Assembly (NCBI RefSeq): GCF_002742335.1
Contig: NZ_MDGR01000007.1
Coordinates: 4,468,501-4,532,500 of the forward strand
From: Reichenbachiella sp. 5M10
GTDB taxonomy: Bacteria > Bacteroidota > Bacteroidia > Cytophagales > Cyclobacteriaceae
Length of the DNA: 64,000 nt
Direction: 5' to 3'
Shown: positions 1-64,000 of the stretch, piece by piece
Layout of the letters: each line of letters opens with the position of its first letter
How positions within the stretch are numbered: the stretch's first letter is position 1
Position numbers and translations under genes: made by a program
The notes under the pieces: model-generated
What the model saw: the letters and a program-made list of their open reading frames with translations, nothing else
What the model was told of the DNA's origin: nothing
Databases searched by the model: none

Positions 1-667
1 TTTTGACTGAGATGACTTCTTCTTTGTAGGTCAACCCTGAGCTATCTACTCCTGGAGGCTTCTTGTCGATGGTTTGGCCTGCACCGTTACACGACGGACA
101 GGTTGATGCAGAGACCATCTGACCCAGCATGGTATTGACTACTTTTTGAACTTGCCCCGAGCCCTGACATTGTGGACAAGTACGAAAGGTTACCCCATCG
201 GCAGCCACCAATCGGTTTACTTTGATTTTCTTTTCTACACCATGTGCAATATCCTCGAGGGACAATTTGAGTTTGATGCGTAGGTTGGTGCCTTTGCGTC
301 TGCGCTGACGACCACCGCCACCGCCTCCAAAGAAGCTCTCAAAACCGCCACCACCTCCGCCACCGAAGATGTCACCAAACTGGGAGAAGATGTCATCCAT
401 TGACATTCCTCCGCCACCGAAACCTCCGCCACCGGATGCTCCGCCCATGCCGGCGTGACCGAACTGATCGTAGCGTTGTTTTTTGTTTGCATCGCTGAGC
501 ACCTCATAGGCCTCTGCGGCTTCTTTGAACTTCTCTTCAGCCTCTTTGTCATCTGGATTTTTGTCCGGATGAAACTTGATGGCCATTTTGCGATAGGCCT
601 TCTTGATTTCTTCGGGAGTAGCTGATTTGCTCAGTCCCAGTATTTCGTAATAATCTCTTTTTGCCAT
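1..667 (-). CDS. dnaJ: Chaperone protein DnaJ (partial, C-terminus beyond window)
   Basis: This is the N-terminal 222 residues of the Hsp40 co-chaperone that delivers unfolded clients to DnaK and stimulates its ATPase. The J-domain comes first with the HPD motif (KFHPDKN, about residues 32-38). A long Gly/Phe-rich linker with runs of GGGG follows, then the start of the zinc-binding domain. Only two of the usual four CxxCxGxG motifs are present (CPQCQGSG and CPSCNGAG). The positions where motifs 1 and 4 normally sit read [12 protein letters not shown] and [11 protein letters not shown], without cysteines. The start ATG lies one base past the grpE stop, so the pair is co-transcribed. The gene runs off the left edge. 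Identification is secure. Confidence 0.97.
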
Positions 668-668
668 G

Positions 669-1250
669 TTATGCTCCTGTTACAACTTTGGCAAATCGAA
701 TCACTTTTTCGCCGAGGGTGTAGCCCTTTTCGACGACATCTACGATTTTGCCTTTCAATTCTTCGGTAGGGGCTGGTATTTGAGTGATCGCTTCGTGTTT
801 TTCAAGGTCAAACTCACTGCCTGCTTCGGCCTCTATGACCTTGATCCCTTTGGCTTCCAATATGCCTTTGAATTTGGTCGAGATCAAATCCACGCCTTCT
901 TTGACAGATTTGAGGTCTGCATCTTCGGTCATTGATTTTTCGGCTCTTTCGAAATCATCTATCACCGGTAGCATGGCTTGTAGCAAGCTTTCGTTGGCAG
1001 TACTGATCAAGTCCAACTTCTCTTTTGAAGTCCTTCTTCTGAAGTTCTCAAATTCTGAATACAATCTCAAGTACTTGTCTTGGGATTCTTTCAACTCTGC
1101 TTTCAATTTGTCCTCGGTAGAGAGCTCAGGTTGTTCCTCTACTTTTTCCTCTGGTGCTTCGGTGGTTTCTTCCACTTGATCTAGCACTTCTTCTTTTATG
1201 TCTTGAGACTTTTTGTCTGCTTTTTTTTCGCCTTTTGCCATTTGTGTCAA
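669..1250 (-). CDS. grpE: Nucleotide exchange factor GrpE
   Basis: GrpE releases ADP from DnaK and works with DnaJ, whose gene follows after one base. The 193-residue product has a highly charged, disordered N-terminus (Lys/Glu rich, about 1-50). A long coiled-coil helix follows ([21 protein letters not shown]), then the C-terminal beta-wing domain ending in the typical [13 protein letters not shown]. Length is normal for the family. Two in-frame ATGs lie three codons apart (1250 and 1241); either could be used. The order grpE-dnaJ is standard for this phylum. No obvious heat-shock operator (CIRCE) was seen upstream. Confidence 0.97.
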
Positions 1251-1359
1251 AAATTAAATGCTCACATATCCAGTCAATTACTTTGCCAATGTGATTTTCG
1301 TGTCAATATGTCTTGGTTTGAAGCACATAAGGAGTCAAACCGTCCATTCGTCAGTTGTG

Positions 1360-2349
1360 TCAGTTGAGTTTTTCCCAAAGCATGTCTTTGAGTTTGTCGA
1401 GGTTGAAATGTGCCACACTTGAGATGAATAAAGAGGGGATGTCCTTAGGAAGTTCTTTACTCATCATCTGCATCAAGTCTTCGTCTAGCATGTCGGATTT
1501 GGTGATGGCTAGTAGGCGTTCTTTGTCCAGTAGCTCTGGGTTGTACTTGGTGAGTTCACCGAGTAGTATTTCGTAATCTTTTTGGATGTCGTCTGAGTCT
1601 GCAGGAACCATGAAGAGCAGCATAGAATTGCGCTCGATGTGTCTCAGAAAGCGTATTCCGAGACCTTTGCCTTCTGAGGCTCCTTCGATGATCCCAGGGA
1701 TATCTGCGATTACGAAGGATTTATTGTCTCGGTAGCCTACTACTCCGAGGTTGGGGACGAGGGTAGTGAAAGGGTAGTCTGCGATCTCAGGCTTGGCTGC
1801 TGACAGGACAGAGAGTAGTGTCGATTTTCCTGCATTAGGGAAGCCGACTAGTCCGATGTCTGCGAGTACTTTGAGCTCCAGGACGACCCAATGTTCTTGC
1901 CCATCCTCACCGGGTTGGGCGTAGTAGGGGATTTGATTGGTAGCGGTTTTGAAGTTGTCATTGCCTAGTCCTCCACGGCCGCCAGGGGTTAGGATGATTT
2001 CTTGGCCATCTTCGAGCATCTCGGCTATGACCTCTCCGGTTTCTGCGTCTTTGGCTATGGTACCCAGAGGTACTTCGAGGATGACGTCTTGGCCTTCTGC
2101 TCCGGATCGCTTTCCTCCTTCGCCTGGGTTGCCATCTTCGGCGAGGACGTGTTTTTTGTATCGCAAGTGTAGCAAAGTCCACAGCTGTGTGTTGCCCCGC
2201 AAGATGACGTGTCCTCCACGGCCTCCATTGCCACCATCTGGGCCGCCTTTGGGGACGTGCTTTTCTCTACGGAAATGAACCGATCCTGCACCACCCTTTC
2301 CTGAGCGCGAACAGAATTTTACGTAATCAATGAAATTGGATGATGCCAT
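1360..2349 (-). CDS. obg: GTPase Obg/CgtA
   Basis: Essential ribosome-associated GTPase involved in late 50S assembly and stringent response. The 329-residue protein has the glycine-rich Obg fold at the N-terminus (residues about 4-160, many GG pairs). The G domain follows, with P-loop GFPNAGKST, switch/G3 DIPGI and G4 TKSD. It ends right after the G domain, so the C-terminal OCT extension found in some Firmicutes Obg proteins is absent, as is usual in Bacteroidota. The spacing to grpE (about 110 bases) and to adk (about 150 bases, containing a terminator) suggests its own transcript. Identification is secure. Confidence 0.96.
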
Positions 2350-2436
2350 GGGTTTATTTTAATAGACTATTGTGGTGCGTTGGCGCTGTTGTGTTGCCAA
2401 TTGCAAAAGAACGTAAAAATGAGGGTTTAACAATAC

Positions 2437-2475
2437 AAAAGGTTGTCCCAAAAGCATGAAGCTTCTGAGACAACC
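2437..2475 (-). terminator. Rho-independent terminator after adk
   Basis: On the minus strand an inverted repeat of 15 pairs (a few G-U) with arms at 2461-2475 and 2441-2455 and a 5-base loop is followed by a short T run (2437-2440). It lies just beyond the adk stop and before obg, so it should end the adk transcript. Confidence 0.75.
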
Positions 2476-2502
2476 TTCGCATGTGTCTTTTGTCCGGGTG
2501 GA

Positions 2503-3075
2503 TTAGAACTGATCTACTACTGTACGTATCTGGTTGAAGATCTCGTCGATGGATCCTACTCCATGGATTTTATTGAACTTACCTTGGCCTTCATAGAATT
2601 TGGCTACCGGTAGGGTTTCGTCTTTGTAGACCTTGATCCGGTTGTTGATCTTGTCCTCATTTTGGTCATCTGCCCTGCCAGACGTTTTGCCTCTGTCGAG
2701 GAGTCTTTTCTTAAGTTCGTCGTCTGGTACATCTAGTGCGACCATGCCGCTGATTGATGTTTCAAATTCGTTGAGCATCTGGTCTAGTGCCTCTGCCTGT
2801 GGGACGGTACGTGGAAATCCATCAAAGATGAAGCCTTTAGCTTCTGAAGTTGAGGCGATTTTGTCCTTGACCATGTCGATCACGACAGAATCAGGTACCA
2901 AATTGCCATCGTCCATGTATTTTTGAGCGAGTTTGCCCAAGTCAGTGCCTTCTCCCAAGTGTTTTCTAAATAGGTCTCCTGTCGAAAGGTGAGCCAAATT
3001 ATATTGTGTAATGAGTTTTTCACTCTGGGTCCCTTTGCCCGCACCGGGAGGGCCGAATAATACGATGTTTAGCAT
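2503..3075 (-). CDS. adk: Adenylate kinase (short type)
   Basis: Catalyses ATP + AMP to 2 ADP in the cytoplasm. P-loop GPPGAGKGTQ is at residues 8-17. The AMP-binding segment STGDLFR and the FDGFPRT motif are present. At 190 residues it is the short-LID form: the segment after RLLDRGKTSGRADD goes straight to the next helix, without the long zinc-type LID insert. It is flanked by a terminator downstream and a TATATTTG promoter element upstream, so it is probably monocistronic. Identification is secure. Confidence 0.97.
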   Translation of the reverse strand: MLNIVLFGPPGAGKGTQSEKLITQYNLAHLSTGDLFRKHLGEGTDLGKLAQKYMDDGNLVPDSVVIDMVKDKIASTSEAKGFIFDGFPRTVPQAEALDQMLNEFETSISGMVALDVPDDELKKRLLDRGKTSGRADDQNEDKINNRIKVYKDETLPVAKFYEGQGKFNKIHGVGSIDEIFNQIRTVVDQF

Positions 3076-3117
3076 GTTGTATCAGTATGTGCCTATAGGC
3101 TTCTATCAAAAAGGGGT

Positions 3118-3125
3118 CAAATATA
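3118..3125 (-). promoter_or_regulatory. Candidate promoter -7 element for adk
   Basis: TATATTTG on the minus strand matches the Bacteroidota -7 consensus TAnnTTTG exactly. It would start transcription about 35 bases before the adk ATG. No clear TTG at -33 was seen, so this rests on one box and position. Confidence 0.42.
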
Positions 3126-3248
3126 ATAAAAAAGGGATGGAGTAGACGATACGCACCATCTATGTATTCGTTGGGGTGGATAAAGAGGGTAAATTTGAGG
3201 AGTAGCACTCGTTGTTTGTCGAGCCCGAATAGACGAATACGTTCTGAT

Positions 3249-3776
3249 TTAAAGCATTTGGTACAAGTCCTTGAACGTCCGTCCATGGCCGTTGTAGTCC
3301 ATGCCATAGCCCACGACAAAATCATTGGGAATGGATTTGCCTATGTAGTCCACTGTGATGTCTTTGGTATACATGTCGGGTTTGTGAAAGAGAGTCAAAA
3401 TTTTGACAGACTCAGTGCCTTCGTTTTCCAACGAAGAAATGATGTGCTCTAGTGTGTTGCCCGTATCGACAATGTCCTCCACGATCAAAACGTGTTTTTG
3501 ATCTAGGTCTTCGTCCAGTCCGATGAGCTGTTTGACGTTGCCTGTGGATTCCTCTCCTGAGTAGGAAGCCAGTTTAAGAAAACTGATTTCGGGATCGATG
3601 GACATTTCTTGTACTAGATCTGACAGGAACATGAAGGAGCCGTTCAATATGCCGAGCAAGACGACCTCTTTGTTCGCATAATCTTGGCTTATCTGTTGTG
3701 CCAAGTCTCTGACTATCGACTGTATTTCCTCATTGGAGAGGTATTTCTTGAATTTCTTATCCTGAATCTGGACCAT
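3249..3776 (-). CDS. hpt: Hypoxanthine phosphoribosyltransferase
   Basis: Purine salvage enzyme converting hypoxanthine or guanine plus PRPP to IMP or GMP. The 175-residue protein carries the PRPP-binding signature VLIVEDIVDTGNTL (about residues 95-108), the flexible-loop region SYSGEEST, and the C-terminal VGYGMDYNGHGR. Length is normal. The M42 peptidase gene upstream ends only 25 bases before this start, so the two may be co-transcribed. Identification is secure; guanine versus hypoxanthine preference cannot be read from the sequence. Confidence 0.95.
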   Translation of the reverse strand: MVQIQDKKFKKYLSNEEIQSIVRDLAQQISQDYANKEVVLLGILNGSFMFLSDLVQEMSIDPEISFLKLASYSGEESTGNVKQLIGLDEDLDQKHVLIVEDIVDTGNTLEHIISSLENEGTESVKILTLFHKPDMYTKDITVDYIGKSIPNDFVVGYGMDYNGHGRTFKDLYQML

Positions 3777-3801
3777 ATCCTACTTGTTTTGTGGCTGCAA
3801 T

Positions 3802-4725
3802 TTAAAGGTTCTCCATGAGATATTTGTACATATCGATCATCGCCTGTATGTCCTTTTTGTGAACTTTTTCGTCGGGCGAATGGACATGGTCCTCAGGTGC
3901 CCCGACGAAACACCAATCGATGGGGTAAGGGGAGGCTTGGATCTCTCTGCCATCACTGCCGCCGCTACGCTCCACTTCGATCTGATAGGGGATGTTGGAT
4001 TGCTTAGCTAGCGAAAGGATACGGTCGATGTAGGAGCGGCGAGGGACACTCATGTCGCGCATAGATATGGCGACTCCTTGGCCGTGTTGTACCCCTTCGG
4101 TGACCCAAGTGATGTCTGAGATGAGTGCTTGCTTGACGCCAAAATGCTCATATATGTACTTGCACAAGAAGGGAACGCTGCCTCCGCCATGCTCTTCGCC
4201 ACAGCTGAATACGATCAAGCCGTCTTCGAGAGTCTCTGCGACCTTGAGGACGTTGTAGATGCCAAGGCGGTTGTCGAGGTAGCAGGATTGGACATAGTTC
4301 TCTGTCTCTCTAAAGTCACACTTGAAGACCAGCTCTGTACCGGATTGTATTCCTCTACCAAAATCATAGAACAAGTAGCCGTCTTCTTCTTTGAGCCGAC
4401 ATTCGATGGGGCCCATGGCATCTTCGCCGACGAGTTCATAGCCCGTTTCGGCTTCTGGACTACCGATGGGGACGAGCTGGTTTTCATAGCGCACGGTGAA
4501 CCCGATGGAGTCCATGTGAGCGAAAATAGCCGTTCGTGGTTTGCCAAATTTCAGGATGACACAATCCTGAAACGCCGAACCATGAATTACATCAGGGCGT
4601 GTCTTCCATTGAGCACTGTGGGATTCTACATACTCGATGAGGTAGTCTTTCATGGCGAGCTCATTGCCAGATGGCGCGAAGACCTCGCAGAGAGCTTGGA
4701 GCAACTCAAAATCTGTTTTATTCAT
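3802..4725 (-). CDS. M42-family metallopeptidase (aminopeptidase)
   Basis: Cytosolic di-zinc aminopeptidase-like protein. Metal-ligand motifs in order: HMDSIGF (His, about residue 68), YLDNRLG (Asp), CGEEHGG (catalytic Glu pair), SDITW (Asp) and a C-terminal EDHVHSPDE (His). These match the M42/M20 clan. The ATG at 4725 (MNKTDFELLQ) is chosen over an ATG seven codons upstream. The upstream one would leave almost no room before the divergent gene at 4752, and the family normally begins near this helix. Length is 307 residues. Likely reads on into hpt. Substrate unknown. Confidence 0.85.
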   Translation of the reverse strand: MNKTDFELLQALCEVFAPSGNELAMKDYLIEYVESHSAQWKTRPDVIHGSAFQDCVILKFGKPRTAIFAHMDSIGFTVRYENQLVPIGSPEAETGYELVGEDAMGPIECRLKEEDGYLFYDFGRGIQSGTELVFKCDFRETENYVQSCYLDNRLGIYNVLKVAETLEDGLIVFSCGEEHGGGSVPFLCKYIYEHFGVKQALISDITWVTEGVQHGQGVAISMRDMSVPRRSYIDRILSLAKQSNIPYQIEVERSGGSDGREIQASPYPIDWCFVGAPEDHVHSPDEKVHKKDIQAMIDMYKYLMENL

Positions 4726-4751
4726 AAATACCAATTCAGACCACAAAATTC

Positions 4752-5267
4752 ATGGATTTTCGTAGATATCAAACAACAATCTTGTTTTACTTCGCAGGAC
4801 TTATGATGGCGCAAATACTCAAATACCTCAGTGTCTACCTTGGCAGTACACTCAAAGTGATTTTCGGACCTGTACTGGGGATGAGTTATGGTTTTCATTT
4901 TTTGGTCACGGGGGCACTAACGACCCTTGGGATGATGACCAGCGTCTACATCGTCACCTATTTTGGGACACGTATTCGTCACCAGGCTCAATCCTACTTG
5001 ACCCGAAAGAAGCGCAACATCTTCTCCAAGAAGTCGCGCCAGTATGTGCGGATTTGGCAAAAGTATGGTGTGCCTGGGATTGCTTTTATGACGCCACTTT
5101 TGTTTATGCCGATCGGTGGGGCACTCATTGCCAATGCCTTTGGAGGCAAAAAAGCAGACATCTTCAAGTATATGTGGATTTTTTGTACGTTTTGGTCGTT
5201 CTTTTTGGCATGGCTCGTTCAGTATGCGGGGCATTTGATTCCGTTTTTGGATCTGCCAGAAAAATGA
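4752..5267 (+). CDS. Small integral membrane protein, small multidrug export / VTT-like
   Basis: A 171-residue membrane protein with about four hydrophobic segments (residues about 9-30, 48-72, 105-128, 138-160) and a basic cytoplasmic loop rich in Arg/Lys (about 76-95). The segment GVPGIAFMTPLLFMPIGGAL, with its proline/glycine re-entrant pattern, resembles the 'small multi-drug export' and DedA/VTT families. That name is only a family label and no transport function can be read from it. It is divergent from the M42 peptidase gene with very little intergenic space. No partner gene follows: polA starts about 120 bases on. Confidence 0.7.
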   Translation: MDFRRYQTTILFYFAGLMMAQILKYLSVYLGSTLKVIFGPVLGMSYGFHFLVTGALTTLGMMTSVYIVTYFGTRIRHQAQSYLTRKKRNIFSKKSRQYVRIWQKYGVPGIAFMTPLLFMPIGGALIANAFGGKKADIFKYMWIFCTFWSFFLAWLVQYAGHLIPFLDLPEK

Positions 5268-5388
5268 ATCTTATGTGTTTGAAAGCCTTGTCTTTTTTAG
5301 GCTAAAGTTGGCGGTGTGGAGAGTTTTGACAACAACTTTTTTCCAGTATCCGCCGACTTGCATTGGCTAGGTTGCTTACTTTTACCTC

Positions 5389-8217
5389 ATGAGTAAACCT
5401 GAGAAGAAATTATTCCTGCTGGATGCCTATGCGCTGATCTATCGTGCCCATTTTGCGTTTAGCAAAAACCCGCGTATCAACTCAAAGGGAGTCAATACCA
5501 GTGCAGTTTTTGGCTTCATGAACTCTCTGTTGGAGATTTTGAAAAAGGAAAAACCTACTCACATTGGTGTTGCATTTGACACGAGTGCGCCGACCTTTCG
5601 CCACATTCAGTTTCCCGAATACAAGGCGCATCGCGAAGAGACGCCAGAGGATATCCGTACGGCCACTCCACTGATCAAGGACATACTCAAAGCCATGAAT
5701 ATTCCAATCCTGCTGATGGACGGATTTGAGGCGGATGACGTCATTGGTACGATTGCCAAGGCAGCTGCGCGCCAGGGTTTCGAAGTGTTCATGATGACAC
5801 CTGACAAGGACTATGCGCAACTGGTAGAGGAGCATATCTATCTCTACAAGCCCGCCTATATGGGCAATGCCGTAGATGTACTCGGCATCCCCGAAGTACT
5901 TGCTAAGTTTGAGATAGATAACGTAGATCAGGTACGCGATGTGCTCGGACTAGAAGGAGACGCAGCAGACAACATTCCAGGCATCCCTGGGGTCGGAAAG
6001 AAAACCGCCATCAAATTCATCAAACAATACGGTTCGGTAGAGGGCTTACTCGAAAATACGGCAGACCTCAAAGGCAAGATGAAAGAAAAAGTCGAGGAGT
6101 TCGGTGCGCAAGGGGTATTGTCCAAGGAGCTTGCCACCATCAAAATCGACGTGCCTGTAGCCTTTGACGAAGAAGACCTCAAACACTGCGAACCCAACGA
6201 GGAGGCTGTCAAAAAGATATTTGAAGAACTGGAGTTTCGTACAATGCTCAAGCGGCTCTTCGGGGACGATGGACAATCGGCCCCTACACCTGCCACCACA
6301 CCCAAAAAGAAAGCAGCTGCTGCTCCGACGGCACAGTTGGGGCTATTTGGTGCGGTGGACAGTAGTAATACAACCGACCCAGTAGCGGAGAGCTTGCCCG
6401 TCGAAAAGCAAGACATCACCACCATAGCACATGATTACCATCTCATCGATACGCCAGCCCTCAGAAAGTCACTCACGAAATACCTGTTGATGCAGGAGGA
6501 GTTTTGTTTTGACACAGAGACGACCAGTATCAACCCTGAAGAAGCCGAACTCGTGGGGATTGCTTTTGCCTATCAGGCCCATGAGGCATATTACGTGCCG
6601 TTCCCCGCGGATCAAAAAGAAGCACAAGCCATCGTAGAGGAGCTGCGCGAAGCACTAGAGTCTGAATCCATCGTCAAGATCGGACAAAACCTCAAGTACG
6701 ACATTCAGGTGATGAAGAACTACGGTGTGGAGGTCAAGGGAAAATTGTTTGACACCCTACTCGCTCACTATCTCATCGACCCAGACTCTCGACACAAGAT
6801 GGACGTGCTGGCGGAGAACTATCTAAATTATACCTGTATCCCGATCGAGGCACTGATAGGGAAAGGCAAGTCACAGCTCAACATGCGCGACATTCCTGTC
6901 GAGCAAGTCGTAGACTATGCGGCAGAGGATGCTGATATCACACTGCAACTCAGACAAATACTCGGAGCAGACATAGAAGCGCAAAATTTGGGCAAACTGC
7001 TGCATGAGGTCGAAGAACCACTCAGTATTGTGCTTGCAGACATGGAATATGCAGGTGTCAAGATCGATACTGAAGTACTCGGCGGGATGTCCAAGGATCT
7101 CAACGAACTCAGCATCACTGCGCAAGACAAGATTTTTGAGTTGGCGGGGCAGGAGTTCAACATTAACTCTCCCAAGCAGATGGGCGAAGTATTGTTTGAG
7201 AAAATGAAATTGGTCGAGAAACCCAAGAAGACCAAGACAGGACAGTATGCAACTGGAGAAGAAATCCTCTCCAAACTCGCCAGCGAACATGAGATCGCCG
7301 AGCGCATTTTGGAGTTTAGAGAATACCAAAAACTCAAATCCACCTACGTGGATGCATTGCCACTGCTGATCAGCAAAAAGGATGGCCTGATCCATACAGA
7401 CTACCGCCAAGCGGTCGCAGCGACGGGTCGTCTTAGCTCCAACAATCCCAACCTGCAGAACATCCCGATCCGAACGACCAAGGGCAAAGAAATCCGCAAG
7501 GCATTTGTACCGAGGAGCAAGGACTACAAAATCTTCGCAGCGGATTACTCACAGATCGAGTTGCGTATCATTGCGGCATTCGCCAAAGACGAAAGTATGA
7601 TCGATGCGTTCAAAAACGGTCGAGACATCCATGCGACGACTGCCTCCAAGGTATTCAAAGTACCAATGGAGGAGATGACACCCGACGTACGCCGCAAGGC
7701 CAAGGAGATCAACTTCGGCCTGATCTACGGCATCTCTGCGTTTGGGCTATCCCAAAACATAGGCATCAGTCGTACAGAAGCTGCGGAGATCATCGATGCG
7801 TACTTCACGGAGTTTCCAGGGATCAAGCGTTACATGGACGATACCGTCAACCAGGCCAAGGAACACGAGTATGTCGAGACGATCATGGGGCGTAGACGCT
7901 ACCTAAGAGACATCAACTCTCGCAATGCTACAGTGCGCGGCTATGCCGAGCGAAACGCCATCAATGCCCCGATACAAGGGAGCGCGGCAGACATCATCAA
8001 GGTCGCAATGATCAACATCCACGATTGGATGAAAAAAGAAAAACTCAAGTCCAAGATGACCATGCAGGTACATGATGAATTGGTCTTCGATGCGCACGTC
8101 GACGAGCTCGATCTGCTCAAAACCAAAGTGGAGGAGTTCATGAAAAACGCCATCCAACTGGACGTCCCGATGGAGATCGGGATGGGGGTGGGTGACAACT
8201 GGCTAGAAGCGCATTAA
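5389..8217 (+). CDS. polA: DNA polymerase I
   Basis: Repair and Okazaki-fragment polymerase of 942 residues with all three domains. The 5'-3' exonuclease is at about 1-290 (FLLDAYALIYRAHFAF, EADDVIG, TPDKDYAQLV, GIPGVGKKTA). A Pro/Ala/Lys linker lies at about 295-330. The 3'-5' exonuclease is at about 355-540 with the acidic motif FDTETTS intact, so proofreading is probably retained. The polymerase domain holds motif A DYSQIELR, motif B (RRKAKEINFGLIYG) and motif C VHDELVFD. Length is normal. A stem-loop with a T run about 130 bases downstream may end its transcript. Confidence 0.98.
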   Translation: MSKPEKKLFLLDAYALIYRAHFAFSKNPRINSKGVNTSAVFGFMNSLLEILKKEKPTHIGVAFDTSAPTFRHIQFPEYKAHREETPEDIRTATPLIKDILKAMNIPILLMDGFEADDVIGTIAKAAARQGFEVFMMTPDKDYAQLVEEHIYLYKPAYMGNAVDVLGIPEVLAKFEIDNVDQVRDVLGLEGDAADNIPGIPGVGKKTAIKFIKQYGSVEGLLENTADLKGKMKEKVEEFGAQGVLSKELATIKIDVPVAFDEEDLKHCEPNEEAVKKIFEELEFRTMLKRLFGDDGQSAPTPATTPKKKAAAAPTAQLGLFGAVDSSNTTDPVAESLPVEKQDITTIAHDYHLIDTPALRKSLTKYLLMQEEFCFDTETTSINPEEAELVGIAFAYQAHEAYYVPFPADQKEAQAIVEELREALESESIVKIGQNLKYDIQVMKNYGVEVKGKLFDTLLAHYLIDPDSRHKMDVLAENYLNYTCIPIEALIGKGKSQLNMRDIPVEQVVDYAAEDADITLQLRQILGADIEAQNLGKLLHEVEEPLSIVLADMEYAGVKIDTEVLGGMSKDLNELSITAQDKIFELAGQEFNINSPKQMGEVLFEKMKLVEKPKKTKTGQYATGEEILSKLASEHEIAERILEFREYQKLKSTYVDALPLLISKKDGLIHTDYRQAVAATGRLSSNNPNLQNIPIRTTKGKEIRKAFVPRSKDYKIFAADYSQIELRIIAAFAKDESMIDAFKNGRDIHATTASKVFKVPMEEMTPDVRRKAKEINFGLIYGISAFGLSQNIGISRTEAAEIIDAYFTEFPGIKRYMDDTVNQAKEHEYVETIMGRRRYLRDINSRNATVRGYAERNAINAPIQGSAADIIKVAMINIHDWMKKEKLKSKMTMQVHDELVFDAHVDELDLLKTKVEEFMKNAIQLDVPMEIGMGVGDNWLEAH

Positions 8218-8542
8218 GAGGATGTAAACGCCCTGCTTGCATTCTTAGAATAGTTCAATACCGTTAGGGGTTGAAAGAAGAGTTAGAAGGAATGAAAGCT
8301 AATAACCAGTGGTTTAGGGATGAAGTAGGGGATGTTCCTAAATGTTGTTTCAAGCAACTTTTTCTTATGTATAGGTAAATCACCTAGCCCTATAAAAGAA
8401 AAAATGAATTGATCGCACCAAAACGGTCATTCATCTAAATTGTCTCTTTTTTTTACAATTTTTGAATCTATTTTGCACATCCAGCCCGTAAGTATGATGG
8501 TGAGTTCAGAAAGACTTACAATATAGCATTTAGAGAATCAAG
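8218..8542 (+). other. Gene-free stretch between polA and the T9SS substrate gene
   Basis: 325 AT-rich bases without a convincing coding frame. It holds a small stem-loop followed by T residues (separate entry). It also has a T-rich stretch with a near-match to the Bacteroidota -7 box (TATTTTG, 8469-8475, one base short of consensus), about 67 bases upstream of the next start. Nothing else was recognised. Confidence 0.5.
8344..8363 (+). terminator. Possible polA terminator
   Basis: A short stem-loop (GTTGT / GCAAC pairing, about 5 pairs) is followed directly by five T residues. It is the only terminator-like structure downstream of polA, but the stem is short. Confidence 0.3.
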
Positions 8543-10126
8543 ATGAGAAAAATTATAGCGACAGCAATTTTGCTGATTTCAGCGATTTATGTGGGGTATG
8601 CAGGTAGCATTGCATCTGTTCAGAGTGGCGATTGGAACGATCCAGCTACTTGGGGAGGTGCAGTGCCAGGAACAGGAGATGATGTCACCGTCTCACATGA
8701 TGTGACGATTAACTCTAGTCTTGTTGTGAACTCCTTAACGTTTGGACAGGCATATTACCCTAATCCTGACATAGGAACTTTAGTGATTGGGTCAAATAGT
8801 ATTGTTACGGTTACGACTGGGGAAACGAACCTGAATCGAAGTGGGAATGTGCTTACAGTTGAAGAAGGTTCTTCATTGGTTAAAACTAGTGGTGACTTTA
8901 AAGTATCAGCACAAGCCACTGTGGCAATCAATGGCGGTGTAGAGGTTCAAAATGGGGACTTTACAGTTTCGGGAGGGAATAACTCTACCTTGATTGTCGC
9001 TGAAAGTGGATCTCTTGCTGTAAGTGGTGAATTTACTTATGCTCATAGTAATCAAACGATAGACATCTTAGGAAATGTTACAGTTGGTTCAATGAAAGCT
9101 AGTGGTGGAAGCGGAACAACTTTTAATATTGGTTCTACGGCTACCTTTACAATTACCAATGCCTTAACTATCACTACGACACAAAGCTTTTTAGTAAATG
9201 GTGATTTTAATATTGGGAGTGTTTCTGTGACAGGAGGTAGCCCGATTTTTGAAATCGGTGAGGGAGGATCAATGAATGTTTTTGGGAATTTTGATTTGGC
9301 TAGTTCTGGAGGATTGGATATAAGTGCTGGATCTGGAACGGTAAGTGTCGGTGGTGACATGAACATAGCTGGAGGGGCAAGTGCGAATGTAGATGGTACA
9401 CTTGCCGTTGATGGAAATTTGAGCATTGAGAGTGATGGGAATCGAATTACAGGTTCAGGTAGTGTGTCTGCAACTACTGCAGATTGTCCTGGTGATGACT
9501 GTGGAATTGGGGACGAAGATGAAGTAACTTCAGCACCTGCCCCTGCGCCTGAACCAGAAGACCCATCTCTGCCTGTCGAGCTTATGTCATTTGTCCTTTC
9601 TGCAGATCAGAACAGCGTATCTATCACTTGGGAGACAGCGACTGAAATCAACAACGACCGTTTCAATGTGTATCGTTCGGACGATGGCGAAGATTTTGAG
9701 TTGATCTATACGGTAGATGGGCACGGGACGACCAACGACATACAGCGCTATGGTTATACGGATTACCCAGGCTTGTCGGGAGTCTATTTCTATCAGTTGG
9801 AGCAGGTGGATTATGATGGGAAAAACGAATTTTTCAATGTCAAGCAGGTTGCTTTTGGGACAGCAAGTCAGACACAAAATCTCACGATATACCCTGTGCC
9901 ACTTTCGGCCAATGAGGATTTTTATGTGAGCTACCCAGAAACCAATGAAGTGGTCACTGCTAAAATCTATGACCTTTCTGGGAGTCTCAGCCTTGCGCTC
10001 ACAGCGGAGCGCCAACAAAACCGAATTCGATTCATGAGTGCTGAGCTGGGCTTACAATCGGGGATCTACATCGTACAGATCCAAGTTGGACAGAATATTA
10101 CAACCCAAAAAATCAGATTGCAATAA
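8543..10126 (+). CDS. Secreted beta-repeat protein with type IX secretion C-terminal sorting domain
   Basis: 527 residues. An N-terminal signal peptide (about 1-20) ends near GYAGS. The opening GDWNDPATWGGAVPGTGDD is the common start of Bacteroidota secreted beta-helix/adhesin-like proteins. Residues about 45-315 are a low-complexity run of short beta repeats rich in Gly, Ser, Thr and Val. A Pro/Ala/Glu linker lies near 330-345 and an FN3-like module (SITWETATEINNDRFNVYR) at about 345-440. The last 80 residues (IYPVPL ... IYIVQI ... KIRLQ) are a T9SS type-A sorting domain. The protein should be exported, cleaved and surface-attached or released. The repeat half is visibly AT-richer than the C-terminal half. 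Function unknown; adhesin or matrix protein is a guess. Confidence 0.85.
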   Translation: MRKIIATAILLISAIYVGYAGSIASVQSGDWNDPATWGGAVPGTGDDVTVSHDVTINSSLVVNSLTFGQAYYPNPDIGTLVIGSNSIVTVTTGETNLNRSGNVLTVEEGSSLVKTSGDFKVSAQATVAINGGVEVQNGDFTVSGGNNSTLIVAESGSLAVSGEFTYAHSNQTIDILGNVTVGSMKASGGSGTTFNIGSTATFTITNALTITTTQSFLVNGDFNIGSVSVTGGSPIFEIGEGGSMNVFGNFDLASSGGLDISAGSGTVSVGGDMNIAGGASANVDGTLAVDGNLSIESDGNRITGSGSVSATTADCPGDDCGIGDEDEVTSAPAPAPEPEDPSLPVELMSFVLSADQNSVSITWETATEINNDRFNVYRSDDGEDFELIYTVDGHGTTNDIQRYGYTDYPGLSGVYFYQLEQVDYDGKNEFFNVKQVAFGTASQTQNLTIYPVPLSANEDFYVSYPETNEVVTAKIYDLSGSLSLALTAERQQNRIRFMSAELGLQSGIYIVQIQVGQNITTQKIRLQ

Positions 10127-10147
10127 CAACAACAAACTGATTGTAGT

Positions 10148-10186
10148 AAAAAGCCCACGGTGATGAGAGGTCACCGTGGGCTTTTT
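10148..10186. terminator. Bidirectional rho-independent terminator
   Basis: A perfect 11-bp stem (10153-10163 with 10171-10181) and 7-base loop are flanked by five A on the left and five T on the right, so the structure works on both strands. It sits between the convergent T9SS-substrate and SPFH genes. Confidence 0.92.
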
Positions 10187-10215
10187 CTTTTTTATGGCGC
10201 AACTTGGAAGTAGTG

Positions 10216-11562
10216 TTATTTTCCTTTGGAGTTGCCGAGTAGTTGCTTTGCCATCGCAGCACCAATCAATGATTCGAGCGGAGTCCCTCCACCGTCTCCT
10301 CCTCCAGTAATCATGGTCTGCGGGAATTGGATGTTGGCGATTTCTTTCGCTACCCCTACAGAGGTTTTGTATTGCCATTCGGCTTTTTCTTGTGGCGTCA
10401 GTCCTGCAGAGACCAACTTGGCATTTTCATAGGCCATGGCTTCTGCTGCGACTTTTCTTTGCTGTGATTTCAATCGTTCGGTTTCCAGTGCGATAGCGGC
10501 CAGTTCCTTGTTGGTTTTTTCCTGTTTTAGCTTCGTTTCGATGGCGATGAGTTGTTTGACTTGCTCTTTTTCTTGCGTGACACGCTCGGCAGCTTTGTCT
10601 CGTTCTCCCTCTGCGATGATTCGCTGTTGTGAGGATTTGGCTGTTTCTATTTTTTGCTGTTCGAGTTGTCTTTTGGCAGATTCGTCACGTTGTGCTTCGA
10701 GCCTTTTCTTGAAGGTACTTTCTAGTACCACATCGTCGACGATCACCTGCGATACGATGATATTGTTTTCGGTGATTTCATGAGAGATCCTTTTGGGGAC
10801 CCCATTGATCAAAATTTTGTTTACGGTGTAGGAAGTCTGAATTTCCTTGATCATACGGTCTCCTTCATTTTGGATGTCTAGATAAATAGTGTCTCTGTTT
10901 TCGAGTTTTTCTACGGCGTAGGCACCGTCTTTGAGTTGTTCGTCTAGTGTCTGCCGAAAGCTCTGTGCCTCTCCCGAAATGTAATCTTGCGCCGCAAACA
11001 TGTAGCCCGTGTTGTTGGTTTGTTCGCGTACCGTTGGCACCAGAGTGTTGTTGACTAGGTTTGACATGCTTCTAAACTTGATGGCCAAGGTTTCAAAGCT
11101 TTTTTCGTCCAAAGGCAACTGGAATCGACATGAAATGTAGACAGTCGCTGTGACTTGATCGATGAATCGGATCGGAATAGGAGACATGGCGCCTTCGATA
11201 TCTTGATTTTTTCTGCCGTCATCTATGACCTTCACATCGATGTATTTCTGCCAAGGAGTGATTTTGGCAAAGCCTCTGAATTTGATGCCCTGGGTGGTCA
11301 CCACACTAGTGCTTCCGGTAGGGTATACCAAAAAGTACTGCTCTGTAGCGTCTGCCCAAAAAAACAAGTAGGGAGTCAAAGCAATGAATAATCCTATTGC
11401 TGCTATGGCTGCTGCGAGACGCTGCGAAAACATCAGCAAAAATGGAGGGGCTTTGGCGCGAACTTTTTGGTCTCCTTCAAAGATGTTTTCTTCGGATAGT
11501 TGGGGTCTCAGGAAGTAGAAGATTGTACCTACGAGAAATAGAATAATGCCAATTATAATCAT
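10216..11562 (-). CDS. SPFH/Band 7 domain membrane protein
   Basis: 448 residues. Two hydrophobic segments at the N-terminus (about 2-18 and 46-70) come before an SPFH/prohibitin-like domain (about 75-270). A long charged helix follows (about 285-395, rich in Glu, Lys, Gln, Arg), typical of the coiled coil by which SPFH proteins build ring or cage oligomers. A Gly-rich tail (GGGDGGG) and LIGAAMAKQLL complete it. Family members scaffold membrane microdomains or regulate membrane proteases; no specific partner (NfeD or FtsH) is adjacent. It converges on the T9SS-substrate gene with a shared terminator between them. Confidence 0.85.
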   Translation of the reverse strand: MIIIGIILFLVGTIFYFLRPQLSEENIFEGDQKVRAKAPPFLLMFSQRLAAAIAAIGLFIALTPYLFFWADATEQYFLVYPTGSTSVVTTQGIKFRGFAKITPWQKYIDVKVIDDGRKNQDIEGAMSPIPIRFIDQVTATVYISCRFQLPLDEKSFETLAIKFRSMSNLVNNTLVPTVREQTNNTGYMFAAQDYISGEAQSFRQTLDEQLKDGAYAVEKLENRDTIYLDIQNEGDRMIKEIQTSYTVNKILINGVPKRISHEITENNIIVSQVIVDDVVLESTFKKRLEAQRDESAKRQLEQQKIETAKSSQQRIIAEGERDKAAERVTQEKEQVKQLIAIETKLKQEKTNKELAAIALETERLKSQQRKVAAEAMAYENAKLVSAGLTPQEKAEWQYKTSVGVAKEIANIQFPQTMITGGGDGGGTPLESLIGAAMAKQLLGNSKGK

Positions 11563-11637
11563 GGTTATGAGATTGGTTTGAAATAGTTTTTTTTAAATAT
11601 ATGTCAGAAAAATAATATGAACCAATTGGTGGGTTGA

Positions 11638-12060
11638 TCAACTTCCGAGAGCGGTCAAAATTAGTCGCCGAGCCCCAGCGTGATCACGGTGCTCGCAGAG
11701 ATAGATGCCTTGCCAGGTACCTAGGTTGAGTTGACCGTGAGAGATTGGTATTGAGACAGAGCTACCCATCAGTGATGCTTTGATGTGTGCTGGCATGTCG
11801 TCGTCCCCTTCGTAGTTGTGCAGGTAGTAGGGTTGATTTTCGGGGACCATGACGTTGATGTGTGATTCGAAATCATCCCGCACTGTCGGGTCCGCGTTTT
11901 CGTTGATGGTGAGACTGGCTGAAGTGTGCTGGATGAAGGCCTGGAAGATACCGATCTCGATGTTTCTAATTTCTGGAAACTGAGTCATGATTTCTTCAGT
12001 GACGAGGTGGAAACCTCTAGCGTGAGCGCGGAGACGGATTTCTTTTTGGAAGCTTTTCAT
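11638..12060 (-). CDS. YjbQ/UPF0047 family protein
   Basis: 140 residues that fit the YjbQ family over their full length: FIQHTSASLTINENADPTVRDD, then HIKASLMGSSVSIPI and GTWQGIYLCEHRDH. The conserved His/Glu/Asp residues at HTSAS and the C-terminal EHRD are the family's metal-like cluster. Some members show weak thiamine-phosphate synthase activity, but the physiological role is not settled. It is the last gene of a four-gene minus-strand string (YHYH lipoprotein, MORN protein, SCO protein, YjbQ), 10 bases after the SCO stop. Confidence 0.9.
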   Translation of the reverse strand: MKSFQKEIRLRAHARGFHLVTEEIMTQFPEIRNIEIGIFQAFIQHTSASLTINENADPTVRDDFESHINVMVPENQPYYLHNYEGDDDMPAHIKASLMGSSVSIPISHGQLNLGTWQGIYLCEHRDHAGARRLILTALGS

Positions 12061-12070
12061 GCTTCCAAAT

Positions 12071-12718
12071 CTAATCCAACAAGGTTGAAATATCTTCCAT
12101 CATGCGCTTGACTTCTAGGGGTAGTGTACCATTGTATACCCCACGGATCCTGCGCTGGTCATCGATGAGAACCAGCTTCTCGGTATGGAGAAAATCCTCT
12201 TCTGTCGTGACATTTTTGCCAAAACCCTCGTCTGCAAAATAGGAGTTGCGGGCAAGGTCGTAGGTCATGGTTTTGTCACCGGTCAGCAGGCGCCATTGGG
12301 GAGAGCGAATGGAGTTGAGTTCGGCATAGTCGTGCAAGCGTTGGACCGAATCCACCCAGGGCATCACGCTATGCGAGAGGATCATGATACGATCGTCTTG
12401 TCCGTATTGTTTTTGTAGTAGTTTGAGGTTTCGAGTCATTTTGGGGCAAACCCCAGGACATATCGAAAAGAAGAAATTGGCAACATAGATTTTCCCTTTG
12501 ACACTTCGTTCACTGACTGTGTCTCCGTTTTGGTCTAGAAATGAAAATGGAGCGATCCTATGAATCTGCACGTACTCCTCGGTATTTTCTTCAACCCAAG
12601 TAGGGGTGAAAGTCTCTTCTACATAAAAAGGCAATTCGATTTCTGTATTGAGTCGCTTGGGAGAGGACTGACAAGCCCATACCGATAAGCAGATCATGAG
12701 GAGTGGGAGGTGTTTCAT
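12071..12718 (-). CDS. SCO1/SenC family copper-binding lipoprotein
   Basis: 215 residues with a thioredoxin-like fold anchored as a lipoprotein (hydrophobic start, candidate lipobox VWAC at about residue 16). The Cu-binding pair CPGVCP (about residues 87-92) and the distal His in FLHTEKLVLID are both present, so the metal site is intact. SCO proteins deliver copper to the CuA centre of cytochrome c oxidase or act as thiol reductases in the periplasm. Its start overlaps the stop of the MORN gene by four bases, indicating translational coupling. No oxidase genes lie in the window. Confidence 0.9.
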   Translation of the reverse strand: MKHLPLLMICLSVWACQSSPKRLNTEIELPFYVEETFTPTWVEENTEEYVQIHRIAPFSFLDQNGDTVSERSVKGKIYVANFFFSICPGVCPKMTRNLKLLQKQYGQDDRIMILSHSVMPWVDSVQRLHDYAELNSIRSPQWRLLTGDKTMTYDLARNSYFADEGFGKNVTTEEDFLHTEKLVLIDDQRRIRGVYNGTLPLEVKRMMEDISTLLD

Positions 12719-13335
12719 GGGCGTGTTTCGGTGGTGAGTACACCAGTGTATGGTTCGATGTTTTGGGTTTCACTATCTATTTTGGAGCACCTCTTGAGTC
12801 CAAGGAATCCATATTTTCTACCGTTTTCTCTTACGACGTAGTTGGATTTCATTTTGCCGTCAGGCCGCCATACGCGTTGTAGGCCTCTTTCTTTCCCGTC
12901 TAGGTAGTGGAGATCCATTTTTTGAGACCCATCGGCGTACCATTCTTGGTGGTGTCCTTGGCTAAATCCGTTTTCGAAAATATAGCGAAACTGAAGGGTT
13001 CCGTTTGGATAGTAGCCTCGGTGTATGCCGTGTTTTTCTCCCAAATGATAGGGCCGAGTATATAGGGTGTCTCCGCTGGGGTAGTAGCCAATCATAGTCC
13101 CTTCCATCTTTCCATTGAGGTAGGGAGATTTTTTTTTGAGGTTTCCGTTTCGGTCTTTTTCGATCGTATAGCCACTGTACAAACTGTCCTTCAGAAAACT
13201 GAAGCCCTGATGATCCATCGTAAGCTCATATGCCCAGACGTAGCGGTTTGGGATCTCTACGCGAGAGGGGGATATGGGGCCGCATGATACACATGCGGCG
13301 CATATTGTTCCTAATAGATATAAAACGTATTTCAC
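12715..13335 (-). CDS. MORN-repeat lipoprotein (YwqK-like)
   Basis: 206 residues with a secretion signal (hydrophobic about 3-18, cysteines CVSCG suitable for lipidation). Several MORN-type repeats follow between about residues 60 and 165 (GYYPSGDTLY, GYYPNGTLQFRY, EWYADGSQKMDLHY, VWRPDGKMKSNY), each about 23 residues. Annotation pipelines often label such proteins 'YwqK antitoxin', but there is no toxin nearby and secretion makes that unlikely. It overlaps the SCO gene by four bases and follows the YHYH gene by 15 bases, so it belongs to that operon. Confidence 0.8.
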   Translation of the reverse strand: MKYVLYLLGTICAACVSCGPISPSRVEIPNRYVWAYELTMDHQGFSFLKDSLYSGYTIEKDRNGNLKKKSPYLNGKMEGTMIGYYPSGDTLYTRPYHLGEKHGIHRGYYPNGTLQFRYIFENGFSQGHHQEWYADGSQKMDLHYLDGKERGLQRVWRPDGKMKSNYVVRENGRKYGFLGLKRCSKIDSETQNIEPYTGVLTTETRP

Positions 13336-13350
13336 TCGAACGGACGTTTC

Positions 13351-14511
13351 TTATTGAGTTTTGGTTCCTGCCACTCCATAGTAGCCGTCTCCATTGATCC
13401 ACGGGTACTCCGTAGTGATATGGTAATGGTAGATCCCATTTGGGAAATCTACTGTGGCAGCATAGTGACCATGGTAGTCATCCAAATCATCATTGGTGAT
13501 TTCTGCACCATTTTCGTGCGTGCCATATACAGGGAAGCCATCTAGGAGAAAACCCATGAAGGCATCGCTACCTTTGAGTTCAGTGAGCCATATTGGCTCG
13601 ATGTGGTAGTGGTATTGATCTCCGGCGGGGTGCCCTTCGTATTGATCAAATGTATTGACCTCTTCGAATATATCGTCTCCAGGACCAGCTTCTTGGTTGA
13701 AAAACACGACGCTGTTGATAGCGACTCCCATAGGCCCGAGACCGGGCGATTCCTTTATGGTTGCTTCTTTTGGGAACCGGGGCAACTTGAAGACAATGTT
13801 TTGTTCCTCGATCGAACCAGGATTTTTGTAGAAATCGGGGTTGTTAGGTTCATTGTAGCTCGCATACAGTGGGTCATTGGCCGAGTAGTACATGCTCTCG
13901 TGATCTGGCAGGTCTTTGGTAGTGATTGTCACCCAGGTGTCGTCATAGGTCACGGTCACTGCATCCGTGTGATAAAACTTGCTGGCCAAAGTAGAGATGT
14001 CTATTTCGTCCTGTTCTCCGTTGGGGTCAGTGACCTCTTCTTCCTCTTCTTCTTTGTCATTGTCTGAGATTGAAAAATCGAGAGAGGTGTCATCGCCGAG
14101 GGTTAGAAAATCTGCTAGATCCTCGTTGAGGGCTATAGTCAGTGATTCTTCTTCTTCGGGAATTTCGTCATCGACGATCTCTATCTGTAGCGTAGCGGAT
14201 TGATCCCCATCTGCGATGGATAGTTCTTTGGCTAGACGGTAGTCCTCTCCATCCTTGGCTGTACCAGAAGTTTTGATGTCCACAGAGATGGATTGACCGG
14301 TCTGATTGACTTGGTCCAAAGAAAGGGTGACTACAATAGGGTCGTCACCCTCTTGTAGTGTAGTCGACTCACTGTTTAGGTGTAGGGAGTAGGTCAGTGA
14401 TTCTTCTTCTGTGATATCATCTCCTGATTCGGACTCACAACTACTGGCCCAGAGAGCTAGTACCATGACTGATGCCAGTATCCAACGGTATTGTTTTTCG
14501 TCTTTTCTCAT
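13351..14511 (-). CDS. YHYH-domain lipoprotein with Calx-beta-like repeat
   Basis: 386 residues. The lipoprotein signal ends near ASSC (about residue 24). Residues about 40-150 look like a Calx-beta repeat (TSGTAKDGEDY, GDQSATLQIEIVDDEIPEEEES), followed by an acidic linker (EEEEEE). The C-terminal 230 residues are a YHYH domain, with DQYHYHIEP, GFLLDGFPVYG, DDYHGHYAAT and GIYHYHITTEYPWING supplying clustered His/Tyr. YHYH proteins are secreted and often lie near SCO or copper genes; a metal-binding role is inferred, not shown. First gene of the operon with the MORN, SCO and YjbQ genes. Confidence 0.85.
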   Translation of the reverse strand: MRKDEKQYRWILASVMVLALWASSCESESGDDITEEESLTYSLHLNSESTTLQEGDDPIVVTLSLDQVNQTGQSISVDIKTSGTAKDGEDYRLAKELSIADGDQSATLQIEIVDDEIPEEEESLTIALNEDLADFLTLGDDTSLDFSISDNDKEEEEEEVTDPNGEQDEIDISTLASKFYHTDAVTVTYDDTWVTITTKDLPDHESMYYSANDPLYASYNEPNNPDFYKNPGSIEEQNIVFKLPRFPKEATIKESPGLGPMGVAINSVVFFNQEAGPGDDIFEEVNTFDQYEGHPAGDQYHYHIEPIWLTELKGSDAFMGFLLDGFPVYGTHENGAEITNDDLDDYHGHYAATVDFPNGIYHYHITTEYPWINGDGYYGVAGTKTQ

Positions 14512-14606
14512 ATTTTCTACTTAGTATTTGTTTTCAAGTAATTGGCTTTGGGGATAAAACGAGATCAGGCATTGAAACCCTACTTTTCATTTCAAAAAAA
14601 AAGAAA

Positions 14607-15488
14607 TTAAGCTTTGATACGGATTTTTTGTGATCTACTGAGGATCTGAATCTCAAAGGGTGGAGAACCAAAACATTCGCCATCTATATGTGCCAGTAGG
14701 AGGTCATTGGGGTAGATGGTTAGTTTTTTGGTTTGATAAAAAGTAACTTCTGGCAGTTTGCCATGTGTGGCGCTTTTGAGGCGGTGGAGTTTGAGGAAGC
14801 GTCTAAGTGCAGGCATCCGACCGATGGTACAGATATTGAGCAAGCCATCGTCGAGTATAGCATCTGGGTTGAGTTTGAAGCCGCCTCCAAATGTGGTCCC
14901 GTTGTGCACGGCCATCAGTATGAGTTTCATATGGAGTTTTTGCCCGTCCATTTCGATTTCAAAATGCTTGGATCGGTAGTTGCCAAGGATTTTGAGTACT
15001 TGAATCAAAAACCGCCAATGTCCTGTAAAAAAGCTTTTGCTATTCTGGGTTTTGTAGACGATTTCCCCATCAAAACCGATGCCTATGCCATTGATAAATT
15101 TCCGTCCATTGCATTCGCCTACATCGATTAGTTTTTCTCGACCGTTTAGGATTGTGTCTATCTGCTGGGAGAGGTTGCTACCGATGGGTATGGTTTTGAC
15201 GAAATCATTTCCAGTACCTACGGGAATAAAGCTAATCACCATGTTTTTGCCATGGATGGCATTGAGCGTGGCATTGATGGTGCCATCTCCCCCGATCACC
15301 ACGACATCTGTTGTGTCGGTGAACACATTCTCCTCGATGAATTCATAGAGGTTTTCGCTTTTGGGAGTGATAAATAGGGCATAATAAAAACCCTTTTGAT
15401 CCAAGCTCTTTTTGAGCTGCATGAGTGCAGACTGGGCACGGCCCTCGCCAGCATAGGGGTTGGCTATGATGAAAAATTTTCTATCCAT
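14607..15488 (-). CDS. Diacylglycerol/lipid kinase family protein (YegS-like)
   Basis: 293 residues of the diacylglycerol kinase catalytic family: IANPYAGEGRA at the N-terminus, the nucleotide-binding loop VVIGGDGTINATLNAI (about residues 62-77), and PVGTGNDFVKT (about 90-100). The beta-sandwich C-terminal half ends with HIDGECFGSPPFEIQI. It phosphorylates a lipid (diacylglycerol, sphingoid base or similar) at the inner membrane; the substrate cannot be told. A strong terminator separates it from the peptidase gene upstream, so it has its own promoter or a short leader. Confidence 0.88.
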   Translation of the reverse strand: MDRKFFIIANPYAGEGRAQSALMQLKKSLDQKGFYYALFITPKSENLYEFIEENVFTDTTDVVVIGGDGTINATLNAIHGKNMVISFIPVGTGNDFVKTIPIGSNLSQQIDTILNGREKLIDVGECNGRKFINGIGIGFDGEIVYKTQNSKSFFTGHWRFLIQVLKILGNYRSKHFEIEMDGQKLHMKLILMAVHNGTTFGGGFKLNPDAILDDGLLNICTIGRMPALRRFLKLHRLKSATHGKLPEVTFYQTKKLTIYPNDLLLAHIDGECFGSPPFEIQILSRSQKIRIKA

Positions 15489-15500
15489 TGGAGTACTACA

Positions 15501-15533
15501 AAAAAAGCAATCCTTTGACTTTCAAAGGATTGC
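15501..15533 (-). terminator. Rho-independent terminator after DPP IV-like gene
   Basis: A perfect 12-bp stem (15507-15518 with 15522-15533) with a 3-base loop is followed on the minus strand by seven T residues. It lies 28 bases beyond the stop of the S9 peptidase gene. Confidence 0.92.
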
Positions 15534-15560
15534 TTTCGCACTACAAATGTAGGATATATT

Positions 15561-17726
15561 CTACAAATTCTCCATGATCCAGTTGGCCATCATGGTATAT
15601 AAGTGTGTTCTGGTTTTGCCACCATACAAGCTGTGTGCTTTGTCTGGATAGTAAAACGAATCAAATTGTTTGTTGGCTTGAATCAATTTCTCTTGCAGTG
15701 CTACGGCATTTTGAAAGTGGACATTGTCATCTCCTGTGCCGTGGATGAGTAGGAAGTTGCCCTCCAGCTGCTGTGCGTAGGTGTTGGGTGAATTGCTGTC
15801 ATAGCCTTCTGGGTTTTCTTGTGGAGTCCTCATGTAGCGCTCCGTGTAGATCGTGTCATAAAATCTCCAGTTGGTCACAGGGGCTACTGCGATACCGGCC
15901 TTGAAGACACCTCCTCCAGTCATCATGGAGAGAGAGGACATGTGTCCTCCATAGCTCCAGCCCCATAGGCCGATGCGCTCTGCATCTACGAATTTCATCT
16001 TGCCGAGGTATTTGGCACTGGCGACTAGATCTTGAACTTCCATCTTGCCGAGGTTCATATAGGTCATTTTCTTGAATCGCTCGCCACGACCACCTGTGCC
16101 ACGCGTGTCTACACATACGACGATGTACCCATTTTGGACGAGCATCTGGTGGTAGTAATAATGTCCCCCAGACCATCCGTTGGTTACGTTTTGTGAGCCA
16201 GGACCACTGTACTGATAGATCAGTACGGGGTACTGCTTGGTGCTATCCATGTTTGCAGGCTGTAGCATGTAGGCGTTGAGTTGATTGCTGTCTGCTCCAT
16301 CGATTTGGAAGTAGATTTTTTCACTCAAACCGTACGCTGCAACAGTCTCTTTCAGTTTTTTGCTGTCTTTGAGTACTTTGATCAGTTTGTTGTTTTTGGT
16401 AGAAACCAGCGTGATTTCACGTGGGCTAGTTGCCGAGTGGTTGAAAGAGATGTAGTATTTGAAATCCTTGCTCATGTCGACACTGTTCATGCCAGCTTTT
16501 GTACTCAGCTTAGTTTTGCCTTTACCTCTCAAGTCCACCTTGTAGAAGTGACGTTCCATTGACGACCCTTCGGTAGAGAGGTAGTATAGGACAGGTTTTT
16601 TGGAGGACTGATCTAGCCCTACGAAGGTCTCCGCTTCCCAGTTGCCTTTGGTGATCGGGTTGATCATTTGTCCATCGATGCGGTGGAGGTAGTAGTGCTT
16701 GTAGCCGTCACGTTCGGTCGAGTAGAGAAACTGCGTGCCGTTGTTGAGATAGATAAGCTCGTGTGCATAAGTCACATCGAGGTAGGTCTTTGATTTGTCT
16801 GTTAGGATCAAACTCATGTCGCCAGATTGAGCATCTACGTGGTAGATGTCGAGACGGTTTTGCAGCCTGTTGAGCTTCATGAGCGACAGGGTGTTGGCGT
16901 TTTGGGTCCATTGCATTTTGGGGAAGTAGACGTTGGTCTCTTCTCCAGTTTTTACTTTTATGTTCTTGTTGCTTTCGAGCTGGTGGATATACACCTCTAC
17001 GACCGCATTGTCTTCGCCTGCTTTGGGGTACTTGTACCGGTAGTCACGTGGGTAGATTGCTCCATTGTCCCAATATTGTAGATTGTATTCTTTGACTTGG
17101 CTCTCGTCAAAGCGGAAGAACGAGATTTTCTTGCTGTCTGGAGACCAGTTGAATGCCTTGGTCAAGTAGAGCTCTTCTTCGTATACCCAATCGGTGCTAC
17201 CGTTGATGATGCTGCCAAACTCACCGTCATCGGTGATGGCGTATTCGGACATGTTGACCAATTTGACATAAAACAGGTTGTTGTCTCGTACGAAGGCTAC
17301 CATCGAATTGTCCGGAGAGAAGGTCGCGTAGGATTGGCGCCCTTTTTCGGATAGTTTTTGGAGGTTTTTACCTTCGAACGAGTAGACGAAATACTCTGCC
17401 GTGTATGAGCGACGATAGATGGAGGATTTCTCAGTCAAAAGAAGGACTTTGGATTCGTCTCTACTGAATTCGTAATCTGAAATTTTGATGTTGAGGGTAT
17501 TGCCGTCGATGATCACTGAGTCAGAGGCTCCTGTGGTGACGTTGTAGCGGAGGATTTGGTTGTTCTCCAGGGCGGAGTAGTACAGCCCATTGTTCATCCA
17601 GTTGAGACTGGAGAGGTAGTCTTGTCTGAACGTCCCCTTTTCAGTAAAGTCCTCTACGGTTATTTTCTTTTGCGCCAGTGCAGTCACACCGAGCGCGAGA
17701 AATAGCATGGTTAATAATCGTTTCAT
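15561..17726 (-). CDS. Prolyl oligopeptidase family (S9) peptidase, DPP IV-like
   Basis: 721 residues with a signal peptide (about 1-18, ending ALAQ). An N-terminal eight-bladed beta-propeller (about 40-460) contains the substrate-binding EEELYLTKAF motif. The alpha/beta-hydrolase domain holds a by-eye catalytic triad Ser591 (GWSYGG), Asp666 (HGTGDDNVHF) and His698 (DKAHSLYGG). The Glu-Glu pair and overall length fit dipeptidyl peptidase IV, which removes X-Pro or X-Ala dipeptides; in this phylum it acts in the periplasm on imported peptides. It has an upstream TATATTTG promoter element and a strong downstream terminator, so it is monocistronic. Confidence 0.93.
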   Translation of the reverse strand: MKRLLTMLFLALGVTALAQKKITVEDFTEKGTFRQDYLSSLNWMNNGLYYSALENNQILRYNVTTGASDSVIIDGNTLNIKISDYEFSRDESKVLLLTEKSSIYRRSYTAEYFVYSFEGKNLQKLSEKGRQSYATFSPDNSMVAFVRDNNLFYVKLVNMSEYAITDDGEFGSIINGSTDWVYEEELYLTKAFNWSPDSKKISFFRFDESQVKEYNLQYWDNGAIYPRDYRYKYPKAGEDNAVVEVYIHQLESNKNIKVKTGEETNVYFPKMQWTQNANTLSLMKLNRLQNRLDIYHVDAQSGDMSLILTDKSKTYLDVTYAHELIYLNNGTQFLYSTERDGYKHYYLHRIDGQMINPITKGNWEAETFVGLDQSSKKPVLYYLSTEGSSMERHFYKVDLRGKGKTKLSTKAGMNSVDMSKDFKYYISFNHSATSPREITLVSTKNNKLIKVLKDSKKLKETVAAYGLSEKIYFQIDGADSNQLNAYMLQPANMDSTKQYPVLIYQYSGPGSQNVTNGWSGGHYYYHQMLVQNGYIVVCVDTRGTGGRGERFKKMTYMNLGKMEVQDLVASAKYLGKMKFVDAERIGLWGWSYGGHMSSLSMMTGGGVFKAGIAVAPVTNWRFYDTIYTERYMRTPQENPEGYDSNSPNTYAQQLEGNFLLIHGTGDDNVHFQNAVALQEKLIQANKQFDSFYYPDKAHSLYGGKTRTHLYTMMANWIMENL

Positions 17727-17780
17727 CTGTTATAGTTTAATTCTGCAGTCATGATGACCGTGATCCAATATCATTTCGAA

Positions 17781-17814
17781 CAAATATATGATATCAGTTT
17801 AAACTTCGAAGCAA
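17781..17814 (-). promoter_or_regulatory. Candidate promoter of the S9 peptidase gene
   Basis: On the minus strand TTG (17812-17814) is followed after 23 bases by TATATTTG (17781-17788), an exact match to the TAnnTTTG box. It predicts a leader of about 50 bases. Confidence 0.5.
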
Positions 17815-17846
17815 CAATTATGTGAGCGGTTGACCTAAAGAATCAA

Positions 17847-17882
17847 GAGGCAAGAATCAAGAAAAACCTTCCTTCTTGCCTC
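17847..17882 (-). terminator. Possible terminator after PfkB kinase gene
   Basis: A perfect 10-bp inverted repeat (17847-17856 with 17873-17882) with a 16-base loop lies just past the kinase stop. On the minus strand only a loose T-rich stretch follows, so termination is uncertain. Confidence 0.4.
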
Positions 17883-17891
17883 CTGTGTTTC

Positions 17892-18884
17892 TCAAATCAA
17901 GTGTTTCAAAACTTCTTGGGCCTGAGCCGTCTCTAGTCTCGGTCCAAATTGGGACACAACTTTAGAGGCAGCTAGACTGGCCAACTTACCTGACTCGGCA
18001 AAACTGTGCCCATGCGTGATGCCATACAAGAAAGCACCCGCAAACATGTCGCCTGCCCCGTTGGTGTCTATGGCTTCAACTTTGTAAGGCTCGATATCCA
18101 CGAAGGTGTCTCCATCAAAAATCATTGCGCCATTTTGCCCCAATGTGATCACGAACTTCTTTGCGATGGCTTTCAATGCTTCGCGGGCATCGAGGAGGTT
18201 GTCTGTAGCAGTATACAGCATGGCTTCTTCTTCGTTGCAAAACAGCAGGTCTACTCCGTCACCTACCACTTCTTTCATTTCATCGTTGAAAAACTTGACC
18301 ATACTTGGGTCTGAAAAAGACAACGAGACTTTCACTCCGTTGGCACGAGCGATTTCCATGCCTTTTTTCATGGCATCTCTTCCTGATTGAGAGGGCACTA
18401 GGTAGCCTTCTGAGTAGATGTATGTTGAATTTTTGATGGCTTCTTCGTCAATCTCATCGACAGAAAAATCCGAAGTGATGCCGAGGAAAGTATTCATCGT
18501 GCGCTCAGCATCTGGAGTGGTCATCACGAGGCATCGACCAGTGATCCCCGCAGGAGCGGTCGTTTCGGTGAGTTTGGTATCGACTCCATTGGCGGCCAAA
18601 TCTTTGAGGTAGAAAGTCCCGAATTCATCGTTGGATACTTTGCAGGAGTAGTAGGACGATCCACCGAATTGACTGGCCGCTACGACTGTATTGGCTGCTG
18701 ATCCACCGCCTTTCATCATGTTTTCGCTCACGTCGATTTGGCTAATGAGTTCTTTTTGTCGATCTTCTTCGACGAGAGTCATCAGTCCTTTTTCGACTTG
18801 ATTGTCGGTGAGGAATTTCTCCTCTACTTCGAATACTAAATCCACTAGGGCATTTCCTATGCCGTATATATCGTACTTTTTCAT
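17892..18884 (-). CDS. PfkB-family carbohydrate/nucleoside kinase (adenosine kinase-like)
   Basis: 330 residues from the ATG at 18884 (MKKYDIYGIGNALVDLVFEV). An upstream ATG adds 20 residues with no family resemblance and was not used. Features are the N-terminal GNALVD, the substrate lid GGSAANT (about residue 58) and the C-terminal anion-hole and catalytic-base motif DTNGAGDMFAGAF (Asp near residue 272). Closest in pattern to the adenosine kinase / ribokinase-like clade widespread in Cytophagales; adenosine, sugar or other alcohol substrates are all possible. It is flanked by hairpins on both sides. Confidence 0.88.
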   Translation of the reverse strand: MKKYDIYGIGNALVDLVFEVEEKFLTDNQVEKGLMTLVEEDRQKELISQIDVSENMMKGGGSAANTVVAASQFGGSSYYSCKVSNDEFGTFYLKDLAANGVDTKLTETTAPAGITGRCLVMTTPDAERTMNTFLGITSDFSVDEIDEEAIKNSTYIYSEGYLVPSQSGRDAMKKGMEIARANGVKVSLSFSDPSMVKFFNDEMKEVVGDGVDLLFCNEEEAMLYTATDNLLDAREALKAIAKKFVITLGQNGAMIFDGDTFVDIEPYKVEAIDTNGAGDMFAGAFLYGITHGHSFAESGKLASLAASKVVSQFGPRLETAQAQEVLKHLI

Positions 18885-19001
18885 GTTAGGAATCGTTTTC
18901 TTGATTGAGCTGTCAACGTTCGATTGACAGTGTGATGGGCGCAAATAGAACGAATCCTAGGCTTAGATGGAAAAAAGGCGCGTGATTTTTGGTAGGTTTC
19001 G

Positions 19002-19028
19002 CCTTCCTACTCCTTTTTCGTAGGAAGG
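19002..19028 (-). terminator. Stem-loop just past icmF
   Basis: A perfect 9-bp stem (19002-19010 with 19020-19028) with a 9-base loop starts seven bases beyond the icmF stop. No T run follows on the minus strand, so it may protect the mRNA end or work with Rho rather than terminate alone. Confidence 0.4.
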
Positions 19029-19034
19029 TCTATT

Positions 19035-22000
19035 CTACATGTTTCGTCGGTACTGCCCTCCTACTTTGTAGAGTGCATCCGTGATCTGACCGAGCGAACA
19101 GTGTTTGACAGTTTCCATTAGTATTTCGTAGAGGTTGTCGTTTTGGATGGCGACTTCTTGGAGTTTTTGCAAGCTGGCTGTAGATATTTCGGATTTGTGT
19201 TGGTGCAAGTTTTCAAGCATTTGGATTTGGTATTGTTTTTCTTCCGGGGTGGCACGGATTACTTCGCCAGGAGTGACTGTAGGAGAGCCTTGAGAGGAGA
19301 GGAAAGTATTTACTCCGATGATTGGATATTCCCCGGAGTGTTTGAGGTGCTCGTAGTGTAGACTTTCCTCTTGGATTTTGCTCCGTTGATACATGGTTTC
19401 CATTGCACCGAGTACGCCACCTCGGTCAGTGATTCGATCAAATTCTGCCAAGACGGCTTCTTCTACCAAGTCTGTCAATTCTTCGATGATGAATGATCCC
19501 TGCAGTGGATTTTCGTTTTTGGCGAGCCCGAGTTCGCGGTTGATGATGAGCTGGATGGCCATGGCTCGTCGGACTGAGGCCTCGGTCGGGGTAGTGATCG
19601 CTTCATCATAAGCATTGGTGTGTAGCGAATTGCAGTTGTCATAGAGCGCATATAGAGCTTGCAATGTCGTTCGGATGTCGTTGAAGTCAATCTCTTGTGC
19701 GTGCAGAGACCTTCCACTGGTCTGGATGTGGTACTTCAGTTTTTGAGATCGTTCGTCGGCATTGTATTTTAGTTTCATGGCTTTCGCCCAAATGCGTCGA
19801 GCGACCCGTCCTATGACCGCATATTCAGGGTCGATCCCGTTGGAGAAAAAGAACGATAGGTTGGGAGCAAAATCGTTGATATCCATGCCCCGAGATACAT
19901 AGTATTCCACAAAAGTGAAGCCGTTGGATAGCGTCAGTGCCAGTTGTGTGATGGGGTTGGCTCCCGCCTCGGCGATGTGATAGCCAGAGATGGATACAGA
20001 GTAGAAGTTGCGGATGTTTTGGTCGATAAAGTACTGCTGCACATCTCCCATCACGCGTAGCGAGAATTCGGTTGAGAATATACAGGTATTTTGTGCTTGA
20101 TCTTCTTTGAGGATGTCCGCTTGGACGGTACCTCGGATCTTGTGTAGTGTGTCCGCTTTGATCTTTGCGTAGACGTCTGCAGGGAGTACTTGATCTCCAG
20201 TTACTCCGAGGAGCATGAGGCCTAGCCCATCATTACCCTCAGGGAGTGGGCCTTGATAGCTTGGTCGTGGCTTGTCTACGTAGTTTGCTGCTATTTTCTT
20301 TTCGGTTTCGGCTTGGAGGCCTTTTTCGCGGATGTAGAGTTCACATTGTTGATCGATTGCGGCATTCATGAAGAAGGCACAGATCGTCGCAGCTGGGCCG
20401 TTGATGGTCATGGATACAGAGGTCGTGGGAGCGGTCAAGTCAAAACCCGAATAGAGTTTCTTCGCATCGTCGAGACAGCAGACATTGACGCCAGAATTGC
20501 CGATCTTGCCGTAGATGTCGGGTCGGATGGCAGGGTCTGCCCCATAGAGTGTGACTGAGTCAAAGGCCGTGGACAACCGTGCGGCTGGCAGTCCCTTTGA
20601 GACGTAGTGAAAGCGCCGGTTGGTTCGCTCTGGTCCCCCTTCTCCGGCAAACATTCGCGTCGGGTCTTCTCCCTGACGTTTGAAGGGAAATACCCCAGAG
20701 GTAAAGGGGAATTCTCCTGGTACATTTTCTTGCAGTGACCATTTCAGTATATCGCCCCAGGCTTGGTAGCGAGGCAGGGACACTTTGGGGATGCGACTAT
20801 GGGAGAGTGTTTCCGTTTTGGTTTCTACTTTGATCTCTTTTCCACGGACGTGGTAGATGTAGTGGTCTGCAGCGTAGTTGGCTTTCTTTTCTGGCCATTC
20901 TTCGATGAGTTTCTGGTTTCTAGGGTCAAAACCTAGTGCTGTTTTTTCATACAGATTGCTTAGCTCGTTGTGCAATGATTCGTCACCCAGCATTTGTGTG
21001 TTGTGGATGCTGTAGAGGTTTTGAGCAATAGCACTCTGCCGGTCTACCCATCGGTCATACTCACGTATGCTGTCTGAGATTTCGGAGAGGTAACGTACGC
21101 GCTTGGGAGGGATGATGTAGATTTTTTCGGAGGTCCCTTGTGTGAGTTTGAGCTTTGGACGAAAGTCCAAGCCGCTTCGGGCAGAGATGGTTTGCATCAA
21201 GGTCACGTAGAGTGCGTTCATCCCAGGGTCGTTGAATTGAGAAGCGATTGTCCCAAAGACGGGCAGTTGTTCGTGGGGCGTATCCCAAAGTTGGTGGTTG
21301 CGCTGGTATTGTTTTTTGATGTCTCGAAGTGCATCGAGAGCGCCCCGTTTGTCAAACTTGTTGAGAGCGATGATATCTGCAAAATCCAGCATGTCTATTT
21401 TTTCCAACTGTGTAGCTGCGCCATACTCTGGGGTCATGACATAGAGAGAGAGGTCAGAGTGGTCGGTGATCTCTGTATCCGACTGACCAATACCACTCGT
21501 TTCTAGGATGATGAGGTCAAAGCCTGCAGCTTTGACGATGTTGACGGCCTCTTGCACGTATTTGGATAGGGCGAGGTTGGATTGGCGAGTTGCGAGTGAA
21601 CGCATGTAGACACGGGGATGATCGATGGCGTTCATTCGGATACGGTCCCCGAGTAGTGCGCCTCCAGTTTTGCGTTTGGAAGGGTCGACGGAGATGATAG
21701 CGATAGTTTTGTCGTCAGAATCCATCAAGAACCTTCGGACGAGCTCATCGACCAACGAGGATTTGCCAGCGCCTCCTGTTCCTGTGATACCTAGTACAGG
21801 AGCGGAAGATTGTTTTGCGGCAGCTTGTATCTGCGGGATGGTGTTTTGTGCCAATTCTGGAAAATTCTCGACGGCAGTGATGAGGCGACTCACGTCCAAT
21901 ATATCACGTCTCATGAGTCGATCAACCTCTCCATTGAGAGGGTTTCCGATGGCAAAATCACAGGCTTTGATCATGTCATTGATCATTCCTTGAAGTCCCA

Positions 22001-22403
22001 TCGACCGTCCGTCGTCTGGAGAGTAGATGCGGCTGATGCCATAGTCATGTAGTTCGCGGACTTCTGCGGGTAATATCGTGCCGCCACCTCCACCAAATAG
22101 CTTGATCTCGGGCCTTCCTTTTTCTCGCAAGAGGTCATACATGTATTTGAAGTATTCGACATGCCCCCCTTGATAAGAGGTAATAGCGATGGCTTGAACG
22201 TCTTCTTGGATGGCACAATTGACGATTTCATCGACTGATCGATTGTGTCCCAGATGAATGACTTCTACTCCCGTGGACTGGATGATCCGACGCATGATGT
22301 TGATGGCTGCATCGTGACCGTCGAAGAGCGACGCGGCAGTGACAATTCGGATATGGTTTTGGGGAGTGTATATGGTGCGATCCTGGTCTGGCATATCTTT
22401 CAA
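19035..22403 (-). CDS. icmF: Fused isobutyryl-CoA mutase IcmF (B12 domain, G-protein chaperone, mutase)
   Basis: 1122 residues. A B12-binding domain is at about 15-150 (DGHDAA with the cobalt-ligand His, later GGGGGTI). A MeaB-like GTPase chaperone is at about 200-420 (Walker [10 protein letters not shown] with Lys214, later NKFD). The acyl-CoA mutase barrel is at about 560-1110. Phe585 (TRMFAGEG) and Gln771 (EDQAQNTC) sit where isobutyryl-CoA mutases have Phe/Gln and methylmalonyl-CoA mutase has Tyr/Arg. It therefore should interconvert isobutyryl-/n-butyryl-CoA or similar branched acyl-CoAs, not methylmalonyl-CoA. A TACTTTTG box just upstream leaves a very short leader, and a second ATG at codon 4 (22394) is an equally good start. 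Confidence 0.93.
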
Positions 22404-22414
22404 AATAATTTGGC

Positions 22415-22422
22415 CAAAAGTA
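22415..22422 (-). promoter_or_regulatory. Candidate promoter -7 element for icmF
   Basis: TACTTTTG on the minus strand matches TAnnTTTG exactly, 12 bases upstream of the first icmF ATG. Initiation about 7 bases later would give a leader of only about 5 bases, or 14 to the second ATG. Confidence 0.45.
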
Positions 22423-22554
22423 GATCAAATAAAATTTTCGCTATTTTGATTGGATGATGTTTTTCTGATCAGAAGCCCAGTTGGGCGGTTTTATTGCTTG
22501 TATTGTTGAAATGGGAAAATTTGATGGAAAAGTATATCGAGAATTTTCGCCGAA

Positions 22555-23796
22555 TCAAATGTAGCGTTCGAGCTTGAAGGAGGTTTTGAAATCCTCTTCT
22601 CCACGGATGATTCGGAGGGTTATTTTCTTGCCCTCTTTATGTCGGAGCATGGTGGTCGCACCTGATAGCATGAGGTCTTGAAAATCAAACCCGTTGATGG
22701 ATTCGATAATGTCACCGACTTTGACGCCAGCATGGTAGGCAGGAGAATTGTGACGAACAGCGTTGACTCTAAACTTATTGAAACTCGTCCCGTGCGCCAT
22801 CAGCGTCATACCACTCATGTCATACTCAAATTCACGAGCGTAGTGTTTGCTTTTTTTGAGGTATAGTGTGCCAGAGAAGTAGTCAAAGATGACATTGAAG
22901 CGGGATAGAAACTCGCTACCCATGGTTCCTTGTCGACTGCCTCTTTTGATGGATGCGCCATAGTCCCCAGCTATTGGGAAGCTGACTATTGCATTATCAA
23001 AATCATATTTGCCCACCTTGACATTGCTGACCCTACCGAGGTGCCCTTCTATGTCACCACCTATGCCACGACCGATGACGGAGGATACGCTGGTGCTGGG
23101 GAGAATGGATCGATCGTCAGGGTTGTCGATGAGTAGAGAGTGGCTGGCTCCTGTATCGATCATTAGGTTGAGTCTACTGGTTTCTCCTTGTTTGTTTTCG
23201 ACCTTGATGTTGACGTAGGGTTTGGTGTTGTAGACGGTCATGTCCATTTTTTTGTATCTTTTTCTCGCTTTGAACCTTTTGGGCTCATGGAGTACGAGGT
23301 AGTTTTCATCGTAGTTGATTTCGATGATGAATCGACTGAACAGGTCGTACCCGATGATTCCGTATATTTCTACCCCCATGGTCTCTCGGAGGTTGAGGTA
23401 GTCCTCCTCTAGGACGAGCAGGGCTTGGTTGTCTCCAGAGTGGACACCATTGGGGAGTAGGAGGCTGACATCCGTAGCGACGAGGGCGGAGATGGAGTCT
23501 TGTTCTCCTGGTCCTTGGACGATGATGCGTCGCATGTAGTTGAGGCCGAGGAGGTCTGCGAGTGTTTTTTCGGTGATGATGGGGTACTGTACACCCGTGT
23601 CCAGGATGAATTTGGTGTGAATGAAGTGATTGATGGTGATCGGTAGCACGATGAGGTTGTTGTGCACTTCGAAGTTGATGCGGATTTTTTTTGTGCCCTC
23701 AGGAAGGTCAAAGCCCATTTGTTGGGCATGGAGAGGAACTCTGGCTATAAGGACCAGCAATAGCATCAACGACAGTATGATCAGCTTCTTTTTCAT
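22555..23796 (-). CDS. Secreted retropepsin-like aspartyl protease with C-terminal PDZ domain
   Basis: 413 residues. The signal peptide (about 1-24) ends at PLHAQ. Two pepsin-like lobes follow, each with the catalytic DTG triad: FILDTGVQYPII at about residue 66 and LMIDTGASHSLL at about 213. This gives an active site built within one chain. A PDZ domain (about 330-410, with HAGVKVGDIIESINGFDF) ends the protein. Such periplasmic proteins are common in Bacteroidota and their targets are unknown. A gap of 151 bases without a strong terminator separates it from icmF. Confidence 0.85.
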   Translation of the reverse strand: MKKKLIILSLMLLLVLIARVPLHAQQMGFDLPEGTKKIRINFEVHNNLIVLPITINHFIHTKFILDTGVQYPIITEKTLADLLGLNYMRRIIVQGPGEQDSISALVATDVSLLLPNGVHSGDNQALLVLEEDYLNLRETMGVEIYGIIGYDLFSRFIIEINYDENYLVLHEPKRFKARKRYKKMDMTVYNTKPYVNIKVENKQGETSRLNLMIDTGASHSLLIDNPDDRSILPSTSVSSVIGRGIGGDIEGHLGRVSNVKVGKYDFDNAIVSFPIAGDYGASIKRGSRQGTMGSEFLSRFNVIFDYFSGTLYLKKSKHYAREFEYDMSGMTLMAHGTSFNKFRVNAVRHNSPAYHAGVKVGDIIESINGFDFQDLMLSGATTMLRHKEGKKITLRIIRGEEDFKTSFKLERYI

Positions 23797-23929
23797 TCCC
23801 CCGAATGTGTCTTTCTTGATTAATCTATTATAAGGTAATGAAAAATCGTGTAAAAGAGGCTTTGTGACTGGTGGAATCTTGTCAATAGTCGATCGGAGGA
23901 CGATCAGTTTGGCGGATTGTTTGGGAGTG

Positions 23930-23962
23930 GGGGGTGTTATCTTTCGGTTCTGTATATTTTTG
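23930..23962 (+). promoter_or_regulatory. Candidate hemB promoter
   Basis: TTTG (23930-23933), 21 bases, then TATTTTTG (23955-23962): both Bacteroidota boxes at proper spacing. Transcription should start about 10 bases before the hemB ATG. Confidence 0.55.
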
Positions 23963-23979
23963 CCTAAAAAAATAGATTG

Positions 23980-24954
23980 ATGCTAAGAAGACCCAGAAGA
24001 AACCGGAAATCTCCTGTCATCCGTGGAATGATAGAGGAAACTAGATTGTCAACCAAGGATTTTATGCAACCCTTGTTTTTGCTCGAGGGCAAAAATAAAA
24101 AGGTAGAAGTTGACTCTATGCCGGGTATATACCGATTGTCCTTGGATCACATGAAGCGTGAGATCGAAGAGTGCATGAATCTGGGAGTAAAAGCATTTGA
24201 CGTGTTTCCTGTTGTAGACGCCAAGTACAAAGACAAGGAAGCTAGTCAGAGTTACGAGCCAGATTTTTTTTACCTCAAGGCACTCGAAGAAATCAAGAAT
24301 GAGTTTCCGGAGGCTTGCATCATGACAGATGTGGCGATGGACCCGTATTCGACGGATGGTCACGATGGCGTGGTAGATGAAGACGGAGAGATCCTCAACG
24401 ACGAGTCTTTGGAGATACTGGGGTCTATGGCTTTGGCGCAAGCCGAAACAGGTATTGACATCATTGGGCCCTCGGATATGATGGATGGACGTGTCGAATA
24501 TATTCGAGATTTACTCGATGACAATGGCTTTGAGCATACGTCAATCATGGCCTATACGGCCAAGTATGCGAGTGCATTTTATGGTCCTTTCAGAGATGCA
24601 TTGGATTCAGCACCCAAGTCTGGAGATAAAAAAACCTACCAAATGGACCCTGCAAATTTGCGTGAAGCGATGATCGAGGCGGAGTTGGACGAAGAGGAAG
24701 GGGCTGATTTTTTGATGGTCAAGCCTGCTTTGGCATATCTAGATGTGATCAAATTGCTTCGAGACAATTTTGATTTGCCGATCGCTGCATACAATGTGTC
24801 AGGAGAGTACTCTATGCTAAAGGCCGCTGCACAAAAGGGATGGATAGACGGAGATCAGGCGATGATGGAGTCGCTACTGAGCATGAAACGTGCAGGAGCC
24901 AAAATCATCTTGACTTACTTTGCCAAGGAGGCTGCTTCTCTGATGAACAAATAA
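23980..24954 (+). CDS. hemB: Porphobilinogen synthase (delta-aminolevulinate dehydratase)
   Basis: Condenses two 5-aminolevulinate molecules to porphobilinogen in haem synthesis. The 324-residue protein has both Schiff-base lysines: Lys195 in AYTAKYASAFYGP and Lys248 in MVKPALAY. The metal region reads TDVAMDPYSTDGHDG, with Asp instead of the three Cys of zinc enzymes, so it is the Mg-type, zinc-independent class. The ATG at 23980 is used; a TTG one codon upstream is in frame but unlikely. Monocistronic, with a good promoter upstream and a terminator directly after the stop. Confidence 0.97.
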   Translation: MLRRPRRNRKSPVIRGMIEETRLSTKDFMQPLFLLEGKNKKVEVDSMPGIYRLSLDHMKREIEECMNLGVKAFDVFPVVDAKYKDKEASQSYEPDFFYLKALEEIKNEFPEACIMTDVAMDPYSTDGHDGVVDEDGEILNDESLEILGSMALAQAETGIDIIGPSDMMDGRVEYIRDLLDDNGFEHTSIMAYTAKYASAFYGPFRDALDSAPKSGDKKTYQMDPANLREAMIEAELDEEEGADFLMVKPALAYLDVIKLLRDNFDLPIAAYNVSGEYSMLKAAAQKGWIDGDQAMMESLLSMKRAGAKIILTYFAKEAASLMNK

Positions 24955-24984
24955 AAAAAGCACTTCCTGTGAGGGAAGTGCTTC
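24955..24984 (+). terminator. Rho-independent terminator of hemB
   Basis: A 10-bp stem (24958-24967 with 24974-24983) and 6-base loop start four bases after the hemB stop. The A-rich left flank and the right arm ending in TT support it; the T run is short. Confidence 0.75.
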
Positions 24985-25250
24985 GTTTCATTCATACTAC
25001 CTGGTTCATTCCTGTTCAAATAGCTGGGGATCTTGTCAGGTGGCTCGAAAGCCTACAAACACAAATTATGTTTGCTTGTACAAGTATAGATGGAGATGAT
25101 GAGGGGTAAAAAATACTTCGATCGATAGAGGGGTAGCCTCGACCATTGGCCGAAAAAACAAGACGGTTCTACCAACGCACCCGAAGTGTAGATTAGTGCT
25201 CCAGATCTGTAGATGAATGGGGTTATTCGTGGGGGAAAAGAGGGATCAGA
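24985..25250. other. Gene-free stretch after hemB
   Basis: About 265 bases between the hemB terminator and a small minus-strand gene. No reading frame with a plausible start, no tRNA-like structure and no strong hairpin was found. A weak short inverted repeat (GGCTCGAAAGCC, 25042-25053) is the only structure noted. Confidence 0.4.
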
Positions 25251-25469
25251 CTAGATGAACTCAAAGATGTCACTTCTACGGACCGAATTGAGGAATCGTA
25301 ACCTAGAGATTAGTTTTTCGCGAAAAGAATGATTGATGTCTGCAAAGCTATCGAGTATGACAAAGTTCTCAGACTGATTGCTATTCTTGATGATGGCAAT
25401 GTAGTCTTGCTTGTTACCGAATTGGTATTCTTTTTCTGCGGGGTTGTACCAGATGAATTCAGTCTTCAC
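25251..25469 (-). CDS. Small conserved-looking hypothetical protein
   Basis: 72 residues starting with GTG at 25469 (MKTEFIWYNPAEKEYQFGN). It has an aromatic N-terminal half (WYNP, YQFG, YIAII), a central strand-like FVILDSF, and a basic C-terminal helix (REKLISRLRFLNSVRR). No signal peptide or membrane segment. It is intergenic, overlaps no other gene, and its composition looks like real protein. No function is recognised; it reads like a small cytoplasmic protein. There is no obvious partner: it lies downstream of the transporter gene on the same strand but 69 bases apart. Confidence 0.55.
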   Translation of the reverse strand: MKTEFIWYNPAEKEYQFGNKQDYIAIIKNSNQSENFVILDSFADINHSFREKLISRLRFLNSVRRSDIFEFI

Positions 25470-25538
25470 GTCTTTTTAGCTTGAACTGTAGATACAAGTA
25501 TAATGATAAACTCTCAAAATTGTTATGATATCTTGTGA

Positions 25539-26462
25539 TTAGCTTGTCGAAAGTCCCTCATCCTGAACGGGTTTGCGAGACCATATCCATGAAATCACCG
25601 CGCCAGAGATCAAATGCCATACACCCCACCATGCAGCGATGAGTGCCATACCTCCTAGTCCATTGAAGTATTCGAAGATGATGACTAGCGCGAGTCCAGA
25701 GTTTTGGATACCCGTCTCGATGGTAATGGATCGGCAATTTTTCTCGGAGAGACGTCCGAGTCTCGCTGAGGAGTAGCCTGTGGCTAATGCGATCAGATTG
25801 TGTGCAAGCACGATGAAGAGAATGTTGAAAATGTAATCCAAGAAGTATTCGAAGTTGGCCTTGAGCGCAAAGATGACGAAACCACCAAACAGTACGATGG
25901 AGAGTTTTTTGATTGGCTTGTAGATTTTTTGGGTGGTGAGGGGGTATTTCTTTCGAAAGGTCATTCCAGCTATCAATGGAATCACCAAAATGATGATGAC
26001 TGTGACGATGACTTCTCCGAGATCAAGTCGTACTTGCTCCAAGATATTTGCAGTAGGGTTGTAGAGGCCAGCCCAAAAAGTAAAGCTCAATGGTGTGACG
26101 ATGAAGGAGACCAAAGAGGTAATGGCTGTCAAACTGACAGATAGGGCCACGTTGGCATTGGATAGGGAGCTGTAGAAGTTGGAGACGTTGCCTCCAGGAC
26201 ACGCAGCGACGAGCATCATGCCGAGTGCCATGCTGGGGGAGGGTTGAGTGATCACTACCAATAGATAGGTCAGTCCGGGCAACAATAAGAGCTGTGCCAA
26301 AAGCCCGATGAGTATGGGTTTAGGTGTTTTGAAGAGTAGTTTGAAGCTTTGAAACTTCAATTCCAACGCTACGCCAAACATGATGATGGCTAAGCAAATG
26401 TTGAGCAAGAGCAAGGAGTCTTTGCTGAAGTGTAGGACTACATGATCCAAAGATTCTTTCAT
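25539..26462 (-). CDS. Bile acid:sodium symporter (BASS) family transporter
   Basis: An inner-membrane protein of about 307 residues with some nine to ten hydrophobic helices. The family hallmarks are present: ACPGGNVSNFYSSLSNANVALS in the first half, where BASS proteins bind Na+ and cross helices, and IETGIQNSGLALVI in the second. Substrate could be an organic anion, a keto acid or a bile-acid-like sterol; it cannot be told. The ATG at 26462 is preferred, and one eight codons upstream (26486) is possible. It follows the CtpA protease gene by about 20-45 bases and is probably co-transcribed with it. Confidence 0.87.
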   Translation of the reverse strand: MKESLDHVVLHFSKDSLLLLNICLAIIMFGVALELKFQSFKLLFKTPKPILIGLLAQLLLLPGLTYLLVVITQPSPSMALGMMLVAACPGGNVSNFYSSLSNANVALSVSLTAITSLVSFIVTPLSFTFWAGLYNPTANILEQVRLDLGEVIVTVIIILVIPLIAGMTFRKKYPLTTQKIYKPIKKLSIVLFGGFVIFALKANFEYFLDYIFNILFIVLAHNLIALATGYSSARLGRLSEKNCRSITIETGIQNSGLALVIIFEYFNGLGGMALIAAWWGVWHLISGAVISWIWSRKPVQDEGLSTS

Positions 26463-26505
26463 ATACAGCAGAATAGTAGCCCGCAATATATGGGATTTGG
26501 AGGGA

Positions 26506-28149
26506 CTATTTATTCAATAATTGCTTGTATTTGTTGGGGTCATGGAGGGTTTCCATGGCTGTCACGACATCCGAATCACTATGTAAGGTTGCTTCGAGCA
26601 GGCCAGCATTGAGGTAGTATCTTCGGATGATCTCGAGTTCCAGCCTACGTTTGATTTCTGCTTTGAAATTGGTCAAACCGTTGGCCTTAAGTTTTTTGAT
26701 CTCCGTACTGATGGCTGAGATCTCCGTACTGAGTTGAGCATAGACCTTGTCTTCGTTTGCTGCTTCACTGAGTAGCTCCACGGCATCCTCGATGTTGGAG
26801 GTTGTTTCGAAGTGTTGATCATTGACCCATTTGGAGAATGCTGCGTATTCGCTATCACTGAGCTCAAAATCAGTGGGAGAGGACAGGCTGGCATGTGAAT
26901 AGTAGTATTTGGTAGCATAGTCAAATATCAAGCCTGCCGTTGTGAGGTTGGTGGTATAGGCCGAGACTTTCTTGGGTGTAATCTTGATGTCTGGGTCCAC
27001 TCCTCCTCCATCGTATACCACTCGGTTGTTGGTTGTAAAAAATGCCTCTTTCAGAGAATCTGGAATTTCTTGTGCTTGCCCGTCTGCAGATTTATGGAGG
27101 TAGTCCAGAGCTTGGATGCACCGCCCACTTGGGATGTAGTATTTGGCGGTAGTGACTTTGAGTTGGGAGTTGTAGGATAGTGGGCGCGTGACTTGGACGA
27201 GACCTTTGCCGAAGGATTTTTGTCCAACGATGATGCCTCGATCATAATCCTGCATCACTCCTGACACAATCTCTGAAGCGGAGGCACTCCCCTCGTTGAT
27301 CAGTACGGCAATAGGGATTTCGAGATCCAATGCTTCTTTTTTTGCTTGATAGGAGAGACTTTGCGCCTGCGTTTTGCCACGAGTCTCGACGATATCTGAC
27401 CCCTTGGGTACGAACAGGTTACAAATTTCAACTGCTTCGTTGAGTAGCCCGCCAGGGTTGTCTCTGAGGTCAAAAACCAGACCTGTAGCCCCTTGCGTTT
27501 TGAGGTCACGGACTGCTTGCTCTACGTCTTCGGAGGCATTGCGAGTAAACTCCGTCAGTTTGAAGTAGCCGATGTTTTCATCCAGCATTGTCTTGTAGGC
27601 GATGTTGGGTATGGTGATTCTTTGGCGGTCTACTTCATAGACTAGGCGCTCAGTGTTGTTACGCAGAACCCCAACTGTCAAGTGCGTACCCGATTGTCCT
27701 TTGATGAGTTTGCCTAGTTCGTCATCACTCATTCCTTTGATGTTTCGGTTGTTGATGCTGATGATTTCATCTCCAATCTTGAGTCCTGTGAGTTGAGCGG
27801 GAGAGTCATCGTAGAGATTGAGAATAAGGTGTCGGTCTTTGATTTTATTCGAAAGTATTCCGATTCCACCATATTGCCCAGTAGCATTGGTACGAAAATC
27901 CTCAATGTCGTCTTCGGGTATGTAGACGGTATAAGGGTCTAGTTTTTCCAACATGGCGTCTATGCTGGTTTTGATCAAGGTATTGGGGTTGATTTCATCG
28001 ACATAGTAGGTATTGACCTCCCCATAGAGTGACGAGAAGATGTCAATGTTTTTGACCATTGTGAAATACCTGTCGTCATTCGAAAACGACCATAGGCCTA
28101 CTACCGAGAGTAGGATGACGAGGAGTATGAATGTCTTGTTTCGTGTCAT
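26506..28149 (-). CDS. C-terminal processing peptidase (S41 family, CtpA-like)
   Basis: 547 residues. An N-terminal signal anchor (about 5-22) places it in the periplasm. A PDZ domain spans about 88-175 (GQYGGIGI, DDSPAQLTGLKIGDEIISIN). The S41 protease core carries the nucleophile Ser290 (INEGSASASEI) and the general base Lys315 (QKSFGKGLVQ), 25 residues apart as in characterised tail-specific proteases. It also has FDLRDNPGG and the substrate-recognition YYIPSGRCIQALDY. A C-terminal helical extension (about 430-547) follows. It is divergent from the channel operon on the right and leads into the BASS transporter. Confidence 0.93.
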   Translation of the reverse strand: MTRNKTFILLVILLSVVGLWSFSNDDRYFTMVKNIDIFSSLYGEVNTYYVDEINPNTLIKTSIDAMLEKLDPYTVYIPEDDIEDFRTNATGQYGGIGILSNKIKDRHLILNLYDDSPAQLTGLKIGDEIISINNRNIKGMSDDELGKLIKGQSGTHLTVGVLRNNTERLVYEVDRQRITIPNIAYKTMLDENIGYFKLTEFTRNASEDVEQAVRDLKTQGATGLVFDLRDNPGGLLNEAVEICNLFVPKGSDIVETRGKTQAQSLSYQAKKEALDLEIPIAVLINEGSASASEIVSGVMQDYDRGIIVGQKSFGKGLVQVTRPLSYNSQLKVTTAKYYIPSGRCIQALDYLHKSADGQAQEIPDSLKEAFFTTNNRVVYDGGGVDPDIKITPKKVSAYTTNLTTAGLIFDYATKYYYSHASLSSPTDFELSDSEYAAFSKWVNDQHFETTSNIEDAVELLSEAANEDKVYAQLSTEISAISTEIKKLKANGLTNFKAEIKRRLELEIIRRYYLNAGLLEATLHSDSDVVTAMETLHDPNKYKQLLNK

Positions 28150-28255
28150 ATACTGATCTCTTGATCTTCAGATGGGGGGTAAAATTATCATATTAATTTT
28201 TACCGTGACCATATTTTAGTTGCTTCCAGTGGCTGAATCTTGAAATACATAACTG

Positions 28256-28263
28256 TAAATTTG
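28256..28263 (+). promoter_or_regulatory. Candidate promoter -7 element of the Cache-channel operon
   Basis: TAAATTTG matches TAnnTTTG exactly and lies in the divergent region before the first channel gene. It predicts a leader of about 105 bases. No well-placed -33 TTG was found. Confidence 0.4.
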
Positions 28264-28375
28264 AATTATTAGTTTTAAATTCAAGGCAAAACCTTGTCCT
28301 CACAGATTATCGAGCATTTAAGTTTGGGTGGAGAGGACAGCAATTTGCACAGTCATTTTCAATCAACAGCGGCCA

Positions 28376-30502
28376 ATGTCTAACGTTATCTTTCAAAGAA
28401 GTACTTACATCCTCGTAGCGGTATTTTCTCTCATTCTTGTTTCTTGGTTGGTTGCAGACCTCTACTTGTATACGCAAAGTAGAGAGGAGGCCAGTGTGAA
28501 AATTGGATTTGAATCCAATGAGCACATTACGTTGGCATTGGACTCAGTGTTGCAAGACGTCATCAAAGTCACACATGAATTAGGGGAAGTATTGGAGACC
28601 TATGACCTGACTAGGGATCAGCTGATTGGGGTGATCGAAGCAGAAAGTCAGCAGTTTGACTTCATCCTCGGGATCACCGTGGCATATCAACCGTATATGT
28701 TTGACGATTCGTTGGAGCTATTTGCTCCGTACTATGACAAGCGTCAACGTTCGTTGATAGACATTGCGGATGTCTACAACTATACAGACTCTACATTGAA
28801 TACGGCACTATGGTATACGAAAGTCGTCGAATCTCAAAAGCCCGCTTGGTCAGAACCCTATTTTGCGCAAGGAGCACAGCAGATCGTATCAGACTATGGT
28901 GTACCCATCTATGCGACTGTCGACGGGGAGAGGGTGGTGAAAGGGACGGTGACGTTGACTATCGCACTTGAAAGCCTAAAGGATGCGCTCAATTCTATCT
29001 CGATAGGTACGACAGGGTACTCGTTTTTGGCTTCCAAACAAGGAACCATCATCGCACACCCTACACCGAAATTCATTCTCAATGTCAGTCTGCAAGATAT
29101 CGGCGAAGCGTTTGATATCAAAGAAACCTCAGACCGTATCCTTGGTGAGAAGGAGGGGTATATGGAATACAAGAGTATCTATACCAATACAGATTCTTAT
29201 TTGTTTTTTCAGACGATTCCTTCGACCCAGTGGAAATGTATGGTGGTCTTTGCAACCAATGACCTGCTCGGCAGCCCTGTCAAGATGGGTAATAAAATTG
29301 TAAACATTGCCTTGGCGACCACCTTGCTCATCTTGGGATGGGTAGCGGTACTGATTCGAATCTCTACCACGACCAATAGAAAGCTATGGATCATGTCTTC
29401 TCTCACAGCCGTGCTGATCCTCGCCAACATAGGAGTTATCTGGTGGCTCAATATTAAGAAGGGCTATGCTGCAGAACAGAATCACTCGGTCAAAATTATG
29501 AATCAAACGGAGTTGTTTCGCTATGTACTAGACGAAAATACGCGCCTTTTGCAATTGGGCTATGATCCATACATGACGATCAATACGGGGGTGTTTATCG
29601 AGGAGATGGCTATTAGGGATTCTTATAGTTTGAGTGTCAAGGGGCGTGTATGGCAGAAGTGGCCTATGGGCTTAGATGAGGAGTTTGTTCCGGATTTTCA
29701 ATTCGTTCAGGAGTCTCCGATTTGGGGAACAAAGAAGACTTTGATTTCGAAAATTGCCAATGAGGAAATGGGGGAAAATTATTACCTCTGGCAGTTTAGC
29801 ACGACGATCAAGTTGGCCCTAAAGTACAACAAGTACCCCTTTGATTCGCGGGATGTTAATATTGAGCTGGCTTACCCGGATTTTCAATCCAACATTTGGC
29901 TGATTCCTGATTTGGAAGGATACAAGGTACTGAACCCGTCCGCCTACCCTGGGATCAACAAGGAGATATATTTCCCAAAGGCAGAGCTGCAATCCACGTT
30001 TTTCTCTTTTGAGAGGCTGAATTATCAGACCGTATTTGGCAACACCATGTACAACGGGGATGAGGAGTACCCTGTGATGGAGTTTAACGTGCAGCTCAAA
30101 CGTAGATTCCTCAATGCTTTTGTGATCAACATCATCCCGATCTTTGTGGTAGCTTCGATGATCTTTTTGATTTTCTATAGTAACTCGAAGCGTAAGGATA
30201 GCAATACGGGCGTAAGCATGATGGGAGTGGTACAGAGTTGTGCGGGTTTTTTCTTCGTGCTACTCGTGGCGCATATTGATTTGAGGAGAAGATTGTCTAC
30301 ACCAGAAATCTCCTACATGGAGACCTTTTATTTCACGATGTACATCATGATTGGTTTGTTGGCAGTCAATGTCGTGGCATTTGCACAAACCAAGGACAAC
30401 AGGATATTGCAATACGAAGACAACTTGATTGTCAAATTGGCTTACTGGCCTCTATTGTTGGGGTCGTGGTTGATCATTTCGTTGGCTACTTTTTACAACT
30501 AG
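28376..30502 (+). CDS. Double-Cache sensor fused to a pentameric ligand-gated ion channel, copy 1
   Basis: 708 residues from the ATG at 28376; a GTG 16 codons earlier is ignored because the chosen start sits right before helix 1. Layout: TM 11-31; periplasmic double-Cache domain about 35-300 (AYQPYMFDDSLELFAPYYD, PAWSEPYF, GTTGYSFLASKQGTIIAHP), like sensors of SpoIIE-type phosphatases; TM 308-328; TM 337-358; a 210-residue beta domain about 362-574; then four helices at about 578-601, 612-634, 648-670 and 688-706. The beta domain has the Cys-loop-family landmark KYPFDSRDVNI (486-496) but no Cys pair, as in prokaryotic channels. LKRRFLNAFVINIIP leads into M1. Family assignment is by pattern; ligand and ion selectivity are unknown. 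Confidence 0.8.
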   Translation: MSNVIFQRSTYILVAVFSLILVSWLVADLYLYTQSREEASVKIGFESNEHITLALDSVLQDVIKVTHELGEVLETYDLTRDQLIGVIEAESQQFDFILGITVAYQPYMFDDSLELFAPYYDKRQRSLIDIADVYNYTDSTLNTALWYTKVVESQKPAWSEPYFAQGAQQIVSDYGVPIYATVDGERVVKGTVTLTIALESLKDALNSISIGTTGYSFLASKQGTIIAHPTPKFILNVSLQDIGEAFDIKETSDRILGEKEGYMEYKSIYTNTDSYLFFQTIPSTQWKCMVVFATNDLLGSPVKMGNKIVNIALATTLLILGWVAVLIRISTTTNRKLWIMSSLTAVLILANIGVIWWLNIKKGYAAEQNHSVKIMNQTELFRYVLDENTRLLQLGYDPYMTINTGVFIEEMAIRDSYSLSVKGRVWQKWPMGLDEEFVPDFQFVQESPIWGTKKTLISKIANEEMGENYYLWQFSTTIKLALKYNKYPFDSRDVNIELAYPDFQSNIWLIPDLEGYKVLNPSAYPGINKEIYFPKAELQSTFFSFERLNYQTVFGNTMYNGDEEYPVMEFNVQLKRRFLNAFVINIIPIFVVASMIFLIFYSNSKRKDSNTGVSMMGVVQSCAGFFFVLLVAHIDLRRRLSTPEISYMETFYFTMYIMIGLLAVNVVAFAQTKDNRILQYEDNLIVKLAYWPLLLGSWLIISLATFYN

Positions 30503-30508
30503 AATAAT

Positions 30509-32614
30509 ATGAAGTTTGTCCAGAAGAAGTACTTAATACCTGTTGCGGGTTTTTTTCTATTGTTGACTCTTTACTTCGTCTACGATTATCACACCTATAC
30601 CTCCAATCGCAAAGAGGTAAGTATGAGAGAAGGGACGGAAGCCATTGAAGAGGTCAAATCTGAGTTGGATGAAGTCTTGGGAGATATCGTGGCACGTGCC
30701 AACGAGATTGTCGAAATTTTGGCTTCTCAAGAATTGACCAAGGAAGAAGTAGAGGAGTTGGTGACTAGAGAAAGCCGAACGAATTATTACCTCCAAGGAG
30801 TGACGGTAGCCTATGACAAATATGGGTTTGATGAAGAGACGGAGTTGTTCGCACCCTTTTATGATAAAAAAAAGGGACACCTCATAACTCTTCAAGACCG
30901 GTACGATTACACCATAGATTCTGTTGTGTCCAACGAATGGTTTGTAGATCCTTTGGTCAAGGCTGGTCCAAATTGGACACAGCCATACATGGCAACAGCT
31001 GCCAACTTGGTGGTAGCAGATTATGGAGTGCCTTTTTATGCCAAGGGAAACCCTAGGCCGAGAGGAGTAGTTTCGATGACTTTGGATTTGAAAAAAATCG
31101 ACAATAAGATTGATTCACTGGTGCTACTCAAAGCGGGCACTGGGATGCTGGTATCGACCAAAGGACGATTCATCGCTCACCCATTTCCTGAGTACATACT
31201 CGAGCAGACGATAGAGGATATCGCTGAGGAGCTCTCCATCGATGAAGATATTGATAGTGTACTTGAGCAGCACAGTGGGTATTTGTCTTTTACTCGTGAT
31301 TCAGGCCTTGGGGGGTATGCGTTTTTTTCTACGATTGAGCACTCGGGGTGGAAGCCCATCATAGTGTTCAATACGGCGGAGCTATTGGGCAACCCTTACA
31401 AATTACAGCAAAAAATCGTATGGATATGTTTGAGTACTTCCGTGCTGCTTTTCATGCTGTTTTTGATTTTGATGAAAATCGATCATAGTACGGCGAAAAA
31501 GCTATGGTTGTCGTCGATTGTTTTGTCACTATTGATTGTCATCAATATTGTCGTGATGTGGAGCATCAATTTCAAGATGAACTTTGCGAATACAAAAGGC
31601 AAAGAAATCGTCATCGAAGGACGGACGCAGTTGGAGTCTTTTATCAGAAAGGAAAGCCATAAGAATAGGCAATTGGGGCTTAGTAATTTTATCCCTGTAG
31701 AAACTGGTATTTTCTTGGAGGAATTTCAGTTTCTAGATGCATATACGATTAGTATTCGTGGCGAACTTTGGCAAAAATGGCCCAAGCAGTTGAGTAGGTT
31801 TTATGAGCCTGGGTTTAGGTTTCCACAAGAGGCGCTGACTGGACTCAAAAAAATCGAGAAGACCGGGGTGAAAAGGACCAAGAAGTACGATAGGCACACT
31901 TGGAATTTTCGATTAAACATCAAAATGCCCTTGGACTACTCGAAATACCCCTTTGATGCACAAGACATCAACATAGAAGTCATGTATCCGGATGTGGACT
32001 CGGGGATCATCTTGGTACCAGATGTGGACGAGTACATGGAGCTGTCGCCGTACAGCATGCCAGGGATCAATCAGGAAATTTACTTTAGGGATTTTGAACT
32101 CATCGCATCGCGGTTTTCTTTCGATATTGTCAATTTTAACAAACGATTTGGCCACAAGAAATACTCTGGACTCAACTCCTACCCCATCATGAATTTCAGC
32201 GTCAGTCTGAAACGCAGATTGCTCAACGTGATGGTGACCAATATCATTCCGATCTTGGTGGTGTCTTCGATGATATTCTTAATTTTTTATAGCACGACCA
32301 ACAACAAGGAAGATAAATCTGGAGTGAGCATGATGGGAGTGGTACAGAGTTGTGCAGGTTTTTTCTTTGTGCTGTTGGTGGCTCATATCGATTTGAGAAG
32401 AAGGCTTACTACGCCTGAGTTGACTTATATTGAGACGTTTTATCTGACGATGTACGTGATCATGGCTTTGTTGGCAATCAACGTGGTGACATTTACCAAA
32501 ACGGACAAGTACAAGTTCTTACATTATGAGGACAACCTTTTGGTCAAGATATCCTATTGGCCCGTGTTGTTGTTTGCTTGGATGTTAATCACCTTGCTTA
32601 TATTCTACTTTTAG
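30509..32614 (+). CDS. Double-Cache sensor fused to a pentameric ligand-gated ion channel, copy 2
   Basis: 701-residue paralogue with the same layout: TM about 9-27; Cache domain about 33-295 (APFYDKKKGHL, NWTQPYM, TGMLVSTKGRFIAHP); TM 302-322; TM 332-352; channel-type extracellular domain about 360-568 with KYPFDAQDINI (479-489); M1 571-594; M2 605-628; M3 641-663; M4 682-700. Residues 605-633 are identical to residues 612-640 of copy 1, although the DNA differs at synonymous positions. The start lies six bases after the stop of copy 1, so both should be made together and could form mixed pentamers. The sensor halves differ more than the channel halves. Confidence 0.8.
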   Translation: MKFVQKKYLIPVAGFFLLLTLYFVYDYHTYTSNRKEVSMREGTEAIEEVKSELDEVLGDIVARANEIVEILASQELTKEEVEELVTRESRTNYYLQGVTVAYDKYGFDEETELFAPFYDKKKGHLITLQDRYDYTIDSVVSNEWFVDPLVKAGPNWTQPYMATAANLVVADYGVPFYAKGNPRPRGVVSMTLDLKKIDNKIDSLVLLKAGTGMLVSTKGRFIAHPFPEYILEQTIEDIAEELSIDEDIDSVLEQHSGYLSFTRDSGLGGYAFFSTIEHSGWKPIIVFNTAELLGNPYKLQQKIVWICLSTSVLLFMLFLILMKIDHSTAKKLWLSSIVLSLLIVINIVVMWSINFKMNFANTKGKEIVIEGRTQLESFIRKESHKNRQLGLSNFIPVETGIFLEEFQFLDAYTISIRGELWQKWPKQLSRFYEPGFRFPQEALTGLKKIEKTGVKRTKKYDRHTWNFRLNIKMPLDYSKYPFDAQDINIEVMYPDVDSGIILVPDVDEYMELSPYSMPGINQEIYFRDFELIASRFSFDIVNFNKRFGHKKYSGLNSYPIMNFSVSLKRRLLNVMVTNIIPILVVSSMIFLIFYSTTNNKEDKSGVSMMGVVQSCAGFFFVLLVAHIDLRRRLTTPELTYIETFYLTMYVIMALLAINVVTFTKTDKYKFLHYEDNLLVKISYWPVLLFAWMLITLLIFYF

Positions 32615-32619
32615 GACGG

Positions 32620-33708
32620 ATGAAAAAAACGCTACTATTACCTTTTTTTCTTGTCTCACTCACGTTGTTTGGACAGGACAAGAAGGACTATGAACTGAAG
32701 ATTGGTGGAGCGATTCGTGCCAATTATTTTGTCAAATCTTGGGTGGACCAGAACAAGAAGACCGGGGGAGAATTGGCTTACGATATGGTGCGCTTTGATG
32801 TGGATGCCAATTACAAAAATGTCATCGCATCGGGTCAAATTCGCTTTTACAGTCAGGCCTATGGAGGGATATTGATCCATCATGCTTACATGGGGTATCA
32901 GTTTGATGATTACTCTCAAGTATTGGTGGGGATACATCAGGTGCCATTTGGTATCCAAACCTATGCTTCCAACAACTGGTTCTTCAATATCAATTACTAC
33001 GTCGGGCTAGAGGATGATTATGACATGGGGCTCAAGTATGTTTATCAAAAGGATAAGTGGGGCTTTGCAGCGGCGTTTTACAAGAACAGCGAGATGCCTG
33101 CAGACAATTTTTCACGTTATTCTTATGACATCACGGGGACGCAAAATGAAGTCAACCAAGGTAACCTCAAGCTAACCTACACAGTGGCCAATATCGAATG
33201 GGGTGCTTCCATGGAGTTGGGACAGCTCGAAGAAGTAGCCACAGGGGATCTAGGGACACATTCGGCAGGAGCACTGCATGTACACGGCCGTTTTGGGCGA
33301 TTTGATGTCAAGTTGCAAGCCACCTATTTTCACATGTCGCCGAAAGGACCAGAGAGCAACTATGTTTATATGTCGGCCTATGGCGCGGAGTACGAGGTGG
33401 CCAGTGCGGCTAGATCCTATACGATAGGCTTCATGTATAGCTTGCCGTTGGAGTGGGGACCTATCGCATCCTTGGATTTTTACAATGATTTTGGCTATAT
33501 AGACAAGACAGAGCAGGGTTATTCGGATTCCGTGATGAATGTGCTAGGCGTAGGTGTCAATATGGGCAAAATGTACAGTTATGTGGATTGGGCGATGGGC
33601 AAGAACCATCCATGGCTAGGTCCAGACTGGACGAGTGCATTGAGTGTAGGGGATGCCGATGCAGAGTGGCATACCCGGTTCAATATCAACTTTGGATATT
33701 ATTTCTAG
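32620..33708 (+). CDS. Outer-membrane porin (OprO/P-like beta-barrel)
   Basis: 362 residues from the ATG at 32620, five bases after the second channel gene. The start is fixed by the signal peptide MKKTLLLPFFLVSLTLFGQ. The mature part is alternating amphipathic strands rich in Tyr, Phe and Gly (IGGAIRANYFV, ASGQIRFYSQAYGG, QVLVGIHQVPFG, DYDMGLKYVYQ) and ends in Phe, as outer-membrane barrels do. The opening strands and VGIHQVPFG resemble phosphate-selective-type porins. As third gene of the operon it may supply the channels' ligand or ions to the periplasm; this is inferred from position. Its 3' end overlaps the convergent K+ channel gene by 23 bases. Confidence 0.8.
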   Translation: MKKTLLLPFFLVSLTLFGQDKKDYELKIGGAIRANYFVKSWVDQNKKTGGELAYDMVRFDVDANYKNVIASGQIRFYSQAYGGILIHHAYMGYQFDDYSQVLVGIHQVPFGIQTYASNNWFFNINYYVGLEDDYDMGLKYVYQKDKWGFAAAFYKNSEMPADNFSRYSYDITGTQNEVNQGNLKLTYTVANIEWGASMELGQLEEVATGDLGTHSAGALHVHGRFGRFDVKLQATYFHMSPKGPESNYVYMSAYGAEYEVASAARSYTIGFMYSLPLEWGPIASLDFYNDFGYIDKTEQGYSDSVMNVLGVGVNMGKMYSYVDWAMGKNHPWLGPDWTSALSVGDADAEWHTRFNINFGYYF

Positions 33709-34525
33709 ACAAATGATTGCCACAGTTGAGGCAGTAGTTGGATTGAGTTGGCAGGTTGTTGGTGCCACAATGTATGCAAGTGAGAGCATTTCTTTTTTTC
33801 TCCCCACGGATCATTTCATTGGTGACGATGCCTGTCGGTACAGCTAGGATGGCATAGCCGATGATCATCAGTGCGGAAGCCAGGGTTTGTCCCATGAGAG
33901 TCACAGGGGCTATGTCGCCATAGCCTACCGTGGTGATGGTGACGATCGACCAGTAGATACTTTTGGGGATACTCGTGAAGCCGTTTTGTCCCCCTTCGAT
34001 CATATACATCATGGTGCCGATGATCACTACGATACAGAGCACAGTGCCGAGGAAAACAATGATTTTGTGTCGGCTGTTGTAGAGTGCGGAACCGAGCTGC
34101 TCTGCTCCTCCCATAAAGTGCGTCAATTTCAATACCCGAAAGACTCGAATCAGTCGAATTGCACGAATCACAGAAAGTGCACGTGTCCCGTCGATGAAAA
34201 TACCGAGGTAGGTGGGAATCAAGGAGAGCAAGTCGATGATACCCATGAAACTAAAGATGTACTTGATGGGTTGGGGTGAGGAGACAATCCTCGCGATGTA
34301 CTCTAACGAAAAGAGAAGGGTGAAAATCCATTCGACAATCTTGAGCTCATGATCGTACTTTGCATCGATCTCGTGGATGCTCTCTAGCATCACTTCGACG
34401 ATACTGGCGAGGATGATGACCAGCAGGATCACATCAAAAAGTTTGCCCATGGTCGTCTCGTATCCAAAGATGACTTCATGGATTTTTTGTTGCCATTTTT
34501 TGAGATGTGTGACGTCTTTTTTCAT
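33686..34525 (-). CDS. Voltage-gated K+ channel with C-terminal zinc ribbon
   Basis: 279 residues from the ATG at 34525 (an ATG 12 codons upstream gives a poor start). It has six transmembrane helices. S4 is charged every third residue (Arg121, 124, 127, 130 and Lys133). The pore loop carries the K+ filter TVGYGD (199-204) and S6 contains AVPTG. After S6 the tail holds four cysteines, C250/C253 and C265/C268 (CIHCG, CLNCG), a zinc-ribbon pattern. It is an inner-membrane K+-selective channel, likely opened by depolarisation. It converges with the porin of the Cache-channel operon, overlapping by 23 bases, and lies downstream of an orphan binding-protein gene. Confidence 0.92.
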   Translation of the reverse strand: MKKDVTHLKKWQQKIHEVIFGYETTMGKLFDVILLVIILASIVEVMLESIHEIDAKYDHELKIVEWIFTLLFSLEYIARIVSSPQPIKYIFSFMGIIDLLSLIPTYLGIFIDGTRALSVIRAIRLIRVFRVLKLTHFMGGAEQLGSALYNSRHKIIVFLGTVLCIVVIIGTMMYMIEGGQNGFTSIPKSIYWSIVTITTVGYGDIAPVTLMGQTLASALMIIGYAILAVPTGIVTNEMIRGEKKRNALTCIHCGTNNLPTQSNYCLNCGNHLSRNNIQS

Positions 34526-34543
34526 GGAATGAGGAGAGGTTGA

Positions 34544-34583
34544 AACAAAGCAAGCTACCAATAGAAATACTGATAGCTTGCTT
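34544..34583 (-). terminator. Stem-loop between solute-binding protein and K+ channel genes
   Basis: A perfect 10-bp inverted repeat (34548-34557 with 34574-34583) with a 16-base loop is followed on the minus strand by a T-rich stretch. It could end or attenuate the binding-protein transcript before the K+ channel gene. Confidence 0.5.
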
Positions 34584-34604
34584 GTGGATGATGTCTGTAG
34601 AGGC

Positions 34605-35408
34605 TTATTCTACTTGTAGCAACCACATTCCGTTCTCCAACCATTTTTGGTTGAGCTCTTCGAAGATGCCTGCAAGTTGAAGTGAGTTCATGTAGTTCTG
34701 TACCAAGTTTAGAAACAACGGGTCGCCTTGTGGTAGAGCAGCACCGATAGGTTCGATGGTCAGTGGCTCTTCGAGGGAGACGATGCCTTCGTGTCCATAC
34801 TTCAGTGCAGAGACCAAGGTAAACGGGTAGTCTGCTACTACGGCTTTCACTACGTCGTTGCGTAGCATGTCGATTGCTTCGTCATAGCTGCTGACAGGAG
34901 CGATGTCTGCATTGGTCATGTAGGCTTTCGCGAAGATTTCGCTGGTAGAGCCTGCGAGTACAGCGATGCGCATCTTGGGGTTCATATTGATGTCTTCGGT
35001 AGATTCCGATTTAGATAGCAATTTGGACTTGGTCAAAATGGATTTTCCAGAGACCATGTATGGGCCTACGAAAGCGACACGCATGTTTCGCTCGGGGGTG
35101 ATAGTCATCCCAGACATGACCAAGTCAACCTCTCCGTCTTCCAAGGCAGGAATCAGATCGTTGAAGTCCATCAAGACGAGCTTGAGCTCTACGTTGAGAG
35201 ACTGCGCAAGCATGGTCGCTAGATCTATTTCATACCCGATGTAGTTGCCGCTTTTTGATTTCATCGAAAATGGAGGCTGGTTGCCGGTTATGCCCACGCG
35301 GAGTTCGCCTTTTTTGATGATTTGCTTTAATGTGGCTTGCGCCTGTGCATTGGAAGCCATGACGAGAATCACGAGCAACGCGGATAAAATCAATTTGATC
35401 TGTTTCAT
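34605..35408 (-). CDS. Family-3 extracellular solute-binding protein (orphan)
   Basis: 267 residues. The signal peptide (about 1-24) ends at NAQAQA. The mature protein follows the family-3 amino-acid-binding layout: GELRVGITGNQPPFS at the start, YEIDLATMLAQSLNVELKLV, then DLVMSGMTITPERNMRVAFVGPY, with the Arg expected to hold a substrate carboxylate. Later come VLAGSTSEIFAK and AVVADYPFT. It lacks a lipobox, so it should be free in the periplasm. No ABC permease or ATPase gene is present on either side. Its neighbours are a K+ channel and, further on, the Cache-channel operon, which suggests sensing rather than uptake. Confidence 0.87.
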   Translation of the reverse strand: MKQIKLILSALLVILVMASNAQAQATLKQIIKKGELRVGITGNQPPFSMKSKSGNYIGYEIDLATMLAQSLNVELKLVLMDFNDLIPALEDGEVDLVMSGMTITPERNMRVAFVGPYMVSGKSILTKSKLLSKSESTEDINMNPKMRIAVLAGSTSEIFAKAYMTNADIAPVSSYDEAIDMLRNDVVKAVVADYPFTLVSALKYGHEGIVSLEEPLTIEPIGAALPQGDPLFLNLVQNYMNSLQLAGIFEELNQKWLENGMWLLQVE

Positions 35409-35455
35409 AGTTTTTTAGTTAGTTTAAATCCTATATTATAGATGTACAAAGGAAC

Positions 35456-36436
35456 CTAAAGTTTTAATATTTTAAACTCTACTCTCCTATTCTTTTGCCT
35501 CCCTTCGGATGTTGTATTGCTTTCTATCGGGGCATCTTCTCCGTATCCTTTTGCGGTGAAGCGGTATTTTTTAATCCCTTTGTCTTCCAGATACATGGCG
35601 ACAGCTTTGGCCCTGTTTTCAGAGAGAATTTGATTGTTGGTTTGCGAGCCAACATTGTCCGTATGCCCAGCGATTTCGATTTCGGCTTTGGGGTGTTGCC
35701 ACAAAAATTCCAAAAGCATGTCTAGTTCTTCGTAAGAAGCGGGTTTGAGTACGTATTTGGCCGTTTCGAAATAGATGTTGTTGAGCTGGAAAATTTGTCC
35801 TTCTCGGGCATTGGAGAGTTCGTGACTCAGGTTGGTTGCTTCGCAAGCTGTGAATGTGACATCATCAAGAGCAAAGTGCGCAGAGATGCATTCGGTGTTG
35901 ACGTTTCGGATGGCTAGTTTGACTTCCGTATTGTTTCTCGATTTCCAAGTGACTGTGTATTTTCTCCACTCACAGAGGACACTATCTAGTTCTAACTTTT
36001 TTCCCTCTGCCTTGTCATTGATATATACCTCCAAGATCGCAGGAGAGTAGCGTAGCAAGGGAGCCACCCAAAAACTAAAAGTGTAGGTAGTGTTTGGGCT
36101 GATGTCAGTGACGGTTTGACTCCATGCATTGTCATTGGGGGACTCTGACCCGTTGTATACGAGCATGATGCCGCCGTTGGAGCTGTGGTCTCTGCATGCA
36201 GGATATAGACCGAGTGCATATTGTGGGTTGGTGACTGTGGCATAGCTCCCGCCGAGGAGTAGGGATTCTCCTCCTGGCTCTCGGGTGTACTGATAGTCTG
36301 ACTGGAACTCTTGGTTCCCTTTACAAAAATCTGAGTTTTTGACTAGGTTCTCTCCGTCTGATTGTCCTTCGGGACATTGAGCCCATAGACTGATCGTTAC
36401 CATGAGGAGAAGTAGAATAGAAATGCTGCTTTTCAT
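35456..36436 (-). CDS. OmpA-family protein with N-terminal carbohydrate-binding-like domain
   Basis: 326 residues with a signal peptide (about 1-19, ending LWAQ). Residues about 28-200 form a beta-sandwich-like domain (NLVKNSDFCKGN, NTTYTFSFWVAP, HFALDDVTFT) of the type often called CBM or 'LamG-like' in Bacteroidota. The C-terminal OmpA domain (about 215-326) has IYFETAKYVLKPASYEELD, EIEIAGHTDNVGS and ENRAKAVAMYL, with the Asp and Arg that contact peptidoglycan. A cell-envelope anchor is likely. It lies 47 bases upstream of the binding-protein gene on the same strand. Confidence 0.87.
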   Translation of the reverse strand: MKSSISILLLLMVTISLWAQCPEGQSDGENLVKNSDFCKGNQEFQSDYQYTREPGGESLLLGGSYATVTNPQYALGLYPACRDHSSNGGIMLVYNGSESPNDNAWSQTVTDISPNTTYTFSFWVAPLLRYSPAILEVYINDKAEGKKLELDSVLCEWRKYTVTWKSRNNTEVKLAIRNVNTECISAHFALDDVTFTACEATNLSHELSNAREGQIFQLNNIYFETAKYVLKPASYEELDMLLEFLWQHPKAEIEIAGHTDNVGSQTNNQILSENRAKAVAMYLEDKGIKKYRFTAKGYGEDAPIESNTTSEGRQKNRRVEFKILKL

Positions 36437-36609
36437 ATAAGTGTGACTTGAATTTTAAAGCTAACAATAAATGCTTGAACCTTCCAGTACAGTCATGTGA
36501 AATGATCTTTATCTCTGTTGGTTCTCAGAATTATCTATCGAATAGGGCGGGGAGAGTTATGGAAAATTGAAATCGACGTGACTGTGTATTTTTGTGGAGG
36601 CTTAGAATG

Positions 36610-36638
36610 TTGAGATTCGGGCTAAAAGCATATTTTTG
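36610..36638 (+). promoter_or_regulatory. Candidate promoter of the FAD/Fe-S dehydrogenase gene
   Basis: TTG (36610-36612), 18 bases, then TATTTTTG (36631-36638). Initiation about 6-7 bases downstream falls at or next to the ATG (36644), so the mRNA may be leaderless. Confidence 0.55.
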
Positions 36639-36643
36639 CGACC

Positions 36644-39565
36644 ATGAAGAATGCACTGCTATTGCTGGCACAACAGCTTAAAGGGGATTTGTTTTTGGAT
36701 GAAACACTACGTACACTCTATGCCACGGATGCTTCGGCGTATCGCGAATTGCCGTTGGCGGTGGCTATGCCTGTGGACAAGGAGGACCTGAGACTTTTGA
36801 TTCAATTTGCCAACGAGCACGAGACGTCCTTGATTCCACGTACAGCAGGAACCTCTCTGGCAGGACAGGTTGTAGGCAACGGGATCGTAGTGGATGTGTC
36901 CAAGCATTTTCATGAAGTAGTGGAAGTCAATGTGGAGGAGAATTGGGTCCGCGTGCAGCCTGGGGTGATTCGTGATGACCTCAATCGACACCTCAAGCCG
37001 TTTGGTATGTTTTATGGACCAGAGACCTCGACCGCCAATCGTGCAATGATAGGAGGAATGGTTGGCAACAACTCCTGCGGGTCCAATTCTGTGGTCTATG
37101 GCAGTGCTCGGGATCATTTGTTGGAGGTCAGTGGCTTTTTGTCAGATGGCAGTGAGGTGACGTTTGGAGAGATGAGCCTGCAGGATTTTGAGTCTAAGAT
37201 GGAAGAAGATACTCTCGAGGGCTCTATCTATCGGCGTGTCAATGAGCTGTTGCAACCAGCCGAAGTGAGGACGGAGATTGCCAAGGAATTTCCTAAACCA
37301 AGTATCCCACGGCGAAACACAGGGTATGCAGTAGATCTACTGGCGATCAATCAGCCTTTCGAACCTTCAGGTGAGGCATTCAACTTTTGCAAATTGATTG
37401 CGGGATCCGAAGGGACATTGATGTTCATCACAGAACTCAAAGTACACGCAGGGGCCATGCCTCCCAAAGACAAGGCCTTGGTGTGTATCCACTGCGAGAG
37501 TATTCATGAGTCGCTATTGGCCAATCTTGTCGGGCTGAAGTATGAACCACATGCTAGTGAGTTGATCGATGACATCATTTTGCAGTGTACCAAAGAGAAT
37601 ATTGAGCAGCAAAAGAATAGATTCTTTGTGCAAGGAGACCCAGGGGCGATACTCGTGGTGGAACTAGCGGCAGAGAGTGATGGTGCGTTGAATCAGAAGT
37701 GTGAAGCGATGATCGCCGAACTGAAGAAAGAGGGCTTAGGCTATCATTATCCGGTGCTAAAAGGAGGAGACATCGGAAAAATATGGACACTCAGAAAAGC
37801 AGGGCTCGGGCTATTGGCCAACATCCCTGGGGATGCCAAAGCTCAACCGGTGATCGAAGATACGGCCGTTGATGTGCAAGATTTGCCAGAGTACATTCGA
37901 GAGTTCAATGAGACCTTGGAAAAATACAACCTGAGTTGTGTACATTATGCGCATGCCGGGTCGGGTGAATTGCACTTGCGACCAGTACTGAACATGAAGA
38001 CAGAAGAGGGGCATCGCATGTTTCGTGTGGTGGCTGAAGAAATTTCCCGATTGGTCAAAAAGTACAAAGGCTCTCTCAGCGGTGAGCACGGTGATGGACG
38101 ACTCAGAGGGGAGTTTATCAAGGAGCAAATAGGAGAGAAGAACTATGCGTTGATCAAAGAAATCAAGAAGGCGTGGGACCCCAAGTCGATTTTTAACCCA
38201 GGGAAAATCACTGAGACGGCAAAGATGGATGAATTTTTACGCTATGAGCCGAATCAGCCAGATCCAGAGATCAAGACTTACTTCAATTGGGATAGAAACC
38301 AGGGGGTGTTGCGTTCTGCAGAGCTGTGCAACGGGTCGGGCGATTGTCGCAAATCTGCGGGCAGTGGGGGGACGATGTGTCCGAGTTTTATGGCCACTCG
38401 AAACGAGAAAGATACGACACGGGCGCGAGCCAATATCCTGAGAGAGGTACTGACTCATTCGGACAAAATCAACAAGTTTGATAGTGAGCAGATCAAAGAA
38501 GTGATGGACCTGTGTCTATCCTGCAAAGGCTGTAAGTCTGAATGCCCGTCCAATGTAGATATGGCACGTCTCAAGGCGGAATTTGAGCAGCAATATTATG
38601 ATGCCAACGGGATGCCTCTAGCCAAGCGTATGATGGGAGAATATGCGCTCAGCATGAAGATGGCTGCTCTCGCTCCATGGGCGTACAATGCGGTATTCAA
38701 AAACTCAGTGACTGGGACAATCGGCAAGCGCATCATGGGAGTACATCAGGAGCGCTCCATGCCGCTGATGCCAAAGCTAACGATGAAGTCGTGGTACAAG
38801 AGGAACAAAACTAAACTTAAGAGTCAGAAGTCGGACAAGGCTCTGTACCTGTTCTTTGATGAGTTTACCAACTACCTCGATGCAGAAATTGGTGTCACGG
38901 CTATCCAGCTTCTGGATGAATTGGGCTTCAAGGTGATGGAAGTAGAGCACGATCAGTCGGGCCGTGCATTGATCTCAAAGGGGATGGTAAGGAAGGCCAA
39001 GAAGGTTGCCAACAAGAACGTACATTTGCTTCATGGCAAGGTAAGTACAGAATGTCCACTGGTGGGGATCGAACCCTCGACTATTCTGACCCTAAGAGAC
39101 GAGTACCCTGACTTGTGTGATGTGGAGCTCAAAGGGAAAGCACAAGACATTGCAGATGCATGTCTTACGATCGAGGAGTTTATCACCCGAGAGTTTAGGC
39201 GAGGAAACATCGACAAGGGGCTCTTTTCTATGGAGAAAAAGAAGCTCAAAGTACATGGGCACTGTCACCAAAAGGCACTATCGTCTGTCATGACGCTCAA
39301 GGAGACTTTGTCTATTCCGGAAAACTACGAAGTGGAGATGATTCAGTCAGGATGCTGTGGTATGGCGGGATCGTTTGGGTACGAGACGGATCACTTTGAC
39401 ACTTCGATGAAAATCGGAGAATTGGTGCTTTTCCCCGCAGTACGGGAGGCAGAGGATGAGACGATTATCGCTGCGCCGGGTACGAGCTGTCGTCATCAGA
39501 TCAAAGACGGGACGGGAAAGCTCGCTCTTCATCCGGTCGAAGTGTTGTATCAGGCGCTACGCTAG
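36644..39565 (+). CDS. FAD-binding and (Fe-S)-binding 2-hydroxyacid dehydrogenase (GlcD-GlcF-type fusion)
   Basis: 973 residues joining a flavin oxidase unit to an iron-sulfur unit. The FAD-binding PCMH domain is at about 20-260 (LIPRTAGTSLAGQVVG, then MIGGMVGNNSCGSNSVVYGS). The FAD-oxidase C-terminal domain runs to about 510 and ends at SGEHGDGRLRGEF. A ferredoxin-like part follows (CNGSGDCRKS, CLSCKGCKSECP), then cysteine-rich CCG-type motifs (HGHCHQKAL, QSGCCGMAGSFGYE). This matches D-2-hydroxyglutarate or D-lactate dehydrogenase relatives that pass electrons to the quinone pool. The substrate is not fixed by sequence. It has its own promoter with an almost leaderless start. Confidence 0.9.
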   Translation: MKNALLLLAQQLKGDLFLDETLRTLYATDASAYRELPLAVAMPVDKEDLRLLIQFANEHETSLIPRTAGTSLAGQVVGNGIVVDVSKHFHEVVEVNVEENWVRVQPGVIRDDLNRHLKPFGMFYGPETSTANRAMIGGMVGNNSCGSNSVVYGSARDHLLEVSGFLSDGSEVTFGEMSLQDFESKMEEDTLEGSIYRRVNELLQPAEVRTEIAKEFPKPSIPRRNTGYAVDLLAINQPFEPSGEAFNFCKLIAGSEGTLMFITELKVHAGAMPPKDKALVCIHCESIHESLLANLVGLKYEPHASELIDDIILQCTKENIEQQKNRFFVQGDPGAILVVELAAESDGALNQKCEAMIAELKKEGLGYHYPVLKGGDIGKIWTLRKAGLGLLANIPGDAKAQPVIEDTAVDVQDLPEYIREFNETLEKYNLSCVHYAHAGSGELHLRPVLNMKTEEGHRMFRVVAEEISRLVKKYKGSLSGEHGDGRLRGEFIKEQIGEKNYALIKEIKKAWDPKSIFNPGKITETAKMDEFLRYEPNQPDPEIKTYFNWDRNQGVLRSAELCNGSGDCRKSAGSGGTMCPSFMATRNEKDTTRARANILREVLTHSDKINKFDSEQIKEVMDLCLSCKGCKSECPSNVDMARLKAEFEQQYYDANGMPLAKRMMGEYALSMKMAALAPWAYNAVFKNSVTGTIGKRIMGVHQERSMPLMPKLTMKSWYKRNKTKLKSQKSDKALYLFFDEFTNYLDAEIGVTAIQLLDELGFKVMEVEHDQSGRALISKGMVRKAKKVANKNVHLLHGKVSTECPLVGIEPSTILTLRDEYPDLCDVELKGKAQDIADACLTIEEFITREFRRGNIDKGLFSMEKKKLKVHGHCHQKALSSVMTLKETLSIPENYEVEMIQSGCCGMAGSFGYETDHFDTSMKIGELVLFPAVREAEDETIIAAPGTSCRHQIKDGTGKLALHPVEVLYQALR

Positions 39566-39596
39566 AGGAGAATGGGGAGCTAGAGCTTGTATTGAT

Positions 39597-40388
39597 TTAG
39601 GAAAGGTTGCGCTCCCATACTATCCCAAAATGTTGATTGAGCAATACGCAGAACTCATCAGAGTTGAGGATGTTTTGCTCGCTGCGTTCACCGAGATGAT
39701 GCCTCACCAACTTGGTGTCACTGAGAGTGACGCGTCCTGTAGGGAGGGCTTGTGTGATGACATTTCCTTTTGTGAAATGTGATTTGGGACTGCTTTGATG
39801 GTACTGGCACATGTCAATGAATTCAACCAATTGATATTCTTTTTTTGAAAAAAGGTATTTCGTTTCGAATAGGACGGAATCCTCGGACATGGATAGGGTA
39901 TAGTGCCCATCTGCGTCTTTGTCTATTCTAAAGTAGCGATTGAGGTCCATTTGGATCTCTCCAGGATACATGATTTTGGGGGAGCTAAAGGAGTCACCAA
40001 AACCTACGTCACAGAGATAGGCGTTGTGGTTGAGATGGACGAGCAGGGCCATGTGATCTAGGGCTGGGCCAAGGCTGCCTGTCTTGTCGTAGACACGAGC
40101 GGCTATCATCTGTACGTCAAAGCCCAGTGATTGTAGTAGTTGGTAAAACAAGCCGTTGAGTTCATAACAGAAGCCTCCCCTCCGCCGGAGGACGATCTTG
40201 TCGAATAATCGTTTTGGGTCCAAGAGGATCTCTTGGCGCATTCCGATATCGAGGTTTTCGAAGGGAATGTTGAGCAGGTGATTGAGATGCAGCTGTCTGA
40301 GATAGTTGATAGATAGAGATTGGTTTCGTGGCGAACGAATCCTTGCTAGGTATTGTGTGATTTGTGGCTCGCTGAGCTTTGCTTTGCG
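39597..40388 (-). CDS. Arylamine N-acetyltransferase
   Basis: 263 residues from the ATG at 40388; the longer frame upstream overlaps the DUF1684 gene and lacks family character. The catalytic triad is intact: Cys75 in RRGGFCYELNG, His113 in LDHMALL and Asp128 in CDVGFG. NAT enzymes acetylate arylamines or hydrazines from acetyl-CoA, and relatives make amide bonds in secondary metabolism. No natural-product genes are nearby, so a stand-alone detoxifying role is more likely. It is 17 bases downstream of the DUF1684 gene and probably co-transcribed with it. Confidence 0.9.
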   Translation of the reverse strand, partial: RKAKLSEPQITQYLARIRSPRNQSLSINYLRQLHLNHLLNIPFENLDIGMRQEILLDPKRLFDKIVLRRRGGFCYELNGLFYQLLQSLGFDVQMIAARVYDKTGSLGPALDHMALLVHLNHNAYLCDVGFGDSFSSPKIMYPGEIQMDLNRYFRIDKDADGHYTLSMSEDSVLFETKYLFSKKEYQLVEFIDMCQYHQSSPKSHFTKGNVITQALPTGRVTLSDTKLVRHHLGERSEQNILNSDEFCVLLNQHFGIVWERNLS

Positions 40389-40405
40389 CATGGGTGGCGA
40401 CTGGT

Positions 40406-41059
40406 TTAGTGTTTGGGGGTTTTGATTCCCGCCGTGATTCGAAGTGGGATGTCGTTTTCGGCTGGAGGAATGGGGCACGAATAACCTGCTGCATAAGCAC
40501 AGTAGGGGTTGTAGGCCATGTTGAAATCGATGATGATGTGTTCTCCTGTAGGTATACTCAAGTCAATGTAGCGACCGCCTCCATAGGAGTCGTCACCATT
40601 GGTCAGGTCTGTAAACGGCAAAAAGAGGTAGTCTTTGTACTTTTCCATGACCCGCAGGCGATGACTTTGGTACAGTGTGAGTTCGATAGCTTGCCCTTCC
40701 AGTTCAAAAGTCACTGTACCATATTTGTCGTACGCGGAGAGACGACTAGACGAGGTTTTCATTTCAATACTGAGGGGAGTGGTGTTTTGGACGAATTTCG
40801 CTTCTACTCGAAACTCCTTGTCAATAGGAAAGAATTCATGCCCGTCAAATTTCCTGATCTCCTTTTTAGAGAGCGGGGACTCGCTCGGATCTTTGTATTC
40901 GCTATTGAGTTTTTGCTGAAAAGCAAGCACTTCTTGTTCATATGACTGAGCCTCGACCATCGTGGATATCAAGAGGGTCAGGATCAAAAGCATAAGTGAC
41001 CTGGATTGGAGAGGGGTTTTGCTTGGTTTGAGGGAGAGGGGTGTTTGGTTTATCATCAT
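40406..41059 (-). CDS. DUF1684 family secreted protein
   Basis: 217 residues. The signal segment (about 20-37, ending MVEAQS) indicates export. The family core is clear: YKDYLFLPFTDLTNGDDSYGGGRYIDL followed by DFNMAYNPYCAYAAGYSCPIPP and ENDIPLRITAG near the C-terminus. The conserved Asp/Asn/Cys cluster (NPYCAY, YSCPIP) looks like a binding or catalytic site, but the biochemical role of DUF1684 is unknown. It precedes the arylamine N-acetyltransferase gene on the same strand and is divergent from the reductase at 41191. Confidence 0.88.
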   Translation of the reverse strand: MMINQTPLSLKPSKTPLQSRSLMLLILTLLISTMVEAQSYEQEVLAFQQKLNSEYKDPSESPLSKKEIRKFDGHEFFPIDKEFRVEAKFVQNTTPLSIEMKTSSSRLSAYDKYGTVTFELEGQAIELTLYQSHRLRVMEKYKDYLFLPFTDLTNGDDSYGGGRYIDLSIPTGEHIIIDFNMAYNPYCAYAAGYSCPIPPAENDIPLRITAGIKTPKH

Positions 41060-41190
41060 GAAGAGAGAGTGTTTGTCAGAGGATATGGTTTTTCGAATAG
41101 ATCAATGCTTTGCAAAAATGAAGATAGAAAAATAATTCTCTAAGTTTACAATCGAATAACCTACAAAACCACAACCTAAAGAAATCTACT

Positions 41191-42102
41191 ATGAAAATTT
41201 TAATTACTGGGGCGAATGGATTGCTCGGTCAGAAACTTGTCCAATTGCTATTGGACCAAGGAGAGACGGTCATTGCGACTTCTCATACTCAGAGTAGACT
41301 GGGGTATATGGAGCAGGAGTTTGTATACGATCAGATGGATATCCGTGTTCGTGACCAAGTGATGGAGGTAGTGTCTAGGCATACTCCAGATGTGATCATT
41401 CATACAGCAGCGATGACCAATGTCGATCAATGCGAGACTGAGCGCGAAGCTTGTGATCGCCTCAATGTGGATGCTGTACAGCACCTTGTAGATGCAGCGC
41501 AGGTGACGGGTGCATTTTTAGTGCATTTGTCGACGGATTTTATCTTCGATGGCGAGGGAGGCCCTTATGTGGAAAGTGACGAACCCAACCCTGTCAGTTA
41601 CTACGGAGAGAGCAAGTTGGCAGCCGAAAAAATTGTGAAAGCTAGTAAAGGAGATTGGGCAATCTTGCGTACGGTACTAGTCTATGGAGTCACTCCAGGC
41701 ATGAGCCGATCCAACATCATCTTGTGGGTCAGAGATAGCCTTACCCAAGGCAAGGAGCTCAAAATAGTAGATGATCAGTGGCGGACACCGACTTTGGCAG
41801 AAGATTTGGCGATGGGGTGTTATTTGGCAGCCAAACATCGAGCCAAGGGTGTTTTTAATATTTCGGGCAAGGATCTATTGACTCCTTATGAGATGGCTAT
41901 GAAGACCTGTGACTACTTCGATCTGGATAAGTCTCTCATTACCAAAGTCGATGGCAGTATGTTTTCACAGCCAGCGAAGCGTCCCCCTAAGACGGGTTTT
42001 ATATTGGACAAGGCCAAGGACGTGTTGGGCTATGACCCAGTAGGGTTCGACGAGGGGATACGTCTTTTGGATCAGCAGCTCAAGGACATGCTAGTGAAGT
42101 AG
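41191..42102 (+). CDS. SDR-family sugar-nucleotide reductase (RmlD-like)
   Basis: 303 residues with an N-terminal Rossmann motif GANGLLGQK (about 7-15), the conserved HTAAMTNVDQCE, the catalytic region HLSTDFIFDG followed by YYGESKLAAEK (Tyr-x3-Lys, about residues 131-135), and a C-terminal substrate domain. It matches the dTDP-4-dehydrorhamnose reductase family. Without rmlA, rmlB or rmlC beside it, rhamnose synthesis is not assured, and other SAM or nucleotide-sugar roles are possible. Probably monocistronic: about 135 bases separate it from rpoN, which has its own promoter element. Confidence 0.85.
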   Translation: MKILITGANGLLGQKLVQLLLDQGETVIATSHTQSRLGYMEQEFVYDQMDIRVRDQVMEVVSRHTPDVIIHTAAMTNVDQCETEREACDRLNVDAVQHLVDAAQVTGAFLVHLSTDFIFDGEGGPYVESDEPNPVSYYGESKLAAEKIVKASKGDWAILRTVLVYGVTPGMSRSNIILWVRDSLTQGKELKIVDDQWRTPTLAEDLAMGCYLAAKHRAKGVFNISGKDLLTPYEMAMKTCDYFDLDKSLITKVDGSMFSQPAKRPPKTGFILDKAKDVLGYDPVGFDEGIRLLDQQLKDMLVK

Positions 42103-42203
42103 ATTTTGGATTCTTTAACATGGATTTGTAGCGCAGTGTTCTTGGTGCGTAAAATCATTTGTTCAAATTCTGGCGGCATCACATCTTTTATTCTGAAAAA
42201 GAA

Positions 42204-42211
42204 TAAATTTG
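42204..42211 (+). promoter_or_regulatory. Candidate promoter -7 element for rpoN
   Basis: TAAATTTG matches TAnnTTTG exactly, 27 bases before the rpoN ATG. No clear -33 box. Confidence 0.42.
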
Positions 42212-42237
42212 GTGAAGTTTAATTTATCAAAATATTC

Positions 42238-43674
42238 ATGCAGAAACTCGGATTAATTCAATCCCTCGGTCAGAAGCTTTCGCCGCAGCAGATACAGTTC
42301 ATCAAATTGCTACAGGTGCCTACAGCAGAGTTGGAAGCGCGAATAAAGGAGGAGCTAGAGGTGAACCCCGCACTCGAAGAGGGCAGAGAGGAGTCGTCTG
42401 AGGAAAGCACAAGTGAGGAGGTGAGCAAAGAGGATACTTCCAATGACGAGCTGAACGTCGATGATTATCTCAATGAAGATGATTATGCGGGATACAAAAT
42501 GCAAGGGGATGGCAACTACAACGAGGAAGAACGCGACATGCCGATCTCTTCTGGGAGTTCCCTTCAAGAGCAGCTCATCGATCAGTTGGGCTTTCTCAAG
42601 CTCGACGAGACACAGGAAATCATCGGGCGCCAACTTATTGGTAGTATAGAGGCGGATGGCTACATTCGGAGAGACCTAGAGGCTATCATGAATGATCTCG
42701 CATTCTCACAAAACATAGAAACTAGTCTAGATGAGGTCGAGGCGGTACTGTACAAAATCCAGTCTTTTGATCCTCCAGGGATCGCGGCTCGCTCACTCAA
42801 AGAATGCTTGTGCATCCAGCTGGATAAGAAAGAAAACCATGGAGCCGAGGTAGACTTGGCACAGAAAATTGTTTCACAATGCTTTGAGGAGTTTACCAAA
42901 AAGCACTATGACAAGATCGAAAAGAAGCTAGGAGTTGATGAGGAGCAGCTCAAAGAGGCAATCCACACGATCACCAAGCTCAACCCGAAGCCCGGAGGAA
43001 CCACAGATGGGTTGGTCAGGGTTCAGTATCTCCTGCCGGACTTTATTTTGACGAATGACGATGGCAAACTGGAACTGACACTCAACTCCAAGAATGCTCC
43101 TGAATTAAGAGTGAGTCCTTCGTACTCGGACATGTTTCAGTCTTACCACAAGAGTGATAAAAAGGACAAGAAACTGAAGGAGACCGTGTCTTTCGTCAAG
43201 CAAAAATTGGATGCTGCTAAGTGGTTTATTGACGCAGTGAAGCAACGTCAGCAGACTTTGCTCAATACTATGAATGCGATCATCAAGTACCAGTACGATT
43301 ACTTCTTGGATGGTGATGAGACCAAATTGAAACCGATGATTCTGAAGGATATTGCTGAGATCATAGGGATGGATATTTCGACGATTTCGAGAGTAGCCAA
43401 TAGCAAGGCCATTCAGACGGAGTTTGGGATTTTTCCTTTGAAGTACTTCTTCTCAGAAGGGATATCGACGGATTCAGGAGAGGATGTGAGTAGCAGGGAG
43501 GTCAAAGAAAAGCTGAGGAAATTCATTGAAGACGAAGACAAGTCGAAACCTCTCTCTGATGATAAGTTGGAGAAGCTGCTCAAGGCAGAAGGCTACAATA
43601 TCGCGAGGAGAACTGTGGCAAAGTATAGAGAACAATTGAACTTGCCCGTGGCGAGATTACGAAAGGAGTTGTAG
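42238..43674 (+). CDS. rpoN: RNA polymerase sigma-54 factor
   Basis: 478 residues. The N-terminal activator-responsive region is rich in Gln and Leu (GLIQSLGQKLSPQQIQFIKLLQ). An acidic region II lies at about 45-105. The core-binding and DNA-binding domains end in the RpoN box ARRTVAKYRE (456-465), which contacts the -24 element. The helix-turn-helix segment around IAEIIGMDISTISRVANSK is intact. It needs AAA+ activators to start transcription; none are encoded here, and no convincing -24/-12 site was found in this window. The stop codon overlaps the start of the next gene by one base. Confidence 0.97.
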   Translation: MQKLGLIQSLGQKLSPQQIQFIKLLQVPTAELEARIKEELEVNPALEEGREESSEESTSEEVSKEDTSNDELNVDDYLNEDDYAGYKMQGDGNYNEEERDMPISSGSSLQEQLIDQLGFLKLDETQEIIGRQLIGSIEADGYIRRDLEAIMNDLAFSQNIETSLDEVEAVLYKIQSFDPPGIAARSLKECLCIQLDKKENHGAEVDLAQKIVSQCFEEFTKKHYDKIEKKLGVDEEQLKEAIHTITKLNPKPGGTTDGLVRVQYLLPDFILTNDDGKLELTLNSKNAPELRVSPSYSDMFQSYHKSDKKDKKLKETVSFVKQKLDAAKWFIDAVKQRQQTLLNTMNAIIKYQYDYFLDGDETKLKPMILKDIAEIIGMDISTISRVANSKAIQTEFGIFPLKYFFSEGISTDSGEDVSSREVKEKLRKFIEDEDKSKPLSDDKLEKLLKAEGYNIARRTVAKYREQLNLPVARLRKEL

Positions 43675-44282
43675 TGAAGGTTAGTTTTGGACAAGTGATT
43701 TCTCAAGTTTTTCATCCGTTGCTCGTGCCGACGATGACCTTTTGTATACTGTTTCTGTTTTCTCCACAATTGATACAGCCTCTGTCTGCGATGTCTTTGC
43801 CGTTTTTGTTCATTACGACATTCATCATTCCGATGATTAGTATATCGATATTGCGAGTGTCTGGCTCGATCAGTAGCCTGCGTATGGACAAGCGAGAGGA
43901 GCGATTGGTACCATTCACCTTTATCGCTTTGTTTTTTGGGATGACGACTTACCTCTTTATTTACAAGGTAGGGGTCAATGACTTGGTTGCGACGATATTT
44001 ATTTCGACGACTGTCTTGATTTTAGTTTTGACAGTGGTTACGTCTTGGTTCAAGATCAGTATTCATGCCGCAGGGATGAGTGGGATGTGCGGATACCTGC
44101 TGGCGCTGTGTTACAGAGTGCCAGGGAGCGAACTGATCTACCCTCTATTGGCGGTGGTAGTGCTTGCCGGACTGGTGATGACCGCTCGCTTGCAAGTCAA
44201 TGCTCATCGACCTGCCGAAGTATTGGCAGGTTTTGTCATTGGGTTGCTGATATGCTTTTCTGCTTTGTATTGGTTTGCTTAG
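43674..44282 (+). CDS. PAP2-like membrane protein
   Basis: 202 residues starting at a GTG whose G is the last base of the rpoN stop codon, so translation is coupled. About six hydrophobic helices. The C-terminal KISIHAAGMSG and TARLQVNAHRPAEVLAGFVIG resemble the phosphatase motifs of type 2 phosphatidic acid phosphatases (Ser-Gly-His and Arg-x5-His-x3-Asp). The Asp position is Glu here (HRPAEV), and the canonical first KxxxxxxRP motif is not obvious. It may be a divergent or inactive relative. Its end overlaps the convergent barrel gene by four bases. Confidence 0.7.
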   Translation: MKVSFGQVISQVFHPLLVPTMTFCILFLFSPQLIQPLSAMSLPFLFITTFIIPMISISILRVSGSISSLRMDKREERLVPFTFIALFFGMTTYLFIYKVGVNDLVATIFISTTVLILVLTVVTSWFKISIHAAGMSGMCGYLLALCYRVPGSELIYPLLAVVVLAGLVMTARLQVNAHRPAEVLAGFVIGLLICFSALYWFA

Positions 44283-44980
44283 AGACCTGAGATTGAGATA
44301 CCAACCGTCGAATACATGATGTCTTGGGTGTCTACAGGTCCTTTGTCGGTAAACATAGGAGTCATGTAGTACTTGTAGAACACATTGACACTACCCATAC
44401 CGATACGAGCTTGAAGACCAATTCTTAGATCTGTCATACCTAGATCACCTTTTTCTTTGATTTTTCGGGTGTCTCCTGACTCGGAGTATTTGACTTTGGT
44501 GTGAGAGTCAAAAATGTAGGCAAACATCCCTCCTAGGCCAATGTATGGGCTGCTTTTTTTGTCATTGCCCATGAAGTTGAACCTCATCTCAAGAGGGATC
44601 TCTATATAGTTGATAGCATACTGCCCTTTTTTGTAATCCCAATCATCGTCGACGTCTTCGTACATCTCTCCCAAAAAGTTGCCGTTTTTAGAACCAATTT
44701 TTTCGAGACTAACTCCTATACCAGGTCGAAACTCAACTTTCTTGCTGAGGTCAAATGGCTTGATGAAATAAAGAGCAACAGACTTGGACCTCCACCAGTG
44801 CACTTGGTTCCAGTAGTCAGGCTTGCCAGTGAGCATGTTGAATCCAAAATCCAGTACGATTTCGCCGGGCAATTCCGGTGTTTTTTTGACTACTTCTTCA
44901 CTCAATTGAGCGGAGGATTCAAAACTTAGATTTAGGAGTAATGCGAATGCCGCGAAGGCGAGGGTCACTTTTTTCTTCAT
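44279..44980 (-). CDS. Outer-membrane beta-barrel protein (porin-family)
   Basis: 233 residues. The signal peptide (about 1-24) ends at ESSAQ. The mature part contains amphipathic strands (EIVLDFGFNML, VALYFIKPF, VEFRPGIGVSLEKI, NYIEIPLEMRFNFM, SPYIGLGGMFAYIF, LRIGLQARIGMGSVNVFYKYYM) typical of small barrels of the PorT/OmpA-like superfamily in Bacteroidota. There is no conserved motif that gives a function. Preceded by a TATCTTTG promoter element and probably transcribed alone. Shares the overlapping TTAG stop with the PAP2-like gene. Confidence 0.75.
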   Translation of the reverse strand: MKKKVTLAFAAFALLLNLSFESSAQLSEEVVKKTPELPGEIVLDFGFNMLTGKPDYWNQVHWWRSKSVALYFIKPFDLSKKVEFRPGIGVSLEKIGSKNGNFLGEMYEDVDDDWDYKKGQYAINYIEIPLEMRFNFMGNDKKSSPYIGLGGMFAYIFDSHTKVKYSESGDTRKIKEKGDLGMTDLRIGLQARIGMGSVNVFYKYYMTPMFTDKGPVDTQDIMYSTVGISISGL

Positions 44981-45015
44981 TTGCTTGTATTAAAGCCGTT
45001 TTAATTTTCGACTGG

Positions 45016-45023
45016 CAAAGATA
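45016..45023 (-). promoter_or_regulatory. Candidate promoter -7 element of the barrel gene
   Basis: TATCTTTG on the minus strand matches TAnnTTTG exactly, about 35 bases before the ATG at 44980. The nearest TTTG upstream is 25 bases away, slightly too far. Confidence 0.4.
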
Positions 45024-45073
45024 GGTGAATTTTGAAATTATGGGTTTTCAAAAGTATTTATCTATGCTTTGGG

Positions 45074-45796
45074 TTATAATGAGTTATTGCGTAGCGAAAG
45101 TTGCCCCGCTTTTTGAAAAGATTTAGTTTGAAGTGCCTTTTTGTATACTTCAAGATGTCGCAGGTTGTGTATGTCTGACCCGACAAAATCGACCCATTGT
45201 TGAGCGATGAGGTATTGAGCGGTTTGTTTGGCCTCATATGAATAATGACCCGTAAAGGAGGAAGCATTGACCTGTTGTAGCACTCCCATGTCACGAAACT
45301 TGAGTATGAGTGCAGGGTCTTGCTGAATGTAGCTGTATCGCTCAGGATGCGCAAATATAGGTTGTAGGCCTTTGGCCTTGAGTTTGAAAAACACGTCTTC
45401 AAGCTGCATGGGTTTGTTCATGAAAGCCGTCTCCAACAAGATGTGGTTTCCTGCAAAGGTGAGTAGCTCTTGGTTCGTATCGAGCTGTTCTACGAATGAG
45501 TCGTCGACATAGTATTCGGCGCCTGCCTGTACCTCCATGTCGAGGTTTTCTTCGGTGATTTTTTGACGTAGGGTGGCGACACCTTCTCGTATGATGGTGG
45601 GGGTGTTGGGGTAATAGTCCGAGAGGATATGAGGCGTGGTGATTAGTTTTTTGATGCCAAGAGCACTTAGGCCACGGATGATTTCGAGAGACTCTTCCCA
45701 CGTCTTGACTCCATCATCTATGCCAGGGATGAGGTGCGAGTGGAGATCAACCGTGAGAGGGCTGAACGTTCTTTTTTGTTGAAACAGCCCGAACAT
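45074..45796 (-). CDS. CpsB/CapC-type tyrosine-protein phosphatase (PHP family)
   Basis: 240 residues of the PHP-type metal-dependent phosphatase family (CpsB, CapC, YwqE). The first metal motif DLHSHLIPGIDDGVK is at about residues 17-31, ITTPHI follows, and FAHPERY and VGSDIHN supply the other His/Asp ligands. These enzymes dephosphorylate the tyrosine-rich tail of the partner BY-kinase. Here the kinase gene lies directly upstream, with a one-base stop/start overlap (TAATG), which supports that pairing. Confidence 0.92.
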   Translation of the reverse strand: MFGLFQQKRTFSPLTVDLHSHLIPGIDDGVKTWEESLEIIRGLSALGIKKLITTPHILSDYYPNTPTIIREGVATLRQKITEENLDMEVQAGAEYYVDDSFVEQLDTNQELLTFAGNHILLETAFMNKPMQLEDVFFKLKAKGLQPIFAHPERYSYIQQDPALILKFRDMGVLQQVNASSFTGHYSYEAKQTAQYLIAQQWVDFVGSDIHNLRHLEVYKKALQTKSFQKAGQLSLRNNSL

Positions 45797-48180
45797 TATG
45801 CCTTTTTGCCTAATAGTTTGTCGAGCCAGGATCTCTTGGCAGGGACCTCGTCTTCGTAGTAGCCTGAGCCATAGCCTCCGTATCCGTAGCGCCCTTGTTG
45901 GTTGACGGAGTTGAAGATGACAGATAGGTTATCGAATCGGTTGTTGGTGATGAGGTTGTGTACCGATTTGAGGTAGGACTTTTTGGAGTATTCTGCCCGT
46001 ACGACATAGATGGGGAGATCGGTTTTCTTCATGACTAAGATTCCATCAGTGACGAGACCTACGGGAGGTGTGTCGAGTAGGACGATATCAAATTTCTCCT
46101 TGAGCTCTTCGAGAAAGTGGTTGAATTTTTCGCCCATGATCAATTCTGATGGGTTAGGAGGTGTGGGACCTGCACTGATGTAGGATAGGTTTTTTACTTC
46201 TGAATTGTTGACACATTCGTCGATTGTGTTTTTGTCAATGAGTATGGTACTGACGCCTTTGTTGGTTTGTTCTGTGCCAAAGGCGAGATGGACTTTGGGC
46301 TTGCGCATGTCTAGGTCTATGACGACTACTTTGAGCCCGGAGTAGGCAAAGATTGCCCCTAGATTGACTGCTATGAAAGTCTTGCCTTCGCCACTGACAG
46401 TAGAGGTGATGGAAATAAGTTTTCGGCCATTTCCAGAAGCCATGAATTCCATATTGGTGCGGACGGAGCGCAGTGCCTCACTCATGGAGGATTTGGGGTT
46501 GGTGGATACGACCAAGCGAGTAGTCTGTAGTTTTTCTGCTTTGTATTTTGGGATTACCCCGAGGAGGGGCGCCATGAGTAGTCGTTCGAGCTCTTTGGAG
46601 TTGGAGATTTTGTCATCGAGCAGGTAGGAGATTGCTACAAAGAAGAAACTGATGATGAGTCCAGCCATAAACCCTGCTCCGTAGATGAGGATTTTTTGTG
46701 GTTTTATAGGGGCGTCAGGCATAGAGGCTGGAGACAATACGACAAAATTGGTGACTGTACCTGCTCTTGCGATCTCTAGTTCTATTTTGCTTTGGATGAG
46801 AGAAAAATAGAACTCTTCTTGTAGAGAGTAGAGTCTTCTGTTTTTGTTGTATGAGGTGCCCATGGATGGTAATTCGGCAAAATTACTTTCCAATATCTTT
46901 CTTTTTTTGCTCAACTCTTCTTGGCTCGTGACCAAGTTTTCTTGGTAGGAAACGAGCCGGTCATGGACGGCTTTTTGCGATAGATCGATACGGCTGTTGA
47001 GTTGCTTGATGATTTGGGTGTTTTCATTGTAGGTGTCAAGCTTGAGGAGTCTTTCGTTTTTTAGTTCGTTGTACTCTGCGAGCATTTCTAGAAAGGGCTT
47101 GGGGAGACCGAGCGTAGTGATGGGGGTTCCTTCGCCCAGCTGTTTGTTGGCTAGTTCAACTGCGGCGATTTGCGTGCGGATGTTGAAGCGTTGTGAGTCG
47201 AGTTGATTGAGGAGACGGATGGTGTAATTGAGGTCTTGAGAGAGGTCAGTTGTTCGGTTTTTGATGGTGAACTTCTCGAAGTAATCCTCGAATTGCTCTA
47301 GTTCGATTTGAGACTTATACATCTGCGTTTCGAGAAATGATATCTTTTGTTCGACGGCTTGATTTTTGGCCGCTTTGGTATAATTGAGATAGATGGTGTC
47401 GATCGCCTGCACCAAACTTCTTGCTTTGTATTTATTGGGGTCGGCGAGTGCTATCTTGATGGTGTTGGCGTTGAAGTTGATAGGCTCTACAATGATATTT
47501 TGTTGGAAATAATCGATGAGTGCTTCACGGCTATTGATCACAAAGTAGAAATCAATCAGGTTTTGTTGTTCTTTGAAGAAGATCGTTTTGGAGACTATGA
47601 GTTCTCCAAATGCCGTGTTTATTTTTTTTCCGAAAGGATACCTTGTGCGATGGCTGGTGCCGTGGAGTTCAAAATCCATGACAAAGTGGTCGTCACTTAG
47701 GATTTCCACATCAATTCGACGATTGAGGATTGATGGGTCTGAGACTTGTACATCCACGATAAACGGTGAATTGCCGTAGCGTTCGTCATAGAGATGACTC
47801 CTTCCAGGATGAAAGTAGGAGACGTTCATTCCTACAGCATCGACGACTTGGCTTGCAAAAAGACGAGATTTGAGAATTTCGATCTCTCCAGAGAGTCCCT
47901 TGATATCTTGTTCCATAGGGTTCTGAATCCCAAGTATACCTGCATCGCTTTTGATGTCTAGTTTGAGGATGGACTCAGAGCTATAGATTGGTTTGGTGTA
48001 TCTGAGGTACAGAAACGTGCCTGCATTGAATAGAATTAAGATCAGGATGATCCAAGGCAAATTTTTGATGAAGACTTGGTTGAGTTTATCAAAATCAATA
48101 TTGCTCAAGGGGTCACCTTCAGATTGGTTGTGGTTTTGACCTCCATGTATTGGGCGAATATGATTTGTTTCTAGGTTCAA
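45796..48180 (-). CDS. Polysaccharide co-polymerase with tyrosine autokinase domain (Wzc-like)
   Basis: 794 residues. A Wzz-type N-terminal domain lies between two membrane helices (about 40-58 and 500-522). The periplasmic part carries coiled-coil segments and the GNVR-like region. The cytoplasmic BY-kinase domain has Walker A STVSGEGKT (Lys600), Walker A' VVVIDLDMRKPK and the Walker B-like LLDTPPVG. The tail holds a tyrosine cluster (YGYGGYGSGYYED) as autophosphorylation sites. It controls chain length and export of capsule or exopolysaccharide with the adjacent Wza-like protein and CpsB-like phosphatase. Confidence 0.93.
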   Translation of the reverse strand: MNLETNHIRPIHGGQNHNQSEGDPLSNIDFDKLNQVFIKNLPWIILILILFNAGTFLYLRYTKPIYSSESILKLDIKSDAGILGIQNPMEQDIKGLSGEIEILKSRLFASQVVDAVGMNVSYFHPGRSHLYDERYGNSPFIVDVQVSDPSILNRRIDVEILSDDHFVMDFELHGTSHRTRYPFGKKINTAFGELIVSKTIFFKEQQNLIDFYFVINSREALIDYFQQNIIVEPINFNANTIKIALADPNKYKARSLVQAIDTIYLNYTKAAKNQAVEQKISFLETQMYKSQIELEQFEDYFEKFTIKNRTTDLSQDLNYTIRLLNQLDSQRFNIRTQIAAVELANKQLGEGTPITTLGLPKPFLEMLAEYNELKNERLLKLDTYNENTQIIKQLNSRIDLSQKAVHDRLVSYQENLVTSQEELSKKRKILESNFAELPSMGTSYNKNRRLYSLQEEFYFSLIQSKIELEIARAGTVTNFVVLSPASMPDAPIKPQKILIYGAGFMAGLIISFFFVAISYLLDDKISNSKELERLLMAPLLGVIPKYKAEKLQTTRLVVSTNPKSSMSEALRSVRTNMEFMASGNGRKLISITSTVSGEGKTFIAVNLGAIFAYSGLKVVVIDLDMRKPKVHLAFGTEQTNKGVSTILIDKNTIDECVNNSEVKNLSYISAGPTPPNPSELIMGEKFNHFLEELKEKFDIVLLDTPPVGLVTDGILVMKKTDLPIYVVRAEYSKKSYLKSVHNLITNNRFDNLSVIFNSVNQQGRYGYGGYGSGYYEDEVPAKRSWLDKLLGKKA

Positions 48181-48183
48181 TGT

Positions 48184-48960
48184 TTATAGATTTTGTAGGA
48201 CAAGCACGAGGGCAAGTGTGCTGCTCAAAAGGCTCAATACAGGGGCGATATCTTTGATACTTTCTAGCCAAGGGCGTCTCCAAGGTTCGACGTAGACAAT
48301 GTCACCAGGTTCCATGGTGATCATCGAATCCCTCATGCCACTGACTGTACTCAAGTTGATCTGAAAGACCTCAGGGTTGCCTAGGTTGCCACGAATGATT
48401 TTGATGTTTTGCGCTTTGGCTCCCATGTCGAGTCCTCCAGCAATGGCGAGGATTTCGACCAAGCTCATGTTTTCGTTGAGCAGTGGAATGAGTTGACCAC
48501 CCATTGCTCCAAGTACAATGACGCGTTTGTTGCTATAGGTGAGCTTGACGAAGGCTCCTTTGTAGTATGCGTCGTATTTCTCTTCTAGTAGTGATTCGGC
48601 TTGATCCAGTGTCAGGCTATCGAGTTTGATTTGTCCAATAATTGGAAATTTGACCGTGCCGTCTTCTTTGACGAGGTAGGTGAAATTTTCTTCGGCGCGG
48701 CGCTGGGTTGTATTCATGCCCTGTTGCAATTCGTGATTGGGATCAATGATGCGCTCCCCTTGATTGGTATATACCTCGATACTGAGGTAGTCGTCGATCT
48801 GGATGGCGTAGTTTTTCTCTGCTTGCATGACAGCCGTAGAGAGGTCGCTTTTCGAAAACTCTTTATTTAGCTTGAACATGATGTCTTGCTTGTATGCTCG
48901 ACATGAGCAAAAGAAGGCAAGTAGAAGAATAAGTAACCTTTGATCCAAATATTTATACAC
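48184..48960 (-). CDS. Polysaccharide export outer-membrane lipoprotein (Wza-like)
   Basis: 258 residues from a GTG start (48960). The short signal ends with CSC near residue 20, likely lipidated. A poly-export domain (IQIDDYLSIEVYT, VKEDGTVKFPIIGQIKL) and a SLBB-like domain (VIVLGAMGGQLIPLL, LVEILAIAGGLDM) follow. A hydrophobic C-terminal helix (about 237-256) could span the outer membrane, as in Wza. The stop is three bases before the Wzc gene. It forms the outer-membrane exit of the polysaccharide export machine. Confidence 0.9.
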   Translation of the reverse strand: MYKYLDQRLLILLLAFFCSCRAYKQDIMFKLNKEFSKSDLSTAVMQAEKNYAIQIDDYLSIEVYTNQGERIIDPNHELQQGMNTTQRRAEENFTYLVKEDGTVKFPIIGQIKLDSLTLDQAESLLEEKYDAYYKGAFVKLTYSNKRVIVLGAMGGQLIPLLNENMSLVEILAIAGGLDMGAKAQNIKIIRGNLGNPEVFQINLSTVSGMRDSMITMEPGDIVYVEPWRRPWLESIKDIAPVLSLLSSTLALVLVLQNL

Positions 48961-49049
48961 TTCGTACGATTTATGGCAAGTTTAAAAAATGCAACTTGAT
49001 CCAACAAATAAGGGGTAAGATAAATCAGAAAGGCTGTTTCCAATACTTT

Positions 49050-50156
49050 CTAATCGAGAATCTTGTGTGTCTCAGAGATATACTTTTGAATGATGATTTG
49101 TTCGTCAAATTTCTTTTCCACCATTAGTCTGCCACAAGTCCCCATCTTCTGTAGGTCTGTTGGGTTCATGTCGATGATTTTTCTGATTTTATGCTGGAGA
49201 TCCGTACTGCTTTTGACCTGGCAGAGGTACCCATTTTGACCATCTAGGACCACTTCTCGGCATCCTGGGGCATCGGTAGTGATAATTGGTCGGCTCATGG
49301 CTGCTGCTTCGAGGAGTGTTTTTGGAGTTCCTTCTCGGTAGGAGGGCAGGACGACGCATGTGGCCAGATCGATGTGGGTTTGTACCGCGTCATCTGTACC
49401 AAGATATTGGATGGACCCGTCGTTGATGTAGGTATCGAGGAGCTCTTTCTTGAGACCACGAGCGTGGTTTTCATCAAGTTGACCGAGCAGTTGAAACTCC
49501 GTCTGTGGATATTGTTTTCGGATGGCTCGTGCCGCATCTAGGTATTCGAGAATGCCTTTGTCTAGAATCAAGCGTGAGATCATCAGAAATCGACAAGGGG
49601 GAGTGGATAGGGTATGCTTTGCACGAAAGTGCTCTAAGTTGATCCCAGATCCAGGGATGACCTCAGAGCGGACCTCAGGCAGTGGGACTTGGTTGAGGAA
49701 GTCTCGTTGGTCGTCACCATTCTGAAAGAATATTAGGTTGACTTTCCTGAAGGACCATTTGTATAGTTTCTTGGCAATTTTAGGGGCTATTCCCTTGTTC
49801 AAAAAAACGGTGCCAAGACCACTGACATTGTTGATAACAGGGATGCCTAGTGTACGTGCTGCGAAGGAGCCGTAGATGTTGGGTTTGACGGTGTATTGAT
49901 AGATGATGTCGGGTCGAATATCACTGTAGAGACGTTTGAGTGTAAGGAATAGCTTGAAGTCAGCAAAAGGGTTCGTGCCTGTGCCACTGATTTCTACGGG
50001 GTAGAAGGAGCAGCCCATGTCGATGAGTTTTTGAGAGTACTCGTCCCGGGGAGCTATAGCGATGACTTCATGCTTTTGGTCAAGAAGGGCGCGGATGAGG
50101 CCTGCTCTGAAATTGTAGATGTTCCACGAAGTATTGATTGCAATGGCTATTCTCAT
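49050..50156 (-). CDS. Glycosyltransferase family 4
   Basis: 368 residues with the two-Rossmann GT-B layout. The N-terminal acceptor half has YQYTVKPNIYGSFAARTLGIPVINNVSGLG. The C-terminal donor half has ISRLILDKGILEYLDAA and PSYREGTPKTLLEAAAMSRPIITTDAPGCREVV, containing the EGTPKTLLEA segment that binds the nucleotide sugar. Likely adds a sugar to the lipid-linked repeat unit of the capsule or exopolysaccharide made by the neighbouring Wza/Wzc system. First gene of the minus-strand polysaccharide block, about 90 bases upstream of the Wza gene. Confidence 0.9.
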   Translation of the reverse strand: MRIAIAINTSWNIYNFRAGLIRALLDQKHEVIAIAPRDEYSQKLIDMGCSFYPVEISGTGTNPFADFKLFLTLKRLYSDIRPDIIYQYTVKPNIYGSFAARTLGIPVINNVSGLGTVFLNKGIAPKIAKKLYKWSFRKVNLIFFQNGDDQRDFLNQVPLPEVRSEVIPGSGINLEHFRAKHTLSTPPCRFLMISRLILDKGILEYLDAARAIRKQYPQTEFQLLGQLDENHARGLKKELLDTYINDGSIQYLGTDDAVQTHIDLATCVVLPSYREGTPKTLLEAAAMSRPIITTDAPGCREVVLDGQNGYLCQVKSSTDLQHKIRKIIDMNPTDLQKMGTCGRLMVEKKFDEQIIIQKYISETHKILD

Positions 50157-50234
50157 ACGGCCTTTTGTAGAAGGATTTGATGTAAAACTATACTAAATCG
50201 AGATAATTGATGAATTTTGCCAAAAAATCAGAAT

Positions 50235-51404
50235 ATGGGGGATTATTATCTAACGGCTAAGGAAACAGAAAAGGCAGTTCTAGTGGCACTCTCCGAGCAA
50301 AAGCAATCGGACGAAAAGACACAAGAGTATCTGGATGAACTGGAGTTTTTGGCGAGCACGCTTGGGATTGAAACGTACAAGTCTTTTGTGCAGAGGCTAG
50401 AAAAACCAGACATTCGCACCTTTGTAGGCAAGGGAAAGCTAGAAGAGATTCAGGCCTATGTCATAGATAAGGAGATCGATACAGTGATTTTTGATGATGA
50501 CTTGTCTCCTTCTCAGTTGCGCAACTTAGAGCGTGATCTCAATGTCAAGATTTATGACCGCAGTTTACTGATCTTAGACATATTTCTCAAGCGAGCACAA
50601 ACCGCACAGGCCAAGACCCAGGTGGAATTGGCACGCTACCAGTACTTGATGCCGCGATTGACGAGAATGTGGACTCACCTGGAGCGTCAGCGTGGTGGGA
50701 CTGGGACGCGTGGTGGCGCTGGAGAAAAGGAGATCGAGACGGATAGACGTATGATTCGTGATCAAATCGCCGTACTCAAAAAGAAACTGGCCAAGATCGA
50801 TTTGCAAGGGGCCACCAGAAGAAAGTCTAGAAGCAATGTTGTGAGAGTGGCATTGGTAGGATATACCAACGTGGGCAAATCTACGATTATGAAACTCCTT
50901 TCCAAGGAGGATATTTATGCCAAGGATGAGCTTTTTGCTACGGTAGATTCTACTGTGCGCAAGGTCGTACTCAATACGGTCCCTTTTTTGTTGTCCGATA
51001 CGGTTGGGTTTATTCGCAAGTTGCCCCACAATTTGATCGAGTCCTTCAAGTCTACTCTAGACGAAGTGAGAGAAGCCGATATTTTGTTGCACGTGGTGGA
51101 TATTTCTCACCCTTCTTTTGAGGAACAGATGACTGTGGTCAACGACACCTTGGCAGAACTAGGAGTGGCAGACAAAGAGATGATCGTCGTGTACAACAAG
51201 ATTGATCGTTTGTCTGCGCCAGAAGGAGAAGAAGCATTTGACTTTACTTCCGGGATTGATACGACATCTAAGAGTACGACGAATCTGTTTATCTCTGCTG
51301 TAGAAAAGCAGAACGTGATGGAATTTAGAAGGGTGCTCTTTGAGAAAGTCAAAAAGCACCACATGAAAATATATCCTAACTACTTGGCGCCAGAGTTTTT
51401 TTAG
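50235..51404 (+). CDS. hflX: GTPase HflX
   Basis: 389 residues from the ATG at 50235; a TTG six codons upstream is in frame but weaker. The N-terminal HflX domain includes KPDIRTFVGKGKLEEI and the coiled ARYQYLMPRLTRMWTHLERQ. The G domain has P-loop VALVGYTNVGKST, G3 DTVGFI and G4 NKID. HflX is a ribosome-associated GTPase that splits stalled or heat-stressed 70S ribosomes. Its stop overlaps the convergent FISUMP gene's stop in the tetranucleotide TTAG. Confidence 0.96.
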   Translation: MGDYYLTAKETEKAVLVALSEQKQSDEKTQEYLDELEFLASTLGIETYKSFVQRLEKPDIRTFVGKGKLEEIQAYVIDKEIDTVIFDDDLSPSQLRNLERDLNVKIYDRSLLILDIFLKRAQTAQAKTQVELARYQYLMPRLTRMWTHLERQRGGTGTRGGAGEKEIETDRRMIRDQIAVLKKKLAKIDLQGATRRKSRSNVVRVALVGYTNVGKSTIMKLLSKEDIYAKDELFATVDSTVRKVVLNTVPFLLSDTVGFIRKLPHNLIESFKSTLDEVREADILLHVVDISHPSFEEQMTVVNDTLAELGVADKEMIVVYNKIDRLSAPEGEEAFDFTSGIDTTSKSTTNLFISAVEKQNVMEFRRVLFEKVKKHHMKIYPNYLAPEFF

Positions 51405-51982
51405 TAATCTTTGACGCAGCGGCAGCTGTTCATGTTTTGAGCGCTGATCACGTCATGAGAGACTTCGTCGTAATCTCCGTAAAGAGAGATCAGTCCAGCA
51501 GTTCTTTTGTCTCCTAATTCTGCATCCCATAGGTGCGCTGTTTTTCCTATGTCGCTAAATTGCCCTGCGACGTTGGAGAAACCGGCCATCATGATGTTGA
51601 GGTTGCTACTGCCTCCTTCTTTGAGTTCTTTTCCAGCTTTTTTGTACCCACCAAAACCGATCATGAGCTCTTGCCATTCGAGTTGGGTAGAGAGGTGCCA
51701 TCCATTAGGGCAGGCTGTCTTGGCATCTACCCAGTTGTAGAGCCTACCGTATTTTCCGCAGTAGGCAGGGTAGTCTTTGTAGCATACCGAATTTTCCATC
51801 TCAAAGTTGAGGTTCTCAGCCATCCACTCCCTTTCGATGAATATCCCGCCTTCCAATTCTATCTGTACCGTGACAGATTTGTAGACCTTGCCGTCTCTTT
51901 CATCTGTAAAACTTGACATCTCTTGTCCGTAGGTAGTCAAGGTGCTTGCGCAAATTATAAGTAAGAGTAAGAGTTGTTTCAT
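51401..51982 (-). CDS. FISUMP-domain secreted protein
   Basis: 193 residues from the ATG at 51982, where the signal peptide MKQLLLLLIICASTLTTYG begins. The mature part is a single FISUMP domain: FTDERDGKVYKSV, WMAENLNFE, CYKDYPAYCGKYGRLYNWVDAKTACPNGWHL, and a C-terminal SCRCVKDY. Cysteines in these motifs may form disulfides. FISUMP proteins are secreted or surface proteins first noted in Fibrobacter; no function is established. It is not a lipoprotein here. Stands alone between hflX and a divergent operon. Confidence 0.88.
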   Translation of the reverse strand: MKQLLLLLIICASTLTTYGQEMSSFTDERDGKVYKSVTVQIELEGGIFIEREWMAENLNFEMENSVCYKDYPAYCGKYGRLYNWVDAKTACPNGWHLSTQLEWQELMIGFGGYKKAGKELKEGGSSNLNIMMAGFSNVAGQFSDIGKTAHLWDAELGDKRTAGLISLYGDYDEVSHDVISAQNMNSCRCVKDY

Positions 51983-52213
51983 TTGGATTTTGTTAAGTTC
52001 TATAATTGTAATCAACCAGTTCTTTTTAATTTAGCCTCGCTCAAAAAAGTTTGGCGTGCCCAAAAATATAAAAAATTCTAGCAATCGTAGTTGCTTTTGC
52101 ACAATCTTAGGCGAACCGTTAATTTTATGGAGTACAAAAGCGCTTAGAATCCAAGCATGATTTGCGGTAAAGGGTTTTAAATAATCAGTAAACAACCGTA
52201 ACCATTGAAACAG

Positions 52214-52876
52214 ATGTCAGAAGAATCTCAGAGTCCATTGAACCCCCTAGTGGCAGTCGCTATGGTTGCCTTGGTTATTGTAGTGATGCATCTATTGTCT
52301 AGTCATTTGGGGAGTGGTGGCTCTGGCGGTTTGGACAAAGTCATCATAGAGAGTGAGTCAGGGGTAGGAGAAGAACCGCGCCGGATTGTGATCATTGGTG
52401 AAGAAATCGAAGACCCTGATGTGACGTTTGACAGGGAGATGGAGGAAGTACCAGAGATTGGTATACGCCGTTCGGTGAAAGAGGACTCTCTGTTTCTTGC
52501 CAAAATCGTCGCACGAGCACCTCACTACGACACGCCAAGTAAGAAAACGATCATTCGGTATTACGTCAAAAACAAGGACGGCAATAGCGTATACGATTTG
52601 GCCAAGTTTGGATTTTACATTCACGAGCGACCATCTCCACTGAGGAGTTCACATGGGACCAATGCTATTTATGTGGGTGATTCGGTGACCAATGCAGACG
52701 TGTTGTTAGTAGCTTATTCATTGATCAAGGATGGGGTTGACCTCAAATCAGTCGTCTTCTCTAGGGAGCATGCTGGGTGGAAGTCCAATTCGATAGAGGT
52801 AGGTACGGATACTACCATCGTCGAGCAGAGATCAATCACGCTGAGTGATTTGAGAGAAGATTGGGGCAAAATGTAA
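52214..52876 (+). CDS. Hypothetical membrane-anchored protein
   Basis: 220 residues from the ATG at 52214 (a TTG three codons earlier is possible). A short cytoplasmic start precedes a hydrophobic helix (about 11-28) and a Gly/Ser linker (GSGGSGG). An acidic stretch (about 50-85) follows. The C-terminal domain (about 92-200) has an alternating strand/helix look (TIIRYYVKNKDGNSVYDLAKFGFYIHER, then NAIYVGDSVTNADVLLVAYSLI). This is reminiscent of small alpha/beta domains that bind peptidoglycan or nucleotides, but no family was recognised. It is three bases upstream of a UbiA gene and likely co-transcribed with it and purN. Confidence 0.65.
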   Translation: MSEESQSPLNPLVAVAMVALVIVVMHLLSSHLGSGGSGGLDKVIIESESGVGEEPRRIVIIGEEIEDPDVTFDREMEEVPEIGIRRSVKEDSLFLAKIVARAPHYDTPSKKTIIRYYVKNKDGNSVYDLAKFGFYIHERPSPLRSSHGTNAIYVGDSVTNADVLLVAYSLIKDGVDLKSVVFSREHAGWKSNSIEVGTDTTIVEQRSITLSDLREDWGKM

Positions 52877-52879
52877 CGA

Positions 52880-53758
52880 ATGACTATGCAGCTGAGAGCT
52901 TATCTTAGGTTGTTTGTCGATGCGCTCAAACTTAGCAGGGTCAACAACCTCGTCATCATTGCTAGCACCCAATATTTGTCGGCCCTGTTCATTGTGGGAC
53001 ATCCTTCGGAGTATGTCTCGATTGCCCTAGATGGCAAGCTCTTTGCTTTGGTGCTTTCTACAGTAGTCATAGCGGCAAGCGGATATTATATCAACGATTA
53101 TTATGACATCAAGATCGACTTGATCAACAAACCTTCGAAAGTCATCGTGGGTAGAAATATCAAACGTCGACCGGTCATGCTGGCACACCAAACTCTCAAT
53201 GCTCTAGGGATAGGACTTGGACTCATGGTGTCGTGGCAAGTTGGGGTGGTCAATCTGATCTGTGCGTTTTTGCTCTGGTGGTATTCCAATCAATTGAAGA
53301 GGTTGCCGTTTGTAGGCAATCTCGTCGTGGCATTGCTGACAGGGTCGACACTGTTGATTCTAGGGGTGTATTATGGGCATTACGACTTGCTATTGGTTGT
53401 CTATGCTTTTTTTGCTTTTGGTATCACACTGATACGTGAGATCATCAAAGACATAGAGGACAAGGATGGAGATGCCAGTTTTGGCGGGGTGACTTTGCCT
53501 ATAGCCATAGGTGTGCGCCGCACCAAATATGTATTATATGTGTTGATGGTTGGTTTTTTTGTAGCACTCAACTATTTCTTGTATCGTTTAGATAGTCTGA
53601 AAATGACGGGGTATTTCCTTATACTGGCCTTGCCTTATTTGCACTTTCTGCTTCTTTTGGTACGGGCAGATACAAAAATTGCTTACAGCCGTTTGAGTAA
53701 TTATTGTAAGTGGCTTATTGTTGCAGGCATATTCAGTATGGTAATCCTAAATATTTGA
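52880..53758 (+). CDS. UbiA-family prenyltransferase
   Basis: 292 residues with eight to nine membrane helices and both Asp-rich motifs that bind the Mg-prenyl diphosphate: NDYYDIKIDLINKP (about 73-86) and DIEDKDGDASFGG (about 190-202). This form, in the geranylgeranylglycerol-phosphate geranylgeranyltransferase-like subfamily, is common in Cytophagales; the acceptor is unknown. Members attach prenyl chains to aromatic or glycerol acceptors (menaquinone, haem O or lipids). It sits between the hypothetical protein (three bases) and purN (one base), so the three genes form one transcript. Confidence 0.88.
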   Translation: MTMQLRAYLRLFVDALKLSRVNNLVIIASTQYLSALFIVGHPSEYVSIALDGKLFALVLSTVVIAASGYYINDYYDIKIDLINKPSKVIVGRNIKRRPVMLAHQTLNALGIGLGLMVSWQVGVVNLICAFLLWWYSNQLKRLPFVGNLVVALLTGSTLLILGVYYGHYDLLLVVYAFFAFGITLIREIIKDIEDKDGDASFGGVTLPIAIGVRRTKYVLYVLMVGFFVALNYFLYRLDSLKMTGYFLILALPYLHFLLLLVRADTKIAYSRLSNYCKWLIVAGIFSMVILNI

Positions 53759-53759
53759 G

Positions 53760-54335
53760 ATGAGTAAAGTGAAGATAGCCATTTTCGCATCAGGCAGTGG
53801 CACCAATGCAGAACAGATTGCCACGCATTTTGCCGATAGTGATCAGGTCGAGGTGGATATGATTTTGTCCAATAAGCCCCAGGCTTATGTGCTGGAACGT
53901 GCCAAAAAGTTTGACATTCCCACACATGTTTTCAGCCGAGAGGCATTTTACCAGAGTGAGGGCGTATTGGAGTTGCTTCGAGCGAGAGAGGTGGATTTTA
54001 TCGTACTGGCAGGCTTTCTATGGCTTGTACCTAGCTATTTGATTGACGCGTATCGCGAAAAAATCATCAACATTCACCCAGCACTTTTGCCTAGCTACGG
54101 AGGTAAAGGGATGTACGGAGACAAAGTCCATCAAGCGGTAGTTGCAAATCAAGAGGCCGAGAGTGGAATCACGATCCACCTTGTGGATGAGGTCTATGAC
54201 AATGGTCGGGTACTTCGACAAGAAAAAGTTGCGCTGGAAGCAGGCGAAAGCCCAGAAAGCCTCGCTCAAAAGATTCATCGCTTAGAATACCAGTATTTTC
54301 CTCAAACCATAGAGGGTTTTGTTTTGGGGTATTGA
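53760..54335 (+). CDS. purN: Phosphoribosylglycinamide formyltransferase
   Basis: 191 residues. Catalyses the formyl-tetrahydrofolate-dependent third step of purine synthesis. Motifs are FASGSGTNAEQI at the N-terminus (phosphate-binding loop), LAGFLWLVPSYL, the catalytic NIHPALLPSYGGKGMYG (Asn and His) and the Asp in HLVDEVYDNG. Length is normal. It overlaps the operon of the preceding UbiA gene and is followed by purH, which has its own promoter element and catalyses later steps of the same pathway. Confidence 0.96.
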   Translation: MSKVKIAIFASGSGTNAEQIATHFADSDQVEVDMILSNKPQAYVLERAKKFDIPTHVFSREAFYQSEGVLELLRAREVDFIVLAGFLWLVPSYLIDAYREKIINIHPALLPSYGGKGMYGDKVHQAVVANQEAESGITIHLVDEVYDNGRVLRQEKVALEAGESPESLAQKIHRLEYQYFPQTIEGFVLGY

Positions 54336-54383
54336 GCGAACCAATCTTTACTTTCTAATCCTGTTTTCTCTCAATTAAATAAG

Positions 54384-54391
54384 TAGCTTTG
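54384..54391 (+). promoter_or_regulatory. Candidate promoter -7 element for purH
   Basis: TAGCTTTG matches TAnnTTTG exactly, 23 bases before the ATG. AGAGGAG (54404-54410), five bases before the start, is an unusually good Shine-Dalgarno for this phylum. Confidence 0.45.
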
Positions 54392-54414
54392 CAGCTTATT
54401 TTTAAGAGGAGAAT

Positions 54415-55941
54415 ATGGGTTCTAAGAAAATTAAATCAGCACTTATTTCAGTCTTTCACAAAGACAACTTGGATCAGCTAGTAAAAGTACTGGCAGACAA
54501 TGATGTTCAACTTTATTCCACTGGGGGCACACAAAAATTCATCGAGGATTTAGGTATCCCAGTGACACCAGTTGAGGAGATTACGGATTACCCATCCATT
54601 TTCTCAGGTAGAGTAAAGACCCTGCATCCCAAGATCTTTGGCGGCATCCTCAATCGCAGAGACAATGAAAGTGACCAACAGGAAAAAGCCCAACATAGTA
54701 TTCCTGATATTGATTTGGTAGTCGTAGATCTGTACCCGTTCGAAGCGACCGTAGCTAGTGGAGCACCCGAAGCAGACATCATCGAAAAAATAGACATTGG
54801 AGGCATCTCTTTGATTCGTGGAGCGGCCAAAAACTTCAACGACGTGTTGATCGTCTCATCTATGGAGCAATACGGCGAGACTGTAGAGATGCTCTCGGAG
54901 CAAAAGGGCGAGACTACACTCGAGCAGCGCAAGAGATTTGCTACCAAAGCATTTGACATCTCTTCGCATTATGATAGTGCGATTTTCAATTACTTCAACC
55001 AAGGTGGTCAAGAGAATGTGTTCAAGCAAAGTATCCGTAGTGCGACACCATTGAGATACGGAGAGAATCCTCATCAAGAGGGTGCTTTCTTTGGTGATCT
55101 TGACGCACTGTTTGACAAACTCAATGGAAAGGAGTTGTCGTACAATAATCTAGTGGATGTAGATGCTGCGGTAAGTCTGATCCGAGAATTTGAAGGCGAG
55201 ACCGCATTCGCTATCATCAAGCATACCAATGCGTGCGGAGTGGCCAAAGGAGGCAGTGTCAAAGAAGCGTATTTGAGAGCTTTGTCTTCGGACAATGTCT
55301 CTGCGTTTGGTGGTGTGCTCGTGACCAACGAAAAAATAGACCTAGAGGCTGCTGAAGAAATCAACAAACTCTTTTGCGAAGTGTTGATCGCGCCAGCATA
55401 CGATACGGAAGCTTTGGCGCTACTGCAGTCCAAAAAGAACAGAGTCATCTTGAAAATCAAGCCGGTGACTATCGTCAAGAAGCAATTCAAAACATTGCTC
55501 AATGGGGTGATCATGCAAGACGCTGACCTCAAAACTGATGTCGCAGAGGATCTCAAGACCGTGACCAAAAAGGCTCCAACGTTCGAGGAAATAGAAGCGA
55601 TGTTGTTTGCATCGAAAGTGTGTAAACATACCAAGTCCAATACGGTCGTATTTGCCAACAAGGACATGATGCTTTCTAGTGGCACAGGTCAGACTTCACG
55701 GGTTGATGCACTCAATCAAGCTGTAGAAAAGGCAGAAAGTTTTGGGATGGATCTAAAGGGGGCAGTGATGGCTTCAGATGCATTCTTCCCTTTTCCTGAC
55801 TGTGTCGAATTTGCAGACAAAGCAGGAATCACTGCGGTGATTCAGCCAGGAGGATCGATCAAAGACCAACTCTCGATTGATTACTGTGATGAGCACGACA
55901 TGGCGATGGTGATGACAGGTACAAGGCACTTTAAGCATTAA
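54415..55941 (+). CDS. purH: Bifunctional AICAR formyltransferase / IMP cyclohydrolase
   Basis: 508 residues covering the last two steps to IMP. The N-terminal cyclohydrolase (about 1-195) has ALISVFHKDNL, STGGTQKFI and SGRVKTLHPKIFGGIL. The C-terminal formyltransferase (about 200-508) has LRYGENPHQEGAF, FAIIKHTNACGVA with the catalytic Lys-His, and the terminal DAFFPFPDCVEFA and TGTRHFKH. The length is typical. It has an upstream promoter box and lies just before mreB, the usual order in this group, but is separated from it by about 105 bases. Confidence 0.97.
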   Translation: MGSKKIKSALISVFHKDNLDQLVKVLADNDVQLYSTGGTQKFIEDLGIPVTPVEEITDYPSIFSGRVKTLHPKIFGGILNRRDNESDQQEKAQHSIPDIDLVVVDLYPFEATVASGAPEADIIEKIDIGGISLIRGAAKNFNDVLIVSSMEQYGETVEMLSEQKGETTLEQRKRFATKAFDISSHYDSAIFNYFNQGGQENVFKQSIRSATPLRYGENPHQEGAFFGDLDALFDKLNGKELSYNNLVDVDAAVSLIREFEGETAFAIIKHTNACGVAKGGSVKEAYLRALSSDNVSAFGGVLVTNEKIDLEAAEEINKLFCEVLIAPAYDTEALALLQSKKNRVILKIKPVTIVKKQFKTLLNGVIMQDADLKTDVAEDLKTVTKKAPTFEEIEAMLFASKVCKHTKSNTVVFANKDMMLSSGTGQTSRVDALNQAVEKAESFGMDLKGAVMASDAFFPFPDCVEFADKAGITAVIQPGGSIKDQLSIDYCDEHDMAMVMTGTRHFKH

Positions 55942-55975
55942 TATCCGCTAAAAAAATATTCGTATTAGAATAATG

Positions 55976-56005
55976 TTGATTGGAAGTTTATTTGTGCGTA
56001 ATTTG
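55976..56005 (+). promoter_or_regulatory. Possible promoter of the mre operon
   Basis: TTG (55976-55978), 20 bases, then TAATTTG (55999-56005), one base short of the TAnnTTTG box, about 40 bases before mreB. Confidence 0.3.
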
Positions 56006-56045
56006 TGAACTTCCATTCAACTAGAAAAATTGAGTAAACAACAGT

Positions 56046-57074
56046 ATGGGACTTTTTGATATGTTTTCTAGCGACATTGCCATTGACCTTGGTACCGCTA
56101 ACACTTTGATTATATGCAAGGACAAAGTAGTCGTAGATGAACCGTCTATCATTGCGATTGACAAAGCCAAAAACAAAGTGCTCGCCATAGGTAGAGAGGC
56201 GATGCAGATGCACGAAAAGACCCACGAAAGTATACGCACCATTCGTCCACTCAAGGACGGAGTAATTGCGGATTTTCAAGCTGCTGAATCCATGATACGC
56301 GGGATGATCAAGATGATAGATAAGGAAAAGAGAAGACTCTTTCCTGTCTCACATCGGATGATTGTATGTATCCCATCGGGTATCACCGAAGTAGAGAAAA
56401 GAGCCGTCAGAGACTCTTGCGAGCATGCTGGAGCCAAAGAGGTGTATATGATCCATGAGCCAATCGCTGCGGCGATAGGTATTGGTATCGATATTGAGAG
56501 GCCTATTGGCAGTATGATCGTTGATATTGGAGGAGGGACGACTGAGATTGCAGTGATTGCTTTGTCGGGGATCGTTTGTGATCAATCTATCCGTGTAGCA
56601 GGAGATGCTTTCAATAAAGACATCTTGGACTACATGAGACGTCAACACAATCTCCTCATCGGAGAACGCACAGCGGAAAAAGTAAAAATCAATGTTGGCT
56701 CTGCATTGACAGAGCTCGACGAGGGACCAGAAGATTTTGATATTCGAGGTAGAGATTTGATGACAGGAATTCCAAAAGTCATCAAATTATCCTATTCAGA
56801 AGTAGCGTTTGCTATCGACAAGTCCGTTTCCAAAATCGAAGAAGCTGTACTCAAGGCGTTGGAGATAGCTCCACCAGAATTGTCCGCAGATATCTATGAC
56901 AATGGCATCTACCTCACAGGTGGAGGAGCCTTGCTCAGAGGTCTGGACAAACGCCTCGGATTGAAGACCAAACTCCCCATTCATATCGCAGAGGACCCGC
57001 TCAAGGCCGTGGTACGCGGTACAGGTGAGGCTTTGAAGAACATCGAAGCATTCAAGGCAGTTTTAATGCAATAG
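56046..57074 (+). CDS. mreB: Rod shape-determining protein MreB
   Basis: 342-residue bacterial actin that forms membrane-bound filaments guiding the elongasome. The N-terminal amphipathic start (MGLFDMFSSD) and actin phosphate motifs are present: IDLGTANTL (phosphate 1), VDIGGGTTEIAV (phosphate 2) and the adenosine motif LTGGGALL. It is the first gene of the mreB-mreC-mreD-mrdA-rodA cluster, with mreC starting three bases after its stop. Confidence 0.98.
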   Translation: MGLFDMFSSDIAIDLGTANTLIICKDKVVVDEPSIIAIDKAKNKVLAIGREAMQMHEKTHESIRTIRPLKDGVIADFQAAESMIRGMIKMIDKEKRRLFPVSHRMIVCIPSGITEVEKRAVRDSCEHAGAKEVYMIHEPIAAAIGIGIDIERPIGSMIVDIGGGTTEIAVIALSGIVCDQSIRVAGDAFNKDILDYMRRQHNLLIGERTAEKVKINVGSALTELDEGPEDFDIRGRDLMTGIPKVIKLSYSEVAFAIDKSVSKIEEAVLKALEIAPPELSADIYDNGIYLTGGGALLRGLDKRLGLKTKLPIHIAEDPLKAVVRGTGEALKNIEAFKAVLMQ

Positions 57075-57077
57075 TAC

Positions 57078-57911
57078 ATGAATCGTCTGCTTCAGTTTCT
57101 GTTCAAGTACAGGACACTTTTGGTGTTCATTTTCTTGGAAGGAATCTGCTTTTGGGTGATTGTCAGGAGCAACAGCTACCACAATGCCAAGTATTTCACC
57201 ACATCCAATCAGGTCGCTGGGGCTGTATTGAACAGGTCAAGTGAGGTCAAGGATTATTTTTCGTTGGCAGAAAAAAACGACTTGCTTGCACAAGAGAATG
57301 CACGTCTCAGACAATTGGTGCTGGATATGGATGTGCCAGACTCAGTCATTATGACTGTGGTGGATACCAGTATGGTTGCGACAGGATTGTCTGCACGAGT
57401 GATTGACAATTCGGTTTTTTTGAGAAACAACTACCTTACCATCAACAAGGGTAGGACAGATGGTGTCACAGAAAAAATGGGCGTACTGGGACCGGATGGA
57501 GTTGTGGGGCAAGTCAAATATGTATCGGATCACTATGCCACGATCGTTTCCCTTTTGCACAGTCGATCACTTGTGTCGTCCAAGCATGCCAAGTCAGGAG
57601 GGCTTTGTACAGTGATGTGGCGGGGAGAGGACCCTTTGTATGCAGATATTGAGTATTTCCCTAGACACATACACTTATCTATCGGGGATTCGATCAAGAC
57701 GTCTGGCTACAATTCGATTTTCCCTGAAGGAGAATTGGTGGGGGTCGTCAGTGAAGTGCACTTGGATGATGCAGGCACTTTTTATGAAGCTCAGCTCAAA
57801 TTGTCGACGGACTTTTATAGGCTCAAGCATGTGTACCTTATGAGCTTGCCTGACAAATTAGAAATAGATTCACTAACCTTCGTTACCAATCAAGAAGATG
57901 GGCAGATTTAA
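57078..57911 (+). CDS. mreC: Rod shape-determining protein MreC
   Basis: 277 residues. One N-terminal membrane helix (about 10-28) is followed by a short coiled coil (SLAEKNDLLAQENARLRQLVLDM, about 56-78). The periplasmic double beta-barrel contains VIDNSVFLRNNYLTINKG, GPDGVVGQV and the NSIFPEGELVG region. MreC links MreB to penicillin-binding protein 2 and RodA. Its last 14 bases overlap mreD, so translation is coupled. Confidence 0.96.
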   Translation: MNRLLQFLFKYRTLLVFIFLEGICFWVIVRSNSYHNAKYFTTSNQVAGAVLNRSSEVKDYFSLAEKNDLLAQENARLRQLVLDMDVPDSVIMTVVDTSMVATGLSARVIDNSVFLRNNYLTINKGRTDGVTEKMGVLGPDGVVGQVKYVSDHYATIVSLLHSRSLVSSKHAKSGGLCTVMWRGEDPLYADIEYFPRHIHLSIGDSIKTSGYNSIFPEGELVGVVSEVHLDDAGTFYEAQLKLSTDFYRLKHVYLMSLPDKLEIDSLTFVTNQEDGQI

Positions 57912-58413
57912 AATTTTCGAGGGGATATTGGGAGTGGTGCTGCTTTTGTTAGGGCAGGTTGTCTTGTTTCAAAACATGGTGCTGTTTGATACCGCTTTTT
58001 GTTTCGCCTATGTGATGATTTTGCTATTGATTCCTATTGAGACAGCAGCTATTTTGCAGTTGGTGTTGGCTTTTGTTGTGGGTATGGTCGTGGACATGTT
58101 TTACAACACCATGGGTATGCACGCTGCAGCATGTGTGGCATTTGTATATGCCAAGATGCACTGGGCCTACGTGATGACTCCTAGTGGGGGCTATGATGTC
58201 GGTGCTAAGATCAACTTGAGGCTACTTGGTTTGAGGTGGTTTTTGATGTATGCTTACCCGTTGATATTGCTCCATAGCCTAGTGGTGTTTTTTGTGGAAG
58301 CGGCTGGGTTCACCTTGTTTTGGCATACGCTCAGTACAGCATTTTATAGTTCACTGTTTACACTTGCGATGGTGTTGATCATACAGTTCTTGTTTTACAA
58401 AAAGGTAAAATAG
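57898..58413 (+). CDS. mreD: Rod shape-determining protein MreD
   Basis: 171-residue inner-membrane protein with five to six hydrophobic helices, fitting the size and position of MreD in this phylum. Motifs are weakly conserved in the family, so identification rests on topology, gene order and the 14-base overlap with mreC. MreD is a membrane partner of MreC in the elongasome. Confidence 0.92.
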   Translation: MGRFKIFEGILGVVLLLLGQVVLFQNMVLFDTAFCFAYVMILLLIPIETAAILQLVLAFVVGMVVDMFYNTMGMHAAACVAFVYAKMHWAYVMTPSGGYDVGAKINLRLLGLRWFLMYAYPLILLHSLVVFFVEAAGFTLFWHTLSTAFYSSLFTLAMVLIIQFLFYKKVK

Positions 58414-58415
58414 GC

Positions 58416-60215
58416 ATGAATGATGAGCGTAGACATATCATCAGATTGATCGTAATATTGATGGGATTGGTATTTCTTGTCAAGTTGTTTTTTATTCAAA
58501 TTATAGACGAAAACTATAAAGCAGCTGCGGAAAATAACATCATTCACAAGGAGGTGGATTATCCCTACCGAGGGTTGGTCTATGATAGAAACAAAAAGTT
58601 GATCGTTCACAATGAACCGATTTTTGATTTGATGGTCATCCCAAAAGAAGTGAGGATTCCAGATACCTTGGCTTTTTGCCAACTTTTTGATTTGACCCGA
58701 GAGGAGCTAGAGGCTCAGCTCAATAAAGCGAAACGCTATTCTTATATACAGCCTTCCCAGTTTGTCAAGCAGATTTCCAACGAGTGGTTTGCCTCCATCG
58801 AGGATCAGTTGGTGGATGTCAGAGGATTTTATCCCAAGGCGAGGACTATACGGGGCTATGATTACGAAAACTTGGGGAATGTATTGGGCTACATCGGAGA
58901 AATCAATCAGCGTCAGCTCAATGCAGATACGACAAATTATTATCGATCGGGCGACTATCTTGGGATTACTGGTCTGGAATCATCCTATGAGAAGACTTTG
59001 CGAGGCAAGCGTGGAGTACGGTACAAAATGGTCAACGTTAGAGGGGTAGATCAGGGTTCCTTCAAGGATGGAAAGTTGGATACGCTTTCTGTTCCAGGGG
59101 AGGATCTGGTGTTGTCGATTGATTTGGAATTGCAGCGATATGCCGAACGTTTGATGGAGGGAAAAATTGGCAGTGTAGTGGCGATCGAACCCTCTACAGG
59201 TGAAATATTGGCCTTTGTCTCAGCACCTTCTTATCAGCCGAGTGTGCTGAGTGGTCGAGAGTTTAGTGTGAACTACAGAGCACTGACTCAGGATAGTTTG
59301 AAGCCCTTGTTTAATAGACCTCTAATGGCGATGTATCCTCCTGGGTCTATTTTTAAAATTGTCCAAGCACTGATTGGACTGGAGGAGGGAGTCATTACCG
59401 CCAAAGAACAAGTGTATTGTGACAATAGCTTGATAGGAGATCATGCTCCTCCTGGGTATTACGATGTAAGGAAAGCGATCATGTTTTCGTCCAACAACTA
59501 TTTCTTGAAGCTATTTCGGCGGATCATCAATCAAAACCCTGAGTTGAGCCAGTTTGAACAAGCTCCTATTGGCCTCCAAAATTGGAGTGAAAGAATGCAT
59601 CGTTTTGGTCTCGGTCAACCTCTAGGGATCGACCTGCCTAGTGAGAAGTCTGGGCAAGTGCCAGACCCCAAACTATACAACAGAATCTATGGAACAGGGA
59701 GATGGAAGGTATCCAATCTCAGTTCACTCAGTATCGGTCAAGGGGAGACTTTGCTCAACCCGATACAGATGGCCAATTTGGCAGCCATCATGGCCAATAA
59801 GGGACATTACTATATACCGCATATTGTCAAAGAAGTGGGGAGTACTGGCTACTTGGACCCTAAATACAAGAAAAAAATTGATACGGGAATCAGTGCGGAG
59901 CATTTTCCGGTGGTAATCCAAGGAATGCAAGACGCGCTAAGTGGTACAGCAGGCCGAGCGATTATTCGAGACATCGAAATTTGTGGTAAGACAGGTACGG
60001 TTCAAAATCCGCATGGTGAAGATCACTCGACATTTATGGCATTTGCGCCTCGCGAACAACCGAAAATTGCCATCTCAGTTTATGTAGAAAATGCAGGCTG
60101 GGGAGGGCGTGCAGCAGCGTCCATTTCGAGTTTGCTGATAGAGTCTTACCTCAGAGGTGAGGTGACGCGTCAATGGTTAGAAGATTACGTACTGAAAGGA
60201 GATTTTGCAGGGTGA
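58416..60215 (+). CDS. mrdA: Penicillin-binding protein 2 (elongation transpeptidase)
   Basis: 599 residues. N-terminal membrane anchor (about 12-30), pedestal/dimerisation domain (RGLVYDRNKKLIVHNEP, about 45-250), and the transpeptidase domain with all three catalytic motifs: Ser311-x-x-Lys314 in PPGSIFKI, SSNN (SxN type) and KTGT. It cross-links septal-independent peptidoglycan during rod growth. The stop overlaps rodA's GTG start (GTGA). Confidence 0.97.
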   Translation: MNDERRHIIRLIVILMGLVFLVKLFFIQIIDENYKAAAENNIIHKEVDYPYRGLVYDRNKKLIVHNEPIFDLMVIPKEVRIPDTLAFCQLFDLTREELEAQLNKAKRYSYIQPSQFVKQISNEWFASIEDQLVDVRGFYPKARTIRGYDYENLGNVLGYIGEINQRQLNADTTNYYRSGDYLGITGLESSYEKTLRGKRGVRYKMVNVRGVDQGSFKDGKLDTLSVPGEDLVLSIDLELQRYAERLMEGKIGSVVAIEPSTGEILAFVSAPSYQPSVLSGREFSVNYRALTQDSLKPLFNRPLMAMYPPGSIFKIVQALIGLEEGVITAKEQVYCDNSLIGDHAPPGYYDVRKAIMFSSNNYFLKLFRRIINQNPELSQFEQAPIGLQNWSERMHRFGLGQPLGIDLPSEKSGQVPDPKLYNRIYGTGRWKVSNLSSLSIGQGETLLNPIQMANLAAIMANKGHYYIPHIVKEVGSTGYLDPKYKKKIDTGISAEHFPVVIQGMQDALSGTAGRAIIRDIEICGKTGTVQNPHGEDHSTFMAFAPREQPKIAISVYVENAGWGGRAAASISSLLIESYLRGEVTRQWLEDYVLKGDFAG

Positions 60216-61477
60216 GAGGAGATAGTATATTAGATCGAATCGATTGGACAGTGGTCCTGACGTATTTTGCTATGATCTTCATGGGCTGGATCAATATCTA
60301 TGCAGCAGTGTATGATGAAGAATTGGCCTCCGATATGTTTTCACTTGCTTACAACCCTGGTAAGCAGTTGATTTGGATTGCCACTTCTATCGTACTGATC
60401 ATCGGTGTGATGAGTTTGGATTACAAATTTTTTGATTCGTTTGCTTATATCATTTATGGTGCGATGATTTTCTTGCTGATAGCGGTCTTGCTGTTTGGGA
60501 GAGAGGTTGCTGGATCTACTTCGTGGTTTCAGTTGGGTAGTTTTCGTTTTCAACCTTCCGAATTCACCAAGTTTGCGACCGCATTGGCATTGGCTAAGTA
60601 CCTGGGGGATATCCATACCAAGATGGAAAACGTAAAGACGCAGTTGATTGCTGTAGCCATTATGTTTGTTCCCATGGCATTGATTGTTTTGCAAGGGGAT
60701 ACTGGGTCTGCCATGGTTTTTGCCGCATTTGCTATTGTGCTTTTTCGAGAGGGGATTTCGCCGATTTATTTTATCGTAGGGATCGGGTTGGTGGTTTTGT
60801 TTGTTTTGACACTGTTGGTGAGCAAGACGGCCATTTTTATATTTTCGGGAGTGGTTTGTTTGGTAGTCATCGGAGCATCTGTCAAGCACCCTAGACGTAT
60901 ATTGGTGGTTGTACTGGTTGCTTTTGCTATTTTTTCGACAGTGACTAGTGTGGATTTTCTTATGAAAAACGTCTTGAAGCCGCATCAAAGGAGTCGAGTG
61001 ATTTCGTTGATCAACCCTGATGCTGACCCATTGGGTGCAGGATGGAATGTGACCCAGTCTAAAATAGCGATTGGTTCGGGGGGATTTTTTGGCAAAGGAT
61101 TTCTAGAAGGGACCCAAACCAAGTTTGATTTTGTCCCAGAGCAAAGCACGGATTTTATATTCTGTACTTTGGGGGAAGAGCATGGGTGGCTGGGGAGTTT
61201 GGTGATGATTGGGCTGTTTGTGTTTTTGCTAATACGTATATCCATCATTGCCGAGCGCCAAAAAACACGATTTGCAAGAATCTACGGGTATGGAGTATTG
61301 TCTGTGATATTCTTTCACTTTTCGGTCAACATTGCCATGACAATTGGTCTTTTTCCAGTGATTGGTATTCCATTGCCTTTTTTCAGCTATGGAGGCTCGT
61401 CCCTATGGTCATTCACGACCTTGCTATTTATCTTATTGGCTTTGGATTCCAAGCGCATGCAAGTACTGACGCGCTGA
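60212..61477 (+). CDS. rodA: Rod shape-determining glycosyltransferase RodA (SEDS)
   Basis: 421 residues from a GTG at 60212 that overlaps the mrdA stop as GTGA. This start was chosen over an earlier in-frame ATG because AAGGAG (60195-60200) sits 11 bases before it and the protein then begins as usual for RodA (RGDSILDRIDWTVVLTYFAMIF). About ten transmembrane helices; motifs VAGSTSWFQLGSFRFQPSEFTK, GDTGSAMVF, EQSTDFIFCTLGEEHG and PLPFFSYGGSSLW are intact. It polymerises glycan strands with PBP2. The stop TGA abuts the convergent neighbour's stop. Confidence 0.96.
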   Translation: MRGDSILDRIDWTVVLTYFAMIFMGWINIYAAVYDEELASDMFSLAYNPGKQLIWIATSIVLIIGVMSLDYKFFDSFAYIIYGAMIFLLIAVLLFGREVAGSTSWFQLGSFRFQPSEFTKFATALALAKYLGDIHTKMENVKTQLIAVAIMFVPMALIVLQGDTGSAMVFAAFAIVLFREGISPIYFIVGIGLVVLFVLTLLVSKTAIFIFSGVVCLVVIGASVKHPRRILVVVLVAFAIFSTVTSVDFLMKNVLKPHQRSRVISLINPDADPLGAGWNVTQSKIAIGSGGFFGKGFLEGTQTKFDFVPEQSTDFIFCTLGEEHGWLGSLVMIGLFVFLLIRISIIAERQKTRFARIYGYGVLSVIFFHFSVNIAMTIGLFPVIGIPLPFFSYGGSSLWSFTTLLFILLALDSKRMQVLTR

Positions 61478-62713
61478 TCATCTAAACCTCTTGAAAATGA
61501 CTTTGAGCAATTCTTTGACCTCTTCCGAGTTCATGTCCCAAGCGTACTTTTTGGCATAGCTTTGCACGAGGAGTTCTACGGAAGCATCAAACGATTTGCT
61601 CGCTTCCATTTGATAGAGTGCTTTCTCAAAATCCTTTTCATTCCCCTCGAAGAGGTCTTTGACGAAAAGGTATCGTTGATTGATGCTGATCGAACTTGCT
61701 AATTCTGAGGTGGGTTTTGACTCGTGAGAGGACGCAATTGTTTCTTTTTCAGACGCTTCATAGCGTTGGTTGAGGGTTAGGATGTCTTCCCCTGCAAACT
61801 TTTGATTGAGATTGGATACAGTAGTCTCCTTCTTTGGGTTCTTAGGTTCTGGCTCTGAAGAGAGAGGAGTTGGAGTGGGGGGTGATTCGGGTTCAAATTC
61901 TTGCTCAAACGATTCTTCTACAGGTTTTTGTGGCTCGTCATCTTCTTCCGCGAATGCACTCGATGACGGAGGAGTCATGGGTTCGGGTACAGAGAGTGTA
62001 TCCTCAGTTTTTTCTTCAGGCAATGCTTCGAGAGTGTCAAAGAAGTTTATTTCTGGCTCTTCGGTTTGGGCAGTTTCTACGATTGCCGGGCTTTCTTTTT
62101 CTACTATGTCGAGCAGGGAGGTCAAGTTGAAGAGGTTTTCAATTTCTTCTTTTTCTGCCGTGTCTTCGTTGTAACTTTCCGTTGCGTTTTTGATCACACT
62201 CTCTACGACAGGTTTATCCGTAGACATACCGTTTTCTAGGTTGATCAAGATAGAGTCAAAGAGACCTTTGTGCAGTTTGATGTATTTCCCAGTGGTCTTT
62301 AGCTCTTTGATGAGCTCACTGCTCGTGGCTTTTTGGGTTTCTTGGAGGAGGTATTGATCAGGAGTATAGAGAAACTCTAGCGTTTCACTGACAGCTCGTT
62401 CCAAGAGGGATTTGAAATCCTCCTTTTGGATAAAGATGTTTTTAGAAAGGGTATTGACCAAGGTTTTGAGGGCGGTATTGACTTCCTCATTCTTGTAGTC
62501 AAAATATGGGCTTTTGAACTTCTTGGTTTCTTCTTGCCATTCTTCAAAGAGTACTTTTAGGACGAAAAAATTCACCTGTTTGATTGGAGTCAACGATATG
62601 ATTTGTTGACCCGATATCCCTTCGTTTTTGTCAAAAAACTCATCGAGAATAATCTGGCTATACGTGGTGATGTACTTCTGTTTGGCTTGTTGATTTAATT
62701 TGCTACCGTGCAT
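61478..62713 (-). CDS. Hypothetical cytoplasmic protein with acidic/proline linker
   Basis: 411 residues from the ATG at 62713 (MHGSKLNQQAKQKY); an earlier ATG at 62791 would overlap the divergent ferredoxin start. The N-terminal about 185 residues are helical and charged (NEEVNTALKTLVNTLSKNIF). A long low-complexity linker (about 195-330) is rich in Glu, Pro, Ser and Asp. The C-terminal about 80 residues form a compact helical domain (LFEGNEKDFEKALYQMEA, DASVELLVQSYAKKYAW, EEVKELLKVIFKRFR). No signal peptide or membrane helix. Unknown function; it looks like a two-domain adaptor with a flexible tether. Confidence 0.75.
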   Translation of the reverse strand: MHGSKLNQQAKQKYITTYSQIILDEFFDKNEGISGQQIISLTPIKQVNFFVLKVLFEEWQEETKKFKSPYFDYKNEEVNTALKTLVNTLSKNIFIQKEDFKSLLERAVSETLEFLYTPDQYLLQETQKATSSELIKELKTTGKYIKLHKGLFDSILINLENGMSTDKPVVESVIKNATESYNEDTAEKEEIENLFNLTSLLDIVEKESPAIVETAQTEEPEINFFDTLEALPEEKTEDTLSVPEPMTPPSSSAFAEEDDEPQKPVEESFEQEFEPESPPTPTPLSSEPEPKNPKKETTVSNLNQKFAGEDILTLNQRYEASEKETIASSHESKPTSELASSISINQRYLFVKDLFEGNEKDFEKALYQMEASKSFDASVELLVQSYAKKYAWDMNSEEVKELLKVIFKRFR

Positions 62714-62744
62714 AATAATTGCTTCTTTTGTAAAGTTATAGAAT

Positions 62745-63068
62745 ATGCCGAAAATCGTTATACAAAACCTCCACAACAAGGAAATTTTCACAAGTGATGC
62801 GCGTCAAAACCTTTTGGAAATCATACACAAAAACCAAGTGGATTGGATGTTTGCATGTGGGGGAAAGGGGCGATGCACGACTTGTAAGGCGATTGTAGTG
62901 GCAGGAGGAGAGTATCTGTCCGAGCGATCCGCTGCTGAGATCAAATTCCTACATTCGAATCGATTGGAAGAAAATGAACGATTGGCCTGTCAATGTACTG
63001 TACACGGAGATGTGGAATTGAGAGTTGCCGATCAAAATAAGTTTATGCATCTTCACTATTCGGATTGA
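62745..63068 (+). CDS. 2Fe-2S ferredoxin
   Basis: 107 residues with the plant/vertebrate-type cluster motif CGGKGRCTTC (about residues 39-48) and a distal Cys in LACQC. This is a small soluble electron carrier. Its redox partner is not shown by the context. It shares a 31-base divergent gap with the hypothetical gene and lies five bases upstream of the thymidine kinase start, so the three downstream genes look co-transcribed. Confidence 0.9.
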   Translation: MPKIVIQNLHNKEIFTSDARQNLLEIIHKNQVDWMFACGGKGRCTTCKAIVVAGGEYLSERSAAEIKFLHSNRLEENERLACQCTVHGDVELRVADQNKFMHLHYSD

Positions 63069-63073
63069 GCGAT

Positions 63074-63676
63074 ATGTTTATAGAACCAGGCATTGATCAT
63101 AAAAGTAAACCCCTAGGCTGGGTAGAAGTGATCTGTGGATCGATGTTTTCGGGCAAGACGGAGGAGCTCATCCGACGGCTCAACCGAGCGTTGATCGCAA
63201 AGCAAAAAGTAGAGATTTTCAAACCGGCAGTCGATACGCGCTATCATGCTACGGATGTAGTCTCTCACAATGAAAACTCCATACGTTCTACTCCGGTGCA
63301 GTTTGCACATGATATCCTGCTCCTCGCAGGCAACAGCGACGTGATTGGTATTGACGAGGCACAGTTTTTCGATATGGATTTGGTGGCTGTAGTACGCAAA
63401 CTTGCCAATGCAGGCAAGCGTGTCGTCATCGCAGGTTTGGACATGGATTTCGAAGGAGAGCCCTTCGGTCCCATACCGAGATTGATGGGAGTCGCGGAGT
63501 ATGTGACGAAAGTACGTGCTGTATGTATGAAGTGTGGGGGGGTGGCCTCCTTTTCGTTTCGCCTGTCAGATGCCAAACAAAAGGTCATGCTTGGAGAGCA
63601 AGATGCCTATGAGGCGAGGTGTCGCAAGTGCTTTTATGAGGATTTTGACCCTATGAAAAAGAGTAATCAAACATGA
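63074..63676 (+). CDS. tdk: Thymidine kinase (type II)
   Basis: 200 residues from the ATG at 63074, five bases after the ferredoxin stop; a TTG three codons earlier is in frame but unlikely. Walker A is GSMFSGKTEE, the lasso-preceding DEAQFF contains the catalytic Glu, and the zinc knuckle is CMKCGG with CRKC. It salvages thymidine to TMP with ATP. It overlaps the next gene by four bases (ATGA). Confidence 0.96.
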   Translation: MFIEPGIDHKSKPLGWVEVICGSMFSGKTEELIRRLNRALIAKQKVEIFKPAVDTRYHATDVVSHNENSIRSTPVQFAHDILLLAGNSDVIGIDEAQFFDMDLVAVVRKLANAGKRVVIAGLDMDFEGEPFGPIPRLMGVAEYVTKVRAVCMKCGGVASFSFRLSDAKQKVMLGEQDAYEARCRKCFYEDFDPMKKSNQT

Positions 63677-64000
63677 GAAGAGCCATTTTGATAGTTGGTT
63701 TGCTGTGGGGCTTGGACGTGTCGGCTCAGTCACTCATCCAGATGGGAACCTGGCGCACACATTATAGCTATACCGAGGCCCGTTTGGTAGAGCAGGTTGG
63801 GGACAAGATTTTCGCTTCATACCTCAATGGGTTGATATACTATGACTTAGAAGACGGTAGCCTCAATAAATTGAGCAAAGTGGATGGTCTCAGTGATGTG
63901 AGTGTCACTGCGATGCGGTTTGACTCGGCAACAGAACGCCTCGTGCTGGGTTATGACAATGGCAATGTCGATTGGATTGATGATTCTGGGATTACAAACA
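63673..64000 (+). CDS. porZ: PorZ-like beta-propeller protein (partial, C-terminus beyond window)
   Basis: The first 109 residues only. A signal peptide (about 1-19) ends at VSAQ. Then comes MGTWRTHYSYTEARLV, DKIFASYLNGLIYYDLEDGSLNKLSKVDGLSDVSVTAM and LVLGYDNGNVDWI, the propeller-blade opening of the type IX secretion accessory protein PorZ. PorZ helps attach A-LPS-type anchors to secreted cargo at the outer membrane. It overlaps tdk by four bases. The symbol rests on this N-terminal pattern and remains provisional. Confidence 0.75.
   Translation, partial: MRRAILIVGLLWGLDVSAQSLIQMGTWRTHYSYTEARLVEQVGDKIFASYLNGLIYYDLEDGSLNKLSKVDGLSDVSVTAMRFDSATERLVLGYDNGNVDWIDDSGITN

Follow-up and report, generated by a model that had tools for sequence, protein, structure and literature searches.

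The open reading frame at positions 28,376 to 30,502 of the window, that is, the whole stretch of 64,000 nucleotides of Reichenbachiella sp. 5M10 DNA that was analysed, encodes, as judged from sequence and structure prediction, a subunit of a bacterial channel of the Cys-loop/Pro-loop superfamily that carries a membrane-anchored double Cache domain (copy A). A second fusion of this kind (copy B), which was overlooked in the earlier note, starts 6 nt past the stop codon of copy A. Fusions of Cache to pentameric ligand-gated ion channels (pLGICs) are already known since 2004, and copies A and B are well-conserved further members. The main interest of the pair lies in its testability above its novelty. 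The two genes and the segments of copy A are as follows.

28376..30502, plus strand: copy A, Cache-pLGIC fusion, 708 aa in a single uninterrupted frame
28406..28462, plus strand: TM1, residues 11-29 (hydropathy; start of model helix 2-75)
28490..29275, plus strand: double Cache sensor domain, residues ~39-300 (dCache_1, 62.3 bits; folds 3li9/3lib)
29276..29461, plus strand: TM2-short basic loop-TM3 hairpin, residues 301-362 (model helices 301-326 and 333-362; hydropathy)
29489..30103, plus strand: pLGIC ligand-binding domain (LBD), residues 372-576 (GLIC profile match; fold)
29831..29845, plus strand: Pro-loop landmark KYPFD, residues 486-490 (P488, F489 and D490 invariant in 26/26 rows)
30107..30181, plus strand: M1, residues 578-602, with invariant P588 (alignment; model)
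30182..30217, plus strand: M1-M2 loop, residues 603-614, longer than that of GLIC (model; GLIC profile alignments)
30218..30295, plus strand: M2 pore helix, residues 615-640, the same in copies A and B (model; comparison of copies)
30314..30382, plus strand: M3, residues 647-669 (model)
30425..30496, plus strand: M4, residues 684-707 (model)
30509..32614, plus strand: copy B, 701 aa, a further Cache-pLGIC fusion of the same layout (43% identity with copy A)

Copy A runs from an ATG at 28376 to a stop codon at 30500-30502, and an alternative GTG start at 28328 would add 16 residues. Its domain order is TM1, double Cache, TM2, a short basic loop, TM3, pLGIC LBD and M1-M4. Hydropathy gives seven membrane segments, three upstream of the beta domain (residues 11-29, 308-326 and 337-355) and four downstream of it (582-600, 613-631, 651-669 and 684-702). 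An AlphaFold model of the single chain, built from an alignment of copy A with 25 homologues (26 rows; mean pLDDT 79.6, pTM 0.68), shows a helix at 2-75, the Cache region, helices at 301-326 and 333-362, a further helix with a beta-rich domain at approximately 372-576, and helices at 578-602, 615-640, 647-669 and 684-707. This layout bears out the earlier note, which had read from the letters a TM-double Cache-TM first half, one further helix, a beta domain and four channel helices with a proline in M1. By sequence and prediction the two sensor parts, Cache and LBD, both face the periplasm, and the loop between TM2 and TM3 holds three Lys/Arg and no Asp/Glu, in agreement with the self-consistent topology with a basic loop that had been proposed.

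The Cache half is well supported by domain models. Copy A passes the Pfam dCache_1 cut-off (6.5e-17; 62.3 bits over 45) as well as that of MCP-like_PDC_1 (46.6 bits, cut-off 27), while copy B stays below the former (30.5 bits) and reaches 52 bits with the latter. The closest solved relatives of this half are the histidine-kinase sensors 3lib and 3li8 (3.2e-11 and 2.9e-10), and a Foldseek search with the copy A model returned 3li9 as the best dCache structure (2.2e-13); the double Cache fold thus sits between two TM helices in copy A. The residues that mark amino-acid- and amine-binding members (dCache_1AA and dCache_1AM, motif as given in the available part of PMC10104139, which also classes 3LIB of Methanosarcina mazei with amine-binding domains) are largely missing from the 12 Cache-containing Cytophagales rows, in a comparison that covers part of the dCache_1AM positions. 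The column equivalent to PctA D173 and PctD D235 holds Thr in 10 of the 12 and Val or Ile in the other two, and the column equivalent to PctA R126 holds Ala, Asn or Ser in all 12; the motif Trp is kept in 12/12 and the Tyr in 9/12. A canonical amino acid or amine is accordingly an improbable ligand for the Cache, and the weak keeping of the amino-acid/amine dCache_1 residues is possibly a new point.

For the channel half, evidence from single sequences is weak and profiles are clearer. Copies A and B match the NCBIfam model LGIC_1 at 4.3e-4 and 1.3e-8, respectively, both far under its curated cut-off of 500 bits; at E<=0.01 this model matches 9 of the 26 rows, and it has no match in G001 or G007, genomes with the A type only. 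The alpha-7 nicotinic acetylcholine receptor is matched at 0.0016 by copy B and at 0.027 by copy A. A profile of 17 family rows alone finds GLIC at 1.7e-4, and the same rows with three other Bacteroidota pLGICs find it at 2.9e-13 (profile positions 26-328 of 331), a gain that is explained in part by the added rows, of which one is a PBP-fused and two are simple pLGICs. In Foldseek the copy A model has GLIC as its best channel match (4.5e-13; TM score 0.75 by target length), so that residues 362-706 are predicted to adopt the pLGIC fold on which the earlier note had staked its reading. The same note had named dCache_1 and the Neur_chan models as checks: the former matched above its cut-off, whereas Pfam Neur_chan gave no match for copies A and B at E<=1 and none across the 26 rows at E<=0.01. 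However, the simple pLGICs L068 and L069 likewise fall just short of the Neur_chan cut-offs, indicating that such a match is no requirement for prokaryotic members. A whole-genome search with PF02931 (Neur_chan_LBD) also found nothing, a null that carries no information because its 14 control genomes were equally silent.

pLGICs have an extracellular domain of about 200 residues and four membrane helices, M1-M4, with a proline in M1. The family shows a beta-sandwich LBD of about 200 residues and then four TM helices, with the Pro-loop Pro and Asp, a basic residue (R576) before M1 and a proline (P588) in M1; P488, F489, D490, R576, P588 and R637 are invariant in all 26 rows. The landmark KYPFD lies exactly where it had been reported, in an LBD without a Cys pair. 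Relative to GLIC the family has approximately 7-9 extra residues between M1 and M3, which the model places in the M1-M2 loop (residues 605-612 with pLDDT <50), and M2 numbering shifts with their placement. The charges at the inner mouth are unlike among A, B and the Chlorobiaceae-like rows. Weak matches of Pfam SLAC1 and DUF2339 fall on the TM part, below their cut-offs.

The fusion is widely retained. The Cache region is present in 24 of the 25 aligned homologues, and dCache_1 at E<=0.01 matches 22 of the 26 rows, a Cache-less form being among the four that do not match. A search of relatives matched 9 of 59 genomes, the own genome included: seven of the eight Reichenbachiella, G051 and G037; G006 is the sole genus genome of the eight in which no Cache-pLGIC was found. 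In the phylum sample at least 44 of 395 genomes matched, many by the Cache half only, and at least 14 besides the own genome reach the channel end (query end >=690), all of them in family f36, where loci were assigned and aligned for 13 of the 14; these phylum counts are lower bounds, since two candidates at most were scored per genome. The bacteriochlorophyll protein FmoA, which we take to be a marker of Chlorobiaceae, was found in all five f36 genomes tested (in G132 over model positions 1-202 of 355), and f36 is therefore read as Chlorobiaceae. Chlorobiaceae-like genomes also encode free-standing Cache proteins roughly 650 aa long (L017, L021, L028, L029 and L032-L034), which align to copy A solely across the Cache half. 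A contig scan with copy B yielded 13 stretches that matched a pattern and none that was confirmed, and a scan with alignment A3 yielded three loci, two from Reichenbachiella and one from Treponema (90 residues of the Cache part).

Comparison of the tandem copies revealed that all 26 residues of M2 are identical, with identical codons at 17 of them and different codons at 9, while outside the channel TM part codons are identical at 91 of 210 identical residues. The codon differences argue that the identity of M2 is not the product of a very recent gene conversion, and leave room for an older one. The two genes could be co-translated and their products may co-assemble as heteropentamers; in scans for promoters and terminators 14 sites (12.3 in shuffles) and 4 sites (5.3 in shuffles) were found, respectively. 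A search of the own genome with copy B as query recovered both tandem copies and L003 (E 0.087), the last of which was dropped.

The channel genes follow an S41 protease gene on the minus strand and precede a further set of genes, in the order S41 protease (minus), A (plus), B (plus) and then:

~32620-33708, plus strand: porin-like gene, directly 3' of copy B (Porin_O_P, 23.2 bits, cut-off 20.9)
33686-34561, minus strand: Ion_trans K-channel gene, six TM, TTVGYGD filter (Pfam; sequence)
34605..35408, minus strand: orphan PBP-II (SBP_bac_3) gene, co-occurring with the A type; putative link to the channel
35456..36436, minus strand: OmpA-family gene, same co-occurrence as PBP-II; putative link to the channel

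Among the neighbourhoods fetched, the porin-like gene lies near the channel genes in two of six other genus genomes and the K-channel gene adjoins them in six of six. The latter is present in all eight genus genomes (66-100% identity; the G002 match crosses one stop codon) and its position was rejected as evidence of a partnership with the Cache-pLGIC because the gene is kept in G006, which is without this protein. Its product also has a C-terminal CxxC...CxxC stretch with weak zinc-ribbon matches.

On the other hand, the PBP-II and OmpA-family genes follow the A type. In a tree of 12 channel proteins, whose outgroup is a long branch flagged by the tool, copies from G000, G001, G007 and G002 form an A clade (97/98) and seven others a B clade (99/98). 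Among the eight genus genomes PBP-II orthologues (62-100% identity) occur in precisely G000, G001, G002 and G007; a paralogue, about 50% identical, occurs elsewhere in six genomes and was treated separately, as both genes are present in four. The OmpA-family gene, at E<=1e-30, has the same pattern (4/8), so that A type, PBP-II and OmpA are jointly present in four genomes and jointly absent from four, whereas the intervening K-channel gene is in all eight. If the eight genomes were independent, which they are not, the odds of such a 4/4 split would be 1 in 70, and the adjacent PBP-II and OmpA genes count as one unit. In the K-channel tree, whose remaining branches are unresolved, G002 clusters with G003 and G005 (100/100), a grouping that implies at least two separate joint changes if this gene follows the species tree. 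The permease type that would serve such a binding protein is the polar amino-acid ABC permease TIGR01726, and it is absent from all four A-type genomes (controls positive in 12/14). No PBP-II orthologue was found in the other fusion carriers G051 and G451, or in other carriers of B-type copies, and the neighbours in G051 and G037 showed no common partner among the 10 of 19 other ORFs of >=120 aa that were scanned. The co-occurrence of the A clade with orphan PBP-II and OmpA-family genes is possibly a new point; it fits and extends the PBP-II neighbourhoods recorded in the available part of Tasneem et al. 2004 (PMC549065).

With regard to function, the earlier note's proposal that ligand binding to the Cache gates the pore directly is reasonable, and we consider with moderate confidence that the Cache gates or modulates the pore. 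Five subunits would assemble around M2, and a small periplasmic solute, possibly brought by the neighbouring orphan PBP-II protein, would bind the Cache and/or the LBD. The TM2-TM3 hairpin would then relay movement of the Cache to the LBD start, or to adjacent channel helices, and the gating equilibrium would shift, the output being ion flux instead of a phosphorelay. Two routes to the pore can be envisaged: the signal could pass from TM2-TM3 into the N-terminal LBD helix, or it could act laterally, by packing of helices on the channel bundle. The modest conservation of TM2-TM3 compared with the LBD favours packing over specific contacts. The overall reading as a Cache-fused channel of this kind is supported by the dCache_1 match, the GLIC similarity by profile and fold, the chain in 24/25 rows and the TM hairpin, and further by the A/B identity of M2, the conservation of M1-M3, the joint A-type/PBP-II pattern in 8/8 and the lack of TIGR01726 in 4/4. 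Against it count the missing Neur_chan match, the LGIC_1 scores below cut-off, the poor conservation of TM2-TM3 as the supposed relay, the Cache-less relative, and the absence of a PBP-II orthologue from G051, G451 and B-type carriers. A bolder version, in which a periplasmic relay dedicated to the A-type channel would have PBP-II (perhaps with OmpA) capture a solute and hand it to the Cache, which would drive an A/B heteropentamer via the hairpin as the electrical output, appears decidedly doubtful; if true, chemosensory input would be converted directly to ion flux.

It has also to be considered that the channel might be gated by its own LBD alone, like GLIC and ELIC, with the Cache gathering ligand or anchoring or clustering the protein, a reading that we consider unlikely but serious. 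The LBD is complete and, among A orthologues, better conserved (85, 84 and 67% identity) than the Cache (73, 78 and 55%), TM2-TM3 (61, 68 and 47%) being the least or next-to-least conserved large segment; dN/dS values for such comparisons are rough, synonymous sites being saturated in most of them. A natural form of 475 residues without the Cache region (L011, L083) exists in G037 and G476, two of the 11 genomes of their taxonomic family, indicating that the channel does not always require the Cache. This form retains hydrophobic stretches at the TM1, TM2 and TM3 positions, of which a hydropathy threshold called TM1 and TM3 and not TM2. Its model (pLDDT 71.8, residues 1-63 mostly <50) has helices at 58-103 and 108-129 and a pLGIC, with glycine and GABA-A receptors and GLIC as best Foldseek matches. 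The N-terminal membrane part therefore seems to belong with the channel, sensor or not, and the presence of these helices in a Cache-less relative is possibly a new point. Gating by the LBD alone would also accord with the role in 'preliminary concentration or sensing' that the available text of Tasneem et al. 2004 suggests for the fused domains (PMC549065). However, the Cache part has lasted in distant families and is tied to the LBD via the TM hairpin, which speaks against this reading.

A receptor with the pLGIC fold that transmits its signal through conformational change, with little or no conduction, is a very improbable reading of the protein. Its Phe-rich M2 and an M1-M2 stretch longer than that of GLIC by some 7-9 residues would suit such a role, but M2 is the best-conserved segment in homologues from the genus (88-100% identical with copy A), as a pore would be, M1-M3 are strongly conserved between A orthologues, and there is no cytoplasmic signalling domain. 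The idea that the ORF joins two unrelated genes by chance or through misassembly is already refuted by the homologues, as the same chain, free of internal stops, recurs in seven of the eight genus genomes and in more distant families. Bacterial pLGICs are models for nerve receptors, and a Cache-fused channel would offer a test of whether a chemoreceptor sensor can govern a pore and of what bacterial pLGICs sense, with the tandem copies, the natural Cache-less relative and the co-occurring orphan binding protein as ready test material.

Comparison with known systems shows where the pair belongs. The available part of Tasneem et al. 2004 gives fusions of MCP-N and Cache domains to the receptor module, from Methanosarcina, Cytophaga and Microbulbifer, as the third of its architectural themes, with three Cytophaga versions of which one is simple (PMC549065). 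Like copy A, those fusions have a Cache-type sensor N-terminal to a complete LBD and four-TM channel, and the hairpin between Cache and LBD is unmentioned in that portion of the text. Genome G451 is very probably C. hutchinsonii, since its three pLGICs, L056 (Cache-fused), L076 (weakly PBP-like N-terminus) and L068 (simple), agree with the versions in that paper. L056 covers family model positions 8-706 of 706 (692.7 bits; dCache_1 6.2e-17) and has the full-length order TM1-dCache-TM2-TM3-LBD-M1-M4. The 2004 description and this full-length homologue, hairpin included, establish the kind of fusion as known and overturn the earlier note's suggestion that no Cache-TM-TM-pLGIC chain was known; through L056 copy A is homologous to the Cytophaga form and belongs to the MCP-N/Cache-fused prokaryotic channels. 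It is approximately 30% identical to the Cytophaga form, and differs in that the window has two tandem copies with PBP-II and OmpA neighbours. Another type of pLGIC N-terminus, that of L076 and of L077 (G051), has a weak PBP likeness (Peripla_BP_6, E 0.0038, under cut-off). None of the open-licence literature matches listed was an experimental study devoted to a Cache-fused pLGIC, and in the available part of a 2016 Cache census VWA_N and VGCC_alpha2 are the only ion-channel entries (PMC4822843).

GLIC and the simple prokaryotic pLGICs share with copy A the LBD and M1-M4 fold, the Pro-loop and the M1 proline, beyond which copy A has the dCache, three TM helices and the extra M1-M3 residues. 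DeCLIC has, to our knowledge, no TM helices between its N-terminal domain (NTD) and its extracellular domain. Like copy A, it is a pLGIC to which a periplasmic NTD of two lobes has been added, and according to the available part of a 2025 paper no other pLGIC has an NTD that is even partly characterised; its lobes resemble calcium-binding and other regulatory domains, whereas that of copy A is a Cache (PMC12664993). Finally, dCache_1 chemoreceptors and histidine kinases such as PctA and Methanosarcina 3LIB share the TM-dCache-TM layout and fold with copy A, although the PctA-type ligand Asp is replaced in the Cytophagales rows as described above, and their output is a kinase or MCP domain where that of copy A is a channel.
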